Assembly (NCBI RefSeq): GCF_039538065.1
Contig: NZ_BAABBR010000001.1
Location: 1,898,501-1,962,500, forward strand
Length of the DNA: 64,000 nt
Direction of reading: 5' to 3'
Source of the DNA: Sphingomonas rosea
GTDB taxonomy: Bacteria > Pseudomonadota > Alphaproteobacteria > Sphingomonadales > Sphingomonadaceae
The notes beneath the pieces were generated by a model that was given only the letters and a program-made list of their open reading frames with translations, was not told where the DNA came from and searched no databases. The translations under genes were made by a program, and so were the position numbers. Each line of letters opens with the position of its first letter. Position 1 is the stretch's first letter. Of this stretch, positions 1-64,000 are shown piece by piece.

Positions 1-31
1 CCGAGCCCGCGCCAGACGGAGCGGTCGGACC

Positions 32-1420
32 CTAGCGGCCGTCTCCGCCGAGCACCCGGTAAAGCGTGACCGCGTTACGCGCCTGCGCAAGCCGGACGGC
101 GGTGAGATTGCGCTCGGCGGCATAGGCCGAGCGCTGCGCGTCGAGGGTCGAGAGGAAAGGATCGATCCCCTCGCGGTAGCGGGCCTGGACAAGCGTCAGG
201 TTCTGGAGCGTCGCCGCGACGTTGCGCTGGTTGGCCGCGACCCGCTCGCCCACGGTGCCCTTGTCGGCGAGTGCGTCGGCGACCTCGCGGAAGGCGGTCT
301 GGATCGACTGCTCGTAGCTCGCCACCGCCGCGTCGCGCTGGGCTTCGCGCAGCCGCACGGTCGCGCGCCGGATGCCACCCGAGAAGATCGACTGGCGCGC
401 GTCGGCGGCGGCGGAGAAGGTGAAGGCGCCGCCGCTGAACAGGCCGGTCAGCGTGCTGCTGGCAAGGCCAAGGAGCCCGGTCAGCGAAATGCTCGGGAAC
501 AGTGCGGCGCGGGCCGCGCCGATCTCGGCATTGGCGGCGCGAAGCTCGAATTCGGACTGGATGATGTCGGGGCGGCGCAGCAGGACCCGGCTGTCGAGCC
601 CGACCGGGAGCGCCGCGACGCTTGCGGCAGCCTGTTCGAGATTGGCGGGGAGCAGCGAGGGGTCGATCGGTGCGCCGACCAGCAATTGCAGGAGATTGAC
701 GTCCTGCGCCCGGAGCGCCTTCTGTTGCGCGAGGTCGGCGCGCGCGGTCTCGAGGATCTGCTGCGCCTGGAGGAGATCAGTGCGCGGCGCGATGCCGCCC
801 TTCAGCCGCGCTTCGGTCAGCGCGCGGGTCCGCTCGGCCGACCGGACGGTGTTCTCGGCGATGAGGAGGAGGCTCGTGTCGGCGGCATAGGTCAGCCAGG
901 CGTCCGCAATGTCGCCGATGAGCGCGATCCGGACGCCGCGCTCGGCCGCCGTGGTGGCGAGGAGGCGGTTCTGGTCGGCGCGGGTCAGCGACGCGAGGCG
1001 GCCGAACAGGTCGAGCTCGAAGGAGGGAAGCAGGCTCGCCGATCCGCCGACGCGCACCCCGTTGATGTTGCCCTGCGCGTTGCGGCGGGGCGTGACGTCC
1101 ACCCCTGCGGCTGCGTCGAGCTGCGGGAGCTGCGCCCCGCGCGTGATGCCGACTTGCGCCCGCGCGGCGGCGATGTTGGCGGCGGCAATCCGCAGGTCGC
1201 GATTGTTCTGCAGCGCCTGCCCGATCAGCGTCTGCAGCCGCACGTCGCGGAACACGTCGCGGTGGGTGAAGTCGGAGAGAGCCGGAGCCTCGGCACGATA
1301 GGGATCGCCGATCGGGAAGCTGGCGGGGACGGGGGCGGCCGGCCGATTGAGCTGCGGATCGAGCGAGGTGCAGCCGGCGAGGAGCGCGACCATCGTCAGC
1401 GCGGAAATGCTCTTCTTCAC
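32..1420 (-). CDS. RND efflux outer-membrane channel lipoprotein (OprM/NodT family)
   Basis: Outer-membrane factor of a tripartite drug efflux pump; it should form the trimeric exit duct through the periplasm and outer membrane. The 462-residue protein opens with a lipoprotein signal whose lipobox LLAGC puts the lipidated cysteine at residue 17, followed by two long repeated outer-membrane-efflux domains rich in Ala, Leu, Gln and Arg (LRIAAANIAAARAQVG, and later EIGAARAALFPSISL). The start is GTG at 1420, which overlaps the stop of the pump gene (GTGA at 1417-1420). The frame stays open far upstream, but the lipoprotein signal fixes the real start. It is the last gene of the operon. Confidence 0.93.
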   Translation of the reverse strand: MKKSISALTMVALLAGCTSLDPQLNRPAAPVPASFPIGDPYRAEAPALSDFTHRDVFRDVRLQTLIGQALQNNRDLRIAAANIAAARAQVGITRGAQLPQLDAAAGVDVTPRRNAQGNINGVRVGGSASLLPSFELDLFGRLASLTRADQNRLLATTAAERGVRIALIGDIADAWLTYAADTSLLLIAENTVRSAERTRALTEARLKGGIAPRTDLLQAQQILETARADLAQQKALRAQDVNLLQLLVGAPIDPSLLPANLEQAAASVAALPVGLDSRVLLRRPDIIQSEFELRAANAEIGAARAALFPSISLTGLLGLASSTLTGLFSGGAFTFSAAADARQSIFSGGIRRATVRLREAQRDAAVASYEQSIQTAFREVADALADKGTVGERVAANQRNVAATLQNLTLVQARYREGIDPFLSTLDAQRSAYAAERNLTAVRLAQARNAVTLYRVLGGDGR

Positions 1421-4400
1421 GCGGTCGCCTCCCCGGTCGGTGCCGCGGGCCGGCGGCGGAAGCGCCCGCGGATGAAGGTCACGCCCTCCTTCGCGCCGCG
1501 GCGGACAAGGACGAAGAACAGCGGAATGTAGAAGAGCGCGAGCAAGGTCGCGGTGATCATCCCGCCGATGACCGCGGTGCCGATCGCGATGCGGCTGTTG
1601 GCGCCGGCACCGGTCGAGATGGCGAGCGGCAGCACGCCGAAGATGAAGGCGAAGCTCGTCATCAGGATCGGGCGGAGGCGGATGCGCGCGGCTTCGAGAG
1701 CGGCTTCCATCACTGGCTTGCCGGCGCGTTCGGCCTGTTCGGCGAATTCGATCATCAAGATGGCGTTCTTGGCGGCGAGGCCCATGGTCGTAAGCAGGCC
1801 GATCTGGAGATAGACGTCGTTTTCGAGCCCGCGCAGCGTCACCGCGAAAACCGCGCCGACAAGCCCGAGCGGGATCACTAGCAGCACCGCGACGGGGATC
1901 GACCAGCTCTCGTAGAGCGCGGCGAGGCAGAGGAAGACGACCAGCAGCGACAGCCCGTAGAGGAGGGGTGCCTGGCCCGAGGACAGGCGCTCCTGGAACG
2001 ATGCGCCCGACCAGGCGACGCTGGTCCCGGGGACGGACTTGGCGAGCTCCTCCATCCGCATCATCGCCTCGCCCGAGCTGACGCCCGGCGCGGGGGTGCC
2101 CTGAAGCTCGAACGAGGGGACGCCCTGGAAGCGCGAAAGGCTGCTCGGGCCGGTGCTCCACCCGGTGCGGGCGAAGGCCGAGAAAGGGGTCATCTCGCCG
2201 CCCGACCCACGCACATACCATTGCCCGAGGTCGGCCGGGTCGGCGCGGTAGGGGGCGTCGCCCTGAACATAGACGCGCTTCACCCGGCCATTGTCGATAA
2301 AGTCGTTGACGTAGCGTCCGCCCCAGGCGGTCGCGAGGGTGTTGTTCACGTCATTGGTGCTGAGGCCGTAGGCGGTGACGCGCTGCGGATCGACATCGAC
2401 CTTGAGGTTGGCGACGTCGGGCAGGTCGCTGAGGCGCACCGAGGCGAGCTTGGGGTCTTCGGAGGCGGCGGCGATCAGCCGGTCACGCGCGGCCTGGAAT
2501 TGCTCGCGGCTCATCCCGCTCGAATTCTGGAGCTGCATGTTGAAGCCGCTGGTCTGGCCAAGGCCGCGGATTGCGCCGGGCACCAGCGCGAACACCTGCG
2601 CGTCACGGAAGCCGCGGAAGGCGCCCGACGCGCGCTCGACGATCGCCTTGGCGCTGTTCTCGCTGCCCTTGCGCTCGTCCCATGGCGCGAAGTTGATGAA
2701 GCCTTGGCCCGTGTTCTGCCCCGACGCGCCGCCACCACCGCCACCACCCGCGACCGTGAAGACGGTGGCGAGGTTCTTCTTCTCGTACTGATTGAGATAT
2801 TGCTCGATCTGCCGCTGGACCTGGAGCGTCCGCTCCTGCGTCGCGCCGGCGGGCAGGCGGAACTGGATGCTCGCCGCGCCCTGATCCTCGGTCGGGAGGA
2901 AGCTCGTCGGCAAGCGCTGGAACATGACCACGAGAATGACGCAGATCACCGCATAGATGGCGAGGAACAGCCATTTGCGCGCGATCACTTTGACGACGCC
3001 GCCCTCGTAGCGCTCGATCCCACGGCTGAAGGTGCGGTTGAACCAGTCCTGGAAGCGGTGCGCGGTGCGTTCGAAGACGTTGCGATCCTGTCGGCCGGCT
3101 GCTTCCTCTTCAGGCGTTTTGCGGGCCTTGAGAAGGGTTGCGGTGATCGCCGGGCTAAGGATCAGCGCGACCAGCACCGACAGGACCATGCAGCTGATGA
3201 TGGTCAGCGCGAACTGCTGGTAGATGACGCCGGTCGAGCCGCCGAAGAAGGCCATGGGCAAGAACACCGCCGAGAGCACCACCGCGATCGCGACCAGCGC
3301 GACCTGAATTTCCTTCATCGAGATCTCGGTCGCCTCGCGCGGGCTCATGCCCGGATTTTCCTCCATCAGCCGCTCGACATTCTCGACCACGACGATGGCG
3401 TCGTCGACGAGGAGGCCGATGGCGAGGACCAGCCCGAACAGGGTCAACGTGTTGATCGAGAAGCCGGCGAGATAGAAGACCGCGAAGGTGCCGAGGAGCA
3501 CGACCGGAACCGCGATCGCGGGGACCAGCGTCGCGCGCCAGCTCTGCAGGAAGACGAACATGACGATGACGACGAGGACCACCGCCTCGAGCAGCGTTTT
3601 GACCACTTCCTCGACCGACAGGCGGATGAAGGCGGTGGTGTCGTTGGCGTAGGCGACCTTGAGACCTTCGGGGAAACCGGACTGCAGCTCGGCGACGCGC
3701 GCCTTGATGAGGTCGGCGGTCTTGAGCGCGTCGGCGCCGGGGGCGAGGCTGATCGCCATGCCCGCGCCTGGATGGCCATTCACCCGGCTAATCGAATTGT
3801 AGCTTTCTGCGCCGAGCTCAACCCGGGCGACGTCGCGGACCCGGACGCTGGCGCCAGAGGGATCGGTCTTGAGGATGATGTCGCCAAACTGCTCGGGCGT
3901 GCGCAGCCGCGACTGGGCGGTGACGGTGGCGTTGAGGAGCTGGCCCTGCGGCGCGGGAAGCGCGCCGACTTCGCCCGCCGCGACCTCGGTATTCTGGTTC
4001 TGGATCGCGGTGATGACGTCGCTCGGCATCAGGCCGACCGCGGCGAGGCGCTGGGGATTGAGCCAGATGCGCATCGCGCGCGAGGAACCGAAGACGTTGA
4101 CGTCGCCCACGCCCTCGACCCGGCTGAGCGGATCCTGGATGTTCGAGGTCAAATAGTCCGACACGTCGATGTTCGAGCGCTGGTCGGTCTCGTCATAGAC
4201 CGCGACGATCAGCAAGAAGTCGGGGTTCGACTTGGTGACCCGGACGCCCTGCTGCTGGACCTGCTGCGGAAGGCGGGTGAGCGCCTGCTGGACTTGGTTC
4301 TGCACCTGGACCTGCGCGGTGTCTGGGTCGGTGCCCTTGGCGAACACCGCCGAGATGCTGACGCTGCCGCGCGACGACGATGTCGAGGAGAAATAGAGCA

Positions 4401-4623
4401 ATCCGTCGATGCCGGTCAGCTGCTGTTCGAGAATCTGGGTGACGCTGTTCTCGACCGTCTCGGCCGAGGCGCCAGGATAGGTCGCCCGGACATTGACCTG
4501 CGGCGGGGCGACGTCGGGATATTGCTCGACCGGAAGCTGGGTGATCGCGCCGATGCCCGCGAGCATGACGATGATCGCGAGCACCCAGGCGAAGATGGGG
4601 CGCCGGATGAAGAGCTGCGACAA
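1417..4623 (-). CDS. RND multidrug efflux pump, inner-membrane permease (AcrB/HAE1 family)
   Basis: Proton-driven inner-membrane transporter that exports hydrophobic compounds with the adaptor and channel encoded beside it. At 1068 residues it has the usual HAE1 length. It begins with the family signature RRPIFAWVLAIIVMLAG, carries the proton-relay pair Asp407-Asp408 in GLLVDDAIVVVEN (same numbering as E. coli AcrB), and has AKNAILMIEF in the second half for the partner lysine. A run of seven glycines lies in the second periplasmic part, near residue 635. The start is TTG at 4623, four bases past the adaptor stop, chosen because the product then starts exactly where family members do. Confidence 0.96.
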   Translation of the reverse strand: MSQLFIRRPIFAWVLAIIVMLAGIGAITQLPVEQYPDVAPPQVNVRATYPGASAETVENSVTQILEQQLTGIDGLLYFSSTSSSRGSVSISAVFAKGTDPDTAQVQVQNQVQQALTRLPQQVQQQGVRVTKSNPDFLLIVAVYDETDQRSNIDVSDYLTSNIQDPLSRVEGVGDVNVFGSSRAMRIWLNPQRLAAVGLMPSDVITAIQNQNTEVAAGEVGALPAPQGQLLNATVTAQSRLRTPEQFGDIILKTDPSGASVRVRDVARVELGAESYNSISRVNGHPGAGMAISLAPGADALKTADLIKARVAELQSGFPEGLKVAYANDTTAFIRLSVEEVVKTLLEAVVLVVIVMFVFLQSWRATLVPAIAVPVVLLGTFAVFYLAGFSINTLTLFGLVLAIGLLVDDAIVVVENVERLMEENPGMSPREATEISMKEIQVALVAIAVVLSAVFLPMAFFGGSTGVIYQQFALTIISCMVLSVLVALILSPAITATLLKARKTPEEEAAGRQDRNVFERTAHRFQDWFNRTFSRGIERYEGGVVKVIARKWLFLAIYAVICVILVVMFQRLPTSFLPTEDQGAASIQFRLPAGATQERTLQVQRQIEQYLNQYEKKNLATVFTVAGGGGGGGASGQNTGQGFINFAPWDERKGSENSAKAIVERASGAFRGFRDAQVFALVPGAIRGLGQTSGFNMQLQNSSGMSREQFQAARDRLIAAASEDPKLASVRLSDLPDVANLKVDVDPQRVTAYGLSTNDVNNTLATAWGGRYVNDFIDNGRVKRVYVQGDAPYRADPADLGQWYVRGSGGEMTPFSAFARTGWSTGPSSLSRFQGVPSFELQGTPAPGVSSGEAMMRMEELAKSVPGTSVAWSGASFQERLSSGQAPLLYGLSLLVVFLCLAALYESWSIPVAVLLVIPLGLVGAVFAVTLRGLENDVYLQIGLLTTMGLAAKNAILMIEFAEQAERAGKPVMEAALEAARIRLRPILMTSFAFIFGVLPLAISTGAGANSRIAIGTAVIGGMITATLLALFYIPLFFVLVRRGAKEGVTFIRGRFRRRPAAPTGEATA

Positions 4624-4626
4624 GTG

Positions 4627-5886
4627 CTAGCGCCCGCCGCCGCCGCTGCGCGCGCCACCGCCAGCACCGGCCGCACCTGCCTGACCCGGCGGCGGCGGCG
4701 CGATCTTCTGCGCCGCGCTGGCCGGCACCGGCTTGATCGGCGCCTTGTCCTTGAGCGTTCCCAGACCTTGCGTGATCACCTTGTCGCCGGGCTTGATCCC
4801 GCCGGTGATGACCCAGTCGGTGCCATAGGTCCGCTCGGCCACCACCTTGCGTCGTTCGGCCCGGTTCTGCGGACCGACCACGAACACGAAGGCGTCACCG
4901 CCGATGTCGCGCTGGACCGCGCTTTGCGGAAGGAGGATGGCATTGGGAGTCACCGCCTGGGTGAAGAAGGCCTTCACGAACGACCCCGGAAGAAGCGTGC
5001 CCTGCGGATTGGGGAAGCTCGCGCGGAGCGTTACCGTGCCGGTGCTTTCGTTCACCACCACTTCGGAGAACTGGACGGTGCCGGTGTAGCCATAGTCGCT
5101 GCCGTCATCGAGCTTGAGCCGGACCTGCGTGCTTCCGGGGGTCACCCCGCCGCTCGCCAGCGATCGGCGGAGCGTGGTCAGGTCGGCGGCCGACTGCTGG
5201 ATATCGACATAGATGGGATCGGTGCGCTGGATCACCGCCAGCGGGTCGGTCTGGTTCGAGCTGACCAGCGCGCCCTGAGTGAAGAGCGAGCGACCGATCC
5301 GCCCGCTGATCGGCGCCTTGACCGTGGTGAAGCGCAGGTTGATCCGCGCGGTCTCGAGCGCGGCATTGCCCTGCGCGACCGAGGCGGTAGCCTGCCGGGC
5401 CTGCGCGGCGGCGTCGGTATATTCCTGCTGGCTGACCGCCTCGATCTGCGCGAGCGGGCGGTAGCGATTGGCCTTGGCGCGGGCGGCTTCCGCGGCGGCG
5501 CGGGCGCTGGCGACATTGGCCGAGGCTTGGTTGACCGCGGCGCGGTAGAGGCTCGGATCGACCTGGTAGAGCGGCTGGCCCTGCCGGACGTAGGAGCCTT
5601 CGGTGAATAGGCGACGCTGGATGAGGCCGCTGATCTGCGGTCGCACTTCGCTGGTCTCGTAGGCGACCGCGCGGCCGCCGAGCTCGGAGACCAGAGGGAC
5701 CGAGGTGGTCGTCGCGGTGATGAAGCCCACCTGTGTCGGTCGCCCGCCGGCACCGCCACCCGGTCCGCCGCGTTCCTGCGCGCTCGATTGGTCGCTGCAC
5801 GCGCTCAAGGTGCCGAGCATGAGCCCGCCACTGGCGATAAGAAGGATGAATTTGGCGGCCGGCAGCCCAAGCGCCCTGGTCGTCAT
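4627..5886 (-). CDS. RND efflux periplasmic adaptor lipoprotein (AcrA/MFP family)
   Basis: Membrane fusion protein linking the RND pump to the outer-membrane channel. The 419-residue product has a signal peptide ending in the lipobox LSAC (cysteine at residue 30), then a Gly-rich linker, a barrel-sandwich half (AYETSEVRPQISGLIQRRL), a coiled-coil hairpin rich in Ala and Arg, and the second half-motif (VKAPISGRIGRSLFTQGALV). The C-terminus is Gly/Pro/Ala-rich. I chose ATG 5886; the frame can extend to a TTG at 5907 but the ATG gives a better-formed lipoprotein signal. First gene of the operon; no regulator gene is adjacent. Confidence 0.94.
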   Translation of the reverse strand: MTTRALGLPAAKFILLIASGGLMLGTLSACSDQSSAQERGGPGGGAGGRPTQVGFITATTTSVPLVSELGGRAVAYETSEVRPQISGLIQRRLFTEGSYVRQGQPLYQVDPSLYRAAVNQASANVASARAAAEAARAKANRYRPLAQIEAVSQQEYTDAAAQARQATASVAQGNAALETARINLRFTTVKAPISGRIGRSLFTQGALVSSNQTDPLAVIQRTDPIYVDIQQSAADLTTLRRSLASGGVTPGSTQVRLKLDDGSDYGYTGTVQFSEVVVNESTGTVTLRASFPNPQGTLLPGSFVKAFFTQAVTPNAILLPQSAVQRDIGGDAFVFVVGPQNRAERRKVVAERTYGTDWVITGGIKPGDKVITQGLGTLKDKAPIKPVPASAAQKIAPPPPGQAGAAGAGGGARSGGGGR

Positions 5887-5920
5887 CAAATCTGTTTTCT
5901 TCCGCAACCTGACATTCGGT

Positions 5921-5939
5921 AGCCGTCCTAACGACGGCT
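5921..5939. promoter_or_regulatory. Inverted repeat upstream of the RND operon (candidate operator)
   Basis: AGCCGTC (5921-5927) and GACGGCT (5933-5939) form a perfect 7-base inverted repeat around a 5-base centre, and the symmetry extends to 9 of 10 bases. It lies about 35 bases upstream of the adaptor start in the 213-base gap between divergent transcription units. The position suits a repressor site, but no cognate regulator is encoded nearby, so the role is inferred. Confidence 0.35.
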
Positions 5940-6099
5940 GCCCGACATGGCTCCCCCCCGATTGCCGCCACTGGTCGAAAAGCCGTGTGCGACGGATTGA
6001 GAAGATGAACCCTTTTTCACTCCCGTCCGGGCCGGTTTGTCACTATCCGGGAACCAAAGGCGGGCAGTCGCTCGTCTAAATTTCTCTCAACGGTCGTCG

Positions 6100-7110
6100 A
6101 TGTCGTCTCCGCAAGTTTCCGTCCTGATCATCGTCTACAACCGCGAGCGTTTCGTCGGTCAGGCGGTGCGAAGCGTTCTCGGGCAGAGCTTTGGCGACTT
6201 CGAATGCGTCGTGGTGGACGATGGATCGACCGACTGCACGGTCGAGGTGGTGCGTGCAATCAACGACCCCCGGCTGAAGCTCGTCGTCCAGCCGCGCAAC
6301 GCCGGGATCCCGGTCAGTCGCAACCTCGCGCTCGACGAGGCTCGGGGTGAATATATCGCGTGGCTCGACAGCGACGACGTCTGCCTTCCCGATCGCCTGG
6401 CGGTGCAGCGCACGTTCCTCGAGCGTCACCCCGACATCGACCTCGTCGGAAGCGCGGCGCGGACCGTGACCGAAACCGGGCGGCGCCGGCCCGGCGGGCG
6501 GATCCAGCCCGAGCGGCACGAGCAGATCAGGCCGCTGCTCCTGTTCCGCTCGCCCTTCCAGCAATCCTCGGTCTTCGGCCGCGCCGACGCGATCAAGGCG
6601 GTGCCCTACGATCCCACCTTCCCGGTGTGCGAGGACGTCGACATGTTCGCCCGTTTTTCCGAGCATTACCGGGTTGCGAACCTGCCGCGTTTCCTGGTCG
6701 AGCGACGGGTCCATGGCGGCCAGACCATCCGCAGCAACGTCGAGCCGATCGTCGCCATGCAGTCGCGGATCAGCGCCCGCTTCCTCGATGCCATGGGCGT
6801 CGACCATTCGCCCGAGGACCTTCGCCGCCACGTCCTCCTCGGCGGCTCGTTCAACAATGCGATCTGCGACGAGCTGCTGGCCTGGGCGGAAGGGTGGCTG
6901 CGCCGTCTCAAGGAGGCCAATCGCGCGAGCCGCCTGTTCGACGAGGCGGCCTTCGCGGCCTGCATCGACCGGGTCTACATCAAGGCGGCGCGGCGGCTGA
7001 TCGGCGCCGACGTCGGCTCGGTTGCGCGCTTTGGCGGCCGCGCCTGGCGCCACCGCTCGGCCATCCTGCCCCTGATGAAGGCCGACCTCCTTCCTTTCGC
7101 CAAAAGATGA
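6100..7110 (+). CDS. Family 2 glycosyltransferase
   Basis: Cytosolic GT-A-fold glycosyltransferase, probably acting on a surface polysaccharide or glycolipid. The 336-residue protein has the GT2 opening VSVLIIVYNRERFVGQAV at residues 6-23, the nucleotide-binding VVVDDGSTD, and the DXD-type metal motif WLDSDDV. The start at 6100 (MSSPQVSVL) was preferred to an upstream ATG at 6037 because it places the fold at the usual distance from the N-terminus. Its ATGA overlap with the next gene (7107-7110) indicates translational coupling. Acceptor and donor cannot be read from the sequence. Confidence 0.88.
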   Translation: MSSPQVSVLIIVYNRERFVGQAVRSVLGQSFGDFECVVVDDGSTDCTVEVVRAINDPRLKLVVQPRNAGIPVSRNLALDEARGEYIAWLDSDDVCLPDRLAVQRTFLERHPDIDLVGSAARTVTETGRRRPGGRIQPERHEQIRPLLLFRSPFQQSSVFGRADAIKAVPYDPTFPVCEDVDMFARFSEHYRVANLPRFLVERRVHGGQTIRSNVEPIVAMQSRISARFLDAMGVDHSPEDLRRHVLLGGSFNNAICDELLAWAEGWLRRLKEANRASRLFDEAAFAACIDRVYIKAARRLIGADVGSVARFGGRAWRHRSAILPLMKADLLPFAKR

Positions 7111-8234
7111 GCGGCCCGGTCCGCATCGCCTTTCCGCTGATCGGCGGCGGCCACCAGGCCTATCACACCGTGCCCGTCGCCTGCGCCTTGTCGCAACGGC
7201 CCGGCGTCGAGGTCGTGGTGTTCGCGGGCGATTCCACCGTCCGCGCGGTCGCTGAGGAGATTGCCGGTAACCTCCCGGGCTCGACGGTCCGCTTCAGCGA
7301 ATTGCGCCGCTCGAAGCTCGCCGACGGGCTCGGGAGCCTGCTCGGCAAGTCGTCGCTCGGCAAGGAGCCGATGCTGTGGCGCAATCGGCGCGAGCTCGGC
7401 GCCTTCGACGCGATCGTCACGCCCGAAGTCACCTCGTCGCGCCTCCGTAGCATGGGCGTCACGAGCCCGAAGTTCATCTGTATCCCTCATGGCGCGGGCG
7501 ACCGGGCGGTGTCGTTCGAGCCGCGTTTCCAGCGTTTCGACCGGCTGCTCGTTGCCGGCGACAAGACCGCGCGCCGGCTCGAGGAATCGGGCGTGCGCCC
7601 CGACCGCTTACGGATCACCGGCTACCCCAAGGCCGAATATGTTCTGCGGGTGGCGGCGAGCCGGCCGCCGCTCTTCGCCAACGACCGCCCGACCGTCCTC
7701 TACAATCCCCATTTTCTCGGCCGGTTGTCGTCGCTCGGGCAGGCCGAGGCGATCGCCCGCGCGATCATCGAGCAGACCGAGTTCAACCTCGTCCTCGCGC
7801 CGCACATCCGGGCGTTCGAGGATGCCGACGCTTCGACGCGTGCCCGCTGGCAAGCGCTCGCCATTCCCGGCCGGGTGATCGTCGACACGGGTTCCGAAAA
7901 GCTCATCGACATGAGCTACACCGCGGCCGCCGACATCTATCTCGGTGACGTCTCGAGCCAGGTCTATGAATTCCTGCTGCTTGGCCTGCGCCCCTGCGTG
8001 TTCGTCGACGCGCACCAGGTCGATTGGCGGGACGACCCCGATTACGCCTTCTGGCGCCTTGGCGACGTCGTTTCGCCAGGCGATGCGGCTGCTGCGTGCC
8101 AACAGGCGCGGGCGCGCCACGCCGACTATCGCGTCGCGCAGGAGATGGCGGTGGCCGAGACATTCTCGCCGACCGCCGGTGCGGCGGCACGCGCAGCGGA
8201 CGAGATCCTCGCCTGCGTCGCTGGCGGGGCTTAG
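7107..8234 (+). CDS. CDP-glycerol glycerophosphotransferase-like protein
   Basis: A 375-residue soluble protein with the GT-B-like layout of the TagB/TagF (CDP-glycerol transferase) family. An N-terminal Rossmann half contains IAFPLIGGGHQAYH. The C-terminal half contains VLYNPHFLG and the diagnostic DIYLGDVSSQVYEFLLLGL, resembling the family's D-x-S-S-x-x-Y-E-F nucleotide-binding site. It is coupled to the GT2 gene by ATGA, so the two probably build the same cell-surface structure. Substrate unknown; many such proteins in Gram-negative bacteria transfer phospho-alcohols onto polysaccharides rather than making teichoic acid. Confidence 0.72.
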   Translation: MSGPVRIAFPLIGGGHQAYHTVPVACALSQRPGVEVVVFAGDSTVRAVAEEIAGNLPGSTVRFSELRRSKLADGLGSLLGKSSLGKEPMLWRNRRELGAFDAIVTPEVTSSRLRSMGVTSPKFICIPHGAGDRAVSFEPRFQRFDRLLVAGDKTARRLEESGVRPDRLRITGYPKAEYVLRVAASRPPLFANDRPTVLYNPHFLGRLSSLGQAEAIARAIIEQTEFNLVLAPHIRAFEDADASTRARWQALAIPGRVIVDTGSEKLIDMSYTAAADIYLGDVSSQVYEFLLLGLRPCVFVDAHQVDWRDDPDYAFWRLGDVVSPGDAAAACQQARARHADYRVAQEMAVAETFSPTAGAAARAADEILACVAGGA

Positions 8235-8235
8235 C

Positions 8236-9003
8236 TCAGATCCCCGCGTACCAGGCGTAATCGGCGCGATCTTCCCAGAAGCCGCCCTTGCCGAGATAGA
8301 GATTGTCGAGCCGGTCGCGCGCCTCGATCCGCATCACGAACTTGGCGTGCTTGTAACCCAGTTGCCGCTCGACCCGCAGCCGCACCGGCGCGCCGTGCGG
8401 GATTCCGAGCACGCCGCCGTTCATGTGCGTGGCGAGGATCGTCTGCGGATGAAAGGCGTCGTTCAGATCGATCGATTCATAATAAGGGTTGCCGCCGCTG
8501 TCGTCGGCGCAGTGAAAGACGATATATTTTGCCCGGCTCGACAGGCCCGCGGCGCGGAGCAGCGGGCCGAGCTGCGGCCCTTTCCATTCGCCGATCGCGC
8601 TCCACCCCTCGACGCAATTGTGCATGGTGATCTGCGAGCGCTGCGGGGCCTGGGCGAGCTGGCGGAGCGAGAGTTGCAGCGGCTTGGCGACCAGCCCGTC
8701 GATCACCAATCGGAAGTCCGCAAAGGCATTCGCCGCCAGCGCCTGATAGGCGGGCGAGGCGGGCATGCTGTTGCCGTTCACCCGGAACACCGGCGACATG
8801 TCGAGCCGGCTATATTCGCGCACCAGCGCATTCTCGCCGCCGACGACCCGCTGCGCGCCATAATGCAGCTTCTCGGCGCCCTCGAGGAAGCGGCGGAACT
8901 GCGGCTGGCTGTTGAGCTTGTCGCAGCCCGCGAGCGTCAGCCCGCCGCCACCCAGCGCCAGGCCGCGCAACAGGCCGCGACGGTCGAACATCGTGTCGCT
9001 CAC
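8236..9003 (-). CDS. Tat-exported molybdopterin-dependent oxidoreductase (sulfite oxidase fold)
   Basis: Periplasmic molybdenum enzyme of the sulfite-oxidase/MsrP fold, 255 residues. It starts with a Tat-type leader (FDRRGLLRGLALGGG, then LAGC). The molybdenum-ligating cysteine is in MHNCVEGWSAIGEW, and the cofactor-binding segment ends in GAPVRLRVERQLGYKHAKFV. The start is GTG 9003, overlapping the stop of the cytochrome gene (GTGA at 9000-9003); ATG 8991 is the alternative. Electrons should pass to or from the cytochrome b encoded just upstream. It is smaller than E. coli MsrP and its partner is not MsrQ-like, so the substrate is open. Confidence 0.85.
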   Translation of the reverse strand: MSDTMFDRRGLLRGLALGGGGLTLAGCDKLNSQPQFRRFLEGAEKLHYGAQRVVGGENALVREYSRLDMSPVFRVNGNSMPASPAYQALAANAFADFRLVIDGLVAKPLQLSLRQLAQAPQRSQITMHNCVEGWSAIGEWKGPQLGPLLRAAGLSSRAKYIVFHCADDSGGNPYYESIDLNDAFHPQTILATHMNGGVLGIPHGAPVRLRVERQLGYKHAKFVMRIEARDRLDNLYLGKGGFWEDRADYAWYAGI

Positions 9004-9884
9004 GGCTCGGCCCTTTCCCTGGGAAGCCGGAAACGGCCGGTGATCATCGAGCGCACCTCATTGTAGGGACCCGCCAGCACCACCATCGCGATGTGGACGA
9101 GGAAGAAGGCGACGAGCCCGAAGGCGGCGAGGAAGTGCAGCGAGCGCGCCGACTGCCGGCCGCCGAACAGGTCGAGCAGCGGGGAAAGCCCGCTCACCAG
9201 CGCGGGGCTCATCGTCATGCCGGTCAGGATGACGAGCGGCAGCAGGAAGAACAGCACCGAGGCGTAGGCGAGCTTCTGAAGGATGTTGTAGCGCAGCGCC
9301 GCCTCGCCGGTCGGGAAGCGCAGCCGGGCATGCTCCTTGATGTCGTGCCAGATGTTGCGCGGCGCCATCTCGGCCGCACGGATCCGCAGGTCCTTCTGGA
9401 AGTGCCGATTGACCAGCGAGACGATGCTGTAGGCGAGCAGCCCGAGGCTCAGCAGCCAGGCGAAGGCGAGGTGCCAGATGCGCGCATCGGCGAGGCTGTA
9501 GCTCGAGGGGATGGTCGCCCAGTGCGGAAAGGCGCGCCGCTGAATCGATCCGTCGGGCGCCTTCCAATAGCCCATGACGCCGGTCGTCTCGAGCTGCACC
9601 GGCCCGACCCTGAGATAGCCCTTGGTGGTCGTGCTGGTGACCTCGAGCCAGGCGCGGTCGGGATTGGCGCCATAGCTCCCCCAATAGAGCCGGGGATGCG
9701 CGTTGAAGATCATCAGCCCGCTCATCAGCATGACGAGCAGCGTCACCGCATTGGTCCAGTGCCACAGGCGGGTCGACAGCCGGTGCCGCTTGACGAGATC
9801 ACCGCCGATGGGGTGATCGGCGTCGGCGACGGGCGCCGGTTCGGCGGCCGGCTCGGCGGAGGGCGGATCGAGGACCGTCGACAT
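9000..9884 (-). CDS. Cytochrome b561/hydrogenase-type b subunit, membrane partner of the molybdoenzyme
   Basis: A 294-residue membrane protein with four predicted helices, each carrying a histidine suited to binding two b hemes (RLWHWTNAVTLL, IWHLAFAWLL, LHFLAAFG, FLVHIAMVVL). It resembles the cytochrome b561/Ni-Fe hydrogenase b-type family and should shuttle electrons between quinone and the periplasmic molybdoenzyme. A Pro/Ala-rich cytosolic N-terminus precedes the first helix. The start at ATG 9884 is preferred; the frame remains open into dabA. It begins 41 bases after the dabA stop on the same strand, so it may be cotranscribed with dabB-dabA. Confidence 0.85.
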   Translation of the reverse strand: MSTVLDPPSAEPAAEPAPVADADHPIGGDLVKRHRLSTRLWHWTNAVTLLVMLMSGLMIFNAHPRLYWGSYGANPDRAWLEVTSTTTKGYLRVGPVQLETTGVMGYWKAPDGSIQRRAFPHWATIPSSYSLADARIWHLAFAWLLSLGLLAYSIVSLVNRHFQKDLRIRAAEMAPRNIWHDIKEHARLRFPTGEAALRYNILQKLAYASVLFFLLPLVILTGMTMSPALVSGLSPLLDLFGGRQSARSLHFLAAFGLVAFFLVHIAMVVLAGPYNEVRSMITGRFRLPRERAEP

Positions 9885-9925
9885 TGCGTGGCACTGTGCC
9901 ACGGATCGCGGCCAAGCGACAGGGG

Positions 9926-12316
9926 TCAGGCGGCGACCAGATCGTCCTTGGGAATTACAGCGCCCTCGACGGCTTTCCACTGGCCTTCGCCGACGTAGCG
10001 CCACGCCAGCTGGCCGCGGTCGTCGAGCGCGATGAGATGTAGCCACTTGTTGTCGAACAGCGCGGCGACCCCCGGGTGGCGGGCGAGAATGTTCGCGATC
10101 GCCTCGCGCGGGGCTTCGACCAGCACCGAAAGGCGGAGCGGTTCGTGGATGAGCCGCTCGCCGTCGGTCACGCTCTGCAGCGGCAGGCCCGAGCGGAGCA
10201 GCCCGCCATTGCCCTCGACCACCCCGATCCCGCCGGTGACATTGTGGAGGAGCTTGTTGCCCGCGCCGAAGAGGTCGGGCGCGACGCTCGATCCGTAATA
10301 TTGCAGGCTGATCCAGCTGGCGACGACGACGGGCGCGGTGAGGATGAGCTCGAGGGTCGCGAAGCCCTCGTCGGCGCGCCAGTCGTAATCGTGGAGGAAG
10401 GCGCGGCCGGCGAGGTCCTTGCCCCGCGTGCGATCGCGCGGCGCGGCGACAAAGGCTTGGCAGCCTGCCAGCGCCCATTCGGGCCGAAGCTCGGCCCAGT
10501 TGCGCGCGCGGGCAGCGACGTCGAGGGCGGTGACGGCGCGAGGCAATCGGGCCGCCCGCTCGGTCGCCGCGACCATCCCCGCGCTCGCCAGCCAGCGTCT
10601 GGCCTGCGCGATCGCCTCGGCATGAGCGGGCGAGACATGGTCGTCGGTATAGAGCGTCACCGCGTCGGTCGTCGTGTCGTGAAGCGCGCCGAGGAACAGG
10701 GTGTCGTCGGGAACCGCGATTCCGCGTGCCGCGAGGCCGATTCGCACCGCGGGGTCGTTCAGAAGCCCCGCGAGGAGCCGCGCATTGACCTCACCCGACG
10801 CGCCGCCGCACGCCCCGCAATGCAGTGCGCTCGCATGCGGATTATTGACGACATTGGCGCCGTGACCCGCGAGCAGCACGAGCGGAGCGAAGTCACGCGT
10901 CAGACCCATGGCGCCGAGGATGATTGCGGCCATGCCGGTCCGGTCCTCGGGCGAAAGGTCCGGGGTGAAGCGCGGCACGGGGTCGTTCGGCGTCGTCCGC
11001 CGGCCAATCCCGAGGCCGTCGCGAACCAGTTTGGCGGCATAGAGCGGGCCCGCCGCCTCGACGAAAGCGAAGGACGAAACTGCCGCGAGCCGGAAGCGCC
11101 CCCAGGCACGGCGCGCGCGGCTGGCGATCCGCCGCATCCGGTCGGCGGGGCTGCCGTGCCCGGCTTCGCTCTGCACGGCCGGAGTGAGCAACACCGGAAG
11201 GCGGTGCTCGGTCACGTCCGATCCCAGCGGGCGATGGCCCGTCGCGATTCCGAAAAAGCCTGCGAAGCCCAGCGTCCGGATTCCGGGGTCGCAGCCCTCG
11301 AGCGCGCGGCGGAACACTTCCGAACGGACGTCGATGCAGAAGGCCGCCTGCAATGTCGGCCTACCCGCCGATGCGGCGCGGGCCGGGGCGGCGAAGACGG
11401 CGGCAAGGCGACGCTGCGCGGCCCGTTCGGCGGCCTCCTGGAGGATCGAGTCGACGATGTCGTCCGCGCTCGGCCGCAGCGGTTCGGCACAGGCTTTCAC
11501 GGTCGCCGCCCACAGCGACTCGATTTCCGCGCCATATTGGCCGGCAAGCGCGAGCTCGAAGGCGAGCAGGATGGCGACGAGGTCGGTGCCCGTGCGGTCG
11601 CTCTTGCCGCCGAGTTCGGCCTGCCACAGCCGGTAGCGCGCGACTTGTCCCCAGCCCGCCGTTCCGACGAGGAGGCGGTGGAAGTACGCCGGCAGGGCGG
11701 TCTCGCTCAGCCCGAGCCGGGTCGCGGCGAACGCCATCGCTTCCGCGCGCTCCTCGGGCAGGTCGGCGACGAGCGCGGCGAAGCCGCGCAGGCCGGCAAT
11801 CTCGGGGGTGAGGTCATGGCTTGCATACAGCCGCCACGCGGCGAATGCGCCCTTGGCCGGCGTGGTCGGCCACAGCGCCTGGCCCGCATCGAAATAGGTC
11901 GCGGCCCAGTGGCTGAAGCGCGCGGCGACCAGCGCCGGCCAGTCGATCCCCGATGCGCCCGCGGCGAGGTCGGCGACCGTCGGAACGGCCTGCGGTGCCG
12001 CGCGCGGCGTCTTGAGGGCAGTCTTCACCGCGGCGAGGGTCGGTCGTCCGGCAACCGGCGCCGCCTCGAGCGCGGCGACCAGATCGGCCTCCTCGATCGC
12101 GCCGCTCGCGATCCGCTCCGCGAACCAGGCGCGCGGCATGGTCACCGCGACCCCGCTTGCCTTGCCCCAGCGCGCGGCGGCCAGCGGCAGCGACTCGTGC
12201 GCCTGACCGAGGAACGGGTTCACCGCGACCGAGGTAGCGAGGGGCCACAAGGGCGGGATCGCGCGGATCGCCGCATCGGCGGCAGCGAGGATCGTGGCGG
12301 GGCTGAGCTGGGTCAT
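9926..12316 (-). CDS. dabA: Inorganic carbon transporter subunit DabA (DUF2309)
   Basis: Cytoplasmic, carbonic-anhydrase-like subunit of the DAB complex, which hydrates CO2 vectorially and so accumulates bicarbonate. The 796-residue protein has the early motif [10 protein letters not shown] and the likely zinc site formed by Cys and Asp in [15 protein letters not shown] together with His and Cys in [19 protein letters not shown], matching the residues known to be needed in Halothiobacillus DabA. The start ATG 12316 gives the usual N-terminus; the open frame extends into dabB. It lies 19 bases downstream of dabB. In a heterotroph it would supply bicarbonate to biotin carboxylases and similar enzymes. 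Confidence 0.93.
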
Positions 12317-12335
12317 AAGCTTGTCCTTCGAGGCG

Positions 12336-13901
12336 TCAGGCGGCGGTGCGGGGCCGTCGCCAGCCGCCGAGCAGGCGGTCGAGCGCGGCATTGACGTAGA
12401 GCCCGTTCGAGAGGTGGACGCGAAGACCCGCGGCGGCGGGATGCATCGCCCACAAGGGGAACAGCGCCTGCGCGACCCCCACCAGTCCGAAGCTCAGCAC
12501 GGCGAGCGCCAGCAACGTCCATTCGAGCGGCCCGGGAAGGGGCGGCGGTGGAAGCGTTCCGCGCGTCAGCCATTCGGCCACGCTCTGCAGCGCGAAAGAG
12601 GCGAAGGCGGTCGCCGCCGAGTAGAGCGCGGTTCGCCGGGTCAGGAGTGCGGGCGCCTTGTCCGCGAACCCCTGCGCGAGGAGATAGGCGACCCCGAACA
12701 CCAGGATCGCGCCGAGCGTGAAGGCCTGCGCGCTCTTGTGCTCGATGCCGATCGTCAGGCCGAACAGGGCACCGATCGCCGCATAGATGGCGAGAGCAGC
12801 GAGGAATGCCCGCCCGACCGCCGCGCCGCTCGGCACGGCCACCGGCCCCGGCCGCCGGATCGCGGCGACCTGCTCGACCGCATTGCCCGAGGCGAGAAAG
12901 GCGTGAGCCTTGTAGAGCGAGTGGGCGACGATGTGCAGCAGTGCGAGCGGGAAGAGGGCGAGCCCGCACTGCAGGATCATGAAGCCCATCTGCGCCACGG
13001 TCGACCAAGCGAGAGAGGTCTTGACCGCTGGCTGTGTCAGCATGACCGCCGCGCCGAAGATCGCAGTGAAGCCGCCGACGATCGCCAGCACCGCCAGCGT
13101 GCCGGGGGCGCCCAGCATCACGTCGGCGAAGCGGATGAGGAGAAAGCCCCCGGCATTGATGACCCCGGCGTGGAGCAGCGCCGATACCGGGGTCGGCGCC
13201 TCCATCACCTCGGTCAGCCATCCGTGCGTCGGGAATTGCGCCGACTTGAGCAAGGCAGCCAGGGCGAGCAGCGGCGCGACGCCGACGAGCAGGCTTCCGC
13301 CGCGCGCCGCCGCAATGACGGTCGCAATGTCGGTCGTTCCGGTGCCTGCGATCATCAACGCCACCGCCAGCAGCATCGCTGCTCCGCCGATCGACGAGAA
13401 CAACGCCTTCTTGCGCGCCGCCCGCCGCGCCGCGGGTCGCTCGGCGTAGAAGAGGAGCAGGCGGTGGAGGCACATGCTGGTTGCGATCCAGGCGGCGACG
13501 AGCTGGACGAGGTTGCCGGCCTGGACCAGCAACAGCACCGCCGCCACCGCCGCGCACAGCCAGCCGGTGAAGGCGCCCTGCCGCGCCTCGCCGTCGAGGT
13601 AGGTGCGGGTGAAGCGGATCACGATCCAGCCGACGAAGCTCACCAGCAGCAGCATCGTCACGCTCACCGCATCGATCCGCGCCGACAGGCCGATCCCCGC
13701 GCTGCCGAGAAGCGGGCTCGTCACCGGCCCGCCAGCAACCAGCAGGGCACACGTCCCGATGGCGGCGAGCAGCGCCAGGAAGGCTGCCACTTCCGCAAGT
13801 GCAGGCACGTGTCGCGGGCGCCGGCCGGGCTGAAGGGCAGCCAGCAGCGCCGCGATGCCCAGGAGCGTGGGGGCGGCGAGGGGAAGAAGTTCGATCGGCA
13901 A
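12336..13901 (-). CDS. dabB: Inorganic carbon transporter subunit DabB (NuoL-like membrane subunit)
   Basis: Polytopic membrane protein of the proton-conducting NADH dehydrogenase (NuoL/MrpA) family that couples ion flow to DabA. The 521-residue protein has about a dozen hydrophobic helices and the family segments [19 protein letters not shown] and [19 protein letters not shown], including the conserved lysine/histidine channel region ([18 protein letters not shown]). The start is TTG 13901, supported by a GGAGA ribosome-binding site six to seven bases upstream. It is the first gene of the dab operon and diverges from a LysR regulator at 14000. Confidence 0.92.
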
Positions 13902-13948
13902 GAGCGTCTCCGGGCGGCTGGTCCTTGCCCGCAGCTACGTCGCAACCC

Positions 13949-13960
13949 TTATCCTGATAA
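13949..13960. promoter_or_regulatory. Candidate LysR-type site between dabB and its regulator
   Basis: TTATCCTGATAA is a short dyad (TTATC/GATAA) in the 98-base divergent gap between dabB and the LysR gene. This is where a LysR protein would control both units. The surrounding gap is AT-rich for this window and should also hold both promoters. The match is short, so the assignment rests mainly on position. Confidence 0.35.
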
Positions 13961-13999
13961 ATGCATTGTTCTCGCGATACCGTTAGGTAAAAACGAACG

Positions 14000-14887
14000 A
14001 TGGCCGCGATCAACTACAATCACCTGCGCTACTTCTGGGCAGTGGCGCATGACGGAAATCTCACCCGTACCGCCGAGCGATTGAACGTCACCCAGTCCGC
14101 CTTGTCGGTGCAGATCCGAAAGCTCGAGGAGCGGCTCGGCCATCCCTTGTTCGAACGGCGCGGCCGCCAGCTCCACCTGACCGAGGCCGGACGGATCGCG
14201 CTCGACCATGCCGACAGTATCTTCGCGGCCGGCGACGAGCTTGTCGCGACCCTTGATCAGCGCGGAACCGTGCGACAGGCGCTTCGGGTTGGCGCGCTCG
14301 CTACGCTGTCGCGCAATTTCCAGATGGAGTTCCTGCGCCCGCTCTTCGGCCGCGACGACGTCGAGATCATCCTGCGCTCCGGCAGCCAGGCCGAGCTCCT
14401 TCGCGGGCTCGAAGCGCTCAGCCTCGACGTGGTCCTCGTCAACCGCCCGCCGTCGAGCGACGCGCTCAACCCCTTCGTGTCGCACCGGGTGACCGAGCAG
14501 CCCGTCAGCCTGTTCGGCACGCCGGCGCGGCTCGCGGGAGCCGGGGAGGGGGCGGGGCTCGCCGCGCTCCTCGCCCACTGCCCGGTCGTCTTGCCCACCG
14601 CCGAAAGCGAGGTGCGCAGTGATTTCGACGCGCTGATGGATCGCATCGGCGTCCGCCCGCAGATCGCCGCCGAAGTCGAGGACATGGCGATGCTCCGCCT
14701 CCTGGCGCGCGAGGACGTGGGCCTCGCCGTCCTCCCGCCGATCGTGGTCAAGGATGAGATTGCCGCCGGCACGTTGGTCGAGGCCGAGCGGATGCCCGGC
14801 ATCGCCGCGCGCTTCTACGCCGTGACGATCGAGCGGCGCTTCCCCCATCCGCTCGTCCGCGAACTTGTTTCCGCACTGGGCCGCTGA
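14000..14887 (+). CDS. LysR-family transcriptional regulator, NhaR-like, divergent from dab
   Basis: DNA-binding regulator of 295 residues. The N-terminal winged helix (residues 5-62) contains NYNHLRYFWAVAHDGNLTRTAERLNV-type features and LNVTQSALSVQIRKLEERLG, the classic LysR helix-turn-helix. The remaining two-thirds is a periplasmic-binding-like effector domain (RQALRVGALATLSRNF onward). The N-terminus resembles NhaR-type members. Its divergent arrangement with dabB suggests it controls the inorganic carbon transporter, perhaps in response to CO2 or bicarbonate shortage; that link is inferred from position. Confidence 0.9.
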   Translation: MAAINYNHLRYFWAVAHDGNLTRTAERLNVTQSALSVQIRKLEERLGHPLFERRGRQLHLTEAGRIALDHADSIFAAGDELVATLDQRGTVRQALRVGALATLSRNFQMEFLRPLFGRDDVEIILRSGSQAELLRGLEALSLDVVLVNRPPSSDALNPFVSHRVTEQPVSLFGTPARLAGAGEGAGLAALLAHCPVVLPTAESEVRSDFDALMDRIGVRPQIAAEVEDMAMLRLLAREDVGLAVLPPIVVKDEIAAGTLVEAERMPGIAARFYAVTIERRFPHPLVRELVSALGR

Positions 14888-14977
14888 ACCGCCCTTTTGC
14901 ATTGCCTTTCAGCGGCTGGAGGCTAGACTGGCGGCGCTCGGCTAACCCGTGTCGTGCCCATCCTCGATGACGCATCT

Positions 14978-14992
14978 GTTCTCCCCTTGTTC
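14978..14992. promoter_or_regulatory. LexA (SOS) box upstream of recA
   Basis: GTTC (14978-14981), seven bases, GTTC (14989-14992): the direct-repeat GTTC-N7-GTTC operator of alphaproteobacterial LexA, 73 bases before the recA start. It is nested inside a perfect inverted repeat, TCTGTTCT (14975-14982) and AGAACAGA (14997-15004). Repression of recA by LexA is expected. Confidence 0.88.
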
Positions 14993-15064
14993 CACGAGAA
15001 CAGAATGTGTACATATGTCCGCATCGGAGGCATTTGCCGCCAGCGGACGAAGAGGGACTAGGGC

Positions 15065-16138
15065 ATGGCTATGCAGCTGAAAGTCGTTTCCATGGGCGGG
15101 GATTCAATGACGGTTGACAGGCAGAAGGCGCTCGACGCCGCATTGGCGCAGATCGATCGCGCGTTCGGCAAGGGCTCGGCGATGAAGCTGGGCGAGAAGC
15201 CCAAGATGGAGGTCGAGGTGATCTCGACCGGCAGCCTCGGGCTCGACATTGCGCTGGGCGTCGGCGGCCTGCCGCGCGGCCGCGTGATCGAGATCTACGG
15301 GCCGGAAAGCTCGGGCAAGACCACGCTTGCGCTCCACACCATCGCCGAGGCGCAGAAGACCGGCGGCACCGCGGCCTTTGTCGATGCCGAACACGCGCTC
15401 GACCCCGCCTACGCCAAGAAGCTCGGCGTCAACATCGACGAACTGATCGTCAGCCAGCCCGACACGGGTGAGCAGGCGCTCGAGATCGTCGACACGCTGG
15501 TTCGCTCGAACGCGATCGACGTTCTGGTGGTCGATTCGGTCGCCGCGCTCGTGCCCCGCGCCGAGATCGAGGGCGAAATGGGCGACAGCCACGTCGGCCT
15601 CCAGGCCCGCCTGATGAGCCAGTCGCTGCGCAAGCTCACCGGCTCGATCAGCCGCTCGCGCTGCATGGTGATCTTCATCAACCAGCTGCGCATGAAGATC
15701 GGCGTCATGTACGGCAATCCCGAAACGACGACGGGCGGCAACGCGCTCAAGTTCTACGCGAGCGTGCGCCTCGACATCCGTCGCACCGGGCAGATCAAGG
15801 ACCGCGACGAGATCGTTGGCAACGCGACCCGCGTGAAGGTCGTCAAGAACAAGGTCGCGCCGCCGTTCAAGCAGGTCGAGTTCGACATCATGTATGGCGA
15901 GGGCGTCAGCAAGATCGGCGAGATCCTCGACCTCGGCGTCAAGGCCGGGGTGGTCGAGAAGTCGGGCGCCTGGTTCAGCTACGACTCGATCCGCATCGGC
16001 CAGGGTCGCGAGAATTCGAAGACCTACCTCAAGGAAAACCCCGAGATCACGGCCAAGATCGAAGCCGCCATCCGTCGCGGCAAGGACGAGATTGGCGACG
16101 CGCTGATGGTCGGTCCGGGCGAGGAAGACGACAACTGA
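15065..16138 (+). CDS. recA: Recombinase RecA
   Basis: ATP-dependent strand-exchange protein of homologous recombination and coprotease for LexA cleavage. The 357-residue protein carries the Walker A motif GPESSGKT at residues 79-86, Walker [11 protein letters not shown], the L2 region ([25 protein letters not shown] segment) and a short acidic C-terminus (GEEDDN). ATG 15065 follows an AGAGGGA ribosome-binding site; a second in-frame ATG at 15107 (MTVDRQKAL) is a plausible alternative. It stands as a single transcription unit between a LexA box and a strong terminator at 16168. Confidence 0.98.
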
Positions 16139-16167
16139 GCCGCCTGCGGCATCAGCGACGATGATCG

Positions 16168-16202
16168 GGACCCCGGGGCGGCGACGCTTCCGGGGTCCTT
16201 TT
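16168..16202 (+). terminator. Rho-independent terminator after recA
   Basis: GGACCCCGG (16168-16176) pairs perfectly with CCGGGGTCC (16190-16198) across a 13-base loop and is followed by TTTT, 30 bases after the recA stop. This is the clearest intrinsic terminator in the window. Confidence 0.88.
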
Positions 16203-16241
16203 CATTCACAGGCTGAACGCCGCCCGCAAAATTCGTTAAGC

Positions 16242-16260
16242 CGCGAGAACGGTTCTCGCG
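16242..16260. promoter_or_regulatory. Perfect 19-base palindrome upstream of the SIMPL gene
   Basis: CGCGAGAAC, one central G, GTTCTCGCG: a perfect inverted repeat 43 bases before the start at 16303. There is no T-run, so it is more like an operator than a terminator. The half-site contains GAAC/GTTC, but the spacing does not fit the LexA direct repeat. Confidence 0.45.
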
Positions 16261-16302
16261 ATTAGGCGTTGGCGCATCAATGTCTCCTTCGGAAGGAACG
16301 CC

Positions 16303-17067
16303 ATGCGTCTGCTCTTTGCCCTGACCCTGCTCAGCCTCCCCACCATCGCCGCCGCGCAGGTGCTGCCGCAGTCGACCATCGCCGAGATGGCGACCACGCC
16401 ACTGGTCAAGCTCCAGATCTCCGAGAACCTGCGCACCCCGCCCGACGAGGCGAGCATCACCGTCGGCACGCAGGCCCGCGCCCAGACCGCCACCGCTGCG
16501 GCCGCCGCCAACAAGGCCAAGACCGAGAAACTGCTCGCCACCATCCGCGCCGCCGGCATCCGCGAGCGCGACATCCAGACGCAGGGCATCCAGCTCAGCC
16601 CCGAGTACAATTACGTCAACGATCCCGCGACGGGCCGCGGCCGGCAGGTCTTCAACGGCTACGTCGCGAGCAACTCGATCCAGATCAAGACGCGCGACAT
16701 CCCGAAGCTCACTGCGCTCCTCGACACGCTGACCACCGCCGGCGCGGACAGCGTCTACGGACCCAATTTCTCGATCGCCGACCCGCTCCCGCTGCGCGCC
16801 GAAGCCCGCAAGCGTGCGCTGGTGCGTGGCGCTGCCGAAGCGCTCGAATATGCCCGCGCGCAAGGGTTTAGCCGTGTGTCGCTGCTCTCGGTCGAGGAGG
16901 GGACGAGCTATCGCGGCACCGACGTCATCGTCACCGCCTCGCGAGTCCAGTCGCAGATGGCCCCGCCGCCGCCGCCGCCCGTCGCTCCCGAACGTGACGG
17001 CATCGTCGCCCCGGGCCAGCTCGAGACCGGCGTGTCGCTGGGGCTGATTTACCGGATGGAGCGTTAG
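16303..17067 (+). CDS. Secreted SIMPL-domain protein (DUF541)
   Basis: Periplasmic protein of 254 residues with a cleavable signal peptide (MRLLFALTLLSLPTIAAAQ) and a single SIMPL/DUF541 domain covering most of the rest, including the typical VKLQISENLRTPPDEASITVG beginning and the GYVASNSIQIKTRDIPKL segment. Family members are implicated in envelope stress and oxidative damage resistance, but the molecular function is not settled. A GGAAGGAA ribosome-binding site precedes ATG 16303. A perfect palindrome at 16242-16260 may regulate it. Confidence 0.87.
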   Translation: MRLLFALTLLSLPTIAAAQVLPQSTIAEMATTPLVKLQISENLRTPPDEASITVGTQARAQTATAAAAANKAKTEKLLATIRAAGIRERDIQTQGIQLSPEYNYVNDPATGRGRQVFNGYVASNSIQIKTRDIPKLTALLDTLTTAGADSVYGPNFSIADPLPLRAEARKRALVRGAAEALEYARAQGFSRVSLLSVEEGTSYRGTDVIVTASRVQSQMAPPPPPPVAPERDGIVAPGQLETGVSLGLIYRMER

Positions 17068-17092
17068 GGCCTCCGAACTTCAAACCAAGGGA

Positions 17093-18523
17093 ATGACGAT
17101 GGCAGACGGCGAGCGCATGGGCATGGTGACGGCGACCAATCCCGCCACGGGCGAGAAGGGGAAGTCCTATCAGGCCCATGACCTCGCCGTCGCCCGCGAG
17201 GCGGCGCGCAAGGCCCACGAAGCGCAGCGCGAGTGGCGCCGCACGAGCTTCGAGGAGCGCGCCGCCGTCATCCGCAAGGCCGGCGAGCTGCTCCGCGCGC
17301 GGGCCGACGATTATGCTGCGCTGATGACCGCCGAGATGGGCAAGACCCTGACCGAGGGCCGCGCCGAGGTCGAGAAATGCGCCACGCATTGCGACTGGTT
17401 CGCGGCCCATGCCGAGGGTTATCTCGCCGACGAGCCGGTCGACCTCGACGGCAAGGCCGAGGCTTTCGTCACCTTCAATCCCGTCGGCGTCGTCCTGGCG
17501 GTGATGCCGTGGAACTTCCCCTTCTGGCAGGTGATCCGCTTCGCCGCGCCGGCGCTGATGGCGGGCAATGGCGCGCTGCTCAAGCATGCAAGCAACGTCC
17601 CCGGCTGCGCGCTGGCCATCGAAGAGCTGCTCCATGACGCCGGCGTGCCCCACGACCTGTTCCGCACGCTCATCCTGCCGAGCAAGGACATTGCCGGGCT
17701 GATCGAGGACCAGCACATCGCCGCCGTCACGCTGACCGGCAGCGTCGCTGCGGGCAAGAGCGTCGCGGCCGCGGCGGGCGGGGTGCTCAAGAAGTGTGTA
17801 CTCGAACTCGGCGGCTCGGACGCCTATCTCGTGCTCGAGGATGCTGATGTCGCCGCCGCTGCCAAGGTCGCCGCCGCCGCGCGGATGGTGAACGGCGGGC
17901 AGAGCTGCATCGCGGGCAAGCGCTTCATCGTGGTGGCCTCGATCAAGCCGCAGTTCGAGACCGCGCTGGTCGAGGCGATGCGCGCCTTCGAGATGGGCGA
18001 TCCGACCGACAAGGCGACCAAGCTCGGACCGATGCAGAGCATCGAGGCGCGCGACGAGATCGCCGAGCAGGTCGAGAAGAGCATCGCCAACGGGGCGAAG
18101 CTCCTCCTCGGCGGCGCCAAGCCCGACAAGCCCGGCGCCTGGTATCCCGCGACGGTGCTGACCGACGTCAAGGCAGGTCAGCCGGCGCATGACGAGGAGG
18201 TGTTCGGCCCCGTCGCCGCGATCATCGAGGCCAAGGACGAGGCCGACGCCATCCGGATCGCCAATGCCAGCGAGTTCGGGCTCGGCTCGGGCGTCCTTAC
18301 CGGCGACCCCGACCGCGGGCGGCGCATCGCCCGCGACGAGCTCGAAGCGGGGATGAGCTTCGTCAATGACAACGTCCGCTCGGATCCGCGCATGCCCTTC
18401 GGCGGGGTCAAGCATTCGGGCTACGGCCGCGAATGCGCGAGCTACGGCATCCGCGAATTCGTCAACGTGAAGACCGTGCTGGTGAAGCCGGTGGAGGCGG
18501 CCAGCAAGGCCCGGGTCGAATAG
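17093..18523 (+). CDS. NAD(P)-dependent succinate-semialdehyde-type aldehyde dehydrogenase
   Basis: Cytosolic aldehyde dehydrogenase, 476 residues, of the SSADH branch. It oxidises an aldehyde to the acid with NAD(P). Visible motifs are PWNFPFWQVIRFAAPAL, the catalytic glutamate at residue 238 in LELGGSD, and the nucleophile Cys272 in NGGQSCIAGKR. The C-terminus has the MPFGGVKHSGYGRE signature. ATG 17093 is used; ATG 17099 is possible. It is probably a Sad/GabD-like enzyme, but no aminotransferase or GABA gene is beside it, so the substrate stays inferred. Confidence 0.87.
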   Translation: MTMADGERMGMVTATNPATGEKGKSYQAHDLAVAREAARKAHEAQREWRRTSFEERAAVIRKAGELLRARADDYAALMTAEMGKTLTEGRAEVEKCATHCDWFAAHAEGYLADEPVDLDGKAEAFVTFNPVGVVLAVMPWNFPFWQVIRFAAPALMAGNGALLKHASNVPGCALAIEELLHDAGVPHDLFRTLILPSKDIAGLIEDQHIAAVTLTGSVAAGKSVAAAAGGVLKKCVLELGGSDAYLVLEDADVAAAAKVAAAARMVNGGQSCIAGKRFIVVASIKPQFETALVEAMRAFEMGDPTDKATKLGPMQSIEARDEIAEQVEKSIANGAKLLLGGAKPDKPGAWYPATVLTDVKAGQPAHDEEVFGPVAAIIEAKDEADAIRIANASEFGLGSGVLTGDPDRGRRIARDELEAGMSFVNDNVRSDPRMPFGGVKHSGYGRECASYGIREFVNVKTVLVKPVEAASKARVE

Positions 18524-18583
18524 GCGAGGGTCACGAAGGTCCAAGGGTGCGGGGGTCTGCCGGCAAGACAAAGGACCGAACGG

Positions 18584-18733
18584 TTGGCGGAATTGTACCA
18601 TTCCGCAAATCTGAACAAGGTCCCGTTCCGTGACCCTGCCAATGCCCACGGCGGTATGGGATATAGTCTGGAAAGAGCCGACGGCGAACCGCTGCGGTAC
18701 CTCAAGCAGGCGAAATCCTACTTTGCAAGGTGA
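18584..18733 (+). CDS. Orphan small ORF, 49 residues, possible gene or remnant
   Basis: A TTG at 18584 preceded by AAGGA at 18571-18575 (8-base spacing) opens a 49-residue frame ending at TGA 18733. The product looks protein-like (NLNKVPFRDPANAHGGMGYS, then LKQAKSYFAR) and is free of the Arg/Ala runs typical of shadow frames here. About two-thirds of its codons end in G or C, clearly fewer than in the neighbouring genes. The frame stays open back to the stop of the upstream dehydrogenase, so it could also be the tail of a decayed longer gene. I do not recognise it. Confidence 0.4.
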   Translation: MAELYHSANLNKVPFRDPANAHGGMGYSLERADGEPLRYLKQAKSYFAR

Positions 18734-18773
18734 GGCAGCGAAAGTTTGGCGAGGGCAGGAGGCTTGCGGCCGC

Positions 18774-19379
18774 CTAGCCTTCTTTCAGGGCCTTTCGGAT
18801 GGCCGATGGAACGCGGACGAGGGCGGTCAGGATGTTCATGCCGTAGAGCCATGCGAAGGCCAGAGCGGCGTAGTTCAGACCGGCGGTCGCGCTTCCCGCA
18901 GCAAGGCCGAAGAAAAAGCATAGGACCGCTGCGAACAGGCAGAAAATGAGGGCATGGAGGCTGCGAAGTTGGTAGCGCAGCCGGCGTTCGTCGCGATCCC
19001 GCTCGATCCAAAATGTCCCTCGGTCGAAGATGACCAGCGCGAGCCAATTCGGTTCTGCAAAATTGCGCCAGAGGGGATCGTCGAACGCCACGTGATGGGC
19101 GCTGCGCTCGCTGACGGCCTTGCACTGCCGTTCAAGGAAATGCTGGATGCGGTCGAGTGTTGCGTCATCCGCGGCCGCGCCGGCCAATCGGAGCGAGCCG
19201 CGCAGGTGCCAGAACGCATCGAACATGGCGTGACGGCTATGCCGGGACGGTAACGACCGCAATGGGTCGGCGACAAGGACCGGAGTCAGGAAGAGGCAGA
19301 AGCGACCGACATGCTCGATGCCGAAGAGAAAGACGGCGACCGCAAGGACGAGGAGAGTCGCGAGACCCTGCCCGGGCAT
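18774..19379 (-). CDS. Hypothetical membrane protein
   Basis: Unrecognised protein of about 201 residues. It has one N-terminal hydrophobic segment (GLATLLVLAVAVFLFG), a central soluble part with Trp and charged residues (HFLERQCKAVSERSAHHVAF, GTFWIERDRDERRLRYQL), and two C-terminal hydrophobic segments (ALIFCLFAAVLCFFFGLAAG and LNYAALAFAWLYGMNILTALV). The start is uncertain: ATG 19379 is used, ATG 19406 and ATG 19226 are alternatives, and none has a good ribosome-binding site. Starting at 19226 would remove the first hydrophobic segment. Confidence 0.55.
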   Translation of the reverse strand: MPGQGLATLLVLAVAVFLFGIEHVGRFCLFLTPVLVADPLRSLPSRHSRHAMFDAFWHLRGSLRLAGAAADDATLDRIQHFLERQCKAVSERSAHHVAFDDPLWRNFAEPNWLALVIFDRGTFWIERDRDERRLRYQLRSLHALIFCLFAAVLCFFFGLAAGSATAGLNYAALAFAWLYGMNILTALVRVPSAIRKALKEG

Positions 19380-19471
19380 GGCTGATCGTGCGGTGGCGCC
19401 TCCCATAACGGGCAGGGTAGGGCGCCTGCCGATAGTCCGCAGTGGGTTGGCAATTTCGCCCGGCCGAGAAT

Positions 19472-20275
19472 TCAGGCGCCGCCGTGGTGCTTCGCCAGCC
19501 AGGTGAGAATCGCCGACTGCGATTGGGGGAGATAAGCGAGTTCGTGGCCGGTGCCGGGAACGAGCATCAGCGCGGCGCGGGAGTTGGCGCCGGCGAGCCG
19601 CTGGCCGTGGCTGGCGTCGATCATGCGATCCTCGGTGCCATGCAGGAGGAGGATGGGCGCGCGCACCCGCGGGAGCTTGCCGGCATTGTCGAAGCGGTCG
19701 CGCACCAGCATTCGGGCGGGAAAGAAGCGGACATGCGCGGCAGCGACCTCGGGCAGGCTGGAGAAGCCCGAGATCAGGATCAGGCCGGCGACCGTGTGCG
19801 TGCTGGCAAGGTCGGTCGCGACCCCCGACCCGAGCGAATTGCCGACCAGGATGGTGCGGGCCGCCGGAACCTGCGCCCGGGCGAGCCAGTCGAGCGCCGC
19901 TTGCCCGTCGCGGACAAGCCCCTCCTCGCTCGGAGATCCGGGATTGCCACCATAGCCGCGATATTCGGGCAGCAGCAGGCCGTAGCCGGCCTCGGCCAGG
20001 CGGTCGGTCGCCGCGACCGCTCCGCGCAGGGTGTCGCCGTTGCCGTGGAAGAAGACGATCGTTGGCATGCCAGCGCGGGCTGGCTTGTAGCCGGCGACTA
20101 GCGTGAGCCCGTCGCTGGTCCTGAGTTCGACCGGCTGAAGGCCGGGGAGAAGCCGCTCGATATCCTCGCGTGCACGGGGCGCGGGATAGATGAAGGAGCG
20201 CTGCTCGAGAAACAGCAGCAAAGTGGCGGCGGCGTAGAAGCCGAGGACGATCAGGAGAAATGTGAGAAGCCGCAT
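19472..20275 (-). CDS. Membrane-anchored alpha/beta hydrolase (BEM46/ABHD13-like)
   Basis: Serine hydrolase of 267 residues. An N-terminal hydrophobic anchor (LLTFLLIVLGFYAAATLLLF) is followed by the hydrolase core: oxyanion-hole HGNGD, nucleophile elbow GNSLGSG, acidic residue in LLHGTEDRMI and catalytic histidine in GTGHELAYL. The layout and the RSFIYPAP segment after the anchor match the BEM46/ABHD13-like group of membrane-tethered hydrolases. ATG 20275 was chosen because everything upstream in frame is low-complexity and lies over the repeat at 20357-20416. Substrate unknown. Confidence 0.85.
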   Translation of the reverse strand: MRLLTFLLIVLGFYAAATLLLFLEQRSFIYPAPRAREDIERLLPGLQPVELRTSDGLTLVAGYKPARAGMPTIVFFHGNGDTLRGAVAATDRLAEAGYGLLLPEYRGYGGNPGSPSEEGLVRDGQAALDWLARAQVPAARTILVGNSLGSGVATDLASTHTVAGLILISGFSSLPEVAAAHVRFFPARMLVRDRFDNAGKLPRVRAPILLLHGTEDRMIDASHGQRLAGANSRAALMLVPGTGHELAYLPQSQSAILTWLAKHHGGA

Positions 20276-20356
20276 GGCGGGAGGATGATTGGTGGCGATG
20301 CCGCCCGCAATGGGTGCCGGGTTTGAAGGGCGCGCTGCCCGTGAGCGTGCGTTGGC

Positions 20357-20416
20357 GGACCCTCCACCATCCGCTTCGCGAACGGTCCCCCTCCCCATTG
20401 CGGTGCAAAGGGGAGG
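20357..20416. repeat. Intergenic palindromic repeat (REP-like)
   Basis: Two adjacent hairpins: GGACC (20357-20361) with GGTCC (20384-20388), then CCTCCCC (20390-20396) with GGGGAGG (20410-20416). It lies between the hydrolase and cpaF. The arrangement resembles a dispersed intergenic element common in sphingomonad genomes; only one copy is seen in this window. Confidence 0.5.
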
Positions 20417-20425
20417 TCGAAGGTT

Positions 20426-21916
20426 TCAGAGGCAGGCCTCCAGATACGGCTGGTCGAAGCCGTACTGCTTGGCCTTGTCGAGCGTGTAGGGGCGCAGGCC
20501 CATGGCGCGATATTCGCCGATGATCTTGCCGTCGGCGGTCTCGTCCAGATATTCGAACTTGAACAGTTCCTGCGTGACGATGACCTCGCCCTCCATCCCG
20601 ATCACCTCGGTGATGTTGGTAGTGCGGCGCGAGCCGTCGCGGAGGCGCTTCACCTGGACGATGAGGTCGACCGAGTCCGCGATCTGGCGACTGATCGCCT
20701 CCTTCGGGATCTTGATGTCGCCCATCATCACCATGTTCTCCATACGCGCGAGGCATTCGCGCGGGGAGTTGGAGTGGAGCGTCGCCATCGAGCCGTCGTG
20801 ACCCGTGTTCATCGCGGCCAGAAGGTCGAAACACTCCTGGCCACGGATTTCGCCGAGGATGATGCGGTCGGGACGCATACGCAGCGCGTTGATGACGAGG
20901 TCGCGAATGGTGATCGCGCCTTGCCCCTCGAGGTTGGGCGGGCGGGTTTCGAGCGGGAGCCAGTGCGGCTGCTGGAGGCGGAGTTCGGCCGCGTCCTCGA
21001 TGGTGATGACGCGCTCGCCCGGGTCGATCATCTTCGACAGGGCGTTGAGCATCGTCGTCTTGCCCGAGCCGGTACCGCCCGAGATGACGATGTTCATCCG
21101 CGCCGCGCCCGCGATCTTGAGGCAGGTCGCCATCTTCTCGCTCATCGAGCCGAAGCCACGCATCATGTCGAGCGTGATCGGCTTCTCCGAGAACTTACGG
21201 ATGGAGATGGCGGTGCCCTTGAGGCTCAGGGGCGGGATGATGACGTTGACGCGGCTGCCGTCCTGGAGGCGGGCGTCGGCGAGCGGGGTGGTCTGGTCGA
21301 CGCGGCGGCCGACCTTGTTCACGATCCGCTGGGCGATTTGGAAAAGATGCTCCTCGTCGCGGAACTGGATCTGGGCGAGCTGGAGCTTGCCCTTCTTTTC
21401 GATGAAGGTCTGGTCGGGGCCGTTGACCATGATGTCGCTGACTGCGGGGTCGGCGAGCAGCTCCTCGAGCGGCCCGAGGCCGAGAAGCTCGTCGACCAGC
21501 ACCTTTTCCAGCGCGAACTGTTCGCGCCGGTTGAGATTGATCTTGAGCTCGGTGAGCACCTCCGAGATGATCGGACGGAATTCCTCGGCGAGCTCGTCCT
21601 TCCCGAGCGTCGCGGCCGCCTCGGGATCGACACGTTCGAGGAGGCGGGGGAGGACCTGTTCCTTGATCCGATGGACGCTGGCCTCGAAGCCCTCGACCCG
21701 CGACGAACCGGATTCGGCGCTCGCGTTCATGCGGTTGTTGAGGCGATCCATCGCGCCGACCGGGGCACCCGAAGGCTCGGATGCCGGTTCGGCGACGATC
21801 GCTTCGTCCTCGAGCGGCGGGAACTGGTCCCCGCCCGCACCGGACGGACCGCCCTTCATCGGGCGGGCGACACCGAAGCTGGGTCGTCCCCCGCCGCGCT
21901 TCCCGAATGCACTCAT
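20426..21916 (-). CDS. cpaF: Type II/IV secretion ATPase CpaF (Tad pilus family)
   Basis: Hexameric cytosolic ATPase that drives Tad/Flp pilus assembly. The 496-residue protein has a Gly-rich N-terminus, an N-terminal helical domain (RVDPEAAATLGKDELAEEF), the Walker A motif SGGTGSGKTTMLNAL, and the Walker B/His-box region RIILGEIRGQECFDLL followed by GHDGSMATLHSN. I chose ATG 21916 (MSAFGKRGG) because a short AAGG element precedes it and it matches the usual start; the frame also opens at GTG 21967 and ATG 21934. No other pilus genes lie in the window, so it is separated from a Tad locus. Confidence 0.92.
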   Translation of the reverse strand: MSAFGKRGGGRPSFGVARPMKGGPSGAGGDQFPPLEDEAIVAEPASEPSGAPVGAMDRLNNRMNASAESGSSRVEGFEASVHRIKEQVLPRLLERVDPEAAATLGKDELAEEFRPIISEVLTELKINLNRREQFALEKVLVDELLGLGPLEELLADPAVSDIMVNGPDQTFIEKKGKLQLAQIQFRDEEHLFQIAQRIVNKVGRRVDQTTPLADARLQDGSRVNVIIPPLSLKGTAISIRKFSEKPITLDMMRGFGSMSEKMATCLKIAGAARMNIVISGGTGSGKTTMLNALSKMIDPGERVITIEDAAELRLQQPHWLPLETRPPNLEGQGAITIRDLVINALRMRPDRIILGEIRGQECFDLLAAMNTGHDGSMATLHSNSPRECLARMENMVMMGDIKIPKEAISRQIADSVDLIVQVKRLRDGSRRTTNITEVIGMEGEVIVTQELFKFEYLDETADGKIIGEYRAMGLRPYTLDKAKQYGFDQPYLEACL

Positions 21917-22004
21917 GCCGCTGCCAACCTTCATCGTGTTGAGGATGTTGACGTTGGTTGATGCCACGCAAACTTTTCTAAAAAGCTAATTGCCGCTGCG
22001 CTTC

Positions 22005-23504
22005 TTAACGGGCGGGGGCGGTTTTTCCGGCTTCGTCCACGCGCGACCAGATGACCAGGCTGACGAGGTTGCGCGGGGTCCGGCCGGGCAATTTGAAGAC
22101 CGGGCGATAGTGACGGGCGAGTTCGCCGTCGACGAAGGCCTTGACCGACGGCGTGCGGCGCCAGTCTTCGTTCACGTCGGTGACGACCACGGTCGGCTCG
22201 TTCGCGAAGATGCGGCGGACCTCGGTCAGCTGGTCGATCCCGATGCCGTCGCGTTCGGCGTTGTCGTTCAAATGGTCGGGGAAGACGAAGCGGCTCATCC
22301 GGCAGGTCGGGGTCGCATCGTAGAAATAGGGGCGGCCCGAGACGAGGTAGAGGCAGCCGCCGCGCAGCTCGCGGTCGATGACGGCGGTGAGCGCGCGTGC
22401 CGCCTCGATGCGCTTGGCGTGCTTCTCGAAGGCGACCATGCCGCCGGTCGCGGTCGAGAGGAGCGCGATGGCGGCGGCGATCCACCAGCCGCGCGGGCGG
22501 GCGTAGAGGGTCGCGGCCGAAATGCTGAGCGGGACCATCAGCGGCAGCGCGTAATGGTCGAAGAAATAGGGGACGAAGAGATAGCCCGCGACCGCCGCGG
22601 CGATCCATCCGGCGATGAAGAGGTTGAGGTCGGTCCAGCCTTGTGCGCGGCGGCGGACCCACAGCCCCCACAACGCGATCAGGAGGACGGGGAGAAGCGC
22701 GCGGACGAGGACGACAAGACCGCGCTCGAGCGCGAGGCCGCCGACGGGATGCTTGCGGAAGATCGAAATGAAGTTGGCGAAGACAAAGGCCTCGCCATGG
22801 CCCGCGGCGACGTAGACGAGCAGGCAGGCGAGGGTGGGGGCGAGCGCGAGGAGGATCATCGCGGCGGCGCGCCAGGCGATGGCGGGGAGGCCGAGGCCAA
22901 GCCGGTGGAAGCGCCAGAGGAACGCGGCGCCGATGAAGCCGCCCTCGATGAAGCTGATCTGCTTCACCGTCATCGCCAGCCCGCACCACAGCATCGCGAG
23001 CAGGGCGCGGCGGGTGACGGCGCGCTGCTCCCCGGTCTCGAGCGACTGGACGAACAGGAGCGCTGCGCCGGCGATCAGGAGGTTGTAGAAGATCGGCGAC
23101 TGGCCGGTCTGGCCGCCGAACATGGGCAGGCAGACGAGATAGGCGACGCCTGCGAGGAGGCCGCCCCAGTCGCTCGACAAGCGCCGCCCGATGCGCTGGA
23201 CGACATAGGCGGTGGCGAGCGCGCACAGGCCGGCGACGAGCTGGACGCCTTGCACGGCATAAGCGCCCGACACGCCCGCGATGGCGGCATAGATGGCGAA
23301 CAGGCCGACGGGCTTGCGATCCCAGATGTCGACATAAGGCCAGCCGCCCTGGAGCATGACCTTGCCGACGAGGAGATAGAATTCGTCGTCGACGTGGTTG
23401 ACCGGGTCGCCGAAGGCCGCGCTTCGGCTGGCAAGGGCGACGATGGCGAGGACGAGCAGGACGAGCGCGGGCGACCAGCGCCGCTCGCCAAGGGTCAGGG
23501 TCAT
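22005..23504 (-). CDS. Polytopic GT-C glycosyltransferase (family 39, ArnT/PMT-like)
   Basis: Integral-membrane glycosyltransferase of 499 residues that would use a polyprenyl-phosphate sugar donor on the periplasmic side. About a dozen hydrophobic helices follow a short cytosolic start. The first periplasmic loop has the GT-C acidic motif VDDEFYLLVGKVMLQGGWPY followed by DIWDRKPVGLFAIY. The C-terminal soluble part is about 120 residues. It lies 15 bases downstream of the GT2-GtrA gene, which can make the lipid-linked sugar, so the pair probably acts in sequence on a cell-envelope acceptor. Confidence 0.82.
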   Translation of the reverse strand: MTLTLGERRWSPALVLLVLAIVALASRSAAFGDPVNHVDDEFYLLVGKVMLQGGWPYVDIWDRKPVGLFAIYAAIAGVSGAYAVQGVQLVAGLCALATAYVVQRIGRRLSSDWGGLLAGVAYLVCLPMFGGQTGQSPIFYNLLIAGAALLFVQSLETGEQRAVTRRALLAMLWCGLAMTVKQISFIEGGFIGAAFLWRFHRLGLGLPAIAWRAAAMILLALAPTLACLLVYVAAGHGEAFVFANFISIFRKHPVGGLALERGLVVLVRALLPVLLIALWGLWVRRRAQGWTDLNLFIAGWIAAAVAGYLFVPYFFDHYALPLMVPLSISAATLYARPRGWWIAAAIALLSTATGGMVAFEKHAKRIEAARALTAVIDRELRGGCLYLVSGRPYFYDATPTCRMSRFVFPDHLNDNAERDGIGIDQLTEVRRIFANEPTVVVTDVNEDWRRTPSVKAFVDGELARHYRPVFKLPGRTPRNLVSLVIWSRVDEAGKTAPAR

Positions 23505-23519
23505 TATCTCAGGCCGTGG

Positions 23520-24662
23520 CTAGCGCCGGCTCCAGGTGAACCAGGCGCTGGCGACGTAATTCCAGACCGAGCCCACCACCGCGCCCGCAATTCCCGCGAG
23601 CCACCAATGATGCATGCTCTGGAAGACGAGGCTCCCGACGCCGACGTTGCCGACCGCGCCGAGCGCGCAGACGAGGTAGAAGCTCAACAGGCCCGTGAGC
23701 CACGCCGCCCCGCGCCGCTGGCGGTCGCGATAGGTGAGGCGGTTGTTGAGCGCATAATTGAAGGTCATGGCGGTGACGACCGCGCCGCCCTGCGCCCAGG
23801 CGAAGGGGAGGGAAAGGCCGTGGAGCAACCCGCCGAGGACGGCGAGGTGGACGAGGACACCGAGCGCCCCGATCGCGCCGAACATCAGGAGCTTCACGGG
23901 CACGTAGCGGCCGATCAGCTTGTCGAGCAGCAGTTCGCCATATTCGAGCGCGACCGCGGCATCGAGCTTGCTCTCGCCGCAGGTGCGGTCGCGGAACTCG
24001 TAGGGGACTTCGGCGACGTCGAGGCGGCGGGGCGCGCTGGCGACGAGGTCGAGGAGGATCTTATAGCCGATCGTCGAGAGGTTGGGGGCGGCGTCGAGCA
24101 GCACGTCGCGGCGGACGGCGAAGAAGCCGCTCATGGGATCGCTCAGCGGGGTCTTCATGATCGGGGCGGCGACGCGGGTGGCGAAACGGCTGATGCCGAC
24201 GCGCTTCTCGTCCCACTGGCCGGTCGAGCCGCCCGCGCAATAGCGGCTGCCGACGGCGAGATCATGGCCATGGTGGGCGATGGCGGCGAAGAGCGGGGGG
24301 AGGCGGGTCTCGTCGTGCTGGAGGTCGGCGTCCATAACGACGATGACCGGGCTGCTGGTCGAGAGCGCGCCTTCGACCACGGCCGAGGCGAGACCGCGGC
24401 GGCCGATGCGGTGGATGAGGCGGATCCGGCGATCGCCCTGCGCCATCTCCGTTAGTCGCTGCCACGTGCCGTCGGTCGAATGGTCGTCGACAAAGACGAC
24501 CTCCCATTCGATGCCGTCGAGGACGCGATCGATCCGCTCGACGAGTTCGCCGACATTCCCGACCTCGTTGAAGGTCGGAACGACGATGCTCAGTTCCAAC
24601 GGATAGTTAACTGCCTCGACCGGCAGCGTTTTCACGAGTTGTAACACGTACTGGCTCCCCAC
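23520..24662 (-). CDS. GT2 polyprenyl-phosphate sugar synthase fused to a GtrA domain
   Basis: A two-part protein of 380 residues. Residues 23-250 are a dolichol-phosphate-mannose-synthase-like GT2 domain (LSIVVPTFNEVGNVGELV, VVFVDDHSTDGT, VMDADLQHDE, and DPMSGFFAVRR). Residues 255-375 are a GtrA-like domain of four hydrophobic helices that may flip the lipid-linked sugar (VKLLMFGAIGALGVLVHLAV, FNYALNNRLTYRDR). The start is GTG 24662 or an in-frame GTG at 24635; neither has a clear ribosome-binding site. It likely supplies the donor for the GT-C enzyme downstream. Confidence 0.85.
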   Translation of the reverse strand: MGSQYVLQLVKTLPVEAVNYPLELSIVVPTFNEVGNVGELVERIDRVLDGIEWEVVFVDDHSTDGTWQRLTEMAQGDRRIRLIHRIGRRGLASAVVEGALSTSSPVIVVMDADLQHDETRLPPLFAAIAHHGHDLAVGSRYCAGGSTGQWDEKRVGISRFATRVAAPIMKTPLSDPMSGFFAVRRDVLLDAAPNLSTIGYKILLDLVASAPRRLDVAEVPYEFRDRTCGESKLDAAVALEYGELLLDKLIGRYVPVKLLMFGAIGALGVLVHLAVLGGLLHGLSLPFAWAQGGAVVTAMTFNYALNNRLTYRDRQRRGAAWLTGLLSFYLVCALGAVGNVGVGSLVFQSMHHWWLAGIAGAVVGSVWNYVASAWFTWSRR

Positions 24663-24777
24663 CCCGGGAAGCCAAGGCTGTCGCCTGCCCGAAGTTTCAA
24701 GTCAATGCGGTAGGCGGGCGATGTGGCGCTTCCATGTCACAACTGGACCCGAAACGAAGCGCCGTGCCTGATCGAGA

Positions 24778-25038
24778 TTAGGCCTCGGCGCTTTCGGCCA
24801 GCACCGTCAGGCCGGCATCGCCGACCTCGGCGAACCCGCCCGAAACGCGGATCTGCTCGGGCGTGCCGCCCGCGGTGCGATAGACGCTAAGCGCGCCGTC
24901 GCGGAGCGTGGTCATGAAGGGCGCGTGACCCTCCATGACCCCGAACTCGCCTTCGACGCCCGGGACGACGACCATGTGGACGTCGTCCGACATGACCTGC
25001 TTCTCGGGCGTGACGAGGGTGAAGTGCAGGCCGGCCAT
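24778..25038 (-). CDS. atpC: F1 ATP synthase epsilon subunit, short form
   Basis: Central-stalk subunit of F1Fo ATP synthase, 86 residues. It contains only the N-terminal beta-sandwich domain ([34 protein letters not shown]) and ends at residue 86, so the C-terminal two-helix domain that inhibits ATP hydrolysis in E. coli is absent. Short epsilon subunits occur in sphingomonads and relatives. The ATG at 25038 abuts the atpD stop with no gap. It is the last gene of the atpHAGDC operon. Confidence 0.95.
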
Positions 25039-27430
<2,392 letters not shown>

Positions 27431-27441
27431 TCCGTCCTATC

Positions 27442-27529
27442 CGTCATCCCGGACCCGATCCGGGATCCATCTTCCTTTGTTCCACTTGCCGCGAGGGCAG
27501 GTGGACCCCGGGCCAGGCCCGGGGTGACG
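27442..27529. repeat. Compound palindromic repeat between atpA and atpG
   Basis: Two perfect hairpins, ATCCCGGA (27446-27453)/TCCGGGAT (27459-27466) and CCCCGGGCC (27506-27514)/GGCCCGGGG (27516-27524), flank a weaker one (CACTTGCC/GGCAGGTG). The outer ends also pair (27442-27452 with 27519-27529, one mismatch). It looks like a dispersed repeat inserted inside the atp operon, where it could stabilise or attenuate the mRNA. Confidence 0.72.
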
Positions 27530-27532
27530 CCC

Positions 27533-29065
<1,533 letters not shown>

Positions 29066-29072
29066 TCAGCCT

Positions 29073-29627
29073 TTAGCCTTTCATCGCCGTGGCGAGGGAG
29101 TTGAGTTTGGTGCGAATCGAGGCGTCGATCATCTGGCTTCCAAGCCGGACGACGAGGCCTCCGAGGATGGTGGGATCGACCCGGGCATCGATCCGGATGT
29201 CGCGGCCGACGCGGGTCCCGAGCTGCGCCTTCAGGGCCGCGATCTGGTCGTCGTCGAGCGGACGGGCGCTGATCACCTCGGCAGTGGTTTCGCCGCGATG
29301 CTCGGCCGCCAGCTGCTCGAACAGGCGAATCACCTCGCCGAGCTGGCGAAGGCGACCGTTCTTGGCGAGCACGCCGAGGAAGTTGATGGTGACCGGATCG
29401 AGGTTCATCGAACCCGCGGTCGCGGCCAGCGCCTTGCCGGCCTCGGCGCGGGTCACCATCGGCGAGCTGACCAGCGCCCGAAGGTCGGCCGATTCGCCCA
29501 TCGCCTGCTTGAGGCCCGCGAGGCTGGTCGACACTGCGTCGATCTTGCGCTCGTCGCGGGCAAGATCGAACAGCGCAGACGCATAACGTCCCGCTAAGCT
29601 GGCCCGAATGCCGCCGGAAGTCTCCAC
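29073..29627 (-). CDS. atpH: F1 ATP synthase delta subunit
   Basis: Peripheral-stalk subunit that holds the F1 head to the b subunits, 184 residues. It carries the conserved N-terminal helical domain (SLAGRYASALFDLARDE), the middle KNGRLRQLGEVIRLFEQL and the C-terminal IDARVDPTILGGLVVRLGSQMIDASIRTKL, which is the family hallmark. It is the first gene of the F1 operon; the Fo genes must be elsewhere. It diverges from the regulator gene at 29731. Confidence 0.96.
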   Translation of the reverse strand: METSGGIRASLAGRYASALFDLARDERKIDAVSTSLAGLKQAMGESADLRALVSSPMVTRAEAGKALAATAGSMNLDPVTINFLGVLAKNGRLRQLGEVIRLFEQLAAEHRGETTAEVISARPLDDDQIAALKAQLGTRVGRDIRIDARVDPTILGGLVVRLGSQMIDASIRTKLNSLATAMKG

Positions 29628-29730
29628 GCGCCCAAAGCTCCGTCAAAGATATGCAAAGCGGGGCGAAAAGCGACCTTTCGAGCGCTCGCCCCTGCCGAGT
29701 TGGCGCGCCACTAGCAGGGGGTCGGAAGCG

Positions 29731-31308
29731 ATGCAAGAACAGGCTATAGGCAAAGCCATGGATGCGGTCATCCGAGCCCTCCCGCCGATCGTGCTGGCCC
29801 ATCAGCCCGCTTTCGGGATCGGCGCGCTCGAGGTGCGGCCCGAGACCTGCGAACTGGTCGCCGCCGAGGGCGTCGTGGTGACCGAGCCGCGGGTGATGCA
29901 GGTGCTGGTCGCGCTGCACGAGGCCGACGGACATGTCGTCAGCCGCGACGATCTCCTCGCGCGCTGCTGGTCGGGGCGGATCGTCGGCGAGGATGCCATC
30001 CACCGCGTCATCAGCCGCCTCCGCCACGATGCCGAGAAGGTGGGCGGGCACTTCCGGATCGAGACGGTGACCAGGGTCGGCTACCGGATGGTGCCACATG
30101 GCGAGCCATCGGCCCTGGCTTCGGCTCGCCCAGCGCAGGTGGCCCCGCCGATTAGCCGGCGCACGCTGTTCGCCGGGGCAGGGGCGCTGGCGCTCGTCGC
30201 CGCGAGCGGGGTCGCTTGGCGCGGATGGCGGGGCGATTCGCTGCCGCCCGCCGCGGCCGCCAAGCTCAGCGAAGGCTATGAATTGTGGCGGCTTGGCAAT
30301 GTCGAGAGCTTCGCGGCCGCCGAAGTGGCGTTTCGCGAGGCGGCGGCGATCGCCCCCGATCATGCCGAGCCCTGGGGTCTCCTCGCGGTGGCCTATGCGC
30401 AGCACGCCCGAACCGGCGCGCCGGGAGAATATGCCGAGGTGGTCCGCCAGGCCCGGGCCGCGACGGCGCGGGCGCTTTCCATCGATCCCGACAACGCCGA
30501 TGCGCTGGCCGCGGGGATCGCGCTCGATTTCGCCCGGCCCGACCATCCGCTCGCCGACATCGACCGCCGCCTGACCGCCGCGCTCGGGCGCCATCCGGCG
30601 TCGCCGTCGCTGCTCCGGATCGCGACCTTCTTCCTCGACCAGGTCGGACGCGGGCAGGCCGCGCTGGCCAGTTTCAAGCGCTTGCAGGCGGCGGACCCCG
30701 GGCTCGATTCGATCAACGGCGCGGCGCTCGCCTACGACCTGTTCAAGGCGGGGCGGGTGGTCGAGGCCGATGCGATGATCGACGAGGTCCGCGAGCGCTG
30801 GCCGAAGAACGTCCCGGCCTATTTCACGCAGTTGAAGATCCTGATGTTCACCCGGCGCTTCGACCGGGCGCTGGCGATGCTCGACGACCAGGACTTGCGC
30901 CCGGTCGGCGTACCCGACTGGAATTTCGCGCTCGTCCGGAGCCAGATCCTCGGGCTGTCGAGCCCCGCCGATCATCGCGAGCGGGCGATCGCCGAGACGA
31001 TCGCCGCCGCGCCCAAGGGCACGGGCTTTGCCGAGAATGGCGCCCTGTTCCTTGCCGCCGTGGGCCGGGTCGACCAGGCCTTCGACCTCGCCGAGGCGCT
31101 GCTCGCGGGCAAGGGCTTCGCGGTCAGCAGCCAGCGTTTCACGAGCGAGCAGGGCCATTTCGACAATCGCCGTCGCCGTACCGCTTTCCTGTTCGAGCCG
31201 GCCACCCGGCCGTTGCGCAGCCATCCCCGCTTTGCCGGCCTGACCGCCGCCACCGGGCTCGACGCCTACTGGCGCGCGACCGGGCAGCGGCCCGACTATC
31301 GGGCCTGA
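29731..31308 (+). CDS. Winged-helix (OmpR/CadC-type) regulator with membrane anchor and TPR-like C-terminus
   Basis: A 525-residue transmembrane or membrane-attached regulator. The N-terminal third is an OmpR-type winged helix (LEVRPETCELVAAEGVVVTEPRVMQVL region; SRDDLLARCWSGRIVGEDAI; VTRVGYRMV). Then come an SRRTLFAGAGALALVAASG segment that could be a membrane helix or Tat-like signal and a long helical-repeat domain (AEVAFREAAAIAPDHAEPWG) of TPR type. There is no receiver domain. ATG 29731 has a GGAAG element upstream; the frame also opens at 29608 inside the atpH start. Targets are unknown. Confidence 0.82.
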   Translation: MQEQAIGKAMDAVIRALPPIVLAHQPAFGIGALEVRPETCELVAAEGVVVTEPRVMQVLVALHEADGHVVSRDDLLARCWSGRIVGEDAIHRVISRLRHDAEKVGGHFRIETVTRVGYRMVPHGEPSALASARPAQVAPPISRRTLFAGAGALALVAASGVAWRGWRGDSLPPAAAAKLSEGYELWRLGNVESFAAAEVAFREAAAIAPDHAEPWGLLAVAYAQHARTGAPGEYAEVVRQARAATARALSIDPDNADALAAGIALDFARPDHPLADIDRRLTAALGRHPASPSLLRIATFFLDQVGRGQAALASFKRLQAADPGLDSINGAALAYDLFKAGRVVEADAMIDEVRERWPKNVPAYFTQLKILMFTRRFDRALAMLDDQDLRPVGVPDWNFALVRSQILGLSSPADHRERAIAETIAAAPKGTGFAENGALFLAAVGRVDQAFDLAEALLAGKGFAVSSQRFTSEQGHFDNRRRRTAFLFEPATRPLRSHPRFAGLTAATGLDAYWRATGQRPDYRA

Positions 31309-31437
31309 TCGGGCTTTCATCAGGTTTATATCGGGCGCAGATCGGTTCCTCGTCCTCGCCGGTCTGGCGGCGCAGGCGCAGAAATCTCCCATCGCCGCCG
31401 GGTCTTCCGGCCTGCGATCGCCAACGGGAGACACCGC

Positions 31438-31746
31438 ATGCTCAAGCTCGTCGCCATCGCCGCTCTCACCACCGCCAGCGCCTCGGTCGCCGTCGCCAGC
31501 CCGGCACCACAGGATGCCAACGAGATCGTGATCACCGTCACCGCGCAGGACTTGAGCAGTGCCGGGCACAAGCAATTGATGCGCCGCATCGGCTTGGCCG
31601 CCGAGGAGCTGTGCGGATCCTATGCGGCGCGCGAGACGGCGCAGCACGACGAGGTCAGCCTGTGCCGCGACCAGGTCTTCAGGAGCGCCGACCAGCAGAT
31701 TGCGAGCCTCGGCAGCGCCACGAGGATCCGGCTCGCCGCGCGCTAG
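31438..31746 (+). CDS. UrcA-family small secreted protein
   Basis: A 102-residue exported protein of the UrcA family, which is frequent in sphingomonads and caulobacters and has no settled function. It has a signal peptide (MLKLVAIAALTTASASVAVA), then the family pattern of a beta strand followed by DLSSAGHKQLMRRIGLAAEELCG and a second cysteine (VSLCRDQVF), which probably forms a disulfide with the first. Its TAG overlaps the TAG of the convergent GNAT gene in CTAG at 31743-31746. Confidence 0.85.
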   Translation: MLKLVAIAALTTASASVAVASPAPQDANEIVITVTAQDLSSAGHKQLMRRIGLAAEELCGSYAARETAQHDEVSLCRDQVFRSADQQIASLGSATRIRLAAR

Positions 31747-32204
31747 AGCCCGAGCGTCATGAAGCGGGTGAAGGGGCTTTCGGGATAGTCGCCGAAGGGC
31801 CCGCACTCGCGAAAGCCCGCGCGGTCGTAGAGGGCGTTGGCGGCGTCGAACTCGGGCGAGCGGCCGGTCTCGAGCCGGAGGGTTTTATAGCCGCGCGACC
31901 GGGCTTCGCCGACTATGGTTTTGAGAAGGACGCGGGCGGCGCCCTGGCGGACGGCCTCGGGCGCCGTGCGCATCGACTTGACCTCGCCCTCGTCGTTTCC
32001 GAGCGCCTTCAAGGCCCCGACCCCGAGCAACATGCCGTCGCGCCGGGCTGCGTAGAAGGTGATGCTCGGGTGGGCGAGGGCGGCGCCGGGGAGGACGTGG
32101 CAGGCGTCGGCGGGGGACTGCGCCTGCATCGCCGCGACGTGGAGCGCGAGAAGGGCCGCGACGTCGGGCCGGCCAAGCTCGCCGGTGTGGATGCTGATGC
32201 TCAC
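31743..32204 (-). CDS. GNAT-family N-acetyltransferase
   Basis: A 153-residue acetyl-CoA-dependent acyltransferase. The core contains GMLLGVGALKALGNDEGEVKS, the acetyl-CoA-binding motif region VRQGAARVLLKTIVGEARSRG (a relaxed R-x-x-G-x-A/G pattern), and a C-terminal FRECGPFGDYPESPFTRFM. These resemble the YitI/PhnO-like group often labelled putative acetyltransferase. The start ATG 32204 places the fold at the N-terminus. The 3' end overlaps the convergent UrcA gene by four bases. Confidence 0.85.
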   Translation of the reverse strand: MSISIHTGELGRPDVAALLALHVAAMQAQSPADACHVLPGAALAHPSITFYAARRDGMLLGVGALKALGNDEGEVKSMRTAPEAVRQGAARVLLKTIVGEARSRGYKTLRLETGRSPEFDAANALYDRAGFRECGPFGDYPESPFTRFMTLGL

Positions 32205-32302
32205 GGCGCGCTTTCTATCGCGGTGGGTTCGGGGCGGCGAGGTGAAGCTTTGACCGCAAGCTTCGGGACGCGCGGACGGCGGGGGGCTGGCAGAAGCAGG
32301 GC

Positions 32303-33415
32303 ATGACCCACGCCCGCGACCTTGCCCGACCCCGATGTGACGCCCTAACTTCAGCGGCGGTGGAACGCGCTTCGAACAATCAGCCCGTCGATGCGGCGGA
32401 GGCGTGGGCGGCGTTCGAGGCGCGCGACCGGCGGCACGACGGCCGGTTCGTCGTGGGCGTGCTTTCCACCGGCATCTATTGCCGCCCGTCCTGCCCGGCG
32501 CGGCACCCGAAGCGCGAGAATGTCCGCTTCTTTGCCGATGGCGCGGGTGCGCGGGACGCGGGGCTGCGGGCCTGCAAGCGCTGCCTGCCCGACCATGTCG
32601 CGCCCGACGAGGCGGCGGTCGGCGCTGCCCGGGTGATGATCGAGGAAGCGGGCGGGCCGCTCCCGCTCGCCCTGCTCGGGAAACGCACCGGCTATTCGCC
32701 GAGCCACCTCCAGCGAATCTTCACCCGGACACTCGGCCTGTCGCCGGCCGCCTTCGGGCGGGCGCTGCGGCTGGAGCGGGCAAAGGTAAGCCTCGGGGCC
32801 GGGGCCAGCGTGACCGAAGCAATCTACGCGGCCGGCTATTCGGCGCCGAGCCGCTTCTACGCCGAGGCCGGCGCGCTCGGCGTGCGTCCCGCCGCGATCC
32901 GCCGCAAGGGAGAAGGCATGATCATCCGTTATGCAAAGGCCGCCACCCGCTTCGGAGCCTTGCTCGTCGCCGCGACCGAGCGCGGCCTGTGCCACATCGG
33001 CTTCGATTCGTCCCCCGAGCGACTCCAGGCGGACTATCCGCGGGCCGAGCTGGTCGAGGATCCAGACGCGCCGCTGATCACCGCCGCCCTCGCCGCGATC
33101 GAGGATCCGGCGCTGGCCGAGCGGTTACCCGTCGATGTGCCCGGCACCGCTTTCCAGCAGCGGGTGTGGGCCGAGCTGCGCAAGATCCCGCCCGGCGAGA
33201 CGCGTTCCTATCTCGACATCGCCCGCGCGCTCGGCGACCCGAAGGCGACGCGGGCGGTCGGCGGGGCCAACGGCAAGAATCCGGTCGCGATCATCGTGCC
33301 GTGCCACCGGGTCATCGCGGCCAACGGCACGCTCGGCGGCTATGCGGGCGGGCTCGAGCGCAAGAAGGCGCTGCTCGAGGCCGAGCGCGCGGTCGCGCCG
33401 GGCGCGCTGCTCTAG
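32303..33415 (+). CDS. ada: Bifunctional regulator/O6-methylguanine-DNA methyltransferase Ada
   Basis: Adaptive-response protein that repairs alkylated DNA by irreversible methyl transfer and then activates repair genes. The 370-residue protein has the N-terminal zinc/methyl-phosphotriester domain (Cys60, Cys64, Cys91, Cys94 in YCRPSC and CKRC), an AraC-type helix-turn-helix (TGYSPSHLQRIFTRTLGLSP) and a C-terminal methyltransferase with acceptor Cys334 in IVPCHRVI. The start at ATG 32303 leaves about 30 unaligned residues; a GTG at 32360 would give a more typical N-terminus. It converges on the photolyase gene, their stops sharing CTAG at 33412-33415. Confidence 0.94.
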   Translation: MTHARDLARPRCDALTSAAVERASNNQPVDAAEAWAAFEARDRRHDGRFVVGVLSTGIYCRPSCPARHPKRENVRFFADGAGARDAGLRACKRCLPDHVAPDEAAVGAARVMIEEAGGPLPLALLGKRTGYSPSHLQRIFTRTLGLSPAAFGRALRLERAKVSLGAGASVTEAIYAAGYSAPSRFYAEAGALGVRPAAIRRKGEGMIIRYAKAATRFGALLVAATERGLCHIGFDSSPERLQADYPRAELVEDPDAPLITAALAAIEDPALAERLPVDVPGTAFQQRVWAELRKIPPGETRSYLDIARALGDPKATRAVGGANGKNPVAIIVPCHRVIAANGTLGGYAGGLERKKALLEAERAVAPGALL

Positions 33416-34968
33416 ACCTCGCGCGCCCAGCCGGGGGCCGCGGGCTCGAGCGAATCGAGGAAGCGCTTGGCCTGTGCGCGGACCTCGGCCTTGGTGTCCT
33501 CGCCGAACCGGTCCCAGGTCGCATAGGGCTGCCACATGCGGCGGTTGCCGCGCAGCTTCCTGTCGTTGCGGTCGATGAAGTCCCAGTAGAGCGCGTTAAA
33601 CGGGCAGGCATCCTCGCCGACGCGTTTCTTCACGTCGTAGGCGCAGCCTTTGCAGTAGTTGCTCATCCGGTTGATGTAGGCGCCCGAGCCCGCATAGGGC
33701 TTGGTCCCCAGCCGCCCGCCGTCGGCGAACTGGCTCATGCCGAGCACGTTGGGATGCTCGACCCATTCGTAGGCGTCGGCGTAGACCACGAGGTACCAGT
33801 CGGCGACCTGGGCCGGGTCGATCCCGGCGAGCATGGCGAAATTGCCCAGCACCATCAGCCGCTGGATGTGGTGGGCATAGGCATTGTCGCGGGTGTTGCG
33901 GACGGAATCGGCGCAGCAGGCCATCTTCGTCTCGCCGGTCCAGTAGAATTCGGGCAGCGGCCTTGTGTTGGCGAAGAAGTTCGCCCGGTCGAGCTCGGGC
34001 ATCTCGAGCCAGTACATGCCGCGCACATATTCGCGCCAGCCGATCATCTGGCGGATGAAGCCCTCGGCGGCATTGAGCGGGACGGTGCCGCGCCGGAACG
34101 CCGCTTCGACCGCCTCGCATACCTCGATCGCGGTCAGCAGCCCGATGTTGAGGCTGGTCGAGAGGCGCGAATGATAGAGGAAGTCGGCGCCCTCGAGCAT
34201 CGCGTCCTGGTAGGTGCCGAAGCGTGGCAGTCGTTCCTCGACGAAATCGGCGAGGAGCGCCTGCGCCTCGGCCCGCGTGACCGGCAGCGCGAAGCGGTCG
34301 AGCGTCCCGAAATGATGGCCGAAACGGTCCTCGACCAGCGCGATGACCTCGCTGGTGATGGCGTCGGGCGGAAAGCGCGTCGGTTCGCGCATCGGCCGCC
34401 CTTTGGGCGGGGCGGCGCGATTTTCCTTGTCATAGTTCCACTGCCCGCCCGTCGGATTGCCGTCGGCTTCCATCAGCAGGCCGGTGCGCTTGCGCTGGAG
34501 GCGATAGAAATTCTCCATCACCAGTTCGCGGCGGGCGGCGGCCCAGGCGAAGAAGTCGGGGAGGGGGCAGATGAAGCGGTCGTCGCCGAGGATCTCGACC
34601 GGCAGGCCGAGCCTGTCCTGCCAAGAGGCAATCGCCTGCTGGACGCGATATTCTCCGGCCTCGACGATCCGGATGGCGCTGGCGCGGTGGCGCGCGACCG
34701 CGCCTTCGACCTCACCGCTGAAGCTGCCGCTGTTGTCGGGGGCGCCAAGCGCCACATAATCGACCGTCCAGCCGTCGGCGCGAAGCTCGTCGGCGAAGTG
34801 GCGCATCGCCGAGAAGATGAGGACGATCTTCGCCTTGTGGTGGCGGACGTAGGTGGCTTCCTCGAGGACCTCCATCATCAGCACCACCGTGTCGGCCTTG
34901 TCGCAGCCGCGAAGCGAGGCGAGATCGTGGGTGAGCTGGTCACCGAGGACGGGAACGAGGATCGTCAT
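33412..34968 (-). CDS. Iron-sulfur bacterial cryptochrome/photolyase (PhrB/FeS-BCP family)
   Basis: Flavoprotein of 518 residues in the FeS-BCP group; characterised members repair (6-4) photoproducts. The N-terminal Rossmann part begins MTILVPVLGDQLTHDLASL, typical of the group. The C-terminal catalytic half carries the four 4Fe-4S ligands: a cysteine in ACCADSVRN, two in NYCKGCAYD and one in DACPFNALYW. FAD-site residues lie around NAYAHHIQRLMVLGNFAML. Its 3' end overlaps ada in CTAG, making a convergent DNA-repair pair. Confidence 0.93.
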   Translation of the reverse strand: MTILVPVLGDQLTHDLASLRGCDKADTVVLMMEVLEEATYVRHHKAKIVLIFSAMRHFADELRADGWTVDYVALGAPDNSGSFSGEVEGAVARHRASAIRIVEAGEYRVQQAIASWQDRLGLPVEILGDDRFICPLPDFFAWAAARRELVMENFYRLQRKRTGLLMEADGNPTGGQWNYDKENRAAPPKGRPMREPTRFPPDAITSEVIALVEDRFGHHFGTLDRFALPVTRAEAQALLADFVEERLPRFGTYQDAMLEGADFLYHSRLSTSLNIGLLTAIEVCEAVEAAFRRGTVPLNAAEGFIRQMIGWREYVRGMYWLEMPELDRANFFANTRPLPEFYWTGETKMACCADSVRNTRDNAYAHHIQRLMVLGNFAMLAGIDPAQVADWYLVVYADAYEWVEHPNVLGMSQFADGGRLGTKPYAGSGAYINRMSNYCKGCAYDVKKRVGEDACPFNALYWDFIDRNDRKLRGNRRMWQPYATWDRFGEDTKAEVRAQAKRFLDSLEPAAPGWAREV

Positions 34969-35084
34969 GGGTCGCAGTTAATAACGCCGCTCGAGCGCGA
35001 AAGACCGGCCAAAGCCCATCGCCTCGGCGTTAACGGCCGTAAACGGGAGTAGCGGGGAGGGACGGACTGGCAAAATAGGGCCAG

Positions 35085-35576
35085 ATGCTTCGCCGTTTTC
35101 TCCCGCTACTCGCCCTCGTCGCTTCGCCCGCCGCTGCCCAATCCTGGGAACGCGAGGCGCTTGCCATGCAAAATCGCGAGCGGGCGGCCTGGCGCGTGCC
35201 GCCGATGGCGTGGGACCTCGGGCTCGCCGCCAGCGCCGACCGCTGGGCGGCCGAGCTCGCCCGGACCAATCGCTGGGGCCATTCGCCGCGCAGCTGGCGG
35301 CCGGGGCAGGGCGAGAACCTCTGGATGGGGAGCCGCGGGGCCTATCCGCTGGCGGCGATGGTCGGGTCGTGGATCGACGAGCGGCGGTGGTTCCGGCCGG
35401 GGATCTTCCCCAACGTCACCACCACCCGCAACTGGGCCGATGTCGGCCATTACACGCAGATCATTTCGAGCCGCTCGCAGCGGGTCGGCTGCGCGATGCG
35501 TTCGAACCGCAGCTGGACCTATTTCGTCTGCCGCTACTCGCCCCCGGGGAACGTCGACGGACGGCCGATCCCCTGA
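35085..35576 (+). CDS. Secreted CAP-domain (SCP/PR1) protein
   Basis: Exported 163-residue protein with a signal peptide (MLRRFLPLLALVASPAAAQ) and one CAP domain: MQNRERAAWRVPPMAWD, then WGHSPRSWRPGQGENLWMG, VGHYTQIISSRSQRVGC (the family HYTQ motif) and YFVCRYSPPGNV (the family C-x-Y-x-P-x-G-N-x motif). The histidines and glutamate of the CAP cavity are present (GHSP, GEN, GHYTQ). Family roles in bacteria are varied; the molecular activity here is unknown. Confidence 0.9.
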   Translation: MLRRFLPLLALVASPAAAQSWEREALAMQNRERAAWRVPPMAWDLGLAASADRWAAELARTNRWGHSPRSWRPGQGENLWMGSRGAYPLAAMVGSWIDERRWFRPGIFPNVTTTRNWADVGHYTQIISSRSQRVGCAMRSNRSWTYFVCRYSPPGNVDGRPIP

Positions 35577-35594
35577 GGCATCGGCCGCCAGGGC

Positions 35595-37142
35595 CTAGCC
35601 CTTGGCGGCGGCCTTCTTCTCGGCCTTGGCACGTTCCTCGTCCATCATCGCCAGCGCGCCCTTGCTGTCGCCCGACTTGATCTTGGCGAGGACGCTGGTG
35701 AGCACGGTCTGCTGCGCGATCGGCAGGTGGGGATCGTTGACCATCACGCCGAACAGCGCCCCGGCCTCCTCGGGCCGGTCGCTCACCAGCAGCTGGCGGA
35801 CGGTGTCGAGGCGCAGGGCCCGGTCCTGCGGGGCCAGCGCCAGCGCGTAGATCAGGCCGTCGACGGCGCTCTTGGGCGGGGTTTCACCCGCCTTCCCGAA
35901 GGTCTGGTAGTAGAGCCACAGGGGCTCGGCATTTTCGGTGTCGGCGCGGTTGGCGCGGATGAGGAGGCGGCGGATCTCGGCCCAGTCGGCCTTCGACTTG
36001 TCGGCCTTGGCCTGCGCCATCATCGCCCGCGCCTTGTAGGTCATCGCCTGGACATTTGCGGGATCGATCGCGAGCGCCTTGTCGGTCGCGGCGATCGCGG
36101 CGGCGTAGTTCTTGGCGTCATACTCGCTCTCGGCCAGGACGCCGTAGACGAAGGGCGAGGGCGCGACGCTGGCAGCCGCGCGGCGCGCGTCATTGGCGAT
36201 GTCGAGCGCGCCCTTCTCGTCGACGCCCCGCTCGGAGCGGATGCGCAGGTTCATCACCGCGGAGTCGCCGGGGCTCAGCGGGCGAATCGTCACCGCCGGC
36301 TGGGGCCCGGGCGACACGGTCATGCCGCGGAACTTGCCGACCGCATATTTGTCGAGGTCCTTGTCGAGCACCTTGAGGTCGCCGAACGCCGCCTTTGCCG
36401 CCTCGACCGGCTTCTCGCCGCGCTCGAGCCCGCGCAGATATTTGTCGAGCTGGCCCGTGCGGCTCTTGTCGAAGGCCATCATGTGGGTGAGCACCCAGCC
36501 CTTGCCGTAGACCGACTCGCGTTCCTCGGCATTGGAGGCGGGCTTGCTCGACAGCAGTTGCTCGACGTTGAAACCGATGTCCTGCCGGACGCCATAGGCC
36601 CGGGTCTGCGGCGGGGCGCCGATCTTCGCCGCGCCGGTGCGATCGATTTCGGTGGTGCCGAAGAATTCCGCCATGCCTTCGACCAGCCACGGCGAGATTC
36701 CGCTCTTCCAGTCGCTCAGCATCAGGTGGTGCATATATTCGTGCTGGAAGACATGCTCGGGGGTGATCCGGGTGGGATCGCGCTCGCTGTCGGTGCCCTT
36801 GCTCGCGAAGAAGGCGACCGAGCCCGACGCGCGCGGGATGTAGAAGCCGAGGACGCCGCTGCCGACCTGGCCGTAGAGGCGCTGGACCGCGGCGACGTTG
36901 GGCAGGACGTAGATGGTGACCTTGCCACCGTCGGTCAGCGCGGGATCGTCCATCTTGCGCATGAAGCGGACGATCGCGTCGAAGCGCTCGAGCCGCTCGG
37001 CATAGGCCTTGAGGTCGTCGGGGCGCTGTTCGGAGTAGATGATGAAATGCTTGGTCCGTGCCTCGCTCCAGCCGGCGACGGCGGGGGCGGCGGCTCCGCC
37101 CAGCATGAGCAGACCCAGGAACGCACGGCGCAGGCTCTTCAT
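35595..37142 (-). CDS. Secreted HExxH metallopeptidase-like protein with TPR-type repeats (DUF1570-like)
   Basis: Exported 515-residue protein: signal peptide (FLGLLMLGGAAAPAVAG), then KHFIIYSEQRPDDLKAYAERLERF typical of DUF1570-type domains, then the zinc-binding HEYMHHLML (HExxH) with a likely third ligand in WLVEGMAEFFGT. That order matches gluzincin-like peptidases. The second half is helical and TPR-like (AAIAATDKALAIDPANVQAM). Substrate unknown. The C-terminus is Lys/Ala-rich. It may be an envelope protease or an inactive scaffold; the active-site residues look intact. Confidence 0.82.
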   Translation of the reverse strand: MKSLRRAFLGLLMLGGAAAPAVAGWSEARTKHFIIYSEQRPDDLKAYAERLERFDAIVRFMRKMDDPALTDGGKVTIYVLPNVAAVQRLYGQVGSGVLGFYIPRASGSVAFFASKGTDSERDPTRITPEHVFQHEYMHHLMLSDWKSGISPWLVEGMAEFFGTTEIDRTGAAKIGAPPQTRAYGVRQDIGFNVEQLLSSKPASNAEERESVYGKGWVLTHMMAFDKSRTGQLDKYLRGLERGEKPVEAAKAAFGDLKVLDKDLDKYAVGKFRGMTVSPGPQPAVTIRPLSPGDSAVMNLRIRSERGVDEKGALDIANDARRAAASVAPSPFVYGVLAESEYDAKNYAAAIAATDKALAIDPANVQAMTYKARAMMAQAKADKSKADWAEIRRLLIRANRADTENAEPLWLYYQTFGKAGETPPKSAVDGLIYALALAPQDRALRLDTVRQLLVSDRPEEAGALFGVMVNDPHLPIAQQTVLTSVLAKIKSGDSKGALAMMDEERAKAEKKAAAKG

Positions 37143-37171
37143 TTCATTACCCCCTAAGCAACTCCCGCAAG

Positions 37172-39340
37172 TTAAAGGAAAGAATAGGGGTCCACGTCAA
37201 CTGCCACGCGCACCTTGGCCGACCATTCGACCGCACCGAGCCACTCGCGCAACACCTGCTGGACGTCGAGGCTTCGCCGGGCGTGGACGAGCAGGCGGTA
37301 GCGGTGGCGACCGCGCAGCATGGCGAGCGGGGCGGGGGCGGGGCCATAGACTTCCATCCCGTCGACCTGCGGCGCGTGGCGACCGATTCGCCTGGCGACG
37401 CTCTCGGCCTCCTCGCGCTCCTCCGCGCTGACGACGATCGCGGCGAGCCGGCCGAAAGGGGGCATGCCGGCCTCCTGGCGGGCCTCGGTCTCGGCCGCGA
37501 CAAAGGCCTCGGTGTCGCCGCTGGTGAGGGCGGCGATGACCGGCGCATCGGGCTGGTGGGTCTGGACGAAGACGCGGCCGGGCTTGTCGCCGCGACCGGC
37601 GCGGCCGGCGACCTGCTGGATCTGCTGGAAGGTCCGCTCGGCGGCGCGAAGGTCCCCGCCCGACAGCCCAAGGTCGGCATCGACCACACCGACGAGGGTC
37701 AGGTTGGGGAAGTGATAGCCCTTGGTGACGAGCTGGGTCCCGACCACGATGTCGATCTCGCCCGCTTCCATCTGCGCGACGAAGTCGGCGGCGCGGGCGG
37801 GCGACCAGATGGTGTCGGAGGTGACCACCGCGGTGCGCGCGTCGGGGAACAGCGCCTGCACCTCGTCGGCGATTCGCTCGACCCCGGGGCCGCAGGCGAC
37901 GAGGCTGTCCTTGTCGCCGCAGTCGGGGCAGGCCTCGGGCGGGGGCATGACGTGGCCGCAATGGTGGCAGGCGAGGCGGCGCATCAGGCGGTGCTCGACC
38001 ATCCAGGCGGTGCAATTGGGGCACTGGAAGCGGTGCCCGCAGGTCCGGCACAAGGTCAGCGGGGCGAAGCCGCGACGGTTGAGGAACAGGAGGCTCTGCT
38101 CGCCCGCCGCGAGGTTGGCTTCGAGCTCGGCGACGAGCTGCGGTGCGAGCCAGCGGCCGCGCGGCGGCGGGTCGGCAGTGAGGTTCAGCGCGGCGAGCGC
38201 GGGCAGCTCGGCACCGGCATGGCGCTCACGCAGGAGGAGCTCGCGGTAACGGCCGCTCTCGACCATGTGGCGGGTCTCGATCGCGGGCGTCGCCGAGGAG
38301 AGGATCACCGGGATCTCCTCGAACTTGGCGCGCATCACCGCGACGTCGCGGGCGTGATACTGGACGCCTTCCTCCTGCTTGAAGCTCGGCTCGTGCGCCT
38401 CGTCGACGACGATCAGCCCGAGGTCGGCATAGGGGAGGAACAGCGCCGAGCGGGCGCCTACCACCACCTTCGCCTCGCCGCTGGCAATGCCCCGCCAGGC
38501 ACGTCGGCGCTGCGAGGAGCGGAGGTCCGAGTGCCAGGCGACCGGCGCGCAGCCGAAACGGGCGGCGAAGCGCTTGAGGAAGGGTTCGGTAAGCGCGATC
38601 TCGGGGAGGAGGACCAGCACCTGCCGGTCCTGCCGCAGCGCTTCCGCCACCGCCTCGAAATAGACTTCTGTCTTGCCCGAACCGGTGATGCCGTCGAGCA
38701 GCACCGGATCGAACCCGCCGCCGATCGCGGCGGTCAGGCTGGCGGCGGCCTCGGCCTGGCCGGGGCTCAAGGTCGGCGGGGCGAAGTCGGGATCAGGGAG
38801 GGGAAGGGGCTGGTCTGCTTCGACCTGCACCCGCTCGAGCGCGCCGGCGTTGACCAGCCCGCGAAGCACGGTGTCGCTGACCCCAGCATGGTCGGCAAGC
38901 TCGCGGATCGTGCCCTGCCGGCCTTCGATCCGCTCGAGCGCCTGGGAGCGCTGCGGGGTGAGGCGGGCGGGGATCGCACCGGTCGGGCGATATTCGGTCA
39001 GTTGGCGCGCGCCCTCGAGTGCCGAGGAACTCGGCAGCACCATCCGCAGCACCGATGCGAGCGGCGCGAGATAATAATCCGCCGTCCACTCGCACAGCCG
39101 GCGGAGCGCGGCGGGGATCGGACGGACGTCGAGGAGGCCGGCGAGCGGGCGCAGGCGATTGTCGCCGACTTCCTCGCTCGGCAGCCGCTCGGCCTCCCAC
39201 GCGACTCCGATCAGCTGGCGGGGTCCCAGCGGCGCGACCACCACGCTGCCCGGCTCGACCGCCATGCCATCGGGCACGCGATAGTCGAGCGGACCGAGCG
39301 CGGCATTGAGGGTGACGACACGGGCGCGGGGGAGGGGCAC
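37172..39340 (-). CDS. priA: Primosomal protein N' (replication restart helicase PriA)
   Basis: Superfamily 2 DNA helicase that reloads the replisome at stalled forks. The 722-residue protein has the 3'-DNA-binding N-terminal domain ([29 protein letters not shown] start, partly shown), Walker [20 protein letters not shown] box [15 protein letters not shown], and a cysteine-rich zinc domain ([25 protein letters not shown]) between helicase lobes. The start ATG 39340 gives the conserved [16 protein letters not shown]. It diverges from paaA. Confidence 0.96.
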
Positions 39341-39402
39341 CGGCGCGCTCTAGGCGAAAGGACCGTCTGGAACCAAGGCCTTGCAATCGCTATCTGGGGT
39401 CC

Positions 39403-40398
39403 ATGTACACGACCGATCTCTCCAAGCCCGGCGCCACCGTGCAGCCGATCGGCCCCCGCGAAGACCCCGAGCTTCTCGCCGCCTTCGAGGCGCGGGTCGC
39501 GGCGGACGAGTTCATCGAGCCCAAGGACTGGATGCCCGAAGCCTATCGCAAGACGCTGACCCGGCAGATCAGCCAGCATGCGCACAGCGAGATCGTCGGC
39601 ATGCTGCCCGAGGGCAACTGGATCACGCGTGCACCCTCGCTTCGGCGGAAGGCGATCCTCCTCGCCAAGGTGCAAGACGAGGCGGGGCACGGCCTCTACC
39701 TCTATTGCGCCGCCGAGACGCTGGGCACGAGCCGCGAGGAGATGATCGAGGCGCTCCACTCGGGGAAGGCCAAGTATTCGACGATCTTCAACTATCCGAC
39801 GCTGACCTGGGCCGACATCGGCGCGATTGGCTGGCTGGTCGACGGCGCGGCGATCATGAACCAGGTGCCGCTCCAGCGCACCAGCTACGGCCCCTATGCC
39901 CGCGCGATGGTCCGGGTGTGCAAGGAAGAAAGTTTCCACCAGCGCCAGGGCTATGAGATCTGCATGGAGCTGATGCGCGGCACGCCCGAGCAGAAGCGGA
40001 TGATGCAGGACGCCTTCAACCGCTGGTGGTGGCCGAGCCTGATGATGTTCGGTCCGCCCGACGACAATTCGCCCAACACCGCGCAGTCGATGCGCTGGCG
40101 GATCAAGCGCGAGACCAATGACGAGCTCCGCCAGAAGTTCGTCGACATCACCGTGCCGCAGGCCGAGTTCATCGGTCTCACCGTTCCCGACGCCGACCTC
40201 AAGTGGAACGAGGACAAGGGCGGCTACGACTTCGGCTCGATCGACTGGGCCGAATTCTATGCGGTCGTGAAGGGCGAGGGCCCGGTCGCGAGGGAGCGGA
40301 TCACCGCGCGCCGCGAGGCGTGGGAGAAGAATGCCTGGGTCCGCGAGGCGGCGCAGGCGCACGAGGCGAAAAAGCGGGCCGCCAAGGCCGCGGCTTGA
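39403..40398 (+). CDS. paaA: 1,2-phenylacetyl-CoA epoxidase catalytic subunit PaaA
   Basis: Di-iron catalytic subunit of the multicomponent monooxygenase that epoxidises the aromatic ring of phenylacetyl-CoA. The 331-residue protein has the ferritin-like helical bundle with the iron-ligand E-x2-H motifs in [13 protein letters not shown] and [13 protein letters not shown], and the [16 protein letters not shown] segment characteristic of PaaA. ATG 39403 starts close to the usual N-terminus. It heads the paaABC-paaE group. Confidence 0.96.
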
Positions 40399-40443
40399 CG
40401 TAATCCGTCGTCACGGCGAAGGCCCCACGCGACGGAGGAATGC

Positions 40444-40725
40444 ATGTCGGACTGGCCGCTTTGGGAAGTTTTCGTTCGCACCAAGGGCGGGCTCGCGCAC
40501 CGTCACTTCGGAAGCGTGCACGCGCCTGACGCCGAAATGGCGCTGCGCCACGCCCGCGACACCTACACCCGTCGCCAGGAAGGCGTCAGCCTGTGGGTAG
40601 TGAAGTCGAGCGACATCGTCGCCAGCGATCCCGCGCAGGCCGGCGAACTGTTCGAACCGGCGGCTGACAAGGTTTATCGCCACCCGACCTTCTACGAGAT
40701 CCCCGACGAGGTGAAGCACATCTGA
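40444..40725 (+). CDS. paaB: 1,2-phenylacetyl-CoA epoxidase subunit PaaB
   Basis: Small bridging subunit of the epoxidase, 93 residues, the usual length. It shows the family features WEVFVRTKGGLAHRHFGSVHAPDAEMAL and YTRRQEGVSLWVVKSSDIV. It helps assemble the PaaA-PaaC heterodimers. The stop overlaps the paaC start by one base (TGATG at 40723-40727), so translation is coupled. Confidence 0.95.
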   Translation: MSDWPLWEVFVRTKGGLAHRHFGSVHAPDAEMALRHARDTYTRRQEGVSLWVVKSSDIVASDPAQAGELFEPAADKVYRHPTFYEIPDEVKHI

Positions 40726-41546
40726 TGCCGAGCCTTCCGCCGATCCGTCCCGAGGACGAGGCCGTCGCTGCCCGCCTCGTTCCCACCGGTGCCTTCGACG
40801 CGCCGTCCGATGCGCACGATCCGATCCGTGCGGGCTATTGCCTGCGGCTCGGCGACGATGCGCTGATCCTCGGCCAGCGCCTCAGCGAGTGGACCGGGCA
40901 CGCCCCGTCGGTCGAGGTCGATCTCAGCCTCGCCAACATGGCGCTCGACCTCGTCGGCCAGGCGACCCTGTTCCTGGCGCAAGCGGGCGACGCCGACACG
41001 CTGGCGTTCAAGCGCGACGTGCTCGACTTCCGCAATTGCCTGCTGGTCGAGCAGCCCAATGGCGACTTTGCGCGCACCATGGTCCGGCATCTCCTGTTCG
41101 CGACCTTCCAGCACATGCTGTTCGAGCGGCTGACGGCGAGCCGCGACGCGGCGATCGCGGGAATCGCGGCCAAGGGCGTCAAGGAACTCGCCTATCACCG
41201 CGAGCTGGCCGCCGACTGGGTGATCCGGCTCGGCGACGGCACCGAGGAAAGCCGCGCACGCACCATCGACGCGCTCGATTGGTGCTGGCGCTTCGTGCCC
41301 GAATTGTTCGAGGTCGACGAGGAGCTGGAATTGGGAATTGCGGCCGGAATCGCGGTCGATCCGCGCGGCTTCGAGGCCGACTATCGCTCGGCCATCGCCG
41401 CCGTGCTGACCGAGGCGACCTTGCCCGTCCCGGCGGACAGCCGGGCCATCCTTGGCGGGCGGCGCGGGCACCACAGCGAGCATCTCGGGCACCTGCTCGC
41501 GATCATGCAATATCTGCCGCGCACATACCCGGACGCGAAGTGGTGA
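40725..41546 (+). CDS. paaC: 1,2-phenylacetyl-CoA epoxidase structural subunit PaaC
   Basis: Ferritin-like structural partner of PaaA, 273 residues, which supports the catalytic subunit without its own metal site. Recognisable segments are DLSLANMALDLVGQATLFL, FRNCLLVEQPNGDFA, AYHRELAADWVIRLGDGTEES and the C-terminal GRRGHHSEHLGHLLAIMQYL. The next gene should be paaD in the common order, but here a palindromic repeat follows and then paaE. Confidence 0.95.
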   Translation: MPSLPPIRPEDEAVAARLVPTGAFDAPSDAHDPIRAGYCLRLGDDALILGQRLSEWTGHAPSVEVDLSLANMALDLVGQATLFLAQAGDADTLAFKRDVLDFRNCLLVEQPNGDFARTMVRHLLFATFQHMLFERLTASRDAAIAGIAAKGVKELAYHRELAADWVIRLGDGTEESRARTIDALDWCWRFVPELFEVDEELELGIAAGIAVDPRGFEADYRSAIAAVLTEATLPVPADSRAILGGRRGHHSEHLGHLLAIMQYLPRTYPDAKW

Positions 41547-41557
41547 AGGCTACGGTT

Positions 41558-41625
41558 TCGTTCGTCCTGAGCGAAGTCGAAGGGCGCTTGCGCCACGGTG
41601 CTTCGACTTCGCTCAGCACGAACGA
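41558..41625. repeat. Palindromic repeat between paaC and paaE
   Basis: Two 25-base arms, 41558-41582 and 41601-41625, are inverted repeats differing at one position, around an 18-base loop. The core of the right arm is CTTCGACTTCGCTCAGCA. It fills the 91-base gap, starting 11 bases after the paaC stop and ending 12 bases before the paaE start. Related copies lie at 46386-46465 and 60679-60750, so this is a dispersed family. Confidence 0.93.
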
Positions 41626-41637
41626 GATGGTTCAATA

Positions 41638-42714
41638 ATGTCGGAAAAGCATTTCCATGCCCTCGAGGTCGCTGAGATCGTCGAGGAGACCGCCGAGGCG
41701 CGCTCGATCCGCTTCCACGTGCCGCCCGAACTCGGGCCCGTGTTCCGCTATCGCGCCGGCCAGCACCTGACGCTTCGGGCCGAGATCAATGGCGAAGAGG
41801 TGCGGCGCAATTATTCGCTCTGCACCGCGCCCGCCGACGAGGCGCTTAAGGTGACGGTGAAGCAGATCGCGGGCGGCGCTTTCTCCAACTGGGTGGCGCG
41901 TGAACTGAAGGCCGGCGACCGGCTCGACGTCATGCCGCCGCACGGCAGCTTCACCACGCACTTCGATGCCGCGGCCAGTCGCCGTTACGTCGCCTTTGCC
42001 GGCGGGTCGGGGATCACGCCGATCATGAGCCTCGCGCGCACTGCGCTCCTCGAAGAGCCGGACAGCCGCTTCACGCTCTTTTACGGCAATCGCGACGCGT
42101 CGAGCGTCATCTTCCTCGATGCGCTGGCGGAGCTGAAGGACCGCTATCTCGGCCGGTTCGAGCTGTTCCACCTGCTGAGCGACGAGGACGGCGACGTCGA
42201 GTTGCTGAACGGCATGCTCGACCGCGAGACCTGCGCGGAGGTGATCGACGCCTTCGTGCCCGACGTGGCCGCGGTCGACGCTTTCTTCATCTGCGGCCCC
42301 GGCCCGATGATGGACGCGGCCGAAGCCGCGCTGCTGGCCGCGGGCGCCGCGCCCGAGCGAGTCCACATCGAGCGCTTCACGGCCGGCCGCCCGAGCGCCG
42401 CGCTCGCCGCCGAAATGGCCGAACTCCAGCAGGCCGCGTCTGGTCAGCAGATGAGCGTGACCATCGACGGGCGCACGCGTCGGATCGCGTTCGACGGGAC
42501 CAACATCCTCGACAGCGCCCGCGCCTCGGGGCTGCCCGCGCCCTTCGCCTGCAAGGCGGGCGTCTGCGCGACCTGCCGGGCGCGGGTGACCGCCGGCGAA
42601 GTGTCGATGGCGGCGCGCTACGGCCTCTCCGACGAGGAGATTGCGGCCGGCTACGTGCTCACCTGCCAGTCCGTGCCCAAGGGCGAAGGCGTGGCGGTGG
42701 ATTACGACGCCTGA
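41638..42714 (+). CDS. paaE: 1,2-phenylacetyl-CoA epoxidase reductase subunit PaaE
   Basis: NAD(P)H:ferredoxin-type reductase that feeds electrons to the PaaA di-iron centre. The 358-residue protein has an FAD domain (YRAGQHLTLRAEINGEEVRRN, RRNYSLCTAP), an NAD domain (AGGSGITPIMSL and FFICGPGPMMD) and a C-terminal 2Fe-2S plant-type ferredoxin with ligands in FACKAGVCATCRARV and VLTCQS. ATG 41638 directly follows the repeat; a GAGATGG stretch may serve as the ribosome-binding site. Confidence 0.95.
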   Translation: MSEKHFHALEVAEIVEETAEARSIRFHVPPELGPVFRYRAGQHLTLRAEINGEEVRRNYSLCTAPADEALKVTVKQIAGGAFSNWVARELKAGDRLDVMPPHGSFTTHFDAAASRRYVAFAGGSGITPIMSLARTALLEEPDSRFTLFYGNRDASSVIFLDALAELKDRYLGRFELFHLLSDEDGDVELLNGMLDRETCAEVIDAFVPDVAAVDAFFICGPGPMMDAAEAALLAAGAAPERVHIERFTAGRPSAALAAEMAELQQAASGQQMSVTIDGRTRRIAFDGTNILDSARASGLPAPFACKAGVCATCRARVTAGEVSMAARYGLSDEEIAAGYVLTCQSVPKGEGVAVDYDA

Positions 42715-42733
42715 ACGCGCTAGTCGCATCCCC

Positions 42734-43927
42734 ATGCTGACCGAAGCCAAGCGCCGCGGCCTTGCCGATCTGCCCCCACTCGTCAGCGATTCGCTGCTGG
42801 CGCTGATCGCCATGGCCAATGCCGACACCCGGCCCGACAAGATCGACGTCGGGGTGGGCGTGTATCGAGACGGCGAGGGGCGGACCCCGATCATGGCGGC
42901 GGTGCGCAAGGCCGAGGAAGGCCTGCACGCGTCCCAGGAGACCAAGTCCTATCTCGGCGGCGTCGGCGACAAGCGCTTCGCCGACCTGCTTCGCCCGATC
43001 GTGCTGGGCGCCCATGCGGATGACGACCGGATCGTTGGCCTGCAGACGCCGGGCGGTTGCGGGGCGCTGTTCCTCGCGCTTCGGCTGATCGCCGCCGCCA
43101 ATCCCGAGGCGCGCGTCTTCATGGGGACGCCGACCTGGCTCAACCACCCGCCGATGACGCGCGGCGCGCGGCTCGAGATCGCCGAATATCGGCACTATGA
43201 TCCGGTCGCGAGGGCGATCGACTTCGGCGCGATGATCGCGGCGCTTGAGGGGGCGCGGCCGGGCGATGTCGCGCTGCTCCATGCCTGCTGCCACAATCCG
43301 ACCGGCGCGGACCTCAGCGAGGACCAGTGGCGCGAGGTCGTGCGGGTCGTGAGCGAGCGCGGGCTCATCCCGCTCATCGACTTCGCCTACCAAGGCTTCG
43401 GGCGCGGGCTCGAGGCCGACCGCTTCGGGGTCGAGCTGATGCTCGAAGCCTGCGACGAAGTGCTGATCACGCAAAGCTGCGACAAGAATTTCGCTGTCTA
43501 TCGCGATCGCGTCGGCTGCCTGTTCGTGAAAGCGCCAAGCGCCGACCTCGCGCGCTTCTCGCTCACCCACATCCTCCAGATCGCGCGCGAAGCCTGGTCG
43601 ATGCCGCCCGACCATGGCGCGGCCTGCGTCCGGATCGTGCTCGACGAGCCCGACCTTCGCGCTGAATGGCACGCGGAGCTCGAGGCCATGCACGGCCGGA
43701 TCCGCATGGTGCGCGAGAAGATCGCCGGTGCCGATCCGCGCCTCGCCTATATCGCCGAACAGCAGGGCATGTTCTCGATGCTCCCGCTGTCGGTCGAGCA
43801 GGTGAAGAAGCTGCGCAGCGACCATTCCATCTACATGACCGACAATGCTCGCGCGAACCTCGTCGGCATCGCCGACAACGGCCTCGATCGCTTCTGCGCG
43901 GCGATCGTCGAGGCGATGAATGGCTGA
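42734..43927 (+). CDS. Class I aminotransferase, aromatic/aspartate type
   Basis: PLP-dependent aminotransferase of 397 residues in the AspC/TyrB subgroup (aromatic or aspartate:2-oxoglutarate). Visible residues include Asn188 in CHNPTGADLS, Asp216 and Tyr219 in LIDFAYQGFG, and the PLP lysine at residue 251 in SCDKNFAVYRDRVG, followed by the conserved arginine. ATG 42734 begins 19 bases after paaE. Its 3' end overlaps the E1 gene by eight bases. Its place between paaE and the 2-oxoacid dehydrogenase suggests it converts phenylalanine or another aromatic amino acid to the oxoacid. Confidence 0.9.
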   Translation: MLTEAKRRGLADLPPLVSDSLLALIAMANADTRPDKIDVGVGVYRDGEGRTPIMAAVRKAEEGLHASQETKSYLGGVGDKRFADLLRPIVLGAHADDDRIVGLQTPGGCGALFLALRLIAAANPEARVFMGTPTWLNHPPMTRGARLEIAEYRHYDPVARAIDFGAMIAALEGARPGDVALLHACCHNPTGADLSEDQWREVVRVVSERGLIPLIDFAYQGFGRGLEADRFGVELMLEACDEVLITQSCDKNFAVYRDRVGCLFVKAPSADLARFSLTHILQIAREAWSMPPDHGAACVRIVLDEPDLRAEWHAELEAMHGRIRMVREKIAGADPRLAYIAEQQGMFSMLPLSVEQVKKLRSDHSIYMTDNARANLVGIADNGLDRFCAAIVEAMNG

Positions 43928-45968
43928 AAAGGACCCTGACTTTACGGTCGCGACCGACTGGGAAGAAGTTGCCCGGCTGGTCCTGACCAGCCGCGAGCTC
44001 GACCGGCTGGAGGAAGAGGAACTCGTTCCGGCCAAGCAGGTCCTCTACCAGTTTAGCGCGCGCGGGCATGACATGGCGCAGGTGCTGCTCGGACTGCACC
44101 TCAAGGACGGCGACGCGGCCTGCGGCTATTACCGTTCGCGCCCGCTGCTGCTGGCGCTGGGTGTGCCACTCGCCGACGCGCTCGGGAGCGGCATGGGGCG
44201 CTCGGGCGGCTATTCGGGCGGACGCGATATCGGCGTCGTGTTCAATTATCCCAATCCGGGCGGCGCCCATGCCTTGCCGATGTGCGGCGGGGTCGGGGCG
44301 CAATATACGCCTGCGGCCGGCTGGGCGCAGGCGATCAAGTACAAGGCCGAGGTGCTGAAGGAAGAAGCCCGCGGCAACATCGCGCTGGTGCTCGGCGGCG
44401 ACGCGAGCTGCGCGACCGGGGGCTTCTGGTCGGCGCTGACGATCGCGACGACGCAGAAGCTACCCTTGCTCTTCTACGTCGAGGACAATGGCTACGGCAT
44501 TTCGGTGCCGTCGACCTACCAGACGCCTGGGCAGGACATCGCCGCCAACCTCGGCTCCTTCAAGGGCCTGACGATCTTCAACGGCGACGGCACCGATCCG
44601 GTCGAGGCCGCTCGCCTGGTCGATTCGGCGGTGACGCATGTTCGGAGCGGGCAGGGGCCGGCGCTGCTGCGGCTGACCGTGCCGCGGCTCGAAGGCCACA
44701 GCTACCAGGACACGCAGACCTACAAGAGCGAAAGCGAGATCGCCGCCGAATGGGCCCGCGATCCGCTGCCCAAGCTGAAGGCGCATTGCGCGGCGCTGCA
44801 GATCGGCGAGCAGCGCTGGGGCGAACTCGCGCAGTCGGTCGCTTGGGACGTCGGCCAGGCCCGTGCCGAGGCCGAGGCGCGCCCGGTGCTCCCGGTCGAG
44901 GATGTGGCGAACGATGTCTTCTTCTCGGGCACGCATGCCGAGGTCGGTGGCCGCGCCGGGCTGAGCCTCGAGGGCACGCACGAGGAGCCGCGTCCCGAGG
45001 GCCAGCGGATCAACATGGTGACCGCCATCCGCCGCGTGCTCGACCAGGAGCTCGAGGCCAATCCGAAGATGGCCGTCTTCGGCGAGGACGTCGGGCCCAA
45101 GGGCGGCGTTCATGCGGTGACGCTCGGCCTGCAGGAGAAGTACGGCCACGGCCGCGTCTTCGACACGAGCTTGAACGAGGAAGGCATCGTCGGGCGCGCG
45201 GTCGGCATGGCGCTCGCCGGGTTGCTGCCAGTTCCCGAAATCCAGTTCCGTAAATATGCCGAGCCGGCGACCGAGCAAATCAACGACGCGGGCACGATGC
45301 GCTGGCGGACCGCCAACCGCTTCGCCCCGCCGATGGTGCTGCGGGTGCCCGGAGGCTTCTTCAAGTGCGGCGATCCCTGGCACAGCCAGACCAACGAGGT
45401 GCAGTTCGTCCACAATCCCGGCTGGAAGGTCGCGGTGCCGAGCAATGCCGAGGATGCGGTCGGGCTGCTTCGCATGGCGCTGCGAAGCCACGACCCGGTG
45501 CTCTTCTTCGAGCATCGCGCCATGCTCGACGACAGCTGGGCGCGGCGGCCGTGGCCGGGTGAGGGCTATGTCCTGCCGTTCGGCCGGGCGAAGAAGACCC
45601 GCGAAGGCGACAAGATCACGATCGTCACCTGGGGCGCGATGGTGCCGCGCTGCGAGGCGGCGGCCGAGGGCGTCAGCGCCGACGTCATCGACCTGCGAAC
45701 CCTCCAGCCGTGGGACCGCGAAATGGTGCTGAAGAGCGTGTCGCGCACCCGGCGATGCCTCATCGTCCACGAGGACCTCCGCACCGCAGGTTTCGGCGCC
45801 GAGATTGCCGCGGTGGTCGCGGACGAGGCCTTCCTCGACCTCGACGCGCCGGTCGCGCGCGTGACCATGCCCGACATTCCCTCGCCGCATCACCCGGCGT
45901 TGCTCGAGGCCGCGGTGCCGAGCGTCGCGCGGATCAGGGCCGAGATCGACCGGCTGGTGGGGTTCTGA
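43920..45968 (+). CDS. 2-oxoacid dehydrogenase E1, fused alpha and beta subunits
   Basis: Thiamine-diphosphate-dependent decarboxylating component of a branched-chain-type 2-oxoacid dehydrogenase complex, in which the alpha (residues about 20-330) and beta (about 355-680) subunits form one 682-residue chain. The alpha half has the TPP motif GGDASCATGGFW to VEDNGYGIS. The beta half has AVFGEDVGPKGGVHAVTLGL, FDTSLNEEGIVGRAVGMAL and FGAEIAAVVADEAFL. It overlaps the aminotransferase by eight bases and is followed by a tiny gene and E2. No E3 is nearby. Substrate may be phenylpyruvate or a branched oxoacid. Confidence 0.93.
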   Translation: MAEKDPDFTVATDWEEVARLVLTSRELDRLEEEELVPAKQVLYQFSARGHDMAQVLLGLHLKDGDAACGYYRSRPLLLALGVPLADALGSGMGRSGGYSGGRDIGVVFNYPNPGGAHALPMCGGVGAQYTPAAGWAQAIKYKAEVLKEEARGNIALVLGGDASCATGGFWSALTIATTQKLPLLFYVEDNGYGISVPSTYQTPGQDIAANLGSFKGLTIFNGDGTDPVEAARLVDSAVTHVRSGQGPALLRLTVPRLEGHSYQDTQTYKSESEIAAEWARDPLPKLKAHCAALQIGEQRWGELAQSVAWDVGQARAEAEARPVLPVEDVANDVFFSGTHAEVGGRAGLSLEGTHEEPRPEGQRINMVTAIRRVLDQELEANPKMAVFGEDVGPKGGVHAVTLGLQEKYGHGRVFDTSLNEEGIVGRAVGMALAGLLPVPEIQFRKYAEPATEQINDAGTMRWRTANRFAPPMVLRVPGGFFKCGDPWHSQTNEVQFVHNPGWKVAVPSNAEDAVGLLRMALRSHDPVLFFEHRAMLDDSWARRPWPGEGYVLPFGRAKKTREGDKITIVTWGAMVPRCEAAAEGVSADVIDLRTLQPWDREMVLKSVSRTRRCLIVHEDLRTAGFGAEIAAVVADEAFLDLDAPVARVTMPDIPSPHHPALLEAAVPSVARIRAEIDRLVGF

Positions 45969-45969
45969 G

Positions 45970-46140
45970 GTGATCGACCTGTTCCGCCGTCACGCCGCCG
46001 CGGCGACCCTCGCCCTCACCTTCGTCGCCTGTGCAGTTGGCGCGGTGCTTGGCCTGAGCACGATGGAACTCGTCGGCCTGCTCGCCTTCGGGGCGATGAT
46101 GGCGGCGATCAACAGCATCGGGAGCAAGGCCAAGCGATGA
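45970..46140 (+). CDS. Small membrane protein between E1 and E2
   Basis: A 56-residue protein from GTG 45970 to TGA 46140. It has two hydrophobic stretches (ATLALTFVACAVGAVLGL and MELVGLLAFGAMMAAI) and a basic tail (SIGSKAKR). It begins two bases after the E1 stop and shares ATGA with the E2 start (46137-46140), so it is locked into the operon. GC-rich third positions match its neighbours. No family recognised. A membrane-active role beside a soluble dehydrogenase complex is unexpected. Confidence 0.72.
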   Translation: MIDLFRRHAAAATLALTFVACAVGAVLGLSTMELVGLLAFGAMMAAINSIGSKAKR

Positions 46141-47363
46141 TCGACGTTCGCGTTCCCGACGAACAGGAAGGCACCAAGGCCGTCGTCCGTGCCTGGCTCA
46201 AGCAGCCGGGCGACATGGTCGCGCTCAACGATCCGCTGGTCGAACTCGAGACCGACAAGGTGACGCAGGAAGTCCCCGCGCCGGCGGCCGGCGTGCTGGC
46301 GGAAATCCTGCTCGACACCGATGCCGAGGCGATGCCGGGGGCATTGCTCGGGCGGATCGATGCGGAGGCGAATTTCTCCGCTCCCGTTGGTGCTGAACGG
46401 AGCGCGGATGGCGTGGTCAAAGAGCCGTCGACCGAGCGTGCTTCGACTTCACCCAGCAAGAACGAGCCTGGAAGCAACATCGAGGCCCGGCTTTCCCCCT
46501 CGGTTCGCCGTGCGCTCATGCAGCACGACATCGACCCCGCCCGCCTCACGGGGACCGGGCGCAACGGGCGGATCACCCGCGAGGACGTCGATCGAGCGGT
46601 CGCGGGTGCGACGGTCAGCCATGTCGATGCCGGGGCCAAGTCGATCGCCCAGCCGCGCGTGGCCGAGGCCAATTGGGCCGACATCCCGCACGACCGGATG
46701 CGCCGGGCGATTGCCGAGAACATGGTCAAGGCCGTCACGGACGCGCCGCATGTCACCGCGCTGTTCGAAGCCGACTTCACCGCGATCACCGCGCACAAGA
46801 AGGCGCTCGCCGCGCGCGGCACCAAGCTCAGCTACACCGCTTATTTCCTCAAGGCCGCGGCCGAGGCGATGGCGGTCGCGCCGGCGGTCAACGGCAAGTG
46901 GGCCGAGGACCGGATCGTGCTCGGCCAGAGCGTCGATATCGGCGTCGGCACCGCATTGGGCGACAAGGGGCTGGTGGTGCCCGTGGTCCGCGATTGCGGC
47001 GGCCTCAGCCTCGAGGAGATCGGGCAGCGCCTCGATGCGCTCACCGCCAAGGCGCGGGCGGGCAAGCTCGAGCGCGCCGACGTCGCGGGTGGGACCTTCA
47101 CCATCTCGAACCACGGCGTCTCGGGTTCGCTCCTCGCCGCGCCGATCATCCTCCACGCCGGCCAGGCAGCGATCCTCGGCATCGGCAAGCTGCAGAAGCG
47201 CGTGGTCGTGCTCGATGCGGACGGGAGCGACGTCATCGCCATCCGGCCGATGGCCTACGTCACGCTGACCATCGACCATCGCGTCATCGACGGACATCAG
47301 ACCAACGCCTGGCTGAGCCGCTTCGTCGCCATCCTCGAAGGCTGGCCCGCGCTGGAGGCGTAA
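46137..47363 (+). CDS. Dihydrolipoamide acyltransferase E2 of a 2-oxoacid dehydrogenase complex
   Basis: Core acyltransferase of the complex, 408 residues. The lipoyl domain carries the modified Lys41 in ELETDKVTQEV. The peripheral subunit-binding domain spans residues 119-151 (LSPSVRRALMQHDIDPARL, GRNGRITRED). The catalytic domain ends with the active-site histidine in LTIDHRVIDGHQTN. The linker at residues 84-110 is encoded by a palindromic repeat of the family seen between paaC and paaE. With E1 it would make acyl-CoA from a 2-oxoacid, possibly phenylacetyl-CoA from phenylpyruvate. No gene for E3 is near. Confidence 0.94.
   Translation: MIDVRVPDEQEGTKAVVRAWLKQPGDMVALNDPLVELETDKVTQEVPAPAAGVLAEILLDTDAEAMPGALLGRIDAEANFSAPVGAERSADGVVKEPSTERASTSPSKNEPGSNIEARLSPSVRRALMQHDIDPARLTGTGRNGRITREDVDRAVAGATVSHVDAGAKSIAQPRVAEANWADIPHDRMRRAIAENMVKAVTDAPHVTALFEADFTAITAHKKALAARGTKLSYTAYFLKAAAEAMAVAPAVNGKWAEDRIVLGQSVDIGVGTALGDKGLVVPVVRDCGGLSLEEIGQRLDALTAKARAGKLERADVAGGTFTISNHGVSGSLLAAPIILHAGQAAILGIGKLQKRVVVLDADGSDVIAIRPMAYVTLTIDHRVIDGHQTNAWLSRFVAILEGWPALEA
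46386..46465. repeat. Palindromic repeat captured inside the E2 coding sequence
   Basis: 46441-46465 matches 22 of 25 bases of the right arm of the 41558-41625 repeat (shared core CTTCGACTTC, then CAGCA), and 46386-46422 matches about 27 of 37 bases of the other arm as found at 60713-60749. It is read through in frame as the flexible linker between the lipoyl and subunit-binding domains. It is more diverged than the intergenic copies, as expected under coding constraint. Confidence 0.78.
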
Positions 47364-47368
47364 CAACA

Positions 47369-47393
47369 GGAACGCCCCTCCGACCCGCCCGTT
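47369..47393 (+). promoter_or_regulatory. EcfG-type general stress promoter
   Basis: GGAAC (47369-47373), 16 bases, CGTT (47390-47393): a perfect match to the alphaproteobacterial EcfG (general stress sigma factor) consensus GGAAC-N16/17-CGTT. It starts six bases after the E2 stop and lies 24 bases before GTG 47418. It marks the stress group 47418-50198 as a unit separate from the paa/E1/E2 operon. Confidence 0.8.
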
Positions 47394-47417
47394 GGCCGCG
47401 CGGGACAGGAGGACATA

Positions 47418-48185
47418 GTGGCCCACGACACCGACAAGCATGACGAGGTGGCCAAGGAGGTCACGCGTCGCAACAAGCGCGCCGTTCGCGACGCCGACCG
47501 AAAAGGCACCAGCAACGCGACCCTGATCGGGGTCGGGCTGGGGCTCGCCACCGCGGGAGCGGCCGCCTTCCTCTTCGCCAAGGCGCGAAACGAGGACGAG
47601 GAGTGGACCGGGCCGAAGATCAGCGATGCGCCCGATCACGTGCTTCGCGGGCGCGCGCTCAGGAATGCGCAGAACCAGGAACAGGGCCGCGCGCTCGTCG
47701 GGCAGACGGTGACCGTCGGCAAGCCCGCCGCCGAGCTTTACGCCGTGTGGCGCGCGTTCGAGCGCTTTCCCGAGTTCATGGACAATGTCCGGACCGTGCG
47801 GAAGCTCGACGACAAGCGCTCCGAATGGACGATCGAGGCGCCGGGCGGCGCGGCGGTCAAGCTTCTCACCCGGATCACCGAGGAGGTCCCCGGCAAGACG
47901 ATCGCCTGGGTCAGCGAGCCCGAAAGCCAGATCGAGACCGAGGGCCGCGTCGAATTCGCCGACGCGCCGCCGGGCCGCGGGACCTATGTCCGGCTGCTGA
48001 TCCGATACACCCCGCCTGCTGGTACCCTCGGGCGCCTCGTCGCGAAGGTCATGCAGCGCGAGCCCAACGTGCAGGCCCGCCGCGACCTCAAGCGCTTCAA
48101 GCAACTGATGGAAACCGGCGAAGTGCCGGTCAACGCTTCGCCCTCGGCCCGCAAGGGCGAGAGCCCCACCGAAGCCCGGATCTAG
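47418..48185 (+). CDS. Membrane-anchored SRPBCC/polyketide-cyclase-like protein
   Basis: A 255-residue protein with a charged N-terminus, one membrane helix ([22 protein letters not shown]), and an SRPBCC (START-like) ligand-binding domain from about residue 95 ([56 protein letters not shown]). It resembles the widespread 'cyclase/dehydrase' stress proteins. GTG 47418 has an AGGAGG ribosome-binding site. The EcfG-type promoter just upstream predicts induction under general stress. Ligand unknown. Confidence 0.85.
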
Positions 48186-48196
48186 GAGATACCCCC

Positions 48197-49420
48197 ATGC
48201 GTGCAGTGACCTGGCATGGGCGCCACGACGTCCGCGTCGACAGCGTTCCCGACCCCGAGATCGTCAATCCGCGCGATTGCATCATCAAGATCACCTCGAC
48301 CGCCATCTGCGGCTCGGACCTCCACCTCTACGACGGCTACATCCCCGGCATGCGCGCGGGCGACATCCTCGGCCACGAGAACATGGGCGAGGTCGTCGAG
48401 GTCGGCCCCAAGAGCACGCTCAAGAAGGGGCAGCGCGTGGTGGTCCCCTTCACCATCAGTTGCGGCCAGTGCTTCTTCTGCAGCAAGATGCAGTATAGCG
48501 CCTGCGACAACAGCAATCCGGCCGAGACCAGCGACGCGTCCGAAACTTTGATGGGTCACGCCATGGGCGCGGCCTTCGGTTATGCGCATCTCACCGGCGG
48601 CTACGCCGGGGGCCAGGCCGAATTTCTGCGCGTGCCGTTCAGCGACGTCGGCCCGATCGTCATTCCCGACGGGCTTGAGGACGACAAGGTGCTGTTCCTG
48701 TCCGACATCCTGCCGACCGGCTGGCAGGCGGCTGAGAATGCCGACATCGAGGACGGTGACACGGTCGCGGTCTGGGGCTGCGGCCCGGTCGGGCTGTTCG
48801 CGATCCAGAGCGCGTTCAAGCTCGGCGCGCACCGCGTGATCGCGATCGACCATTATCCCTCGCGCCTGGCGCTCGCCAAGAATATGGGCGCCGACATTCT
48901 CGACTATCGCGAGGTCGAGGTGCTCGAGGCGCTGAAGGAGATGACCGGCGGGATCGGTCCCGACGCGGTGATCGATTGCGTCGGAATGGAGAGCCATGGG
49001 CTGGCGATCGACAACCTCGCCGACACCGCCAAGGCGCATCTGTTCCTCGGCACCGAGCGCCCGCATGCGCTGCGCCAGGCAATCATCGCCTGCCGCAAGG
49101 GCGGGCGTGTCTCGATCCCGGGCGTCTATGGCGGCTTCGCGGACAAGTTTCCGCTCGGCCAGCTGATGGAGAAGGGGCTGACGGTGAAGTCCGGCCAGAC
49201 CCACGTCCAGAAATATACCAAGAAGCTGCTCGAGATGATCGGCAACGAAGAGCTCGATACGACCTTCATGATCTCGCACCGCGAATCGCTCGAGCGCGGG
49301 CCGGAAATGTATCGGCACTGGCACGACGAGCAGGATGCCTACACCAAGATCATCCTGAAGCCGGGTCTCGAAAAGGCCGCGTCCAAGGCATCGGCGGCTC
49401 GTGCCGTCGAGCCGGTTTGA
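48197..49420 (+). CDS. Zinc-dependent alcohol/formaldehyde dehydrogenase (MDR superfamily)
   Basis: Cytosolic zinc alcohol dehydrogenase, 407 residues, closest in architecture to glutathione-independent formaldehyde dehydrogenases and their relatives. Catalytic zinc ligands are the cysteine of [13 protein letters not shown] and the His-Glu of [12 protein letters not shown]; the structural zinc loop is [16 protein letters not shown]. The NAD fold has [20 protein letters not shown] 48197 follows an AGGAGA ribosome-binding site 11 bases after the SRPBCC gene. The long frame upstream of it is antisense/out-of-frame noise over that gene. Confidence 0.9.
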
Positions 49421-49436
49421 GCCAGGAGTATTTGAT

Positions 49437-50198
49437 ATGGCGAACAAACTTGCAGTGATCACCGGCGCATCGTCGGGGATCGGCCTCGAAATCGCGCGGT
49501 TGGCGTCGGCCGACGGCTACGATCTCATCGTCGCCTCGGACACGCCGATGGTGGACGCGGGCGCGGGGCTCGACGGCGAAGTGGATTCGATCGAGGCCGA
49601 CCTGGCGACCGAGCAGGGGGTGAAGCAGCTCCTTGCGCAGATCGGTGACCGCGAGGTCGACGTGCTGGTGGCGAACGCCGGGCACGGCCTCGGCCACGGC
49701 TTCCTCGAACAGAGCGTCACCGAGTGGCGGCACGTGATCGACACCAACATCACCGGCACGTTGCTGCTGCTGCAGCCCATCGCGAAGAAGATGGCGGCGC
49801 GCGGCGAGGGCAGGATCCTCATCACCGGGTCGATCGCGGGGCATGTGCCGGCGGCCTTCCAGGCGGTATATCACGCCTCCAAGGCGTTCGTGGACAGCTT
49901 CGCCGCCGCGCTCGGCAACGAGCTCAAGGACACGGGCGTGACGGTCACCTGCCTCAAGCCCGGCGCGACCGAGACCGAATTTTTCGCCCGCGCCGACATG
50001 GAGGACACCAAGGTCGGCGCGTCGAAGAAGGCCGACCCCGCCGATGTCGCCAAGACCGGCTGGGAGGCGATGAAGAAGGGCGAGCATGCGGTCGTCCACG
50101 GCCTCATGAACAAGGCGCAGGTGCTCGCCTCCGGGGTCCTTCCCGAGAGCACGCTCGCCGAGCAGGGGCGCAAGATGAACGAGCCGGGGACGGCCTGA
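49437..50198 (+). CDS. Short-chain dehydrogenase/reductase (SDR)
   Basis: NAD(P)-dependent oxidoreductase of 253 residues. It has the Rossmann motif ITGASSGIGLEIARLA, the NAG motif (ANAGHGLGHGF), the catalytic serine in ILITGSIAGHVP and the YxxxK pair in AVYHASKAFVDSF. ATG 49437 is preceded by AGGAG. It lies 16 bases after the alcohol dehydrogenase and is probably cotranscribed from the EcfG-type promoter. Substrate unknown. Confidence 0.9.
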   Translation: MANKLAVITGASSGIGLEIARLASADGYDLIVASDTPMVDAGAGLDGEVDSIEADLATEQGVKQLLAQIGDREVDVLVANAGHGLGHGFLEQSVTEWRHVIDTNITGTLLLLQPIAKKMAARGEGRILITGSIAGHVPAAFQAVYHASKAFVDSFAAALGNELKDTGVTVTCLKPGATETEFFARADMEDTKVGASKKADPADVAKTGWEAMKKGEHAVVHGLMNKAQVLASGVLPESTLAEQGRKMNEPGTA

Positions 50199-50244
50199 TC
50201 GAAGCATCGGGGGAACAGCGGCTGCCGACCGTTGTTCCTCCGTC

Positions 50245-51297
50245 ATGAACAGTCCCGACCAGGCCCGCGACGACGGTCCTTTCATTCGCCGCACCCTGAT
50301 CGTCATCGGTCTGATCGCGCTCACCGCCTTGCTGTGGATGCTGCGCGACGTGCTGCTGATGGTGTTCGGCGCGGTGGTCATCGCGGCATTGTTCCGTTCG
50401 CTTGCCGGGCAGTTCCAGAAGCTCGGGCTTCCGCAGGGGATTGCGCTCGCACTTGCGGTGCTGACCGTGATCGGGATCGTAGTCGCGGGCGGGTTCCTGT
50501 TCGGCGCGCAGCTGGTCTCGCAGGCCGAGACGCTGCGCGATGCGGTGCCCAAGGCCTGGACCTCGCTCCAGGAGCGACTGGCCGGCCTCGGCGTCTCGCT
50601 GCCCAAGCCCGGCGCGAGCGGGGGCGGCGGCGTCTTCGGCGACCTCACCGCCAATCTCGGCAAGTTCGCCATGTCGCTTGGCAATGGCCTTGCCGACACC
50701 TTGCTGATTGTCGTCGGCGGCATCTTCATCGCCGCCAGCCCCTCCTTCTACGGCACGGGATTGCTGAAGCTCGTGCCCCCCGCGAGCCGCGCGCTTGCGG
50801 GCGAGGCGATGGAGGACAGCGGGCGCGCGCTGCGGTTGTGGCTCAAGGCGCAGCTGCTCGCGATGCTGATCATCGGCGTGCTGACGGGGCTTGGCCTGTG
50901 GCTCTTGGGCGTCCCCTCGGCCTTCGCGCTTGGCCTCCTCGCCGGCCTGCTCGAGTTCATTCCCTTTGCCGGGCCGATCATCGCGGCCGCGCCCGCGATC
51001 CTAATCGCGCTGGCGATCGACCCGCAGATGGCGCTGTGGACGCTGCTGCTCTACGTGGCGATCCAGCACATCGAGGGCTATGCGCTGCAGCCGATGATCC
51101 AGTCCTGGGCGGTCGAGCTTCCCGGCGCGGTGCTGCTGTTCTCGCTGCTGGCGTTCGGCGGGCTGTTCGGGCCCCTGGGAATCGTGTTCGCGGCGCCGCT
51201 GACCGTCGTCGCTTACGTGCTGATCAAGCGCCTCTATGTCCGCGAGGCGCTCGACACCGCCACCCCGATCCCCGGCGAGGAATCCGAGGCGGGGTGA
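50245..51297 (+). CDS. AI-2E/PerM-family membrane permease
   Basis: Integral membrane protein of 350 residues in the AI-2E family transporter group. About eight hydrophobic helices are visible, with the family segments MVFGAVVIAALFRSLAG, LLGVPSAFALGLLAGLLEFIPFAGPIIAA-type region (LLEFIPFAGPIIAAAPA visible) and QHIEGYALQPMIQSWAVELP. Members include exporters of small signals and Na+/H+ antiporters, so transport specificity is not predictable. It converges on glnA. Confidence 0.88.
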   Translation: MNSPDQARDDGPFIRRTLIVIGLIALTALLWMLRDVLLMVFGAVVIAALFRSLAGQFQKLGLPQGIALALAVLTVIGIVVAGGFLFGAQLVSQAETLRDAVPKAWTSLQERLAGLGVSLPKPGASGGGGVFGDLTANLGKFAMSLGNGLADTLLIVVGGIFIAASPSFYGTGLLKLVPPASRALAGEAMEDSGRALRLWLKAQLLAMLIIGVLTGLGLWLLGVPSAFALGLLAGLLEFIPFAGPIIAAAPAILIALAIDPQMALWTLLLYVAIQHIEGYALQPMIQSWAVELPGAVLLFSLLAFGGLFGPLGIVFAAPLTVVAYVLIKRLYVREALDTATPIPGEESEAG

Positions 51298-51316
51298 CGG
51301 TGCGAACGGCTGGTGC

Positions 51317-52735
51317 TTACCAGCTGTAGTACATGTCGAATTCGACCGGGCTGGGGGTCGTTTCCCAGCGCATGACCTCTTCCCACTTCAGCTCGATGTA
51401 GGCGTCGATCTGGTCGGCCGAGAAGACGTCGCCCTTGAGGAGGAAGTCCTTGTCGGCGGCGAGGCTGGTCAGCGCTTCGCGCAAGCTCCCGCAGACGGTC
51501 GGCACCGCGACCAGCTCGGCTGGAGGCAGGTCATAGAGGTTCTTGTCCATTGCCTCGCCCGGGTGGATCCGGTTCTGGACGCCGTCGAGGCCGGCCATCA
51601 GGATCGCGGCATAAGCGAGATAAGGATTGGCCATGGCGTCGGGGAAGCGGAACTCGACCCGCTTCGACTTCTCGCCGGTGCCGTAGGGGATGCGGCATGA
51701 GGCGGAGCGGTTGCGGCTCGAATAAGCCAGCAGCACCGGCGCCTCGAAGCCCGGCACCAGCCGCTTGTAGCTGTTGGTCGTCGGATTGGTGAAGGCGTTG
51801 AGCGCACGGGCGTGCTTGATGACGCCACCGATGAAGTAGAGCGCGGTCTCGCTGAGGCCGGCATAGCCATTGCCCGCGAACAGCGGCTTGCCGCCGCTCC
51901 ACAGCGAGAAGTGGGTATGCATGCCCGAGCCATTATCTTGAGCGATCGGCTTGGGCATGAATGTCGCGGTCTTGCCGTAGGCGTGCGCGACCTGGTGGAC
52001 GACGTACTTATAGACCTGCATCCGGTCAGCGGTCTGGACGAGCGTGCCGTAGGTCAGGCCAAGCTCGTGCTGCGCGGCGGCAACCTCGTGGTGGTGCTTG
52101 TCGCAGGGCAGGCCCATCTCGAGCATGGTCGAGACCATCTCGGCGCGGATGTCGACGGCGCTGTCGACCGGGGCGACGGGGAAATAGCCGCCCTTGGCGC
52201 GCGGCCGGTGGGCCTGGTTGCCGCCCTCATATTCGCGGCCGGTGTTGGTCGGCAGCTCGATGTCGTCGAGGTGGTAGTAGCTGCCGTTATAATCGTCGCC
52301 GAAGCGGACGTCGTCGAACATGAAGAATTCGGCTTCCGGGCCGACGTAGACGGTGTCGGCGACGCCGCTTTCCTTGAGATAGGCTTCGGCGCGTGTCGCG
52401 CACGAGCGCGGGTCGCGGGCGTAGAGCTCGCCGGTCGCCGGCTCGACCACGTTGCAGCAGACGATCATCATCGGGGTCGCGCTGAACGGATCGACATAGA
52501 CCGCCCCGAGGTCCGGCTTGAGGATCATGTCGCTCTCGTTGATCGCCTTCCAGCCATGGATCGACGAGCCGTCGAACATGAAGCCGTCCTCGAGCATGTC
52601 CTCGTCGATCGCGCCGGCGGCCATGGTCAGGTGCTGCCACTTGCCCTTGGGGTCGGTAAATCGAAGATCGACCCACTCGATCTCCTCATTCTCGATGCGT
52701 TTCAGGATGTCGGAAGCGCTAACCTTGTCGGCCAT
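51317..52735 (-). CDS. glnA: Type I glutamine synthetase
   Basis: Dodecameric enzyme that makes glutamine from glutamate, ammonia and ATP. The 472-residue protein has the beta-grasp signature ([13 protein letters not shown]), the catalytic [12 protein letters not shown] and [18 protein letters not shown] segments, NRSASCRIP, and the adenylylation site Tyr401 in [10 protein letters not shown], so it can be regulated by GlnE. ATG 52735 gives the normal start ([11 protein letters not shown]); the frame runs further upstream without coding signs. The PII gene lies about 1.4 kb upstream, not in the immediate operon. Confidence 0.97.
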
Positions 52736-52870
52736 GTTGAGGAGACCCTTGCTGGAAGATTCGGATGAGATGGCCAGCCTTTCCCGCACCCGGCCACCCC
52801 AAGTCACGGTGAGATATTCACGTATGGGAACGAAGCGGCGCTGGCGCCACACGCAAGCCCCGCGCTGGGG

Positions 52871-53362
52871 TCAGCCGAGCAGCGCCTGCGCGCCGGAGGC
52901 GGCGAGGGTGACGCTCGGGAGAAGGCCGGCAAGCGTCGCCAGGAGAAAGACGGGAGCCCCCATGTGCGTCATCGCCGCGCCGGCGGTGATCAGCGGTCCG
53001 GGCGCGCCCGCGACGCGCAGCGCGACCACCGCGGCCGGGCCATAGGACTTCATTCGTTTCTCGAGCGGAGCGAGGCGATGGCCGAAGCGCCGGCGCAGCC
53101 GCTCGGCCCCGAACCGACGGGTGAGGAGAAAGAGAAGCAGGCTCCCCGTCACCGCGCCGAGCGCGACTGCCGCGATCGCGGGGAGGGGGCCGAGCAGCAG
53201 GCCGCCCGTCGCGCTGACCGGGATCAGCACGCCGGGGATCGACAGGGTCGTGAGCGTGGTGACAAGGACATAGAGGAGCAACACCGCCCCGATCGTGCCG
53301 CCGATCGCGGGCAGCAGCGCGGCAAGCTCGAGGTGGAGGGCGGCAACATCCATACACGTCAT
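52871..53362 (-). CDS. VTT-domain (DedA/TVP38-like) membrane protein
   Basis: Small polytopic membrane protein of 163 residues with five hydrophobic segments and the SNARE-associated/VTT features: LSIPGVLIPVSATGGLLLGPLP, VTGSLLLFLLTRRFG, and RVAGAPGPLITAGAAMTHMG. It resembles TVP38/TMEM64 proteins. The start could be ATG 53362 or ATG 53353. DedA-related proteins include lipid flippases and factors for membrane energetics; the exact role is unknown. Several expected prolines and glycines of the re-entrant loop (F/L-P-G) are present. Confidence 0.8.
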   Translation of the reverse strand: MTCMDVAALHLELAALLPAIGGTIGAVLLLYVLVTTLTTLSIPGVLIPVSATGGLLLGPLPAIAAVALGAVTGSLLLFLLTRRFGAERLRRRFGHRLAPLEKRMKSYGPAAVVALRVAGAPGPLITAGAAMTHMGAPVFLLATLAGLLPSVTLAASGAQALLG

Positions 53363-53458
53363 AATAGCCGTACGGGGCCGCCGTTCCGCCGCTCCGCCGC
53401 AAGTCGCCGGATGGATCGCGCAGATTGCCTCAAAGCGGCACGACGCTAAGGGACCGGC

Positions 53459-53893
53459 ATGGGCAAAAGCAACGACGCGAAGATCGAGGTCCTCGAACAC
53501 CAACTGATGCGGGCCTGGGCCGCGAGCGACAAGAAGGCGGTGCGCGCCTTGCTGTCGCGGCAGTTCCGGATGGTGGTGGGGGCGACCGCGCCGGTGCTGC
53601 TCGACCGCAAGAGCCTGCTCGAAGCGGCGGGCGAGCGCTGGCGGATCGAGCGCTTCCGCTTCGGCCAGTCGGTCTACTCGCGCGAGGTCGACGGGATCGG
53701 CATCTTCGCCGCCGAGGTCGAGCTCGAGGGGGTGATCGACGGGCAGAACGCGCACGGCCGCTGGTGGCAGGCCGACGTGTGGAAAAAGGGCGGGCTCGGC
53801 CGCCGGTGGCGACTGGTCGACCGGCAGCTCGCCCGGCTCGAGAGCGACCACCAGTTCCCGCAGGCGGTCCGCGCGCTCCAGCTCTGGCGCTAG
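53459..53893 (+). CDS. NTF2-like (DUF4440-type) protein
   Basis: A 144-residue soluble protein with an NTF2-like cone fold predicted from the order of helices and strands (IEVLEHQLMRAWAASDKKAVRALLSRQFRMVV, then RWRLVDRQLARL). It most resembles DUF4440-type domains with no recognised catalytic residues. ATG 53459 is internal to a long antisense-like frame; I selected the in-frame ATG with conserved DUF4440 beginning. Function unknown. Confidence 0.75.
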   Translation: MGKSNDAKIEVLEHQLMRAWAASDKKAVRALLSRQFRMVVGATAPVLLDRKSLLEAAGERWRIERFRFGQSVYSREVDGIGIFAAEVELEGVIDGQNAHGRWWQADVWKKGGLGRRWRLVDRQLARLESDHQFPQAVRALQLWR

Positions 53894-53897
53894 CGCT

Positions 53898-54113
53898 TCA
53901 GAACGCCCGCCGCTGGGCCGCGACCAACATCCGCAGCAGCATGGCGACGGGCCGCGGCACGCCGACCTTGCCCTCGAGCCACAGGGACACCGCCGAGCGG
54001 CTGACCCCGATCGCGGCCGCCAGCTCGTTCTGCGTCTTGTAGCCGAGCGCGCGCATGTGGCTGCGCAGCTCGTCGGGCGACATGGAGGCGAGGCGGGGGT
54101 CGGGCGCGGTCAT
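53898..54113 (-). CDS. Small XRE-type helix-turn-helix protein
   Basis: A 71-residue DNA-binding protein made almost entirely of one XRE/Cro-like helix-turn-helix (YKTQNELAAAIGVSRSAVSLWL) with short flanks and a basic C-terminus. Its ATG lies three bases after the PII stop on the same strand, so the two genes are cotranscribed. A regulator this small may act as a homodimeric repressor, for example of its own operon. No partner toxin gene is present. Confidence 0.85.
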   Translation of the reverse strand: MTAPDPRLASMSPDELRSHMRALGYKTQNELAAAIGVSRSAVSLWLEGKVGVPRPVAMLLRMLVAAQRRAF

Positions 54114-54116
54114 CCG

Positions 54117-54500
<384 letters not shown>

Positions 54501-54538
54501 TCACGCTCCCGCCGCAATTCCCCGCCAACCGGCAAATC

Positions 54539-55279
54539 ATGCGTCAGGCCATCATCTTGTCCGCCGGCCAGGGCTCCAGGCTCGGCAGACTCACCCAGGA
54601 CCGTCCCAAATGCCTGATCGAGTTCGGCGGGCGGACGCTGCTCGATCGCCAGCTCGACACGCTCGCCGCCTGCGGGGTGGATGCGGTGGTGGTGGTCACC
54701 GGCTTCCGCGCCGACCGGATCGAGGAAGCGCTCGAACGGCGCCGGCAGGCGGGGGAGGGGCCGGCCGTCCGCACCGTGTTCAATCCCTTCTACAAGGTCG
54801 CCGACAATACCGGCTCGCTCTACATGGCGCGCGAGGCGCTCGCGGGCGACACTTTGGTGTGGAACGGCGACACGATGGTCAGCCGTGCCCTCATGGCCAA
54901 GGTCGTCGCCAACGATCGGCCGGGCATCTGCGTCACCATCGACCGCAAGGCCGAGGGCTATGACGCCGACGACATGAAGGTGGTCGAGGAAGGCGGCCGC
55001 CTCCGCGCGATCGGCAAGCGCCTCGCGCCCGGCGACGGGGTCAATGCCGAAAGCATCGGCCTGCTCGCTTTCCGCGGCGATGGCGCGACCCGCTTCCGCG
55101 CCGCGATCGAGGAAGCGATGCAGACCCCCGAGGGCACGCAGATCTGGTACCTGCGCGTCATCCACCATCTCGCCCAGTCGAGCGACATCTGGACCCTCGA
55201 CATCGCGGGCGAGGAATGGGGCGAGGTCGATTTCCCCGAGGACGTGGCAGCGGCGAAAAAGCTCGTCGCCGGCTGGTAG
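54539..55279 (+). CDS. Phosphocholine cytidylyltransferase-like nucleotidyltransferase (LicC type)
   Basis: Nucleotidyltransferase of 246 residues. It has the sugar/alcohol-phosphate pyrophosphorylase motif ILSAGQGSRLGRLTQDRPKCLIEFGG, which includes the nucleotide-binding G-x-G-x-R-L and a lysine, and the LicC-like middle (FNPFYKVADNTGSLYMAREAL, VWNGDTMVS). The C-terminal WTLDIAGEEWGEVDFPEDVAAAKKL is typical. The product would be CDP-choline or a related activated head group used in lipid or glycan decoration. Its relation to the phospho-alcohol transferase at 7107 is a guess. Confidence 0.82.
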   Translation: MRQAIILSAGQGSRLGRLTQDRPKCLIEFGGRTLLDRQLDTLAACGVDAVVVVTGFRADRIEEALERRRQAGEGPAVRTVFNPFYKVADNTGSLYMAREALAGDTLVWNGDTMVSRALMAKVVANDRPGICVTIDRKAEGYDADDMKVVEEGGRLRAIGKRLAPGDGVNAESIGLLAFRGDGATRFRAAIEEAMQTPEGTQIWYLRVIHHLAQSSDIWTLDIAGEEWGEVDFPEDVAAAKKLVAGW

Positions 55280-55285
55280 CGCTGG

Positions 55286-56113
55286 TCAGTAAGGCGGGCG
55301 GTGGAGGCCGAGCGGGCTGGTCGTGAAGATCTCGCAGCCGTCTTCCGTGATGCCGATCGAATGCTCGAACTGCGCCGAGAGCGAGCGGTCGCGGGTGACC
55401 GCGGTCCAGCCGTCGTCGAGCATCTTGCAGTCGGCGCGGCCGATGTTGATCATCGGCTCGACGGTAAAGAACATGCCGGGCTTGAGCTCGGGGCCGGTCC
55501 CCGGACGGCCGACGTGGACGACTTCGGGGCTGTCGTGGAACAGCCGGCCGAGGCCATGGCCGCAGAAATCGCGCACCACCGAATAGCGGTTCTTCTCGGC
55601 ATGGCGCTGGATCGCCGCCGAAATGTCGCCGAGGCGGTTGCCGGGCTTGGCCTGCTCGAGCCCGATCATCAGGCATTCGTAGGTGACGTCGACCAGCCGC
55701 CGCGCCTTCACGCCGACGTCGCCGGCCAGGTACATGCGGCTCGAATCGCCGTGCCAGCCGTCGAGGATCGGGGTGACATCGACGTTGACGATGTCGCCGT
55801 CCTTGAGCGTGCGCTCGCTCGGGATGCCGTGGCAGACGACGTGATTGATCGAGATGCAGCAGCTGTGGGTGTAGCCGCGATAGCCGAGCGTCGCGGGGAC
55901 CGCGCCCGCCTCGCGCATGCGGCGGAAGACGTAATCGTCGATTTCCTGCGTGGTCACGCCGGGCGCGACCAGCGGCGCCACGCCGTCGAGGATCTCGGCG
56001 GCGAGCCGGCCGGCGGCCCGCATGCCTTCGAAGCCGTCGGGTCCGTGCAGCTTGATGATCCCGCTGCGCGCTTCGCTGCGGTCCTCGGCGGTGACGGTCA
56101 CATATTGGGTCAT
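55286..56113 (-). CDS. map: Type I methionine aminopeptidase
   Basis: Cobalt/iron/manganese enzyme that removes the initiator methionine from new proteins; 275 residues. Metal ligands are visible: the two aspartates in VNVDVTPILDGWHGDSSR, the histidine in FCGHGLGRLFH, the glutamate in FFTVEPM and the glutamate in QFEHSIG. The conserved CISINHVVCHGIPS precedes them. ATG 56113 gives a slightly long N-terminus (MTQYVTVTAEDRSE). It converges on the nucleotidyltransferase at 54539. Confidence 0.95.
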   Translation of the reverse strand: MTQYVTVTAEDRSEARSGIIKLHGPDGFEGMRAAGRLAAEILDGVAPLVAPGVTTQEIDDYVFRRMREAGAVPATLGYRGYTHSCCISINHVVCHGIPSERTLKDGDIVNVDVTPILDGWHGDSSRMYLAGDVGVKARRLVDVTYECLMIGLEQAKPGNRLGDISAAIQRHAEKNRYSVVRDFCGHGLGRLFHDSPEVVHVGRPGTGPELKPGMFFTVEPMINIGRADCKMLDDGWTAVTRDRSLSAQFEHSIGITEDGCEIFTTSPLGLHRPPY

Positions 56114-56158
56114 GTCTGCTATCTAGGGTGTGCGACGGAAAAAGTCGAAGGAGGAGGC

Positions 56159-57610
56159 ATGCGGCGCAGGACTTTTCTGCAGGCCGGCGGTGCGGCGCTG
56201 CTGGCGGGGATGGGCGCGCGAAGCTGGGCGGCCGACGTCCCCACGACCCGCGACCTTGCCGGCGACGTCGCGATCCTGCGCGAGGCGCTGAAGCTCCACC
56301 CGGGCCTTTATCGCTACCAGAGCCCCGCCGCGTTCGAGGCAAAGCTCGCGCGCTTCGGACAAGCCTTTGTCGCGGCGGGCGATCAACAAGCACGATTTCT
56401 CGCGCTCGCCGCGCTGCTGGCCGAAATACGGTGCGGCCACAGCTATCCCAATTTCTTCAACCAGAAGAAGGAAGTGGCGGCCGAGCTGTTCGACCGCCCG
56501 ACCCGCGTGCCCGTGCATTTCGTGTGGGTCGGCGACGAGATGGTGGTCGTGGGGAGTCGCGGCAGCGGCCTTGCGGCGGGGACGCGCATCCACCGGCTGA
56601 ATGGCGAGCGGCCGGCGGCCCTGCGTGCGCGGCTGATGCCGCTCGTCCGCGCCGACGGGCACAATGACGCCAAGCGCATCTCGCTGCTCGAGGTGAGGGG
56701 CGACGACCGGATCGAGACCTTCGACGTCTTTCAGGGCCTCCTGTCGCCGCCGCGGGGCGGGGTGCACCGGCTCGAGGTCGAGGAACCCGACGCAAAGGCG
56801 CGTCACGTCGAACTCCCCGCCATCGGCCTCGCCGCCCGGCAGGCAAGCATGACCGCGCCAGAGGTCAAGGACGCCGACCCGCTGTGGACCTGGTCGATGC
56901 GGCCCGACGGGGTGGCCGTGCTGACCATGCCCGGCTGGGGGATCTGGAATTCGAAATGGGACTGGAAGGGCTGGCTGGACGCACGGCTCGACAGCCTCGG
57001 GGGCACCAAGGGCCTCGTCGTTGACCTGCGCGACAATGAGGGCGGCGCGGATTGCGGCGATCTCATCCTCGCCCGCCTGATCGACCGGCCCTGGACCCCG
57101 CCCGCGCTCGAACAGCGGCTGCGCTTCCGTCGCACGCCCGCGAGCCTCGACCCCTTTCTCGACACGTGGGACGACAGCTTCCGAACGCTGGGCGAGCGCG
57201 CAACGCCCCTCGCGGACGGCTTCTTCCTCCGTCCCGCGGGCGAGAATGCGCTTCGCGTCGAACCGGCGGACAAGCGGCTTCCGGTGGGGGTCGCGGTGCT
57301 GACGAGCCCGGTTAACAGCTCGGCGACCTTCCAGTTCGCCCGCAACTTCCGGGCGATCGGTGGGGGCAAGCTCTATGGCCGGCCGACCGGGGGCAATCGC
57401 CGCGGGATCAACGGCGGCTGCTTCTTCTTCGTCCGCCTGCCCGCGAGCGGGCTCGAGTTCGACCTGCCGCTGGTCGGCTATTTCGCGATGGGGAGAGAGC
57501 CCGATGCGGGCATCATCCCCGATGTCGCGGTTGCCCCGACCATCGCCGACCTCGCCGCGGGCCGCGACCGGACGCTCGAACGGGCCGCCGTCGACCTCGC
57601 CTCAGGGTGA
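56159..57610 (+). CDS. Secreted S41-type serine peptidase (tail-specific-protease-like)
   Basis: Exported 483-residue protein with a Tat/Sec-type leader (MRRRTFLQAGGAALLAGMG, then ARSWA). An N-terminal helical domain (DVAILREALKLHPGLYRY, SYPNFFNQ) precedes an S41-like core: LDSLGGTKGLVVDLRDNEGG and the likely nucleophile serine in VNSSATFQFARN, with a lysine in GGGKLYGRPTGGN. PDZ homology is not obvious. AGGAGG lies eight bases before ATG 56159. S41 enzymes trim C-termini of envelope proteins; the loss of a clear PDZ suggests a divergent subgroup. Confidence 0.78.
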   Translation: MRRRTFLQAGGAALLAGMGARSWAADVPTTRDLAGDVAILREALKLHPGLYRYQSPAAFEAKLARFGQAFVAAGDQQARFLALAALLAEIRCGHSYPNFFNQKKEVAAELFDRPTRVPVHFVWVGDEMVVVGSRGSGLAAGTRIHRLNGERPAALRARLMPLVRADGHNDAKRISLLEVRGDDRIETFDVFQGLLSPPRGGVHRLEVEEPDAKARHVELPAIGLAARQASMTAPEVKDADPLWTWSMRPDGVAVLTMPGWGIWNSKWDWKGWLDARLDSLGGTKGLVVDLRDNEGGADCGDLILARLIDRPWTPPALEQRLRFRRTPASLDPFLDTWDDSFRTLGERATPLADGFFLRPAGENALRVEPADKRLPVGVAVLTSPVNSSATFQFARNFRAIGGGKLYGRPTGGNRRGINGGCFFFVRLPASGLEFDLPLVGYFAMGREPDAGIIPDVAVAPTIADLAAGRDRTLERAAVDLASG

Positions 57611-57648
57611 GCTTGCGGGGTGCGGACGAGGGGCCTAGCGCGGAGCCC

Positions 57649-58407
57649 ATGCCCGACACCAAGACCTGGACCGCCGCTCTTCTCATCATTGGCGACGAAA
57701 TCCTGTCGGGCCGGACGCAGGACAAGAATGTCGCGCAGATCGCGACCTGGCTCAACGTGCAGGGCATCCGCCTCGCCGAAGTCAGGATCGTGCCCGACGT
57801 CGAGGAGAAGATCGTCGCCGCCGTGAACGCGCTTCGGGCGGCCAACGATTATCTCTTCACCACCGGCGGGATCGGGCCGACGCATGACGACATCACGGTC
57901 GATGCGATCGCCGCCGCGCTCGGCGTGGGCGTGGTCGTCCATCCCCAGGCGCGCGCGACGCTGGAGCGCTATTACGAAACGCGCGGCGGGCTGACCGAGG
58001 CGCGGCTGCGGATGGCGCGGGTGCCCGACGGCGCCGAGCTCATCGTCAACAAGGTCTCGGGCGCGCCGGGGATTCGCCACGGCAACATCTTCATCCTCGC
58101 GGGCGTGCCGCACATCACCGCGGGCATGCTCGACGCGCTGACCGGCACGCTCGAGGGCGGCCGGCCGGTGGTCAGCGTGACGATCGGCGGCATGGTCCCC
58201 GAAAGCGAGGTCGCCGACCTCCTGCGCGAAACCGAGCGGGCGCACGAAGGCATCGCCATCGGCTCCTATCCCTTCTTCCGCGAGGGCAGGGTCGGGGCAA
58301 ATTTCGTGGTTCGCTCCGAGGAAATGGCGCAGGCGCAGGCGGTCGCCGACCTCCTCCAGGCCAGCATGGAGAGCGCTGGCTATCTCGTGGTGCCCGGCGG
58401 CATCTGA
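57649..58407 (+). CDS. CinA N-terminal (molybdopterin-binding domain) protein
   Basis: A 252-residue protein of the CinA N-terminal/MoCF-like fold without the C-terminal deamidase half. Key features are LLIIGDEILSGRTQDKN, TTGGIGPTHDDITVDAIA and LIVNKVSGAPGIRHGNIFILAGVPHI. Stand-alone CinA-N proteins act as pyrophosphatases on nucleotide cofactors in some organisms. ATG 57649 is preferred; a GTG 14 codons upstream at 57607 overlaps the peptidase stop. The 3' end overlaps the small convergent gene below by 28 bases. Confidence 0.88.
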   Translation: MPDTKTWTAALLIIGDEILSGRTQDKNVAQIATWLNVQGIRLAEVRIVPDVEEKIVAAVNALRAANDYLFTTGGIGPTHDDITVDAIAAALGVGVVVHPQARATLERYYETRGGLTEARLRMARVPDGAELIVNKVSGAPGIRHGNIFILAGVPHITAGMLDALTGTLEGGRPVVSVTIGGMVPESEVADLLRETERAHEGIAIGSYPFFREGRVGANFVVRSEEMAQAQAVADLLQASMESAGYLVVPGGI

Positions 58408-58676
58408 GCCGCCCACCAGTCGGCATAAGGCGTGTTTTTCGCCAAGTGCCGGTTCCAGTCCTTCGCCCCATCGGTCCACCAGACAGGACCACGCTCGCCA
58501 AGCGCGCGTTTCGCCGTATCAACGCCCACCCGGTCGCGCTTTCTTCGCGCGTTCATCAGTTCGCGTACCAGTTGCTCGCGGCGTTCGGGATCTAGCGCGG
58601 GATTGCTGAGCCGCCACAGGCGCCCGCGGACGACGAAATAGCGTCCGTCGGGCGTGTGCGGATGATCGGCGCTCAG
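58380..58676 (-). CDS. Small conserved hypothetical protein, probable CTG start
   Basis: A 98-residue protein with a strongly patterned, coding-like sequence: DHPHTPDGRYFVVRGRLWR, then SNPALDPERREQLVRELM, ALGERGPVWWTDGAKDWNRH and LAKNTPYADWW. I recall similar short proteins in sphingomonads and other Alphaproteobacteria but know no function. No ATG, GTG or TTG precedes the conserved start in frame; the best candidate is CTG 58676, overlapping the stop of the upstream gene (CTGA at 58673-58676). The 3' end overlaps the convergent cinA-like gene. It is not visible if only standard starts are used. Confidence 0.68.
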   Translation of the reverse strand: MSADHPHTPDGRYFVVRGRLWRLSNPALDPERREQLVRELMNARRKRDRVGVDTAKRALGERGPVWWTDGAKDWNRHLAKNTPYADWWAAQMPPGTTR

Positions 58677-59041
58677 GCGTCCTCGACGATCGCCTTGGGC
58701 GGGACGACCTGGCTGTGGCTGACCACGGTCCAGTCCTCGTGCCCACGGCGCATCAGCGTGGAGCTCGCAAAGCAGCGATAGGTCTCGTCGCCGCGGCTCG
58801 CCTCGACCCGGTAACCGATGACGATCAGCCCTTCTTCGGGCCGGGTCACGCGCTGCTCGGAGAAGCGAACGTCGTCCCAGCGAGGCGTCTTTTCGACCGC
58901 GGCCTTCGCTTCGTCACGCGAGAAGATGAAGGGCTCGGCGGGGAGCGCCATCACGACATTCTCGTCGACGAGCTGCTCGTAAACTTCGTCGCCGCCGCGC
59001 CAGAGCTTCTCTTCCATCGCCCAGATCCGCTCGTCTTCCAT
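58673..59041 (-). CDS. NTF2-like (DUF4440-type) protein
   Basis: A 122-residue soluble protein with a single NTF2-like domain (WAMEEKLWRGGDEVYEQLVDENVVMALP, then TYRCFASSTLMRRGHEDWTVVSHSQVVPP). No catalytic motif is recognised. AGGAGGA seven bases before ATG 59041 makes the start secure. It overlaps the downstream small gene in CTGA (58673-58676), so the two are coupled, and it diverges from the marR operon across a 108-base gap that holds the MarR operator. Confidence 0.82.
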   Translation of the reverse strand: MEDERIWAMEEKLWRGGDEVYEQLVDENVVMALPAEPFIFSRDEAKAAVEKTPRWDDVRFSEQRVTRPEEGLIVIGYRVEASRGDETYRCFASSTLMRRGHEDWTVVSHSQVVPPKAIVEDA

Positions 59042-59120
59042 GCCTGTCCTCCTTGGCTTTTCCCTCCAACGGGCGACGCCCGCGCGGGTTCATGCGGAAC
59101 AGGGGCCATGTCGATTGCAT

Positions 59121-59138
59121 TAGTAAGGATGCTTACTA
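59121..59138. promoter_or_regulatory. MarR operator in front of the marR-emrA-emrB operon
   Basis: TAGTAAG (59121-59127), GATG, CTTACTA (59132-59138): a perfect 7+4+7 inverted repeat ending 11 bases before the MarR start codon. The position overlaps the leader and fits autorepression by the encoded MarR protein, and it also lies in front of the divergent NTF2-like gene. Confidence 0.8.
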
Positions 59139-59149
59139 TATGGCGACCT

Positions 59150-59593
59150 ATGGAACAGTTGGCTTGGGACATCGGAGAAACCGCGCACACGCTGCGCCGG
59201 GCGTTCGACCGCCGCGCAGCGGCGCTCGGGATCAACCGGGCGCAGTGGCGGGTACTGGCGCATCTCGACCGCGCCCCCGGCCAGCGCCAGGTCGAGCTTG
59301 CCGACCGCATGGACATCGAGCCGATCACGCTCTGCCGGATCATCGACAAGCTCGAGGAAGGTGGCCTCGTCGAGCGCCGCCGCGATCCGAGCGACCGCCG
59401 CGCCTGGCAGCTCTACCTGTGCGAAAGTGCAGGTCCGCTGATCGCGCGGCTCCATAACCTCGCCGAAGAGTTTCACTCCGAAATCTTCGAAAACCTGAAC
59501 CCTCAGGCGATCCGTGATGCGCAGGCCTTGCTCGCCAAGGTCCGTGCCAACGTCAACGGCTTCGCCCCCCGCACGACCAAGGCTTCGGCATGA
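59150..59593 (+). CDS. MarR-family transcriptional regulator
   Basis: Dimeric winged-helix regulator of 147 residues. Visible parts are the N-terminal dimerisation helix (MEQLAWDIGETAHTLRRAFD), the recognition winged helix (QVELADRMDIEPITLCRIIDKLEEGGLVERRRD), and the wing DPSDRRAWQLYL. ATG 59150 follows the operator at 59121-59138; an in-frame ATG at 59108 would put the operator inside the gene and is less likely. The stop overlaps the emrA start in ATGA (59590-59593), so it heads the efflux operon and probably represses it until a drug or phenolic ligand binds. Confidence 0.93.
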   Translation: MEQLAWDIGETAHTLRRAFDRRAAALGINRAQWRVLAHLDRAPGQRQVELADRMDIEPITLCRIIDKLEEGGLVERRRDPSDRRAWQLYLCESAGPLIARLHNLAEEFHSEIFENLNPQAIRDAQALLAKVRANVNGFAPRTTKASA

Positions 59594-60663
59594 ACCAGGA
59601 AACCAAGATCAAGGCCGCCGACGAGACGACCGCGCCCGAAGAACTCGGCGCAGGCGAAGAAGTGATCGTCACCAAGTCGCCCGGCAAGGCGAAGAAGATC
59701 GCCATCATGCTGCTGGTGCCGCTGCTGCTGCTGATCGGCGGCGGCTACATGTGGCTGTCGGGGCAGGGCAAGGTCTCGACCGACAATGCGCAGGTGAAGC
59801 AGGACATCACCAGCGTCGGCGCGCAGGTCAGCGGGCCGATCGCCGAGGTATTCGTCAAGGAAGGTCAGCGTGTCCAGGCCGGCCAGCTCCTTTTCCGCAT
59901 CGACCCGCAGCCCTACCGCGTCGCGCTGATGCAGGCGCAGGCCCAGCTCGCGCAGGCCCAGCTCTCGGTTCGGCAGGTGGTGACGCAGGCGCAGGGCACC
60001 AGCTCGGACATCGCCGGCGCGCAGGCGCAGCTGACGATCGACCAGCGCGCCCTGTCGCGGCAGGCGGAGCTGCTCCAGCGCGGCTTCACCACGCGGGTCA
60101 GCTACGACAATGCGCTCGCCGAGGTCGAAAAGGACCGCACCGCGCTCGCCGACGCCCGCGCCCGGGCCGCCAATGCACAGGCCGCGATCGCGCCGTCGGG
60201 CGAGCAGCCGGGCGAGGCCGCCGCGCGCGCCGCCATCGCCGCCGCGCAGCTCAACCTCAGCCGTACCGACGTCCGCGCCCCCGCCGCCGGCGTCATCTCG
60301 AACACCGACCGGCTGCTCAAGGGCCAGCAGGCGGTGCCGGGCATCGGGCTGCTCAGCCTGGTCAGCTCGAACGAGGCGTGGATCGAGGCCAATTTCAAGG
60401 AAAAGGATCTCGCTGAAATGGCGCCCGGCCAGCGGGTCGACATCGAAGTCGACGCCTATCCGGGGCTGAAGCTCACCGGCCGCGTCCAGAGCATCGGCGC
60501 GGGCACCGGCAGCGAGTTCGCGATCCTTCCGGCGCAGAATGCCAACGGCAACTGGGTCAAGGTGTCGCAGCGCGTTCCCGTCCGCATCCGCTTCGACGGC
60601 AAGCCCGCCCGCCCGATGATCGCGGGGCTCAGCGCCACCGTCACCGTGCACACGGGCGACTGA
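59590..60663 (+). CDS. EmrA/HlyD-type membrane fusion protein
   Basis: Periplasmic adaptor of a tripartite MFS exporter, 357 residues. It has an N-terminal signal-anchor helix (AIMLLVPLLLLIGGGYMWL), the biotinyl-lipoyl-like halves (VSGPIAEVFVKEGQRVQAGQL and VRAPAAGVISNTDRLLKGQQ), a coiled coil between them, and the beta-barrel region ending ARPMIAGLSATVTVHTG. It is the EmrA-type partner of the MFS gene downstream, though a repeat element separates the two genes. Confidence 0.93.
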   Translation: MNQETKIKAADETTAPEELGAGEEVIVTKSPGKAKKIAIMLLVPLLLLIGGGYMWLSGQGKVSTDNAQVKQDITSVGAQVSGPIAEVFVKEGQRVQAGQLLFRIDPQPYRVALMQAQAQLAQAQLSVRQVVTQAQGTSSDIAGAQAQLTIDQRALSRQAELLQRGFTTRVSYDNALAEVEKDRTALADARARAANAQAAIAPSGEQPGEAAARAAIAAAQLNLSRTDVRAPAAGVISNTDRLLKGQQAVPGIGLLSLVSSNEAWIEANFKEKDLAEMAPGQRVDIEVDAYPGLKLTGRVQSIGAGTGSEFAILPAQNANGNWVKVSQRVPVRIRFDGKPARPMIAGLSATVTVHTGD

Positions 60664-60678
60664 GGCGAGGACCGCGTG

Positions 60679-60750
60679 CTTCGACTTCGCTCAGCACGAA
60701 CGAGACAGCGGTCGTTCGTCCTGAGCGGAGCGCGACGCACGTAGTCGAAG
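60679..60750. repeat. Palindromic repeat between the emrA-like and emrB-like genes
   Basis: 60679-60703 matches the right arm of the 41558-41625 repeat exactly (25 bases; core CTTCGACTTCGCTCAGCA). 60712-60750 carries the other arm (CGTTCGTCCTGAGCGGAG, then GTCGAAG) with an extra 13-base stretch. It fills most of the 97-base gap inside the operon; AAGGG at its end (60748-60752) looks like the ribosome-binding site of the next gene. Confidence 0.93.
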
Positions 60751-60760
60751 GGTATTAGCC

Positions 60761-62305
60761 ATGGACCAGACCAGAGCCGCCACCCCGCTCGACCCCACCC
60801 GGCACTTCCTCGTCACCGTCGCGGTGATGCTGGCGGTGCTGATGCAGGTCCTCGACACGACGATCGCCAACGTCGCGCTGCCGCACATGCAGTCGAGCCT
60901 CGGCGCGACCCAGGAGAGCATCAACTGGGTGCTGACGAGCTACATCGTCGCCAGCGCCATCGCGATCCCGATCGCCGGCTGGCTCGCCGAGCGGATCGGC
61001 CGGCGCAAGCTGCTGCTGATCGCGGTGATCGGCTTCACCATCGCCTCGATGCTTTGCGCCATCGCCACCTCGCTCCCCGAGATGGTCGCCTTCCGCATCC
61101 TCCAGGGCGTCAGCGGCGCGTTCCTCGTGCCGCTCGCGCAGGCGACGATGTTCGACATCAACCCGCCCAACAAGCACGCGCAGGCGATGGCGCTGTTCGG
61201 CGGCGGGATCATGATCGGGCCGATCATGGGCCCGGTGCTCGGCGGCTGGCTGACCGACAGCTTCGACTGGCGCTGGGTGTTCATCGTCAACCTGCCGGTC
61301 GGGATCCTCGCCACCGTCATGCTGTGGCGGACCATGCCCGAAAGCCCGACCAACAGCCGCAAGTTCGATCTTGTCGGCTTCGCGCTCATCGCCATGGCGC
61401 TTGGCGCACTGCAGATGTTCCTCGACCGCGGCGAGAGCCAGGACTGGTTCCAGAGCTGGGAAATCTGGATCGAGATGGGCCTCGCCATCGCCTTCTTCTG
61501 GATGTTCGTGGTCCATACGCTGACCGCCAAGGCGCCGATCTTCGAGAAGGCGATGTTCGCCGACCGCAATTTCGCGACCGGGCTGCTGTTCATGGCGGTG
61601 ACCGGCGTGCTGCTCCTCGCGGGCCTCGCGCTGCTGCCGCCGCTGCTTCAGCGCCTCTACGGCTATTCGGTGCTCCAGTCGGGCATCCTGACCGCGCCGC
61701 GCGGGGTCGGCACGCTCATCTCGATGCTGGTCGCCGGGCGCCTCGTCGGCAAGCTCGACAGCCGCATGCTGGTGGTCGCGGGCATCGCACTAATGGCGAC
61801 CAGCCTGTGGATGATGACCGGCTTCGCGATCGACCAGCCGAGCGGCCCAGTGATCTGGTCTGGCGTCGTCCAGGGCCTCGGCATCGGGCTCATCTTCGTG
61901 GTGATGCAGAGCCTCGCCTTCGCGACGCTTGCGCCGCAGCTGCGCACCGCCGCCGCCTCGCTCCTCAACCTGTCGCGCAACATCGGCGGGTCGGTCGGCA
62001 TTGCCATCGTCGGCTCGCAGCTCGTCCGGATGACTCAGGTCGCGCATGCCGACATCGCTAGCAACGTCACCGCCAGTACGATCCCGACGCTCGACCCCAC
62101 GCTGCTCGAGCGGATCGGGCAGGAAGGGGACGTCGCGCTCGCGGTGATCAATGCGGAGGTCACCCGGCAGGCCCTCTTCATCGCCTATCTCGACGATTTT
62201 TATCTGATGATGTGGGTCACTCTGGCCGCCATTCCGTTGGTGCTCCTGCTGCGCAAGGCCAAGCCGGGCGGCGGCAGCGCCCCGGCCCATGCCATCGCCG
62301 ACTGA
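60761..62305 (+). CDS. DHA2-family MFS drug exporter (EmrB/QacA type)
   Basis: Proton-coupled multidrug exporter of 514 residues and about 14 transmembrane helices. It has the DHA2 motif ([19 protein letters not shown]), the MFS motif A region ([14 protein letters not shown]), and motif C-type sequence ([17 protein letters not shown]). ATG 60761 begins the cytosolic N-terminus. With the adaptor at 59590 it would export toxic compounds across both membranes, needing an outer-membrane channel encoded elsewhere. Confidence 0.93.
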
Positions 62306-62322
62306 TCAGGAGGAAAACACCC

Positions 62323-63309
62323 ATGCATACCCGCACCCTCGGCCGTGATGGCCCGACCGTTTCCGCCATCGGCCTCGGCTGCATGGGGATGAGCGAATTC
62401 TACGGCACCGGCGACGATGCCGAGAGCATCGCTACCATCCATCATGCGCTCGAGCAGGGAGTGAATTTCCTCGACACGGCCGACATGTACGGGCCGTTCA
62501 AGAACGAGGAGCTGGTCGGGCGCGCCATCGCCGACCGCCGCGATCGGGTCTTCCTCGCGACCAAGTTCGCCAACGTGCGCGGCGAGAAGGGCGAATTCCT
62601 CGGCGTGCGCGGCGATCCCGACTATGTCCGCTCGGCCTGCGAGGCGAGCCTCAAGCGCCTGGGCGTCGAGACCATCGACCTTTATTACCAGCACCGCGTG
62701 GACCCCAACGTGCCGATCGAGGAAACCGTCGGGGCCATGGCGCGGCTGAAGGAAGAGGGGAAGATCCGTTACCTCGGCCTCAGCGAAGCCGCGCCCGCGA
62801 CCATCCGCCGCGCGCACGCCACGCATCCCATCACCGCGCTCCAGACCGAATACAGCCTGTGGAGCCGCGACGCCGAAGCCGAAGTGCTCCCGACCGTGCG
62901 CGAACTCGGCATCGGCTATGTCGCTTATTCGCCGCTCGGCCGTGGCTTCCTGACCGGCGAGATCAAGGCGCCCGAGGACTTTCCCGACGACGACTACCGC
63001 CGTTTCCACCCGCGTTTCACCGGCGAGAATTTCGAACGCAACATTGCGATGGTGCGCGAGCTCGAGAAGCTTGCCGCCGACAAGGGTGTCAGCACCGCGC
63101 AGCTCGCGCTCGCCTGGGTCCTCGCGCAGGGCGACGACATCGTGCCCATCCCGGGCACCAAGCGGCGCAAGTGGCTCGACCAGAACATCGCCGCGACCGA
63201 GATTCGCCTCAGCGGGGAGGAACTGCAGCGCCTCGACCAGATCCTGCCCCCCGGCGCGGCGGCGGGCGACCGCTATCACGCGCAAGGCATGGCGACGGTC
63301 AACCGTTAG
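62323..63309 (+). CDS. Aldo/keto reductase
   Basis: NADPH-dependent carbonyl reductase of 328 residues with the AKR barrel signatures: catalytic Asp and Tyr in [11 protein letters not shown], Lys in [11 protein letters not shown] and His in [15 protein letters not shown]. The coenzyme-phosphate-binding segment is [17 protein letters not shown]. The AGGAGGAAAA ribosome-binding site sits close to ATG 62323, 17 bases after the MFS gene, so it may be part of the MarR-controlled operon, detoxifying carbonyl compounds alongside export. Confidence 0.93.
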
Positions 63310-63348
63310 GCTTCGCACCCACAGGCAAGGCGGCTAAGGGCGCGGCGC

Positions 63349-64000
63349 ATGACCATCACCACCCATCACTGGACCGCCTCGGACGGCGTCACCCTCGCGT
63401 GGCGCGAGACCGGGGCGGGGCGGCCGGTGATACTCGTCCACGGCCTGTTCTCGGACGCGCAACTCAACTGGGTGAAGTTCGGCCACGCCGAGAAGCTCGC
63501 CGCCGCGGGTTTCCGGGTGATCATGCCCGATCTTCGCGCGCATGGGGAAAGCGACAAGCCGCATGACCCGGCGGCCTACCCGCCCGGGATCCTCGGGCGC
63601 GACCTTCTCGAGCTGGTCGCGCATCTGGGGCTTTCCGACTTCGACCTCGGCGGCTTCTCGCTCGGCTCGCGCACCAGCGTCCATGCCGTCGCGAAAGGGC
63701 TGTCGCCGCGCCGGCTGATCCTCGCCGGCATGGGGCTCGAGGGGCTGCTCGGTTGGGAGAAGCGCCACGAATTCTTCCTCGAGGCCTTCGAGAAGTTCGA
63801 GAGCGCCAGCCGCGGCGACCGCCACTGGTTCGCGGTCCAGTTCATGAAGAGCCAGAAGGTCGACCGCGTCGCGACGAAACTTCTTCTCGAAAGCAATTCG
63901 ACCGTGACCGAGGCGATGCTCGGCAAGATCATCATGCCGACCCTCGTCCTGTGCGGCGACGATGATCGCGACAATGGCTCAGCGCCCGCGCTCGCCGAGG
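63349..64000 (+). CDS. Alpha/beta hydrolase, 3'-truncated by the window edge
   Basis: The first 217 residues of an alpha/beta-hydrolase-fold enzyme. Visible are the oxyanion motif VILVHGLFSD, PDLRAHGESDKP, the nucleophile elbow GGFSLGSRT and the start of the acid loop (TLVLCGDDDRDNG). The histidine lies beyond the window. ATG 63349 follows the aldo/keto reductase by 39 bases on the same strand. Substrate unknown. Confidence 0.85.
   Translation, partial: MTITTHHWTASDGVTLAWRETGAGRPVILVHGLFSDAQLNWVKFGHAEKLAAAGFRVIMPDLRAHGESDKPHDPAAYPPGILGRDLLELVAHLGLSDFDLGGFSLGSRTSVHAVAKGLSPRRLILAGMGLEGLLGWEKRHEFFLEAFEKFESASRGDRHWFAVQFMKSQKVDRVATKLLLESNSTVTEAMLGKIIMPTLVLCGDDDRDNGSAPALAE

Follow-up and report, generated by a model that had tools for sequence, protein, structure and literature searches.

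The locus described here raises the question of how phenylalanine reaches the ring-opening epoxidase PaaABCE in Sphingomonas rosea. Aerobic ring opening of phenylalanine and phenylacetate centres on PaaABCE, with PaaK commonly regarded as its first step. In the window (i.e. the whole stretch of 64,000 nucleotides that was analysed) seven genes lie on the plus strand at 39403-47363, in the order paaA, paaB, paaC, paaE, aromatic aminotransferase, fused E1 alpha-beta and E2. This order had been seen in an initial sequence-only reading, and is borne out by both the coordinates and the family models. The features are as follows.

39403..40398, plus strand: paaA, catalytic epoxidase subunit (TIGR02156, 530 bits, cut-off 280)
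40444..40725, plus strand: paaB (TIGR02157, 147 bits, cut-off 85)
40725..41546, plus strand: paaC (TIGR02158, 269 bits, cut-off 133)
41558..41625, no strand: REP-like palindrome (25-nt arms, 96% complementary, 18-nt loop)
41638..42714, plus strand: paaE, epoxidase reductase (TIGR02160, 404.5 bits, cut-off 420.8; FAD, NAD and 2Fe-2S domains)
42734..43927, plus strand: aromatic amino acid aminotransferase, putatively phenylalanine to phenylpyruvate (NF006719, 449.5 bits, cut-off 377)
43920..45968, plus strand: fused E1 alpha-beta, TPP-dependent 2-oxoacid dehydrogenase, putatively acting on phenylpyruvate (E1_dh, Transket_pyr and Transketolase_C domains; own clade; co-occurrence with PaaA)
45970..46140, plus strand: 56-aa hydrophobic ORF with a GTG start, between E1 and E2 (from its translation)
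46137..47363, plus strand: E2, with lipoyl, E3-binding and acyltransferase domains (PF00364, PF02817, PF00198)

A gap of 45 bp lies between paaA and paaB, and paaB and paaC overlap by 1 bp. The 91 bp between paaC and paaE are largely taken up by the 68-bp palindrome, and 19 bp separate paaE from the aminotransferase gene. The overlap previously noted at 43920-43927 is real, with the aminotransferase and E1 genes sharing 8 bp. An ATGA overlap had also been placed at 46137. It exists, but the partner of E2 is the 56-aa ORF rather than E1, whose end lies 168 bp from the start of E2. No Pfam family matched this ORF. Sphingomonas sp. BN140010 (L034) has a similar ORF in the corresponding position, and locus L031 has none.

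PaaA, PaaB and PaaC all pass the curated cut-offs of the 1,2-phenylacetyl-CoA epoxidase models. PaaE falls slightly below its cut-off, although the match is full-length and the three expected domains are present. PaaG and PaaZ are encoded about 260 kb from the cluster, and both score over their cut-offs. In the window paaC and paaE have no paaD between them, the palindrome occupying the gap, and a search of the loci themselves gave no paaD match at the 23 contiguous named loci described below or at L005. Genome G044 does carry paaD, at L003:8135-8566 (tblastn). We note that the palindrome sits where several relatives carry paaD.

Judged from the sequence, the cluster very probably lets phenylalanine enter the phenylacetate (PaaABCE) pathway without a ligase, E1 and E2 acting as a phenylpyruvate dehydrogenase complex that supplies PaaABCE. 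The aminotransferase would convert phenylalanine to phenylpyruvate, the fused E1 would carry out its TPP-dependent decarboxylation, and E2 would transfer the phenylacetyl group to CoA, giving phenylacetyl-CoA. The lipoyl group would be reoxidised by an E3, a presumed partner encoded elsewhere. Phenylacetyl-CoA would then serve as the substrate of PaaABCE, followed by PaaG and PaaZ. The substrates, the E3 partner and the way the flux runs are inferred here. The established lower phenylacetate pathway has no 2-oxo acid step, and E1/E2 would therefore fit upstream of it.

The aminotransferase passes the class I, TyrB-like aromatic model. K251, R285 and R373 fall in the motifs; we take these to be the PLP lysine and the two arginines, so that all three are in place. 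Among solved structures the best match, at 337 bits, is to 1ay4, an aromatic aminotransferase, presumably the Paracoccus denitrificans enzyme. The family is a broad one. E1 and E2 together have the domains of a 2-oxoacid dehydrogenase complex, with six Pfam domains over cut-off, and E2 carries the motifs ETDKV at residue 38 in the lipoyl domain and DHRVIDG at residue 380 in the acyltransferase domain.

These domains are shared with the branched-chain (BCKDH) and pyruvate (PDH) dehydrogenases. A second enzyme of one of these types might lie beside the paa genes by chance. The database names of the E1 relatives include 2-oxoisovalerate dehydrogenase, alpha-ketoacid dehydrogenase and transketolase C-terminal domain-containing protein. 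Many among the 120 matches listed are called 2-oxoisovalerate dehydrogenase E1 component, a name that favours a branched-chain substrate. The tree points the other way. In it 47 E1 rows (44 of them different) form a single clade with 100/100 support, separate from a BCKDH clade of seven rows and from the PDH-like rows; the E1 had been proposed for placement against these groups, and it falls outside both. It also fails the curated PDH E1 models (beta 225.9 against a cut-off of 321, alpha 128.6 against 411). Its beta part still scores 217-251 bits to betas of known structure from BCKDH, bacterial PDH, Thermus and 1ik6, a point against our reading.

The genome has its own BCKDH-type alpha and beta genes apart from the window E1, as well as PDH alpha and beta equivalogs that pass the PDH models, and these speak against a second enzyme of either kind. 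The BCKDH-type alpha scores 505 bits to 1qs0_A, the alpha subunit of 2-oxoisovalerate dehydrogenase, whereas the alpha part of the window E1 scores 46-48 bits. That E1/E2 substitutes for an absent BCKDH is ruled out by the same genes.

Residues were compared in an alignment of 47 E1, seven BCKDH and one PDH sequences. Catalytic-type residues are conserved between the E1 sequences and these enzymes. Around the conserved His and Tyr the invariant positions differ between the 47 E1 and the seven BCKDH sequences (for example QFRKYAEP vs QFADYIYP, and DPWHSQTNE vs GQTHSQSPE), which is a further argument against a branched-chain enzyme. The comparison of specificity residues that had been proposed thus yielded clade-specific positions, but these do not tell which substrate fits, because that would take a substrate-bound structure.

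Part of the case for a phenylpyruvate dehydrogenase comes from the distribution of E1 among genomes. In the family set E1 is present in 11 of 119 genomes, and PaaA is found in all 11 of these vs 2 of the 108 that lack E1 (Fisher 7e-14, a value that takes the genomes as independent, ignoring their relatedness). In the class set PaaA occurs in 4/4 E1 genomes (including G000) vs 44 of 381 others. Among the named genomes 48 of the 50 with E1 have PaaA and two do not. E1 and paaA are distant or on separate contigs in five of the 11 family genomes (G027, G052, G056, G066 and G085), and the co-occurrence is therefore more than linkage. That E1 follows PaaA even when the two are unlinked also tells against a branched-chain or pyruvate enzyme, a reading that we regard as very unlikely.

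A different possibility is that E1/E2 is a broad aromatic 2-oxoacid dehydrogenase that also oxidises indolepyruvate and 4-hydroxyphenylpyruvate, with phenylpyruvate one of several substrates. The breadth of the aminotransferase family would fit this. So would a Paracoccus plasmid on which E1/E2 lies beside an aminotransferase, an aldehyde dehydrogenase, an FAD oxidoreductase and a VOC protein, with no annotated paa genes in 20 kb. Against it, PaaA is present in 57 of the 59 distinct E1 genomes when all sets are pooled (that Paracoccus is outside the count), an indication that phenylacetyl-CoA is the product required. We consider the broad enzyme unlikely.

The arrangement of the locus is conserved beyond what chance would give. 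The same one-strand order is found at 23 of 80 named loci and in G077, a genome of the same genus; paaA itself is visible in 21 of the 23, the contig beginning after paaA in L039 and L050. Taking up to 10 kb on each side of E1, at least one paaABC, paaG, paaZ or paaK gene flanks it at 45 of the 80 loci, in keeping with the linkage to paa genes expected across relatives, and no scored paa gene is present at the other 35, some of these through contig ends. A divergent Lrp-like gene lies upstream in 36/80 loci. For the four such proteins tested the best NCBIfam model was Lrp, all below cut-off. Regulators of this type are also usual beside branched-chain operons, and to that extent they favour the branched-chain reading.

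E1 and the paa genes might also simply travel together on shared mobile aromatic islands, without a common pathway. Pseudomonas and Oleiphilaceae rows are nested among the alphaproteobacterial E1 sequences, which suggests transfer, and E1 is found on plasmids, including S. meliloti pSymB. Yet at ten loci of Rhizobium, Sinorhizobium and Pseudomonas that lack scored paa genes in the flank (L071, L080, L082, L087, L096, L097, L098, L102, L104 and L110) PaaA is still present elsewhere in the genome, and the contiguous operon has been kept at the 23 loci, against mere co-travel. This explanation is highly improbable.

We return to the phenylpyruvate dehydrogenase and its relation to PaaK. The proposal that the route is independent of PaaK fits this genome, where no PaaK scores over cut-off (one contig, searched with one curated model), and of the genomes with the contiguous operon the 13 that were tested lack PaaK as well. 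Some other CoA ligase could act on phenylacetate. More widely, among the distinct genomes that carry both E1 and PaaA, 55 were tested for PaaK and 30 lack it. PaaK is present in 21 of the 48 named genomes with both, and the route therefore often adds to PaaK and does not replace it. Sphingomicrobium lutaoense is an example of a carrier lacking PaaK, and Sinorhizobium fredii of one that has it. Five family genomes have PaaA without PaaK; all five have E1, and none has a fused indolepyruvate oxidoreductase (IOR).

In Phaeobacter inhibens a ferredoxin-type oxidoreductase (IOR) reportedly converts phenylpyruvate to phenylacetyl-CoA, whereas the S. rosea genome has no fused IOR over cut-off, the search covering the fused rather than the two-subunit form; a fused IOR is thus ruled out as the source of phenylacetyl-CoA here. 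Fused IOR and this E1 occur together in three family genomes (G052, G056 and G085). A 1164-aa gene 3′ of E2 in G077 was considered as an IOR and rejected, with no NCBIfam match at E 1e-15.

A homologue of phenylalanine hydroxylase (PheH) is encoded in the S. rosea genome, which gives phenylalanine a possible second way out through tyrosine, and the idea that the present route is its sole exit is unsupported. In the family set PheH is absent in 7/11 E1 genomes vs 16/108 others, a difference in favour of the E1/E2 route. Taken at the genomic level, the reading of a ligase-free phenylalanine route is well supported.

The proposed reaction has precedents. PglB/PglC of Streptomyces pristinaespiralis phenylglycine biosynthesis are reported to be a PDH-like alpha/beta pair that converts phenylpyruvate to phenylacetyl-CoA (PMC7089894), the same reaction as proposed here, the two being likened by description only. 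As that text describes it, this is a biosynthetic five-gene operon of an actinomycete, without paa genes and with separate alpha and beta genes, whereas the window E1 is fused. On the way to tropodithietic acid in Phaeobacter inhibens, phenylpyruvate passes directly to phenylacetyl-CoA, skipping phenylacetate (PMC7497051). A 2026 survey is built on the gene context of PaaK (PAL), and genomes lacking PaaK would therefore fall outside it (PMC13186573).

With the canonical PaaK-PaaABC(D)E pathway S. rosea shares PaaA, PaaB, PaaC and a probable PaaE, plus PaaG and PaaZ elsewhere; it differs in having no PaaK over cut-off and no paaD in the operon, with the aminotransferase, E1 and E2 instead. The TPP-dependent E1/E2 machinery is common to bkd (BCKDH) and PDH, from whose E1 the window E1 differs in its alpha-beta fusion, its separate clade and its invariant residues near the conserved His. 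In the open-access literature searched we found no paper that links PaaABCE catabolism with any 2-oxoacid dehydrogenase complex, no pairing of 'phenylpyruvate dehydrogenase' with 'phenylacetyl-CoA', and no account of this E1 clade with its catabolic linkage; most subscription papers lay outside this scope, and novelty is unproven.

On comparative genomic grounds we think it likely that a phenylpyruvate dehydrogenase complex dedicated to catabolism, its fused E1 forming a deep clade of its own, is spread across the Alphaproteobacteria and Pseudomonas. It would form a ligase-free branch that replaces PaaK in the Sphingomonas/Sphingomicrobium type of operon, supplements it elsewhere and has been missed by surveys anchored on PaaK. 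If this is true, a widespread and misnamed E1 clade gains a substrate, and the cell would be spared the two ATP equivalents that the ligase step costs. It also predicts bacteria that degrade phenylalanine, but not phenylacetate, by this pathway.

Each of the seven genes that the sequence-only reading had proposed for the operon, from paaA to E2, is confirmed as present in the order given and on a single strand. The features of the operon are as follows.

39403-40398, + strand, paaA, passes its curated model
40444-40725, + strand, paaB, passes its curated model
40725-41546, + strand, paaC, passes its curated model
41558-41625, palindromic repeat in the paaC-paaE interval
41638-42714, + strand, paaE, full-length match, 16 bits below a 'hypothetical equivalog' cut-off
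42734-43927, + strand, aminotransferase, passes an aromatic-aminotransferase model
43920-45968, + strand, fused E1
45970-46140, + strand, 56-aa hydrophobic open reading frame in the E1-E2 interval
46137-47363, + strand, E2

The top solved relative of the aminotransferase is 1ay4, an aromatic aminotransferase. The ATGA at 46137 does form an overlap with the start of E2, but its partner is the 56-aa frame and not E1. A counterpart of this frame lies at the equivalent site in Sphingomonas sp. BN140010 (L034), and there is none in the E1 locus L031.

The E1 co-occurs with PaaA. In the family set (119 genomes, 96 genera) orthologs of at least 69% identity are found in 11 genomes; below these, full-protein identity falls to 39% or less, with matches to the beta part only of up to 49%. 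PaaA is over its cut-off in 13 of the 119, comprising all 11 E1 genomes vs two of the 108 without E1 (Fisher 7e-14, uncorrected for relatedness), and both of the latter (G020 and G071) carry PaaK. All five PaaA genomes that have no PaaK (the window's own, G000, with G077, G044, G053 and G055; G066 was scored PaaK-positive despite falling 8 bits under the cut-off) carry E1, and none has the fused indolepyruvate oxidoreductase. Among the 385 genomes of the class set, 48 have PaaA; four carry E1 (E up to 1e-110), and these are all among the 48. The best 80 of at least 581 named E1 relatives provided 50 genomes for testing, five of them repeats, four of family genomes (G044, G055, G066, G081) and one of class genome G435, judged by identical places. 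PaaA is present in 48 of these 50 and PaaK in 22 at 1e-120 (21 over cut-off); 27 of the 48 with PaaA have no PaaK. Counting distinct genomes over all sets, PaaA accompanies E1 in 57 of 59, and 30 of the 55 PaaA-bearing E1 genomes tested for PaaK have none.

Two E1 genomes are without PaaA. The genome of Methylobacterium sp. Leaf123 (E1 at L103:10001-12025) gave no PaaA match at E up to 1e-80; no E2 was matched beside its E1 and the gene upstream, read by eye, looks like a transposase, so that this E1 may be a decaying remnant copy. The other is an Oleiphilaceae metagenome-assembled genome (L093) that carries PaaK, where the absence of PaaA could possibly stem from a missing contig.

Scoring of neighbouring genes at the 80 loci found E2 after E1 in 76 (the others are the Leaf123 locus and L066, L068 and L073, which stop inside E1 or no more than about 140 bases past it), an aminotransferase immediately before E1 in 37, a divergent upstream Lrp-like gene in 36 and a scored paa gene within the stretch in 45. 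The order paaBCE-aminotransferase-E1-E2 occurs in 23 of the 80, with paaA visible in 21, and none of the 23 includes paaK; their aminotransferases are 53-65% and their PaaE 66-82% identical to those of the window. PaaK is absent from all 13 genomes of this arrangement tested (G000, G077 and 11 named: L031, L034, L035, L038, L040, L041, L044-L048), which cover 11 of the 23 named contiguous loci. E3 (dihydrolipoyl dehydrogenase) is over cut-off after E2 in one locus each of Shinella, Martelella and Bosea. E1/E2 with an Lrp/AsnC gene are found on plasmids of S. meliloti (pSymB), Shinella and Paracoccus. On the plasmid of Paracoccus sp. AK26 (L129) they adjoin an aminotransferase, an aldehyde dehydrogenase, an FAD oxidoreductase and a VOC protein, and the stretch has no annotated paa genes; possibly the same complex is put to another use there.

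No paaD is found in the paaC-paaE interval (41547-41637), where the palindrome occupies the spot, nor in the G077 operon (L005), nor in any of the 23 contiguous loci; G044 does carry paaD (L003:8135-8566). One arm of the palindrome is copied in frame, with three mismatches, in the E2 linker (46440-46464), and in Sphingomonas alba (L045:12339) a repeat copy likewise lies within the E2 linker. The repeats seem to have invaded the linker and then been retained as coding sequence. Further copies of the 25-base repeat lie at 60678-60702 and directly after the genome's own pyruvate dehydrogenase (PDH) E1 beta gene (L025, 3838).

The sequence-only reading had allowed that E1/E2 might be a branched-chain enzyme. 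In a tree of the alpha and beta parts (62 loci, 59 different rows), 47 E1 rows form a single clade with 100/100 support on a long branch, separate from a seven-row branched-chain (BCKDH) clade and from PDH-like rows, these distant rows being labelled from the best BLAST query only. The program gave a long-branch warning, mostly for outgroup rows, so the outgroup order is unsure. Pseudomonas and Oleiphilaceae rows nest among those of alphaproteobacteria, suggesting horizontal transfer. In the alignment E1 retains Tyr71-Arg72, GHS 259-261, Glu420 and His488, catalytic-type residues that BCKDH and PDH also have, and Tyr446, in common with BCKDH (Phe in the PDH row). Neighbouring positions differ.

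The window's genome is a single contig of 2.68 Mb, 99.96% complete, with four strong E1-alpha places including that of the window. One is PDH E1, identified by equivalogs; another is a BCKDH-type E1 alpha, which scores 505 bits against 1qs0, the alpha subunit of a 2-oxoisovalerate dehydrogenase; and that in a 983-aa frame is taken to be 2-oxoglutarate dehydrogenase. The window's E1 is therefore not the sole BCKDH or PDH of the cell. PaaK had no match over cut-off in this genome (best 28.9 vs 646.3 bits; the model was over cut-off in one of 14 control genomes), and a model search for the fused indolepyruvate oxidoreductase gave no match. PaaZ and PaaG, both over cut-offs, occur together at a distance of about 260 kb from the operon.

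Published passages provide two precedents for conversion of phenylpyruvate to phenylacetyl-CoA, PglB/C (PMC7089894) and Phaeobacter (PMC7497051). The excerpted text of the GapMind gap-filling paper does not mention such an enzyme (PMC9007349), and a 2026 pathway survey starts from PaaK gene context (PMC13186573). Searches of an open-access library gave no paper reporting a catabolic E1/E2 linked to PaaABCE.

In the proposed route phenylalanine would be transaminated to phenylpyruvate, which would be decarboxylated on the TPP of E1 and converted by E2 to phenylacetyl-CoA; PaaABCE would then epoxidize the ring, followed by PaaG and PaaZ. Phenylpyruvate as the substrate is inferred from gene context. 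The window's genome carries a homologue of phenylalanine hydroxylase (PheH), which counts against the operon as the sole phenylalanine route. Within the family set PheH is absent from seven of the 11 E1 genomes vs 16 of the 108 others (p 8e-4, relatedness ignored), and the E1 genomes that keep it are the window's own and three others. This pattern fits E1/E2 and Paa as an alternative outlet for phenylalanine.
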